Shown here in pieces: positions 1 to 22,061 of a stretch of 22,061 nt of DNA. The first letter of the stretch is position 1. Each line of letters starts with the position of its first letter. Source of the stretch: a virus; IMG/VR virus record IMGVR_UViG_3300019135_000004, positions 1-22,061 of that record. One strand, 5' to 3'. The translations under genes and the position numbers were made by a program. The notes under the pieces were generated by a model that ran no database searches, had not been told where the DNA came from, and worked only from the letters and a program-made list of their open reading frames with translations.

Positions 1-9
1 GGCTGCCCC

Positions 10-83
10 GCCCGAATAGCTCAGCCGGTTAGAGCACTTGACTGTTAATCAGGGGGTCGTTGGTTCGAGTCCAACTTCGGGCG
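10..83 (+). tRNA. tRNA-Asn (anticodon GTT)
   Basis: A complete cloverleaf is visible. The 7-bp acceptor stem (GCCCGAA with TTCGGGC) is perfect, the D stem is GCTC/GAGC, the anticodon stem is CTTGA/TCAGG around loop CTGTTAA, and the T stem GTTGG/CCAAC closes a TTCGAGT loop. The anticodon GTT at 44-46 and discriminator G83 fit asparagine. CCA is not encoded; the next bases are CATAAAA. It lies on the plus strand, opposite to and convergent with the late operon. It may be phage-borne or a host tRNA at an attachment site; only nine bases precede it, so this cannot be decided. Confidence 0.95.
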
Positions 84-84
84 C

Positions 85-161
85 ATAAAATCAAGGGCTT
101 ATGGCGGTTTTTCAAAAGCCGCTGTCCATTACAAACAAGTTTGTCCTTTACTCCCGGCACA
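85..161. other. Short convergent intergenic spacer with weak hairpins
   Basis: This gap separates the tRNA-Asn from the last minus-strand late gene. It holds a hairpin-capable GCGGTTTT/AAAAGCCGC element near 104-124 and a small dyad ACAAAC-AA-GTTTGT at 131-144. Neither is followed by a clear T tract on either strand, so I do not call a terminator. No gene is seen. Confidence 0.4.
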
Positions 162-692
162 TCATGACTCCCACGAAGCCGACAGATTGATGGTCGCCGA
201 GGCCAGCACGGTCAGCGTAGACGCGTCCCGTATCTCCAAAGTGCCCGTGCATGTGGTAGTGCCCAGTGACCCTCGGCTAATGCCGTAGGCGCGCGAGGTG
301 CCCAGGGATTCCCACACTCCGGCCGTGCCGACGGTGATCGCGCCGCTGGTGTTGGTCCACTGGGCCTCATAAGCGGAGGCAGTACCCGACGACAGCCACT
401 CCGGGGCAAAGCTGCTGGTGCCGCCCGGCGAACTCACGCTCTGCGCAACGCCCGTGCTCAACAGCTGGAACTGCGCGGAGGCCGAGGCGCCAAAGTTAAC
501 GGCAAAGATGGATTTGCCGGTCAGCGTAACGGTGGCGGGCGGCGGAGGCGAACTCGGTGGCCAAATCTTCCTGGCCGCCCCTCCCTCCTAGTACCATGCC
601 TCTGTAATAGTGCGAGTGGTTCCGCCGTCGCCGTAGTAGAGGGCTGTAATTGTGCGGGTAGTGCCGCCGTCACCGTAGAAGATTCCAGGCAT
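162..692 (-). CDS. Putative tail fibre-associated / virion surface protein, one in-frame TAG
   Basis: This is a 176-residue protein ending in TGA, with TAG at codon 35 (588-590) read as sense. The ATG at 692 lies one base after the stop of the upstream fibre gene. The N-terminus holds two near-identical 14-residue repeats built on GDGGTTRTIT. A proline-rich linker (PPSSPPPPATVTL) leads to a Ser/Thr/Gly-rich C-terminal half that looks like a beta-rich fibre or appendage domain. With standard decoding there would be only a 34-residue peptide, and the rest would lack an ATG start. Its position at the 3' end of the structural operon, after the fibre gene, suggests a fibre accessory or receptor-contact protein. 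That role is inferred; no family was recognised. Confidence 0.75.
606..683 (-). repeat. Two tandem 42-nt repeats coding GDGGTTRTIT
   Basis: Two imperfect direct copies spaced 42 bases apart (about 606-641 and 648-683) encode successive GDGGTTRTIT segments at the N-terminus of the surface protein. The copies differ mainly at third codon positions, so the protein repeat is under selection or the duplication is not recent. Confidence 0.75.
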
Positions 693-693
693 G

Positions 694-1569
694 TCAGTAC
701 CTCAAAAATAGTTCGCCGTCTTCCAATGTGCCGGGCGCGAATGATACGACGGTGATTTTCTTCAGCTTGCGCCCGCCAAGGAGGGTGAGCCCAGAGGTAA
801 GCTCCAGCCCGCCGCCAGTGGCGAACCGGCCCACTTCGACGCCCCCCACTCCGAACAGAATAGGGAGTGGCTGGAAATTCCAGTAGTAGCCGAAGCCGGC
901 CCCATCTGCGCCCACCAGAACGCCCTGATCCCCCACGCCGTCCGTGGTGACCGCCGTGGCCTGGTAGAGGCTGAAAGCGCCTGCGCCGCGCACGGTGTGC
1001 TCGCGCGGGGGGATAGCCGTCCCCACGCCGACCTTGCCGTTCAGCACCGCCAGCTGATTAGGCCCCACCACCAACCCGTTGATTGGCAGCGTTAGCGCCC
1101 CTGTCATAGTGTCGCCCGCGCGATTAACGGGCGTATAGCCTAGGGCCCCGACAACGTTAGGGCGGGTCGTGCTGACCAGGACCCAGGACCCGGAGGAGGC
1201 GCACCGGAAGCAAATCGTGTCGTTGGGCTGGACAGTTATGTTTGCAGCGCCCGGCAGGAGCAGCGAGGCGGAGTGAACCAGCGTAGGGCTGCCGGTGAAC
1301 GAGACCTCGCGCTTGCAGCCGGGGAACCCCGCGCCCAAGCTGGTGATGCTTGCCGTGCCAGTGACGCTCACCCGTTCCGCGTCCGCCGACCCGATATCGG
1401 TTGTGGAGGCCGCAGCGATGGTAAAGCTGGACACGGCATTGGTGCTGCGGATGATCGAGGCATGCGCCCGCAGGTAGTTGTCTAGGCTGTTGCCGATGGC
1501 TTCGGCGCCCTAGGGGGAGTTGGAGCCTGCCAGGGTGGGCAGGTCCGCCATGGTGTTGGGTACGGGCAT
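694..1569 (-). CDS. Tail fibre protein, one in-frame TAG
   Basis: This 291-residue protein starts at ATG 1569, with AGGA about 12 bases upstream, and ends in TGA. The N-terminus follows the pattern of phage fibre attachment regions: a SNSP-X-GAEAIG segment, then LDNYLRAHASIIRS. The TAG at codon 20 (1510-1512) falls at X, where Gln reads well. The middle holds GYTPVNRAGDTMTGALTLP, the NxxGDTMTG motif typical of phage fibre repeats, and the C-terminus is Gly-rich and beta-like. Without TAG reading only 19 residues would be made from the ATG. It is the penultimate gene of the late operon and probably carries the host-binding fibre. No chaperone domain or hypervariable cassette is visible. Confidence 0.88.
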
Positions 1570-1748
1570 TTTATGTTATATCCTGTGTGTCAAATGGGGA
1601 TTGCCCTACTTGCGAGCGAGGATTGATGGAAAATCACACTGCGGCTGCGGCCTTTGCCGTGCCTATTGTAGTGGCGGGATATAGATGGGCACGCGGGAAG
1701 GTCATTGCCCACTTCAAAAAGCGAGACCGCCATACTAATGTGACGGTC
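1570..1748. other. Intergenic gap, no confident gene
   Basis: This 179-nt gap separates the FDDL-motif virion protein from the fibre gene. A plus-strand ORF crosses it: GTG at 1587, or ATG at 1626 after a GAGG, ending at 1841. From the ATG it would encode a small protein with a hydrophobic stretch (AAAAFAVPIVVAGY) followed by basic residues, running antisense into the neighbouring gene. A 48-codon minus-strand ORF is also open. I cannot choose between them, and neither resembles a family I know. Confidence 0.3.
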
Positions 1749-3506
1749 TTACCTGACCTTGCGCTCTCGCCGCCCGCCAACGATGTCGATCACAAGCGGC
1801 CGCTCCTCATCGGTCAGGAGCGGACTGGCGGCGAGCCCTGAAGCAGGCGCCGCCCTGGACATGGCACTTAATGCCTTGCCAGGCGCAGGGCCTAACAACA
1901 GCTCTGACAGCAGGCCGCTGTTTGGGATACGGCCCACGGTTCCGCCCAGCAGCGAACGCGCGCCCAGTGCGGGCCAATTCAACGGGTTGAACAAGCTATC
2001 GGCCAGCAATCGCTCGCTGGTGCCGGAGGACGGCGGCGGCTTGATTCTCTGGCCTGTCCTGGCCAATGCCCCTAGCTCGCCTGCCTTGCCCGCCGCCATA
2101 GACGACTTGCCTGCGTTGTTGGCGGTGACGCGGCCCATGAGCGCAGCCGGAGACAGCACCCCGTCATCGGACTTGGCAACCAGCGGCTCAACCGTCTTTA
2201 GCGCCCGCCACTGGCGGCGGGCTTGCTGCCAAGCGGCCTTATCTGCGCCGGCAATCCCCTCGTCCATCGCTTCGCGCAGCTTGTCGCGGAGCTGGCCCAG
2301 GTACATGCCCTTTTCGCCGCCCACCTTTGCCAGCCGCCCGATGTCCGAGTCGATCGACTGATAGGTGCGCCCCGGCAGCGCGCCACTCTTCGACTGATCC
2401 GTCACGCGCCGGAGTATATTTCCAACGGCCTTCACGGTGTCATCGCCAGCATAGCTCGCTGCATCATTCGCGACGCTGCGCAGCCCTTCCATCACTTGCG
2501 GGCCAAGCGGCAACGAGTTACGGGCCGTAAGCTCCTCAAACGTGTTGCCAATGCGAGCCTTGGCTGCTGCGAACACGTCTGGCGTCAGGGCCTTGGCCTT
2601 CTCGCCCAGCGTGCCAGCGAGGCTTTCGTTCCATGCCCCCAGCTGCCTTGCCTGAGTGGAAGCGCCACCGCTAAGCGGGTACATCGCCATGCGATCGCCC
2701 AGATACTTCAGCAGCTTGGAATCTGACAGCTGGGCCGGCGTCAGGGTGATGCCCTGCGCCTTGGCGGCCTCATACAATGCCCGGACCTGCGGCGAAACGA
2801 TATTTCCCGCGCCTTTCGCTAGCGCGCCCAGGCCCCTTGACGCCAACTCCCCGCCTGCCCCCGCCAGTCCGCCAATGGCGGCGTTTGCAGCACGGCTGCC
2901 GCCCTCAACGACAGGCTGAGCGCCCGCGTAGGCAGCGCCGACACCGGAATTTGCCAGAAGGCGCTGTCCGCCTGTACGTGCGAGCCCGCCCACGCCGCCT
3001 GCAGGCGCCATGAGCGCGACGTCGCCTAAGAAATTGCCTACAGCGCCGCCGGTCGTGCCCCGCAAGGTGGCGCTGTCGCGCAATTCATCCTTGATGTCCT
3101 ACTGAGTCTGCCCCAGCTCCGCGTTGATTGGAGCGCCAACGTTACGCGCGAAGGCGTCAGCCGCGCCACCAAGGCCGACCGCCTTCAGGCCACCGTAGAG
3201 GCTTGCCCCTGTCCTATTGGCGGCACCAAGCCCTATCTGCTTCAGGCCGGACGCCAGAACCGGGAGGGCGCGACCATAACCCGCCACTGCGTTACCCCAA
3301 AAGCCCTCACCCGTGCCTTCCTGCGCCAGCTTGTCGCGCTCGGCTTGCCATTGCTCGTCAGACAGCCTAGGGCTGGCCTCTACAGCGGCTTGCTGGGACG
3401 CAGCACCCTGCGGCACCAGATCATCAAAACTGCCGCCCCGCGAAGGCTTGGCATTGCCGCCCGCCTTTGCCTTGCCTCCGGGGATCAAGTCATCAAATGC
3501 GCCCAT
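1749..3506 (-). CDS. Large internal/injection-type virion protein with FDDL motifs, one in-frame TAG
   Basis: This 585-residue protein starts at ATG 3506, shares a TAATG junction with the upstream muramidase gene, and ends in TAA. The N-terminus carries two short motifs, FDDLIPGG (residues 4-11) and FDDLVPQG (27-34), separated by a Gly/Lys/Ala linker. Such motifs are common in large podovirus internal or DNA-transfer proteins. An Ala/Gly-rich amphipathic region (about residues 100-240) could interact with membranes, followed by a mostly helical C-terminal half. TAG at codon 136 (3099-3101) joins two pieces that otherwise appear as separate ORFs in the same frame. The role in DNA ejection is inferred from position and composition. 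Confidence 0.8.
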
Positions 3507-5284
3507 TAGATCCTCTCAGCTAGGTTGCGGAAGCCCTGCTCAATCATTCGCTGACGGACAGCCTCTCTCGGGGCGCCCTTCTGGATTGCTTCTCTTGCTT
3601 GCTTGAGCATGTCGCCCCCCTTCTGGAACGCTTCTCGGTACTCCTTGCTTGCCGCCTTTGAGCCCGTAGCACGCACCGGGTCATAGCCGTACTGCTCTGC
3701 CATTTCTCCGTACTGCTGGGTGTATTCATTGATTCGATTGGTCGCCACATCCCGGAGCTGTGCAGCTGAGGAAAGAAACAATTTCCGCTGCTCGGGGTTC
3801 AATCGCTCGCCATTCAGGGCTTTGTTGTAGGCATTCCGCACGTTGTCATCCAGGCCGCCGGTGTTTTGCGCGGTGGCGAACTCGCCTTCGCGCACCACTG
3901 AGCCAGGGTCAAGCATCTTCATGTATCCAAAGATCAATGCGAGATCATTCTGTGCTGTCGGCTTACTTGCAGCGGCCTCTACCTTGTTGTACGCATTGAT
4001 GACGGAGCGATCTTCCTTAATAAGGTCGCTGTATTCTTTGCGGATCGACATTTCGGCTTTGGCTTGATCCGCAGGCATCGGGTTGTTTTTGCGATCAGCC
4101 GGGCCGCCGGGAATCGGAGTCAGCGAAGCTCCATCCGGACCCCATGTGTAACCCGAAGGTGGGGCGCGATCAGATTCTTCCCTCGCCTTCGCGGGCCTGC
4201 GCCCAATGCGCGAATCGGTGAGCGTGCCGGGTGCGCTTATCCGAGAGGTTTCATTGTTTCGGTTGCGCCAACTCGCTGCATATGGGCCGTACTTGCTGGG
4301 GTCCCTTTGGATAAGGCTGTCGTAGTGCTGCTGGCGCAGGGCCGCAAACTGCTGTGGGTCTCCGCCAGACGCGGCAATCCATTCCTTAGCGCGCCCTGGG
4401 CCTTGGTTTACAGCCGCATCCATCGCTGCCGCTTGGATGGCGGGCGGTAAAGAATCGCCGCCGATCACGTCCCAGTAGCGAGCACGGTACAGCTCCTTGG
4501 CCTTTTCTGGCGTGAGATTGGCAACATCCACGTCAGGATTGGCGCGGGAGTTTATGCCAAAGTTGGTCGGACCTGCGCCCGCATCGTTGGCAACGTAGCC
4601 GCCCTCGCGCTTCAGCAGGGGGTCTATGACGGTATCGAACCCGCCACCCATTACCGGGTTGCTCGGGTCCTGCGGAGCCTGCCCCTGGTCCGGTGCAAGC
4701 AGTCCGCCACCGATAGGATTGCCCTGCAAGTCCTGCATCTGTCGGCTTTGCTTGTTTACCCACACGTCCAACAGGCCGCCTTGGCCGTCACCCACCTGCG
4801 CGAGCGTCCAGTCCTGTTTTTCCTGCTTGGGGGCCAGGGCATCACGTATGCCCTTGGCTCGATCGGGATCAATCGCCGCGAGCTGGTTATACACGCCCAT
4901 GTCGAGGTTTCCATCTGCGCCGATGGCCTTCGCTGACAGCTCCTCAATTTGAGAATTCCGCTCCATGCCCTGGCGAGTGCGCCCAAGAATTTCGTTCTTG
5001 TATTTCTGGTTTTCGATGTTCTGCACGCCATCCTGCATGGACAGCAGCCCGCCCTAGATGCCCTGCCCCAGCGCACTGCCGAAGCCGCCGCCGTTAGATA
5101 GCAGGCTGGTGCCCAAGCTAAGCAGGCCCTGCCGAAATAAGGCCTTCTTTTGATCATCCTCCAAGCCCTCGGCGGTTGGATTCAGGCGGTCAAACAGGCC
5201 CGCGTACAGGCTGCGCTTCTGCGGTTCAACGCCAAGCGCGGCAACGCCAGCGCGCGGATTGAAAAACGTCGGGACATTGATCAT
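3506..5284 (-). CDS. Virion-associated muramidase-like protein (GH108-type domain), one in-frame TAG
   Basis: This 592-residue protein starts at ATG 5284, preceded by a strong GGAGGAAAGTA ribosome site, and ends in TAA overlapping the next ATG. Residues about 215-350 resemble the glycosyl hydrolase 108 muramidase family: a KREGGYV segment with the likely catalytic Glu near residue 227, a TNFGI motif, DVANLTPEKAKELYRARYWD, and an aromatic-rich end. The rest is Gln/Ala-rich helix, as in tail or internal proteins that locally open peptidoglycan during DNA entry. TAG at codon 77 (5054-5056) lies in frame just before the continuous ORF that begins at 5038. The start at 5284 is preferred over the upstream GTG at 5302 because of the ribosome site. 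Confidence 0.85.
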
Positions 5285-6201
5285 TACTTTCCTCCGCCCC
5301 ACATGCTGGCCAGAAGTGCCGCGTAACCTGCCGCCTGCTGGCCCCTCGACTGATAATTCGGGTTTGGCGCGCTAGACGTTTGCGTGCCGCCCTGAATCGT
5401 TCCCAGCGCGTTACCCAGCAAGCCGAGATTATTCTTGTCCCAATCGCGCTGCTCCATGAAAGCGGCGCGGTCGTCGTCGATGGCGCGCTGGTACAGGTCC
5501 TGCTGCTGCCCACCGGCCGCCGCGAGGGACGCCGCGTCCTTGTAGCCCATGCCCTGGAGGGTCGGGAGGAAGCCGATGGCCTCCATCTGGTTGCGCTGCT
5601 GGTCGCCAAAGAGACCGGCATTGCGGGCCAAATCCTGCTGCTGGCGCCCCAGTGCGCTCTCCTGCAAGCTCACCTGCCGGTCGTAATCCTGACTGCGCAA
5701 GCCGGTGGAGATGCGGCCCAGCTGCCCGGCGAGCTCGCCCTAGGCACCCTGCATCGCCTACTGCATCGCGCTGCCGCCGTAGGCGCCGGCAGCATTGAAC
5801 TGTGACAGGTAGGAAGGCACAGTCGAATTGGTGAAAGACTGCGTTACGTCGCCCTGCGCATCGGAGATCATCTGGTCCAGATACGGGTTCTGGCCTGCGT
5901 ACTGATTCGTGCCGCCCGTCTGCCCGAGGTAAGGGTTCGCGTTGCCGCCCTGTATCGTCTGGTTGAGGTAGCTCCCCGCCATCTGCTGCGACTGCCCATT
6001 GCGCGCAGCGTTGTCGCGCACCATGTCAAACGACTGCATCTGGTCGTCATTGAACCCCGCCACCGTGGGGCCGCCGTAACCCTGATACGGCCGATTCATC
6101 ACGTCGTTAGTACGGTTTAAATGGTCCTTGAAGTAACCAACAGACCATGCAGGCGGGTCGTTCGTGGTGGTGGTGGTGCTCTACTTCTTCTGTTTGCTCA
6201 T
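5284..6201 (-). CDS. Gln-rich tail/internal virion protein, three in-frame TAGs
   Basis: This 305-residue protein starts at ATG 6201, which shares ATGA with the upstream gene, and ends in TAA overlapping the next ATG. TAGs lie at codons 7 (6181-6183), 148 (5758-5760) and 154 (5740-5742). The N-terminus reads MSKQKK-X-STTTTTNDPPAWSVGYF. A Thr/Ser tract followed by PPAW is a start seen in podovirus virion proteins. The last two TAGs fall in a Gln-rich helix (SAMQ-X-AMQGA-X-GELAGQ), which favours glutamine. The protein is rich in Asn, Gln and Gly, with helical repeats towards the C-terminus. Its place beside the muramidase and FDDL protein suggests part of the ejection or tail-core set; the exact function is unknown. 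Confidence 0.82.
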
Positions 6202-6602
6202 GGCTGGATCTCGTAGGTCGCTGAGATAAGGGGGTAGCGTTTCGCCCATCCCGGACGCGGGGAGCCGAAGGTGATGGAGGTGACGCCCATGCGGCGGGCC
6301 GTCTCCTTGATCAGCCCCTCGCCGGCCTCGAACACGTCCGCACCGCCGGCATTGTGAGCAATCCACACGTGCAAGCCTGGCGTGCGGGTGAACTCGGCGT
6401 GTTCGGGGCGAATCACCAGCAGGCCGGCGTAGCTGCCTGCGCTGTAAACCGCATGGCAGGCAACCTGCCCCGACTGGATCGCGTGGTACACGTCCTCGGC
6501 GATCCAGTCTTCCGGCGCCTTGTCCTGCACCGCATCGAGAGATGCCTTGATATTGGGCCAGTGGGCGCGCAGCTCGTTAGGCGTTACAAGTACAAAATCC
6601 AT
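6198..6602 (-). CDS. Small GNAT-like acetyltransferase-type phage protein
   Basis: This 134-residue protein starts at ATG 6602, with GGGGAA about seven bases upstream, and ends in TGA overlapping the next ATG (ATGA). The order of elements (N-terminal helices, a LLVIRPEH strand, HVWIAHNAGG, then GEGLIKETARRMGVTSITFGSPRPGWAKRY) resembles small GNAT-fold proteins found among podovirus structural genes. An R/Q-x-x-G-x-G/A acetyl-CoA loop is not clear, so catalysis is uncertain. No TAG is present. The stop of the upstream gene abuts its ATG directly (TGAATG), which implies translational coupling. Confidence 0.7.
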   Translation of the reverse strand: MDFVLVTPNELRAHWPNIKASLDAVQDKAPEDWIAEDVYHAIQSGQVACHAVYSAGSYAGLLVIRPEHAEFTRTPGLHVWIAHNAGGADVFEAGEGLIKETARRMGVTSITFGSPRPGWAKRYPLISATYEIQP

Positions 6603-6908
6603 TCAATTCCCCGTTAGAAATCTACATTCGCGCCATGTGCCCGGAGTACCCGCAGCGACGCAGGCCCATCCGTAAATGAGGTACTTGCTAGAAACCGCGC
6701 CCAGCTCGGTTGGCGCGCTGTTGCGGATGAAGTCGCCCTACGCGTAGGTGCCGCCCGTAGGCGATGCGGTCGCCGCGTTATATGTCCCGACCAGCTGCCC
6801 CTCGGATATCTGGTTAACCTGCGTGGCGGTCTGCCGCCAGAGATTGTCTAGCTACCGCACGAGTTGCCCCAGATCGTTAGGCAGATACGGAGTCTCAGGC
6901 AGCTTCAT
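6603..6908 (-). CDS. Small conserved-looking virion-region protein, two in-frame TAGs
   Basis: This 101-residue protein starts at ATG 6908 (ATGA shared with the upstream gene) and ends in TGA directly before the next ATG. TAGs lie at codons 19 (6852-6854) and 57 (6738-6740). The second sits in GGTYA-X-GDFIRNS; a Gln here gives the YAQGDFIRN pattern I recall from related phage proteins. The C-terminal half (WACVAAGTPGTWRE) looks like a small beta domain of fibre or tail accessory type. With TAG as stop the gene vanishes completely, leaving 18 residues, and no other ORF covers this stretch. Function unknown. Confidence 0.75.
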
Positions 6909-8353
6909 TCTGGCGAATCTCCCTGCAATGCCACGTCCAAACCGTTGATTGCCATACGCCCTGGATGATCCAATCGGAAGCTATGCCAGCGAGCCGCACG
7001 GCGCATGTCGAAACGCTTGCGGGACAGCGGTACTACCGCGTCCTGCGTGCGGGGAGCGCCCAGCGAGTCACGGTAGAAGTTGATCATCTGCCCGCTGGCC
7101 GGGTCCTGCCGATAGCGGGGCGTGACCCGCTTAACGAAGGCGTAGTCGGTCATGTCGCCGAAGTCGCCGGTCACCAAGTAAGAGGCGCTCGGCTCGCCAT
7201 TGAGCGAGTAGAGGACTCCATCTGCACCCACAATGGCCGGCACCTGCGAATCGGCCAGCCAAAACGGGGCGTCATAGGCAATATCCGGCATGCTGTCGTA
7301 GGTTGGATATAGCGCGCCTAGGCCGTCATAGGTGATCTGGCCGGACGCATACAGCAGGGCCGCCTGCGTGCCGATCAGCTGCTTGCCCCATTGGTTGGTC
7401 CGGAAGTTGTAGATCAGCACGCTATCCAGCGCGCCGGACGTGCTCGCCACGCTCGGGTAGTACCAATAAACAAGGTCGCGGGGCAGGTCAGCTACGCCGT
7501 ACACCTTGTCCCGGTGCGTCTGGCTGAGGTTAGCGAAAAACCACTCGCGCACCGGAGCATTGAGCGACCGGGGCACCGTGCCGTCGAACACGTAAAGGTC
7601 TGAAGGGCCGATAAAGAAGTGCTGCGTGCCCACCGTTACCACGGATTCATTGCCCGAGGTCCCAATATCGCCAGGGACGCGCGTCCACTGCCAGATCAGC
7701 GGCGGGCCAACGTAGCGCCCCAGGAACATGCTGGTTTCTTTATAGGCCACTACATCGCTGCCCAGGGCGGCGCCCGCGCGGATGGCGCCCGGAGAGTCCA
7801 GCAGGCGCCCAAATGCGCTTTGCGTGGCCGCTGAGGCGGTCCACGACGCCTGATCTCGGATGGCGGAGCAATGCCAGCCGTCCGGGGCATCCCCGTAGGC
7901 GGCCGCGTTGGTGTTCAGCGCCATTACGAAGCCGGAGGCGGTGACGATAATCGAAGCCCGTGGCGCTCCGGCAATATCGGCGAAGTTGCCGCCCGCCGCC
8001 GCCTGTCCGATGACTTCGGAACGATTGGTATTCAGCACGTTGTTGCCGAACACTGCCCAGCGCATGCGGTTGGTGCCGGTGTAGCCACCCACGCGGGAGC
8101 GGTTGGTATACAGGCCGGCGCCTGCCTCTTGGATAGCTGCGGTGCTAGACACGAACACGCGCCGCGAGCCGTCCAGTAGCGTCGCTACGAAGGCGCTGGT
8201 GACCGCGCCCGACACTGCTGGCAGCCCGGCGCTAACCGTTGAGTTGGCAGCGGACAGGCCCTGCGTGGTGGGAACGATGGCGTTGCAGTCGGTCAGTACG
8301 CCTGGCGTTTCCGGGTCGAGGTCAGGCGCGAAGCCGTTGAGCTGCAGGCGCAT
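6905..8353 (-). CDS. Large beta-rich neck/tail structural protein (P22 gp10-like position)
   Basis: This 482-residue protein has its start at ATG 8353, sharing TAATG with the upstream adaptor gene; upstream codons to 8458 belong to the overlap and do not look real. It ends in TGA within the next ATG. It shows many short beta strands with repeated Gly/Asp turns, and segments such as FVSSTAAIQEAG, YGVADLPRDLVYWYYPS and SVLIYNFRTNQWGK that resemble beta-propeller blades. Together with the adaptor gene just upstream, this suggests a tail-hub or DNA-stabilisation protein of the podovirus neck. It is the only large structural gene here without an in-frame TAG. Its translation is probably coupled to TAG-bearing neighbours. 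The family assignment is tentative. Confidence 0.72.
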   Translation of the reverse strand: MRLQLNGFAPDLDPETPGVLTDCNAIVPTTQGLSAANSTVSAGLPAVSGAVTSAFVATLLDGSRRVFVSSTAAIQEAGAGLYTNRSRVGGYTGTNRMRWAVFGNNVLNTNRSEVIGQAAAGGNFADIAGAPRASIIVTASGFVMALNTNAAAYGDAPDGWHCSAIRDQASWTASAATQSAFGRLLDSPGAIRAGAALGSDVVAYKETSMFLGRYVGPPLIWQWTRVPGDIGTSGNESVVTVGTQHFFIGPSDLYVFDGTVPRSLNAPVREWFFANLSQTHRDKVYGVADLPRDLVYWYYPSVASTSGALDSVLIYNFRTNQWGKQLIGTQAALLYASGQITYDGLGALYPTYDSMPDIAYDAPFWLADSQVPAIVGADGVLYSLNGEPSASYLVTGDFGDMTDYAFVKRVTPRYRQDPASGQMINFYRDSLGAPRTQDAVVPLSRKRFDMRRAARWHSFRLDHPGRMAINGLDVALQGDSPE

Positions 8354-8955
8354 TAGGGCGTCGCTCCGCCAACCATCTGCGCGGGGGCATTGCCGTAGCG
8401 GGCGTCCCCATCCTGCTTGTTGAGGCTGTCTATGATGGCCTTGAATTGCGTCGCCCACAGCAGCGTGCGCTCGTCATCCCGAAGGTACGGCGATGCCTCG
8501 ACCAGCGCACCGTAGAGGTATAGGCCCGGCTCGTTCTGGATGACCCAGTTCTGATTAGTGAAGATGGTCGGGAGTTTGGCCCAGTACACGAGGGTGTACA
8601 GCAGGTTCAGCTAGCCACCGTCGAACACGATATTGCTGCCGATGACGGAATAGCCGCCCGGCAAGCCTGAGTTGACCGTGTAGGTCTGCGACCCTGCCTC
8701 GGGAATCGGCCGAAGCTCATAGCTCCCGCCTGCGTACTGCACGCGCAGGGACAGCACACCCATGAGATCAGACGGCAGGGGAATGACGCCAGCGGCAGAC
8801 GTGCCGGTGACGGTGGAGATCATGCGGCGGTCGCGCAGATCCCGGTTGATTCGGGTCTCCGCCAGCTGGATAAAGTCGGGGATTGCCGAAGTCAGGTCAG
8901 CACGCGCCAGCCAGTTGGCAATTGAAGTCTACAGCGAGGGATAATCGTTGATCAC
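8353..8955 (-). CDS. Head-tail adaptor / neck protein, two in-frame TAGs
   Basis: This 200-residue protein starts at GTG 8955, preceded by GGAAGG at good spacing, and ends in TAA. The N-terminus VINDYPSL-X-TSIANWLARADLTSAIPDFIQLAETRINRDLR is typical of a podovirus adaptor family in which the X position is usually Gln (SLQT...NWL). Here X is TAG at codon 9 (8929-8931). A second TAG is at codon 115 (8611-8613), between a beta-rich middle and a helical C-terminal part (LVYWAKLP, then PGLYLYGALVEASPYL). Three separate ORFs merge into one protein. It probably sits at the portal-tail junction, consistent with its place between capsid and tail genes. Confidence 0.82.
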
Positions 8956-9243
8956 TTAAACCTTCCCGCGCCAGATTCGGAAGCCGGACAGCGCCGGGTC
9001 GTTGAGCATCTCGCGGATATGCGGCGAGTTGGCGCGCATCATGTCTTGCATGGTGACGCCGGGATGGTCGGCCAAGTACTTCTCAATGAGGGCAAACGGC
9101 AGCTTGGCTGCGTGCTTCATCTCGCTACTGCCCACCTATCCGATGGACTGCAGCGCCTTACAGTGCTCTAGGATCGGCTCACAGTCCTACGAACGGCGCT
9201 CAATCACATCATCGCCGTCCATCCACATGCCGGTCGTTTTCAT
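8956..9243 (-). CDS. Small conserved-type phage protein near the capsid gene, two in-frame TAGs
   Basis: This 95-residue protein starts at ATG 9243 with GGAG nine bases upstream. Its TAA stop directly abuts the GTG of the adaptor gene. TAGs at codons 19 (9187-9189) and 36 (9136-9138) are read as sense. The pattern VIERRS-X-DCEPILEHCKALQSIG-X-VGSSEMKHAAKLPFALIEKY resembles small proteins placed after podovirus capsid genes, where a Gln-Asp start to the helix is usual. No continuous ORF exists in this stretch under the standard code, so it would be missed by normal gene finding. It is the first gene after the capsid terminator. Function unknown. Confidence 0.72.
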
Positions 9244-9253
9244 CTAGTGCTCC

Positions 9254-9285
9254 AAAAAAGGAGGGCCAGCCGAAGCCAGCCCTCC
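9254..9285 (-). terminator. Rho-independent terminator after the capsid gene
   Basis: On the minus strand an 11-bp GC-rich stem (GGAGGGCTGGC with GCTGGCCCTCC, two G-T pairs) closes a TTCG tetraloop and is followed by TTTTTT. It lies 17 bases after the capsid stop. A terminator here would raise capsid mRNA relative to the tail genes, as in many phages. Downstream genes then need read-through, antitermination or a separate promoter, and I see no clear promoter. Confidence 0.88.
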
Positions 9286-9301
9286 AGGGTTACATCACGC
9301 C

Positions 9302-10237
9302 TTAGCTCAGGTCACGGATGACCGCGTGCGCGTCCTTATTATCCATGCACAGGCCCCATTCCATCGTCATCAGCATCTTCTCGGCGTCGCCGGTCTTAGC
9401 CAGCGGCTTGGACTCCAGCGGGCGCAGAGTCTTCATGGAAACGTGGTCCACGTCGATCAGATACGCAGCCGAATCCAGGAAGCGCGAGGCCACGATCTTG
9501 ATCTCACCGAAGTCGCCAACGTAGATGTCGTAAGCCGCCTGGAGCTTATTGGCCTCGACCTTCTGGAAGCGGGTGGCATTGCCGGTGAACGCGGATGCCT
9601 TCTGCTTATCGACGCCGCGAACCAGCAGGACGCCGGGGTATCCGCCTGCAGTCCATGCCTTCTGCTGGGCATCTTTCAGCATCACCTCATCGAACACACG
9701 GGCTGTGCCCGCCACTGGGGCGGTATTGGTGAGCGGGTTGGGGAATGCACCCACACCAGCGCCCACCGAACCCTGGGTGATCCAGCCAGCCAGGCCGCGA
9801 GTCTGACGGGCAGTGCCCAGCGCGCCCGCGTTGAACGTGGTGTTCTGGCACAAGCCCACTTCCACGTCATTGAGGATTTCCTTGGTCTTCTTGACCTTCT
9901 GATAAGCGATCTCACGCGCTCGCCCCGCCTTGTCCACAATCTCCTCGGTGTCGGAGATAATGAAGTTCTTGGTGCTGATCTGGGTGTAGTTGCCCCAGCG
10001 CGTGGTCGGGGTGACGGCGGTGAAGGTGGTTACATCGTCGCCTTCGATCTGCGCGTTGTTGGCCGCAGTGTTCAGCGCATCGGTCTGCCATTCGAAAAAG
10101 CGGGCCGAGCACTTCGACTTCTTGAGCATCGAGCTAAGCGGACGCTCGGTCGGGCTGATCGTGTCGATCAGGTCGGACAGGTCTTCCCTCTAGCCGATAG
10201 CGGCGTAGGTGGTGAAGGTATTAGTTACAACTGCCAT
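9302..10237 (-). CDS. Major capsid protein (DUF5309/SU10-type), one in-frame TAG
   Basis: This 311-residue protein starts at ATG 10237 (AAGG about ten bases upstream) and ends in TAA, followed by a terminator. The N-terminus MAVVTNTFTTYAAIG-X-REDLSDLIDTISPTERP matches the start of the SU10/DUF5309 capsid family, in which a polar residue precedes REDLSD. X is TAG at codon 16 (10190-10192). Other family-like segments are FEWQTDAL, TRWGNYTQI, GRAREIAYQ, TRGLAGWI and the C-terminal EWGLCMDNKDAHAVI. If TAG stopped translation, only a 15-residue peptide would arise from this start, and the next ATG (10129) would give a product lacking the conserved N-arm. It forms the icosahedral shell, assembled on the scaffold encoded just upstream. 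Confidence 0.93.
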
Positions 10238-10239
10238 GA

Positions 10240-11175
10240 TTATTTGCCTTGTCGTGCGAGCAGCCAGTTCACTGATGCGTCGGGGCTGTGTGTTCGCTTG
10301 GCGACACGTAGCAGCTCCTCAGCACGGGACTTGCCCTGCTCAGGTTTAGGTACGGAAGCGCCAGGTCGCATGACCTTCGGCGGCTCCTGCTTGGTTTGTT
10401 TGGCCTTGGCGGCCTTCAGCTGGGCGAACTGAGCTGCATCTCGTGCGATCAGTAGCGCCCTGTGGTCTTGGAGCGTGGCAAGCTCATCGGCGGTGTACCC
10501 CTTTTCGATTAGGTACTCGGCGATCAACTTTTGTTCATCCGCTGCCTTGGCCTTGTCGCGCCACTCGGGCAGTGCGGTACTCAGCGCCTTGCGCTCGGCT
10601 TCCACCCATTCCGCATGCTGCCGTTCCTGCTCAGCGGTCTGCTGGCTGGCGATGGCTTGGCTCTGCTGGACCAGCTGGTTGAACTCTTGCGCACGCTCTT
10701 GGAACTTGGCGTTCTCGATCACCCACGAATGGGGATCGGTCTGCGCCAATTCAGCAAGGGCCTTTTGGTCACCGATCAGCTGCTTCTGCGCTAGCTGCAG
10801 GGTCACGTTTACCTCGTTGGCGTAGAAACTACGCTCGCGGCTAACGGTCTCTGCAAGTGCTAGGGCTTCCCGCTTGGCCTTGGCAACCTCTTCGGTCTTG
10901 CGCCTGTAATCTGCATCCTTCATGTACCCGGCTTTCAGCTCCGACTTGCGGAGCTTCAAATCGTCGCCCAGGTCAATCTCGGGATCTTCGTCTTCGACGG
11001 GAACTTCCGCCTCTTCTTCCTCGGATTCGGCCGCCCCTTCGGCAACCTCCCCCTCTGCCTTGTCGGGATCGGCCTCTTCAGCCTATTCCTGCGGCTCGCT
11101 GCGGCTTAACAGAAGCTCTAGCGAGGCGTCATCGCCGTGCTGGAGTTCCGATGTCTCGGTTGACTCGTCAATCAT
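10240..11175 (-). CDS. Scaffold protein, one in-frame TAG
   Basis: This 311-residue protein starts at ATG 11175 (GGAAG upstream) and ends in TAA two bases before the capsid ATG. The first 85 residues are strongly acidic (runs of Glu and Asp). They are followed by a long charged helical region rich in Lys, Glu, Gln and Ala (for example EEVAKAKREALALAETVSRE), and a basic C-terminus (SRAEELLRVAKRTH). An acidic N-part, coiled coil and basic capsid-binding tail placed directly before the capsid gene are characteristic of phage scaffolds. TAG at codon 31 (11083-11085) sits in the acidic stretch SEPQE-X-AEEADPD. The scaffold directs procapsid assembly and leaves before DNA packaging. Confidence 0.88.
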
Positions 11176-11212
11176 GTGGCTTCCTTACGTTGTGGCGCTC
11201 GCACCCGCCCGA

Positions 11213-11533
11213 TTATTGGTCTAGGACCAGTCCGGAACAGGTGGTTACGCTGAAATGGTCGCTCCGATACACGGGACAACCGTAATGCGGCCGCACATAC
11301 AGCTCCGGCGCGTCGCAAGGCACGGTAATGTGCCCCAACATGCCGTGTTTGGCCTCGATCTCGATCAATAGAAACTGGATGTCTGCCCAAGTGCGCGCTG
11401 GGCCAGCGTCGCCTTGGCGATCTTCCCGGTTTCCATCACTGTCACTAGGTTGCGCTGCAGTTTCTGCAGCAATTTCAGGCTCAGCCACAGCTTTTCGCGG
11501 CCTTCCTGGTCCCTTGCGGGGCTGTTCTGCCAT
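11213..11533 (-). CDS. Small basic-N-terminal protein (PGRPRK motif), overlaps the preceding gene out of frame
   Basis: This 106-residue protein starts at ATG 11533, preceded by AGGAG at good spacing, and ends in TAA. The N-terminus has an AT-hook-like GPGRPRK, then a disordered Ala/Glu/Asp-rich linker. The C-terminal half (ADIQFLLIEIEAKHGMLGHITVPCDAPELYVRPHYG) looks folded. Its first 56 codons lie in a different frame inside the 93-residue gene upstream, an unusually long 169-nt overlap for this genome. The good ribosome site and coherent C-terminus favour a real gene. Function unknown; it precedes the scaffold gene by 37 bases. Confidence 0.62.
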   Translation of the reverse strand: MAEQPRKGPGRPRKAVAEPEIAAETAAQPSDSDGNREDRQGDAGPARTWADIQFLLIEIEAKHGMLGHITVPCDAPELYVRPHYGCPVYRSDHFSVTTCSGLVLDQ

Positions 11534-11646
11534 TGCTCGTTTAACTCCTGCTCAATTTTGGTAAATGCTTCGACTAGCAGTTCATCTTGGAGTAGCAACT
11601 GCGCCCGCTCGCCGCGCAGAATCTCCATTTCGGTCTTGTCGGTCAT
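11365..11646 (-). CDS. Small helical phage protein
   Basis: This 93-residue protein starts at ATG 11646 with a near-ideal GGAGGAATTG upstream and ends in TGA. It is mostly alpha-helical: ILRGERAQLLLQDELLVEAFTKIEQEL, then WQNSPARDQEGREKLWLSLKLLQKLQRNL. The W-x-x-S-P...D-x-E-G-R-E-x-L-W helical pattern recurs in small proteins beside podovirus portal and scaffold genes. It begins MTDKTE, like the next gene upstream, and joins it through TGATG. Function unknown; a head-morphogenesis role is only suggested by position. Confidence 0.8.
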   Translation of the reverse strand: MTDKTEMEILRGERAQLLLQDELLVEAFTKIEQELNEQWQNSPARDQEGREKLWLSLKLLQKLQRNLVTVMETGKIAKATLAQRALGQTSSFY

Positions 11647-11861
11647 CAATTCCTCCAGTTAGCGCAATCGCAGCAGAACTCGCTGCCCACGGCATACACA
11701 GGCTCTACCCGCGCATAGCCGCCTCCCTGCGTGGCCTTGTGTACGGTTCCGTTGCAATACACTTCGTGATGGCCGCCCTGATAAACGAGCTTGAAGCCAT
11801 CCAATTCGGAGCCCGAATAAGGCTTTATCCACGTGCGAGCATATTCGGTCTTGTCGGTCAT
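11646..11861 (-). CDS. Small Cys-containing protein
   Basis: This 71-residue protein starts at ATG 11861, which forms an ATGA junction with the upstream gene, and ends TGATG into the next. The upstream GTG at 11891 is less likely because it lies inside the neighbour without a spaced ribosome site. It contains VYCNGTVHKATQGGGY and a C-terminal CCDCANW cluster that could bind metal. The first six residues (MTDKTE) match those of the next gene, hinting at a small duplication or shared initiation context. Function unknown. Confidence 0.65.
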   Translation of the reverse strand: MTDKTEYARTWIKPYSGSELDGFKLVYQGGHHEVYCNGTVHKATQGGGYARVEPVYAVGSEFCCDCANWRN

Positions 11862-12046
11862 AGATTTTTGAACCAGCGGGCCTTGGTCCACTCCATTTGC
11901 TCAGCGTCTGTCATAGCGGCAAACGCAATCTCATGGTCAATTGCCGTGTCCAAATCATCCCACGCCTCATCAGTCTCGGCGAACGGACAAAACTTGCCAT
12001 CACGGATCCAGCGGTAGCGCTTGGCGTCTAGTTCGTCGTTAGTCAT
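11858..12046 (-). CDS. Small acidic protein
   Basis: This 62-residue protein starts at ATG 12046 with GGAGA nine bases upstream and ends in TGA overlapping the next ATG. It is acidic and helical, with an ELDAKRYRWIRDGKF start and repeated Asp/Glu plus Trp residues. The KRYRWIRD pattern is common in small phage proteins of unknown role. It is coupled on both sides by ATGA overlaps. No TAG is present. Confidence 0.7.
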   Translation of the reverse strand: MTNDELDAKRYRWIRDGKFCPFAETDEAWDDLDTAIDHEIAFAAMTDAEQMEWTKARWFKNL

Positions 12047-12228
12047 TTGGCGTCTCCTGCCTTAGCCTCTAGCGCGGCAATGCGACGCTCTAAGTCGATG
12101 ATGTACGGCTGCAAATCGATGATGTACCAGCCAAGCTCCTCAAATGAGCTCGTTGATCTAATATTAATGGATGGCCGATTAACTGCCTTCTGGATGACAG
12201 GCTGGGAATCTCTGTCGCTCTCACTCAA
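12043..12228 (-). CDS. Small protein with C-terminal coiled coil, TTG start
   Basis: This 61-residue protein probably starts at TTG 12228, which has AGGAGA six to seven bases upstream; no ATG or GTG gives a better start. It ends in TGA within the next gene's ATG. The C-terminal half (GWYIIDLQPYIIDLERRIAALEAKA) is a short leucine/isoleucine heptad likely to oligomerise, after a disordered N-terminus. It overlaps the portal stop by eight bases. Function unknown. Confidence 0.62.
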   Translation of the reverse strand: MSESDRDSQPVIQKAVNRPSINIRSTSSFEELGWYIIDLQPYIIDLERRIAALEAKAGDAK

Positions 12229-14347
12229 ATGACTTCTCCTGCGGTCGGTTGGCGGCGCTAATCACCTGAGCCTCGGCCGCTATCCGCGCCGTCTCGATGG
12301 CCGTCTCGCGGGCAATCTGCGCCTTGAACTGCTCAAGCTCCATCTGCTTGTCGATCTTGTACTGCTCCAGCTGCATCTCGTTCTGCATCTGCTGGGCGTT
12401 GCGCTCAGCCTCCAGCTGCGTCTCCTGCATCGCCTGCTGGGCCTGCGACTCCTGCCGCATCTGCTCAACCTGGATATCGACCTGCCCCTTCAGCTGGGCC
12501 AGCTGCTGGGCGCCTTCCTGCTTCATCCGCTCGATCTCGATCGCAGGATCCGGTGGAGGCGGCGGAGGCGGCTGCGGATTCGGGTCTGGCGCGGTGAAGA
12601 ATTGGTCGCTGTCCTTGTAGCCCAGCTCTTCAGTCAGGCGGGTCGCCGTGTTGTAGAGATTGATGGGCGTGACCATGCCCGGAATCCCCGCCATCAGCAG
12701 CTTCTCTTGCGCCTGGCCGATCATCTGCAAGGCGCTGGCTCGCTGCTGCTTGCCCAGCGTCCCGACACCCACGCTCACCGTCATGTCGTACTTGTTCTTC
12801 CACTCGCGCGGGTCGATCTGGAGCCACCGTCCGTTGATCTTCACCTGCTGGGCGCGGTTCTGATACTGGCTGACGTTCTTCAGCATCAGCATCCACATGC
12901 GCTTAATGCCCGTCTCGGCCAGTACACGGGCCACCAGCTCAATTCGCTGGGCGCCCTGCTGCATCAGCGCCATCGCGCCCTCGGAGCCCACATTGGACTT
13001 GCTAAGCGCCTCTGCGTTGAGGTTGGAGTTCATCTCCGTAACGCCGGTCCGAGTGTCGCGGATGGCGTCGATCTGGTTGATGATCTCCATGCCGGCGGCA
13101 GCGATGAAGGGCGTAGTGATATCCCGCGTCGAGCCCAGCGCCTTGACCCGCACGATGCCGCCCGGACGGGGCTGCAGCAGGTCATCCAAGTTCACCTGCC
13201 CCTCCACAACCTCCGTGCGCTGATTGTTGGACAGGTACACGTTGTCCAGCATCTGGCGCATCAGCACCGTCTTGATGCGCTGCAGGTCTTCCACAAGATC
13301 GTACAGGCTCAGGCCGATGATCTTGTAGGGCATGAGGATCGGGGAGAACAGGGCGAACGGATGATCGTCAGTCACCTCATTCTCGAATACCGTGGTTCCT
13401 GCCTTCACCACGCGGCGATACTCGGCGATTCCGTCGCTGTCCACGTCGCACTTGATGTACGCCTCAGTGACGGTCACCTGGCGCTGCGAATCGTCTCCGG
13501 GGTCTGAGCTGTCGTAGTCCGAGCTGCCATCGTAGTCGTGGCGACCCCGGCGCTCTTCGAGCATTTCGGGCGACTCATCCGAAGGCAGGGCCTCTACATC
13601 CTGCTTGTCATAGCCCAGGCTCAGCAGGTCGCTCACGCTCATCTGCCGGCGGTGGCAGATAAAGCGCAGGTCCGTGATGGACCGCGCATCCTTGTTGATC
13701 AGGATCTCCTCCGGCGGGCAGCCTTCCGCCCGGAACTCCATCACCTGCTCCTCGCGCTTGGCCTTGACCATGTAGGTCATGAGCAGCTCAGGCGGCATGC
13801 CCTCCATTTGCGCGGCCTGCGGGACTTCGCCATAGGGCACAACCTCGACTACCTCAATCTCCGGGTCCATCTCCAGCGCCTGAACCTCAGGCATGGACAG
13901 GCCTTCGTAACGCTCCTCACGCTCGTCCCATCGCTTATCGCAGTAGACCTTCACCACGCCCATGCGTGTCATCAGAGACGACTTGATGGCGTCGTGGAGG
14001 AGCGTGAAGCCCTCATTCTTTCGGTTGATCAGGTAGCCAACGTAGGTCGTGGCGTCCTCGCACGCCCTGTCGTCCTCGGGCGTCTCAGGCTCGAACCGGA
14101 TAATGTCGTCCGACCCGGCGAACATGCGCATCAGGCTCGGCATCATCCATTCGATCGTATCCATCAGGTCCTTGGATACGACCTTGGACCGCCCCTAGAT
14201 GGCAGGCGGGGCCAGCTCGCCCACCGCCTCGCCCATGTAGAACTCCATGGCACGGGCGCGCTGGTGGCTGGTGTAGTCGTCAGAGCCGATGGCGTTTGCG
14301 GCCTCCTTGTCGATCAGGCGGCAAAGCTCGTCGTCGGTCATCTTCAT
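12221..14347 (-). CDS. Portal protein, one in-frame TAG
   Basis: This 708-residue protein starts at ATG 14347 (GGAG about ten bases upstream, ATGA shared with the upstream gene) and ends in TGA. It matches large podovirus portal proteins: an N-terminal helical wing, then GRSKVVSKDLMDTIEWMMPSLMRMF, an acidic clip/wing region, DLVEDLQRIKTVLMRQMLDN, DTRTGVTEMNSNLNAEAL, and a long Gln/Glu-rich C-terminal barrel helix from about residue 590. A poly-proline stretch precedes that helix. TAG at codon 51 (14195-14197) lies in APPAI-X-GRSKVVS, immediately before the most conserved motif; translation stopping there would lose the whole portal. The dodecameric ring forms the DNA entry channel and docks the terminase. 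Confidence 0.92.
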
Positions 14348-14541
14348 GCAAACAGGCTCCACAGCAGGGCCGCAATGGGGTACGCCAGTGCGAGCACCGC
14401 TCCGACGATGAACATCCACGCGCCCACAAGCATTTGTCTGTAGTGGCTGTCCTCGGCCGCTTTATTGCGGACCACGCGTACGATGCCCAAGCCTACATGG
14501 GCGAGGTGCGGATAGCGGTTAGGCGGATTGAGCCTGTGCAT
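14344..14541 (-). CDS. Small membrane protein
   Basis: This 65-residue protein starts at ATG 14541, directly after the upstream stop (TGAATG), and ends in TGA overlapping the portal ATG. The C-terminal half (MLVGAWMFIVGAVLALAYPIAALLWSLFA) is a convincing transmembrane helix, and the N-terminal half is basic. It could be a small inner-membrane effector such as an exclusion or accessory lysis protein, but nothing beyond topology supports this. Confidence 0.6.
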   Translation of the reverse strand: MHRLNPPNRYPHLAHVGLGIVRVVRNKAAEDSHYRQMLVGAWMFIVGAVLALAYPIAALLWSLFA

Positions 14542-14811
14542 TCAACTGATCTCAAGTGCGCGGATGGACTTCAGCTGTTTGAGACGCGGCTTGCCACTGA
14601 CCAAGCCCGCCACGACCATCGCATCGATCTTGCTGCCCACTTCCTGCACCCACCGAGGGACCGCGACGGGGCGCGCCTTGCCAGTAATCCAATCAAATCG
14701 CCGCTCCCATGCATCGTCCGGCCATTTAGCTTCAGCCTCTCGCACAAAAGAATCGGACAGGCGGACCTCGCCGTGATCGGTCTGATAAATGTGAAACTTG
14801 GGGATGTTCAT
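14542..14811 (-). CDS. Hypothetical protein between terminase and portal genes
   Basis: This 89-residue protein starts at ATG 14811, joined to the terminase stop by TGATG, and ends in TGA directly before the next ATG. The sequence mixes short strands and helices (FHIYQTDHGEVRLSDSFV, then WPDDAWERRFDWITGKARPVAVPRWVQEV). I do not recognise a family. It is part of a continuous coupled run from terminase to portal. Confidence 0.65.
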   Translation of the reverse strand: MNIPKFHIYQTDHGEVRLSDSFVREAEAKWPDDAWERRFDWITGKARPVAVPRWVQEVGSKIDAMVVAGLVSGKPRLKQLKSIRALEIS

Positions 14812-16076
14812 CAAGCTACTCGCAAGTCAGGATAGTTAAGGGTGCCGCCGTAGCTCTCGTTCACCATCTGCTCGGCGATCGTCGCCATGTAGCGGAAGGC
14901 ATCGGCGCCATGGCTCCATTCGTCATGGACCGGACGCCCAGGCTCGCCCGTGGTCGTGGGCACGCCGCGCCGGTATCTGCGCAGGCACTGGATCAGCCGG
15001 TCAGTCTTGCCCTTGTCGAAGTACACACGCGGGAATACGGAGCGCGCCTTGCGTATGCCGTCCTCTAGCGCACCGGGATAGGTCGGGATCACCTGCGCAT
15101 CCCAGCCTAGGGCCTGCATCATCTGCTGCGCGCTCTGGCCGGTCTTGTAGTCCCCGTGCGCGCCGTCATGCGGCAGCCATAGCGTGCCCCAGTTGTGCCC
15201 GCGCATCTTCAGCTCGTTGCTGCACCAATCGAGCGTCTTTTGGTTGACCTCGATGTATTCGAGCACGCGCACCTCGGACAGATGCCGCTAGGCGAGGATG
15301 ATGCCCATCGAGTCATTCCAGCCCAAGTCGAAGATGACGTGCACCTTGAACTTAGGGTCGTACGGCAGGTTGCAGATGCGCCCGGCCTCAACCGTCTCCG
15401 CCACCTGGCCGGCGTAGATCGCGCCCGCCACCGCTGGCTTGCACTTGCCCAGCCAGATGTTGCCGTAGTCCGCATCCGACATTGTGGCTTGGGCGTGCCG
15501 GCGCTCATCGTCTAGCACCTTCGGGAACCACGGGTTCTCCGAGTAGTTCACCTGCACCACGATTGAATCCGGCGGCGGGTTCGCCACAAACCGGACATAG
15601 GTCGGGTCCGTGTCCAGCTCCGGGTTCATGCCGATCCATATCTCGGACCCTTCCTTACGGATGGTCGGGATAAGCACGTTCCAGCTGCGGTCGCTGACGT
15701 TCTGGCCTTCCTCAACCCAGGCGCGATCTAAGCCCTCTAGCGACTTGATCGACTCGACCGTCTGGTCGCTTAGGCCGGCAAACAGGAACTCGGTCCCGTT
15801 GCGGCCCCTGATAACGTCCCGTTGCACCTCGTAGAACGCGTGCAGGCCCATCTTGTCTATCTGGTCGCCCAGCAGCTTGTGCACGGAGTCCTTGATGGAC
15901 TTCTGCACCTCGCGGAAGCAGCCAACGCGCAGCGGCCTCTCCAGGCCCTAGATCAACAGCGCAGCCGCAAAGCTCCACGACTTGCCGCCACCTCGCCCGC
16001 CGTATGCTACCTTGTAGCGGTACGGCTCGAATAGGCAGCCGAGCTTTTCCGGGATCTCAACTCTGAGCTTTGACAA
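14811..16076 (-). CDS. terL: Terminase large subunit, two in-frame TAGs
   Basis: This 421-residue protein probably starts at TTG 16076, giving M-SKLRVEIPEKLG, inside the end of the upstream gene; no closer ATG exists. Walker A is GGRGGGKS (residues 26-33) and Walker B is LDRAWVEE (about 116-123). The RNase H-like nuclease part shows IFDLGWNDS and a late HGADAFRY acidic site, matching PBSX-like terminases. TAGs at codons 43 (15948-15950; AALLI-X-GLERPLR) and 263 (15288-15290; GIILA-X-RHLSEV) join three in-frame pieces. Stopping at the first would leave only the Walker A strand. The protein cuts and pumps DNA into the procapsid through the portal encoded two genes downstream. Confidence 0.93.
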
Positions 16077-16320
16077 GGGTCACCGTAATCCCATCGAACA
16101 GCGGGGCGCTCGGGTCGCTGGCTAATGTCATTGGCAGCACCTTACCCACCAATGTCAAAAACGCGGCGGGGTTTGCGTCCGCCTACTTGACCAGGTATGC
16201 CACACCGCCCTTCTTGTCCAGCGCAGCAAGAATCATCGCCTTTACGTCGCCGCTCAACTTATTGGGCGTGTTCTTGCCTCGCCCTCCAGTCTTTGGGGTT
16301 CCGGGCTTGCGGCCAGCCAT
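16057..16320 (-). CDS. Small terminase-like DNA-binding protein, one in-frame TAG
   Basis: This 87-residue protein starts at ATG 16320 and ends in TGA within the terminase start region. The N-terminus MAGRKPGTPKTGGRGKNTPNK is a basic motif typical of small proteins directly before PBSX-type large terminases. It is followed by a helix (LSGDVKAMILAALDKKGG) and ADANPAAFLTLVGKVLPM. TAG at codon 46 (16183-16185) falls in AYLVK-X-ADANP, where related proteins, as I recall them, have Gln (YLxRQAxxNP). It probably acts as or with the small terminase subunit in packaging-site recognition. Standard decoding would give only the first half. Confidence 0.8.
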
Positions 16321-16344
16321 TTCTATTCAGCTCTACTTTAGAAA

Positions 16345-16518
16345 TTAGGGAGTAATCGGACGCACGAAGTGCAGCCCAAGGTAATACGTCAGCGCCGCCC
16401 ACGTCTCGAAGCAGACCGACTGGGCCGCCGGGTCTGCCGGCGCAGCGGCCAAGGCATAGCCGTTGTGGGTGCGGACGATGGTGATTGCGTTGTTCTGGAG
16501 GAAAGTAGGTACAGCCAT
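16345..16518 (-). CDS. Small hypothetical protein
   Basis: This 57-residue protein starts at ATG 16518, preceded by AAGGAGAACACAA, and ends in TAA. The upstream extension to 16593 lacks a ribosome site and overlaps its neighbour. It contains a short strand-rich N-part (FLQNNAITIVRTHNGYALAAAPA) and an aromatic C-part (CFETWAALTYYLGLHFV). No family is recognised and no TAG is present. Confidence 0.68.
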   Translation of the reverse strand: MAVPTFLQNNAITIVRTHNGYALAAAPADPAAQSVCFETWAALTYYLGLHFVRPITP

Positions 16519-16529
16519 TTGTGTTCTCC

Positions 16530-17159
16530 TTATTTGATCATCTTTCTGTCGAGCATCCGGGGATGCGAGGTGCCGCCGCCTGCCGAGCCCCACGACAAAT
16601 GGCCTTGCGAGATGGGGCCGAGGCCCGAGAATCCGCGAGCCGTGCTGACCGTTTGGCTTTGGCCGCCAAGGTTCGGAGCGCCGCCGTTGAATACGCCACC
16701 ACTGAGACCGATGTCAGCCGAGTTCCACCGTGCGCCCGGATTAGGCGCAGGCATCGGGGGCGAGGCTGGCTAGTAGCTAGGCATCACGCCGCGCGTGAAA
16801 CCTAGGTTAGACGGCCCTTGGAAGCCGCCACGGTCTACCGCTATGGGCTCGCGCTGTACTGGGCTTATCTGCGGGCCGCCGAATCCGTTTCCGTTCCTGT
16901 CCAGCACGCCGCGCAGTGGACCGGAGCCGTGCAGTCCGTTACCTACTACGTTCAGGGCAGTGCCCGCGCCCGGCAGCACAAAGTTCAGGATGCGCGAGCC
17001 CACGCCGCCGATAACCTGTCCCGGCGTGGCGCTAATGCGGCCTGTCTGCCTATCGTAGTTGTTGCCCCACACCGCGCCGTCCACAACGCGCCCGAAGAAG
17101 TTGCGTATGAAGCCGGGCCTCTAGGCGGGCTAGCCCTACTGCGCTGGAGCTGGGTTCAT
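16530..17159 (-). CDS. Gly/Pro-rich structural-type protein, four in-frame TAGs
   Basis: This 209-residue protein starts at ATG 17159, which overlaps the stop of the upstream small ORF (ATGA), and ends in TAA. Three TAGs lie within six codons near the start, at codons 8, 10 and 13, giving MNPAPAQ-X-G-X-PA-X-RPGFIRNFFGRV. With X as Gln this is a normal Pro/Gln/Ala linker. A fourth TAG is at codon 130 (16770-16772). A helix-like segment (ATPGQVIGGVGSRILNFVLPGAGTAL) is followed by a low-complexity Gly/Asn/Pro C-terminal half. Such composition suits a minor virion or head-decoration protein, but no family is recognised. Confidence 0.72.
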
Positions 17160-17305
17160 CGCGGAATCTCTATTGGGTCACCGGGCCACCAGGCTTCGGT
17201 AACTTGGGCGCCGGTCTCGGCATCAAGGTATGTGGCGGGGGCGGAGGGAATCGCACCCTCATTACGGGAGTTAGAAGCCCGATTAAGCACCTAAGCGCGC
17301 CCCAT
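17156..17305 (-). CDS. Coupled 49-codon ORF that encloses the CTA tRNA, one TAG
   Basis: The ATG at 17305 shares TGATG with the HNH stop, and the TGA at 17156 shares ATGA with the next gene, the same coupling seen across this operon. TAG is codon 5 (17291-17293). The predicted protein runs MGRA-X-VLNRASNSRNEG and then APATYLDAETGAQVTEAWWPGDPIEIPR in pieces; the C-terminal half looks protein-like. The first 24 codons coincide with the tRNA-like cloverleaf on the same strand, so this DNA would encode both a peptide and an RNA. Either the ORF is real and the locus is dual-coding, or coupling has arisen by chance in a GC-rich spacer. No homology is recognised. Confidence 0.45.
17236..17304 (-). 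tRNA. Candidate amber-suppressor tRNA (anticodon CTA), Gln-like
   Basis: A 69-nt cloverleaf followed by encoded CCA (17233-17235). The acceptor is TGGGGCG with CGCCCCC: six pairs, U1 opposite C72. The anticodon stem CGGG/CCCG has one extra mismatched position around loop TTCTAAC, giving anticodon CTA at 17274-17272. The variable region is four bases. The T arm GAGGG/CCCTC has a TGCGATT loop, and the discriminator is G. U1, G2-C71, G3-C70, G73 and U35 are known glutaminyl-tRNA synthetase identity features. Oddities: a very short D arm (TTA/TAA), no U8, and G where T55 is usual. Its 5' end abuts the HNH stop codon. It would read the TAG codons of the structural genes, probably as glutamine. Confidence 0.7.
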
Positions 17306-17724
17306 CAATAATAGGTCCGCCAAGTGTTCGCCCGGAGGGCAGTCACCCTTCGGTGGCAGTTGGCGCATCGGACCTGGCATTTGTCTATCTCTTCGGTAAG
17401 CGTGGTTCGCCCAGCGCCGTTCGCTACCATCGCCGAAATGCAATTAATCTTCGTTCCGGACACATGGTCAAAGTCGAGCACAATCACGTCGGACTCGCCG
17501 CAGTCCACACATGGATTACTTCGGAGATGCTCTATCACGAACCTGCGGGCTTGATCTATTGCCCGAGCTGCATTATCTCGATATCTCTTCTTGTTGCGCG
17601 CGTAGTAGGGCTCGTTAAACCTAACCCTGAAGCATGGCTTACAGTACGCCAGCCTGGGCTTCCCGTGTCTCTTCGGGAACTCCTCGGCTGGCTTCTGTAT
17701 CTAACAGTTCCCGCAAACTGGCAT
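17305..17724 (-). CDS. HNH endonuclease-like protein, one in-frame TAG
   Basis: This 139-residue protein starts at ATG 17724 (AGGAG eight bases upstream) and ends in TGA. It has an N-terminal zinc-ribbon-like CGNC...CKPC, with TAG at codon 8 (17701-17703) right after the first Cys pair. A basic helix (YYARNKKRYRDNAARAIDQARR) follows, then the HNH-type core NPCVDCGESDVIVLDFDHV...KCQVRCANCHRRVTA. Both Cys pairs and the D-F-D-H motif are present. HNH proteins beside terminase genes are known to assist terminase in several phages, so a packaging role is plausible; a homing nuclease is the alternative. It is the first TAG-bearing gene of the transcript, and the CTA tRNA begins at its stop codon. 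Confidence 0.87.
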
Positions 17725-17953
17725 CGTTGCCGCTCCTGCTATCTTTTGCATCCCCCGGTAACGCGGCCTCATATCGGGAATCTGCCAGCGCCCGAAACAC
17801 CGACGCGCGCTTCTTCAGCACGTACTCTCGTACCGCCTTTAGCGCCTCAAGGCCCTCCAGAATCTCGGCGGCGATATCCCGCTTGGCGTCACGCGCCTGC
17901 AGATCTTCGCCAGCCCCGGACTTCGGGCGCGGGGCTGAGCCTTTACCTGCCAT
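17639..17953 (-). CDS. Small charged helical protein
   Basis: This 104-residue protein starts at ATG 17953 (MAGKGSAPRPKSG), which overlaps the end of the upstream gene by 11 bases. The more distal ATG at 18013 would extend far into that gene and is less likely. It ends in TAA, 86 bases inside the HNH gene. The N-terminus is basic and disordered, followed by a helical segment (DAKRDIAAEILEGLEALKAVREYVLKKR). The overall look is of a small DNA-binding or terminase-associated protein, but no family is recognised. Confidence 0.6.
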   Translation of the reverse strand: MAGKGSAPRPKSGAGEDLQARDAKRDIAAEILEGLEALKAVREYVLKKRASVFRALADSRYEAALPGDAKDSRSGNDASLRELLDTEASRGVPEETREAQAGVL

Positions 17954-18296
17954 ATACTTCGTCTGGGCCTGGCGCAACCGGCGCAAAGATGCCGAGGAAA
18001 TGCCCAGCGCCATCAATGACTTCGTACCGCGCTATATGGCCCGTTTCCGGGTCTAGGCCTTCGATGTAGCGCGAGCTAACATTTGCAATGCGCTGAGAAT
18101 GAAGCGGCCCGCCCTGCAGCCACACGGAACGCCTCTCCCACACCTTCCCCCATGTATCGCGATCCACGACATAGCAGCGGTCACCCGGCGATAGGTCAGC
18201 AATAGCATCCTCCAGGGTATCGAAGCTGCCCTCAATGTCGTCCAGCCCACCCGATGGGTAGTAGGACTCGATACAGAACAGGATGTACTTCTTCAC
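17943..18296 (-). CDS. Conserved-type small phage protein
   Basis: This 117-residue protein starts at GTG 18296 with GGAGG six bases upstream and ends in TAA. It starts MKKYILFCIESYYPSGGLDDIEGSFDTLEDAIADL, a YYPSGG...GSFDT pattern that recurs in small cytoplasmic phage and bacterial proteins of unknown function. CYVVDRDTWGKVWER follows, then a C-terminal RYEVIDG strand. It looks like a single compact alpha/beta domain. No TAG is present. Confidence 0.75.
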   Translation of the reverse strand: MKKYILFCIESYYPSGGLDDIEGSFDTLEDAIADLSPGDRCYVVDRDTWGKVWERRSVWLQGGPLHSQRIANVSSRYIEGLDPETGHIARYEVIDGAGHFLGIFAPVAPGPDEVYGR

Positions 18297-18358
18297 TCGC
18301 CACCTCCAAACCTATTCCACCACCGGGTTACATCCACCTTGTGCGCGTGGCTGCTCAC
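18293..18358 (-). CDS. Possible 21-residue micro-ORF coupled on both sides
   Basis: GTG at 18358 overlaps the upstream stop (GTGA) and the TGA at 18293 overlaps the GTG start of the next gene (GTGA). The peptide reads MSSHAHKVDVTRWWNRFGGGE. It fills the only gap in this part of the operon and contains the ribosome site of the following gene. Coupled junctions on both sides make translation plausible, but the length is too short to judge from composition. Confidence 0.35.
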   Translation of the reverse strand: MSSHAHKVDVTRWWNRFGGGE

Positions 18359-18579
18359 AGCGTCATCGCCCTGACATACGGGTTCGGGTGCCACCGGTTC
18401 AAGGAATAGCTGGGGTTGATCATTTGTTGGCCATACATGCCCAGGCTCTTGAAAGACTGGCGCATCCCCTCTTGCGCGGCCACCTCCTCAGAGCGTAGCG
18501 CCCTGTATTGCAGCTGGCCATCCGCATCAGTGTGCAGCTGACCGATGCAGCGCCCCCGATATTGAACCGACTGACTCAT
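18355..18579 (-). CDS. Small hypothetical protein
   Basis: This 74-residue protein starts at ATG 18579, which forms ATGA with the o-spanin stop and has GGTGGAG just upstream, and ends in TGA. The N-terminus is strand-like (SVQYRGRCIGQLHTDADGQLQYRAL). A helix and an Asn/Pro/Tyr-rich C-terminus (MINPSYSLNRWHPNPYVRAM) follow. No family is recognised. It directly follows the spanin pair. Confidence 0.65.
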   Translation of the reverse strand: MSQSVQYRGRCIGQLHTDADGQLQYRALRSEEVAAQEGMRQSFKSLGMYGQQMINPSYSLNRWHPNPYVRAMTL

Positions 18580-18878
18580 CTCCACCCCTTGAACTTGTCC
18601 GCCCAGCTCTTCAGCTCAACCCGATGCGCGTCCAGGCACTCCGCCGTAGCCGCACGCTTGTTCTCGCTGTCCTCATACGCCCCAACCGCGCCAACGTAGG
18701 CCTTGGCCCACCTGCGGTAATCCGTCGAATCAGGGGGCGGAGGCGGAGTCAGCGCAATCGACCGCTCGCTGCACCCGGCTATGGGCGCAGATGGCACGCT
18801 GATAGGCTTCCCGCGACTCGCGCAGGACGGCAGGGTCAGCAGGACCGTCAGCAACAGGATTGGCCTGTATAACCACAT
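18576..18878 (-). CDS. Outer-membrane spanin lipoprotein (Rz1-like)
   Basis: This 100-residue protein has a hydrophobic signal sequence (YRPILLLTVLLTL) and a lipobox LPSC with the lipidated Cys at residue 19. It also has a Pro-rich segment (LTPPPPPDSTD), typical of o-spanins. It starts at ATG 18878 inside the i-spanin gene in another frame and runs 154 bases beyond its end, an overlapped spanin arrangement. With the i-spanin it would bridge the periplasm and fuse the inner and outer membranes in the last step of lysis, implying a Gram-negative host. At 100 residues it is longer than lambda Rz1. Confidence 0.82.
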   Translation of the reverse strand: MWLYRPILLLTVLLTLPSCASRGKPISVPSAPIAGCSERSIALTPPPPPDSTDYRRWAKAYVGAVGAYEDSENKRAATAECLDAHRVELKSWADKFKGWR

Positions 18879-19122
18879 CGATACTCTCCACGGCCCGCTG
18901 TGTCCGCTGGCCTGTCTGTTCGGATTCGCGCTCTACTCGGCGCTGGGTGTCTACGCTGATCGCGACCGACCGCTCGACCTGCTTAGCCGCCCTGGCCTGC
19001 GCCTTGACCGTCGCCCGTGCTGCATTACCCGAACTATCGCGCTTAGCGCAGGACCAGCCGATACCCAGCAGCAGCAGGACCAGCCCGGTCAGGAGTGCCA
19101 GCTTGATTTGTGCTGGGGTCAT
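18730..19122 (-). CDS. Inner-membrane spanin (Rz-like)
   Basis: This 130-residue protein starts at ATG 19122 (TGATG with the upstream gene). It has an N-terminal transmembrane helix at about residues 7-25 (KLALLTGLVLLLLGIGW). A periplasmic coiled-coil-like region follows (ARAAKQVERSVAISVDTQRRVERESEQTGQRTQRAVESIDVVI), and the end is a Cys-containing C-terminus (CAHSRVQRAVDCAD). Length, topology and the overlapping lipoprotein gene fit an i-spanin. It acts with the Rz1-like partner after endolysin has cleared the cell wall. No TAG is present. Confidence 0.85.
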   Translation of the reverse strand: MTPAQIKLALLTGLVLLLLGIGWSCAKRDSSGNAARATVKAQARAAKQVERSVAISVDTQRRVERESEQTGQRTQRAVESIDVVIQANPVADGPADPAVLRESREAYQRAICAHSRVQRAVDCADSASAP

Positions 19123-19355
19123 CAGAATATCGACTCCACGTCTGCGCAGCCGGATTCAACCAGCTGCGTGAGGATTGCAAACCGAACCTCGTCTACCACG
19201 AACGACTTGTATTCGGGCGAGTCCATGCGGTCCATCGCCATCAAAAGCTCGGCCACGTTGTAAGCAATCTTTCTGTCGCTGAAGATTCCGGCGCAACTGT
19301 TGTTTAGTGGCGAGGTCCCGCTAACGAGCGTCAGCCTGTACCCAATCCCACCCAT
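19122..19355 (-). CDS. Hypothetical protein inside the lysis cassette
   Basis: This 77-residue protein starts at ATG 19355, sharing TAATG with the protease stop, and ends TGATG into the i-spanin gene. It contains YRLTLVSGTSPLNNSCAGIFSDRKIAYNVAELLMAMDRMD and an acidic C-terminus. No signal peptide or membrane segment is evident. Its tight coupling to lysis genes suggests co-regulation, but the function is unknown. Confidence 0.65.
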   Translation of the reverse strand: MGGIGYRLTLVSGTSPLNNSCAGIFSDRKIAYNVAELLMAMDRMDSPEYKSFVVDEVRFAILTQLVESGCADVESIF

Positions 19356-19918
19356 TACCGCGCCGCCTCCCACTGCTCAGGCGTGAACACCAGCCGGTGC
19401 GCATACCCGAAGTAAAATATCTGGTGCCCGTACACGCCCGACACCACGCCTACTACCCGGCCGTTACGGAACAGGCCAGCGCCCGAGTCGCCGAGCCATA
19501 GGCGCGCATCCAGCATCACCTTGTCCGCCTTCACACCCGTGACGTAGCCCCGCCGATACTGATCCCGCATGTCCAGCGGGTTACCGAAAAACTCGAAGTC
19601 CTCGCCTTGCCTCAGCTCCGGCCCCACCTCAGCCCATACGGGCGCCGGAGTCGTGACCTTGACCAGCGCGTGGTCCGCGCCGTCATGCTCGATATGCACA
19701 ATCCCGGCTATCGTGCCGTTGATCGATACCAGCTTGTCCCCGGCCCTGAAGCAATGGCTAGCAGTCAGCAGAGTGCTAGGCCCTACGTAAGTAGCCGAAC
19801 AGCTGCGGGATGCGGCGTCGAATTCGATTACTCTGACTGCGTCCTTGGGGTTGAACGGTGGCGGTGCCGTTTGGCAGCCAGCCAGGGCTAGGATTAGGAG
19901 GGCGGCGAGGGCTTTCAT
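19355..19918 (-). CDS. Trypsin-like serine protease lipoprotein in the lysis cassette
   Basis: This 187-residue protein starts at ATG 19918 (ATGA with the endolysin gene). The signal peptide MKALAALLILALAGC ends in a lipobox with Cys15, so a lipid-anchored periplasmic or outer-membrane protein is expected. The chymotrypsin-fold triad is visible: TASHC (His55), ADHALVKV (Asp82) and GDSGAGLF (Ser145). Other chymotrypsin-fold features include VGVVSGVYGH near the end. All catalytic residues are intact. A secreted lipoprotein protease between endolysin and spanins is unusual. It could degrade envelope or host proteins during lysis, or act in superinfection exclusion. The enzyme class is clear; the biological role is inferred. 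Confidence 0.87.
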   Translation of the reverse strand: MKALAALLILALAGCQTAPPPFNPKDAVRVIEFDAASRSCSATYVGPSTLLTASHCFRAGDKLVSINGTIAGIVHIEHDGADHALVKVTTPAPVWAEVGPELRQGEDFEFFGNPLDMRDQYRRGYVTGVKADKVMLDARLWLGDSGAGLFRNGRVVGVVSGVYGHQIFYFGYAHRLVFTPEQWEAAR

Positions 19919-20433
19919 GACTGCTCCGCGCGACACTTGGCATGGCGCTCAATCTGCCGCGCCCACACGCCCCAGCACCGCTTATTGGGCTGTCCGTTGA
20001 TTTTGGTAGAACAGTCGTATCCGGCCGCCTTGCGCCATTTCAGCAGCGCATCGCAGGCCGCGCAGTAATTGCCCGCCAGCAGCTGGCGGCGCATGGATGA
20101 GGACAGCCAATTGGCGATCCCATACTGGTAGACAAAATCCATGTACAGGTCGTATTCGCCCTGCGTCAGCTTCACGCCAGGCAGCGAGTCACGAAACCGC
20201 GATTCCTCACGGCCTAGATGCGCCTGCACTACCCGCAGGGCGCGCACAGGGTCCGTCTTGTCGCCAATCTGCACGCGGGTTCCGTCCTCGCGCACCGTGG
20301 AGCCGTAGCCCACCGTAGGACGGTCGCCCTTGGTCGGGACCACGGCCGTCTCGGTGTAGCCCTCATGCACTGCCATGCCCACAAGGCCAGCGGCGCTAAG
20401 GCTCAGGGCGGCGACCAAGATACGGACCTTCAC
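19915..20433 (-). CDS. Endolysin, GH24 lysozyme with N-terminal SAR-like segment
   Basis: This 172-residue protein starts at GTG 20433, overlapping the holin stop (GTGA), and ends in TGA. The N-terminus MKVRILVAALSLSAAGLVGMAV is a weakly hydrophobic Ala/Gly/Ser-rich segment of signal-anchor-release type. The catalytic region HEGYTETAVVPTKGDRPTVGYGST follows the E...GD-PT-G-GST pattern of phage GH24 muramidases, with Glu24 as likely acid. FVYQYGIANW and several Cys residues near the C-terminus fit this family. It cleaves peptidoglycan after membrane depolarisation by the holin encoded just upstream. No TAG is present. Confidence 0.9.
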   Translation of the reverse strand: MKVRILVAALSLSAAGLVGMAVHEGYTETAVVPTKGDRPTVGYGSTVREDGTRVQIGDKTDPVRALRVVQAHLGREESRFRDSLPGVKLTQGEYDLYMDFVYQYGIANWLSSSMRRQLLAGNYCAACDALLKWRKAAGYDCSTKINGQPNKRCWGVWARQIERHAKCRAEQS

Positions 20434-20666
20434 TCGCTCGCCTCCGGCTTCAGCCCCAACTTGGCGGCAAACTTCCTACGGTCACGCAACGGGAGTATCC
20501 ACTTCCACACAATGTGGTGAATCAACAGCAGGACCGTGTAGATAATCGTCAGCGTGAATACCCAGTCCTGTAGCGACATCCCCGCCACCGAAGCGACGAT
20601 CACGGTTGTGGGTGGGGAGAGCTTCACCGCAGCGGCGGCCATGCTCTCCTGCGCGTTGTCCTGCAT
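20430..20666 (-). CDS. Holin
   Basis: This 78-residue protein starts at ATG 20666 (AAGGAAT about nine bases upstream) and ends in TGA overlapping the endolysin GTG. It has one or two membrane segments (TTVIVASVAGMSL, and WVFTLTIIYTVLLLIHHIVW) and a short basic tail (LRDRRKFAAKLGLK). Size, topology, charge and position before the endolysin fit a small phage holin. It would permeabilise or depolarise the inner membrane at the set lysis time. Longer upstream starts would run into the tRNA-Trp and are rejected. Confidence 0.83.
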   Translation of the reverse strand: MQDNAQESMAAAAVKLSPPTTVIVASVAGMSLQDWVFTLTIIYTVLLLIHHIVWKWILPLRDRRKFAAKLGLKPEASE

Positions 20667-20687
20667 GTGGTGGATTCCTTGATATGG

Positions 20688-20760
<73 letters not shown>

Positions 20761-20860
20761 GAATAATTCCCGGTTACGCTTTCCGGGGCTGGTTTTACAG
20801 CCGAATTGCCTGCCGTCTCTAGCGGCGCCGAACCAGTGTCGGGCGGATGAGGGCGCAGTT

Positions 20861-20991
20861 CAAATTGCTTGTGGGCGTGGGCGGCCACCGGCTTCTTTAA
20901 TCAGGCACATGTTTTTAATGTCACCGCTTACCCTTGGCGGGACTGCCTGCACCACTTACCAGCACTGGGCTCGACGCCCACAAGCAAAACT
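20861..20991 (-). ncRNA. Structured repeat unit 1 (14-bp closing stem)
   Basis: TTGCTTGTGGGCGT (20865-20878) and ACGCCCACAAGCAA (20974-20987) form a perfect 14-bp terminal stem. Inside, AGGCA/TGCCT encloses ACAT/ATGT and CCGC/GCGG hairpins, a three-way-junction-like fold. The right arm is followed on the plus strand by AAACTA and the left arm is preceded by CAAA, as in the other units. Strand is inferred from context. Confidence 0.5.
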
Positions 20992-21106
20992 AAATTGCTT
21001 GCGTCGAATCTCGGACATCCGTCAATTCGGCGTTTACATGGGCTTATCGGCTACCCAATACGTTTCCCCCAGCCGACAGCTACAGGGGCCGACGCAAGCA
21101 AAACCT
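20992..21106 (-). ncRNA. Structured repeat unit 2 (12-bp closing stem)
   Basis: TTGCTTGCGTCG (20995-21006) and CGACGCAAGCAA (21090-21101) form a perfect 12-bp stem. It shares the GCTTG/CAAGC core with unit 1 but has different inner bases with matching changes on both arms. Inner elements include TGGG/CCCA, CGGCT/AGCCG and CCCC/GGGG, which cross and could form a pseudoknot. AAACCTA follows the right arm. Confidence 0.5.
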
Positions 21107-21150
21107 ACCCCGACCGCGTGCCTGGGGCAGAGACGGTACCGGGGCGTACA

Positions 21151-21262
21151 CAAAATGCTTGTGGCCTCGGAGTTCCCGGCGACCCACGTCTCTGGCAGCA
21201 GCTCTTAATTGTGCTGCGGAAGTGGCTGAACATCCGGGCTCTGTACCACAAGCAAAACTAAC
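21151..21262 (-). ncRNA. Structured repeat unit 3 (9-bp closing stem, rod-like)
   Basis: TGCTTGTGG (21156-21164) and CCACAAGCA (21246-21254) form the closing stem. Inner paired blocks GAG/CTC, CCCGG/CCGGG, CCAC/GTGG and GCAGCA/TGCTGC follow in order, giving a long rod-like hairpin. AAACTAA follows the right arm and CAAAA precedes the left. A separate hairpin (ACCCCG/CGGGG-GT) occupies the 45-nt spacer to unit 2. Confidence 0.5.
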
Positions 21263-21350
21263 CCTGCGCCGTGCCGTCCCGATCAGGCCGCACGGCAGCA
21301 TAATCACCCGAAGGTGCGGGATGCCAGGGCCGAAGCCCGCAGGTAACTCA

Positions 21351-21377
21351 ATAAAAACCCCGCCGGTTAGGGCGGGG
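21351..21377 (-). terminator. Rho-independent terminator downstream of the Q-like gene
   Basis: On the minus strand a perfect 7-bp stem CCCCGCC/GGCGGGG with a six-base loop is followed by TTTTTATT. It lies about 200 bases after the stop of the HTH gene and before the structured RNA units, tRNA-Trp and lysis genes. It could end the regulator's transcript or serve as the tR'-type terminator that a Q-like protein overrides. Confidence 0.85.
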
Positions 21378-21576
21378 CTATGAGGCTTGAAGCTAACTGG
21401 ATTTCAGGTCCAGCGCGGGCATTGTCACAAGCCGCATGGAATGGATCGGCATATCGTCTCTGTTGAATTAGGGGCGCCCCGCCGGTTATGGCTTGGCCGC
21501 AACGTGGAGCGCGCCGGGAAGCTGTACGGGGCTAGGCGAAGTAATCGCCACCCGCACACACTAATGCCACAATCGC

Positions 21577-22061
21577 TTATGCGCGGGTCCGTTCATAAAA
21601 AATAACTTGGCGGTACGCGGCGCCCAGCTGGCACCAATACATCTCCAGGCTCCCGCGCAGGCTGGCGTAGATATGGCGACGCAGGCGGCTGTACGTGCTG
21701 TGGTGGACGCCCAGGGACGCAGCCACCTCCCGGTAGGTGTGCTCCGCCCTCGGGTTCAGCAGCATATTCAGCGCATCCCAGGCCGCCACGGCCGCCAGCT
21801 CGTCGCTGTAGGCCTCCCGCCGCACTCCCCCGCTCTGCCCGTATGCCACCGCGAAGGCGACGGCCCAATACCGCAGGCGGGTCAGGTAGAGAGTGTCCCC
21901 AGCAAACACCGTCCGGTACAGCATCCAATTCGGGAAGCCGTTCTTCCACTCCATCCTCACTAGCCGGTCTGCGTCGATAATGGATTCGGTTACCGGGCCG
22001 ATTAGCGCGGTGTCGAAGTCATGGCCCCGGAGGTCATAATCCCCAATCGGCTCGGCCGCCT
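21577..22061 (-). CDS. Q-like late regulator / HTH protein, 5' end outside the window
   Basis: The frame is open from the window edge (22061) to TAA at 21577, about 160 residues; the true start is not in view. The GTG at 21960 is probably internal, because coding-like sequence (GDYDLRGHDFDTALIGPVTESIIDADRLV) continues upstream. It holds FPNWMLYRTVFAGDTLYLTRLRYWAVAFAV and a C-terminal helix-turn-helix (TYREVAASLGVHHSTYSRLRRHIYASL). Position directly before a terminator and the lysis cassette, plus the HTH, suggests a late-gene antiterminator or activator, but sequence similarity to known Q proteins was not established. No in-frame TAG is present, as expected if it acts before the suppressor tRNA accumulates. 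Confidence 0.6.
   Translation of the reverse strand, partial: AAEPIGDYDLRGHDFDTALIGPVTESIIDADRLVRMEWKNGFPNWMLYRTVFAGDTLYLTRLRYWAVAFAVAYGQSGGVRREAYSDELAAVAAWDALNMLLNPRAEHTYREVAASLGVHHSTYSRLRRHIYASLRGSLEMYWCQLGAAYRQVIFYERTRA

Follow-up and report, generated by a model that had tools for sequence, protein, structure and literature searches.

The locus and its parts

The window analysed here, that is, the whole stretch of 22,061 bases, is an IMG/VR virus record and represents an incomplete fragment of a phage. At 17304-17233 on its minus strand lies a 72-nt tRNA with anticodon CTA, the encoded CCA included, which we read as an amber-suppressor tRNA gene (CUA) on the basis of its cloverleaf, its covariation and its match to a model built from five relatives. 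Divided by structural element, the sequence is UGGGGCG C GC UUAGGU GC UUAAU CGGGC UUCUAAC UCCCG UAAU GAGGG UGCGAUU CCCUC CGCCCCC G CCA. It comprises the acceptor 5' half UGGGGCG, with U1 unpaired (17304-17298), which is the same as in the host tRNA-Gln(UUG) of Dyella; C8 and a minimal D arm, in which a G-C/C-G stem closes the 6-nt loop UUAGGU (17297-17287); the anticodon arm CGGGC-UUCUAAC-UCCCG (17281-17265), the loop of which carries U33, the anticodon CUA (17274-17272) and A37; a 4-nt variable loop; the T arm GAGGG-UGCGAUU-CCCUC with G55 (17260-17244); and the acceptor 3' half CGCCCCC, ending in C72, followed by G73 and the CCA (17243-17233).

The layout of a bacterial-type tRNA is met in the 7-bp acceptor stem, the 5-bp anticodon and T stems, the 7-nt loops and the CCA, with positions 1/72 and 31/39 unpaired, and is not met in the D stem, which has 2 bp where 3-4 bp is the norm, in C8 instead of U8, and in G55 instead of U55. 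A preliminary description, made from the sequence alone, had claimed a cloverleaf with anticodon CTA and encoded CCA on the late (minus) strand, the elements U1 opposite C72, G2-C71, G3-C70, G73 and U35, and a short D arm without U8 and with an altered position 55. All of these held, the cloverleaf both in the sequence and under the model of relatives. The interval it gave, 17236-17304, stops at G73, and the CCA adds 17235-17233; its cloverleaf also needs the correction of an additional C31/U39 mismatch in the anticodon stem. The D linker has one base more than that of the relatives.

The surrounding minus-strand genes overlap one another in a series, and the tRNA gene sits among them on the upstream side of the packaging genes. 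An HNH endonuclease-like gene with one in-frame TAG (17305-17772, minus strand) abuts it with its stop, and a 49-codon ORF (17156-17305, minus strand) holds it in frame.

TAG as a sense codon in the window

The 22 packaging and structural ORFs of the window contain 25 in-frame TAGs and none of the listed window genes ends in TAG, so the phage needs a tRNA of this kind. The affected genes, all on the minus strand, include those for the terminase large subunit (14811-16076, codons 43 and 263), a probable small terminase assigned by position and belonging to a PHROG of unknown function (16057-16320, one TAG), an SU10-like portal protein (12221-14419, codon 75), a head scaffolding protein with an in-frame TAG (10240-11175), an SU10-like major capsid protein (9302-10237, codon 16) and an ejection-like protein (5284-6366, three TAGs). 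When TAG was read as sense, full-length recognised proteins were obtained, namely the SU10-type capsid and portal, terminase, scaffold and ejection proteins. The in-frame stops in the homologue alignments were 588 TAG in comparison to 10 TGA and 6 TAA, the latter two counts serving as the control for TAG recoding. A search of eleven of these records for a release factor gene of the phage returned none.

The lysis genes (Rz-like spanin, lysozyme and putative holin) and an HTH protein, at 18730-22059 on the minus strand, have no TAG codons. For these upstream lysis and regulator genes the count was 0 TAG in 814 codons, with 3.5 expected (P about 0.03), which could fit a dependence on the suppressor late in infection only, although the evidence is weak and the protease gene of relatives, which does contain TAG, speaks against it.

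Other features were noted elsewhere in the window. Among the lysis genes there is a phage tRNA-Trp (20685-20760, minus strand) with CCA anticodon, its CCA end also being encoded; its anticodon mismatch rules it out as an amber reader. A tRNA-Asn without encoded CCA at the end of the record (10-84, plus strand) is nearly identical to a Dyella tRNA-Asn and is possibly an attachment-site copy. At 9136-9208 on the plus strand, antisense to the packaging and structural genes, the SAH riboswitch model of Rfam scored 24.8 bits, below its cut-off of 37, which is likely due to chance.

Related phages and covariation

A terminase query translated with TAG as Gln yielded 80 related IMG/VR loci, of which 11 have in-frame TAG within the terminase. 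A CTA tRNA was present just upstream of the terminase in all 11 recoded loci: in nine it was called by ARAGORN about 0.5-0.9 kb upstream, and in the remaining two, L013 and L020, this position is taken by a tRNA whose D arm is truncated in the same way as that of the window. ARAGORN called no CTA tRNA in any of the 69 loci without terminase TAG, some of which are short contigs. The larger count, in which 43 of 43 recoded terminase loci had a CTA tRNA, is biased, since some loci were fetched via the tRNA pattern, and the terminase-only 11 of 11 is the fair figure.

Pattern scans added the same D arm in L084, L094 and L097/L107; the match in L149 was rejected as chance, and those in L087 and L110, judged by eye, look like chance as well. 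The six distinct short-D tRNAs align readily, with CGC-NNR-GGTGC (the 2-bp D stem, including C8), GGGG/CCCC, G73 and UCUAA invariant among them. Compensatory changes were found in the anticodon stem, where they affect four of five pairs, in the T stem and in one acceptor pair. Paired cells amounted to 98.1%, the double-changed pairs numbered 7 in comparison to at most 2 in controls with slid partners, and the covariation score was 0.433 in comparison to no more than 0.074 with partners slid. Because the short D arm and C8 are conserved and G55 occurs in four of the six (the window, L013, L020 and L084), these are traits of the lineage and not signs of decay. The features for which the tRNA had at first been called divergent are thus present but shared among relatives. 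The suggested check by covariance with related phages showed that the helices covary; homologues and synteny likewise support the reading as a tRNA. L084 differs from the window phage in having a P22-type portal; its terminase and portal genes contain TAG, and upstream of them lies the same short-D tRNA.

One relative, L116, is a prophage of Dyella sp. SG609; it is recoded, with six in-frame TAGs in its terminase, and has the same kind of tRNA. None of the 49 Rfam-detected tRNAs of this strain has a CTA anticodon, which speaks against another canonical suppressor in that host. A second CTA tRNA, named in advance as an observation that would refute the reading, is likewise absent from the 22-kb record, which is a fragment, so that the rest of the phage could hold one. 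When 399 genomes of the Dyella order were searched with a short-D model, no second copy was found besides the Dyella prophage; the other matches, at 45 bits or less, were taken for ordinary tRNAs without individual checking. Dyella sp. SG609 with L116 is a possible laboratory system for induction experiments.

Detection by tRNA scanners and by a model of relatives

With default and moderately relaxed settings, ARAGORN called only the tRNA-Asn and the tRNA-Trp in the whole window and left the CTA tRNA uncalled; still more relaxed thresholds returned more than 100 meaningless calls, with the CTA cloverleaf still absent. The Rfam tRNA model RF00005, with the region searched alone, gave 18.7 bits, under the cut-off of 29, so the low scanner scores foreseen in the preliminary description were borne out. 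The minimum-energy fold holds the acceptor, anticodon and T helices, and the folding energy of the single sequence is not significant (z -1.2); without relatives the single sequence would be merely suggestive. We then consider a covariance model trained on the tRNAs of five related phages, the window being excluded, under which the site scored 75.6 bits in the window (E 4.2e-17, roughly calibrated), in comparison to 23.9 bits for the runner-up, the ordinary tRNA-Trp. Since the model came from five other phages and the next best score is so much lower, the site is beyond chance.

ARAGORN detected the short-D tRNAs with U55 (L094 and L097) and missed all four with G55. Within the terminase set it was blind to the tRNA of three of the 12 recoded phages, namely the window, L013 and L020, each of which has a conserved suppressor with minimal D arm and G55.

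The amino acid assigned to TAG

Over 159 TAG columns of the protein alignments, the summed log-odds were +214 for Gln, in comparison to -9.5 for Glu as the next best; as a control for the method, sense codons recovered their own amino acids. The window alone, with 14 columns, gave 15.1 for Q and 0.6 for the next best, the short-D phages without the window gave 56.2 and -7.4, and the columns favour Gln in each of the three tRNA classes. TAG thus stands for Gln in these proteins.

The tRNA itself points in the same direction. The acceptor of the Dyella sp. SG609 tRNA-Gln(UUG), UGGGGCG...CGCCCCA-G-CCA, differs from that of the window, UGGGGCG...CGCCCCC-G-CCA, solely at position 72 (A in the host, C in the window). 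L007, a relative with an ordinary tRNA, has the anticodon arm of the tRNA-Gln(CUG) of the same strain save for G36 to A. The Gln elements of bacteria are G73, U1-A72, G2-C71, G3-C70, G10, U35, G36, A37 and U38 (PMC9976931). The window tRNA keeps G73, G2-C71, G3-C70, U35, A37 and, with the D stem numbered by analogy, a G10-C25 pair; it lacks A72 (being U1/C72), U38 (being C38, as is also found in the host tRNA-Gln(CUG)) and, necessarily, G36. The acceptor features alone are no proof of Gln because the Trp identity elements overlap with them. The earlier assignment to Gln is supported independently by the protein columns and by the near-identical acceptor of the host tRNA-Gln(UUG), and it is likely that the window tRNA is charged with Gln by the host GlnRS, although this is inferred from identity elements and protein columns and there are no charging data.

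Inferred exchange of tRNA modules and the enclosing reading frame

The short-D tRNA is scattered over five separate branches of the terminase tree, and a single origin of this form is unsupported; exchange of tRNAs explains the scatter as well as repeated invention does. Near relatives carry unlike types, such as L020 (short-D), L005 (long variable arm) and L007 (ordinary), or L107 (short-D) and L114 (ordinary). L007 and L020 share 91% identity across the 400 bases that end at the first base of the tRNA, after which the tRNA bodies diverge. We infer that tRNA modules have been exchanged at a fixed slot, while the demands of Gln charging and UAG reading would keep the acceptor end and anticodon loop unchanged. 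The HNH gene of the window occupies the slot of the relatives' upstream GKGS..NWDRIFG gene, and HNH homing could conceivably help to swap the modules.

In the relatives the frame of this upstream gene (GKGS..RP..NWDRIFG) stays open through the entire tRNA in 11 of the 11 with a recognisable gene, and in most it extends past the tRNA into a conserved tail, IYIDADTGEQVTEDWWPG. The tRNA-encoded segment would give, in the L013 phage for example, the predicted peptide NVGAIPTTPAIYVDD. In the window the upstream half of the gene is missing, and the 49-codon ORF, with one TAG inside, takes in the tRNA and continues beyond it to the same tail (YLDAETGAQVTEAWWP); its ATG overlaps the TGA stop of the HNH gene and its own TGA overlaps the next ATG. 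As tRNA frames are open at an average rate of 0.515, the chance of 11 of 11 is roughly 7e-4, with shared ancestry ignored. The frame is kept across swaps among 71-nt short-D, 75-nt ordinary and 87-90-nt long-arm forms, the phase after the CCA being constant for tRNAs of 71, 75, 87 and 90 nt and the phase before it adjusting. Most of the differences in the tail affect the third codon position (127, in comparison to 38 and 45 at the other two). In several phages the protein tail itself contains TAG and so needs the tRNA, which raises the possibility of a self-adjusting switch. Under this bolder reading the suppressor tRNA is nested in a translated gene, and the late RNA is either cut to release the tRNA or read as mRNA; we regard it as tentative and would not favour it at present, translation of the tRNA stretch being so far hypothetical.

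Proposed function and alternative explanations

The gene, its conserved fold, the group of relatives, the reading of TAG as Gln in the proteins and the regular association with recoding are shown. We consider it very likely that the locus is an amber-suppressor tRNA of the phage, minimal in its D arm, which is charged with Gln and reads UAG in the packaging and structural genes, although its transcription, its processing, its charging and its suppression of UAG in the cell are inferred. The tRNA would be carried on the late transcript and trimmed from it by host RNase P and other tRNA-processing enzymes; host GlnRS would charge it with glutamine, and the charged tRNA would insert Gln at UAG in competition with host RF1, whereupon the TAG-containing packaging and structural genes would be translated in full. 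Tertiary contacts that an ordinary tRNA is assumed to make are lost with the changes in the D arm, C8 and G55, which leaves stability and efficiency uncertain, and partial decay of the window copy cannot be fully excluded in view of its 31/39 mismatch and extra D-linker base.

The alternative that survives best, and that we still regard as very unlikely, is a decayed or non-functional remnant, with UAG read by another suppressor or passed by leaky termination. It is favoured by the low Rfam score, the silence of ARAGORN, the one anticodon-stem mismatch and the incomplete record. Against it, the odd D arm, with G55 in three others, recurs in phages with diverged terminases together with compensatory changes, and the Dyella relative has no other CTA tRNA among its 49 Rfam matches and yet has its six terminase TAGs; the phage would pay a very high price if the 25 TAGs in its packaging and structural ORFs were passed by leaky termination.

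Charging of this UAG reader with tryptophan is all but excluded: the GGGG/CCCC acceptor (G2-C71 to G5-C68), G73, C34 and A36 match the Trp element list (PMC9976931), but the TAG columns of the short-D phages strongly reject W (-101 in comparison to +62.6 for Q), U35 replaces C35, and A1-U72 is absent. A pyrrolysine tRNA, suggested by the ARAGORN label of tRNA-Pyl for relatives, the compact D arm and the loop CUCUAAA in L013 and L020, can be set aside with the same assurance on the evidence of the anticodon and the protein columns alone, as the label follows merely from the CTA anticodon and Gln is the residue favoured at TAG columns in every one of the three tRNA classes.

Comparison with known systems

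Suppressor tRNAs of phages with TAG as Gln are already known, and proteomics of two crAss-like phages has demonstrated code 15 (TAG as Gln; PMC9523058). The short-D, C8 and often G55 form and its in-frame nesting were not found in the literature that we searched, with partial coverage. Like the Sup-CTA tRNAs of the code-15 crAss-like phages, the amber-suppressor tRNA proposed here is phage-encoded, has a CUA anticodon and serves TAG as Gln; unlike them, it belongs to a group of SU10-like phages and prophages of about 40 kb, one of them in Dyella, and the tRNAs of this group have a 2-bp D arm, C8, often G55 and a 1/72 mismatch, are missed by standard scanners and lie in frame within an ORF. It resembles the host tRNA-Gln in UGGGGCG/CGCCCC and G73, identical to the UUG isoacceptor of Dyella sp. 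SG609, and the anticodon arm of ordinary relatives resembles tRNA-Gln(CUG) save for G36 to A; it differs from the host tRNA-Gln in C72 for A72, the CUA anticodon, the truncated D arm and the altered T loop. The tRNA-Pyl has a CUA anticodon, a compact D arm and G73, which are common to the window tRNA, but the latter decodes Gln by the columns and has a 5-bp anticodon stem, a 4-nt variable loop and the 1/72 mismatch. Like the Theta-ribozyme-associated suppressor tRNAs of gut phages (PMC10879173), it would enable translation of TAG-containing genes; unlike in those, the CCA is encoded, and no ribozyme was matched by Rfam anywhere in the window.

In a survey of 715 phages for which the use of TAG for glutamine is predicted, a Sup-CTA tRNA was detectable in only 375, or 52% (PMC11210395). 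Because ARAGORN misses the window, L013 and L020 despite their conserved short-D suppressors, some of the missing suppressors of such phages may exist in forms invisible to scanners, which is testable with the short-D covariance model. The window tRNA would offer a natural and very compact amber suppressor of the GlnRS type.
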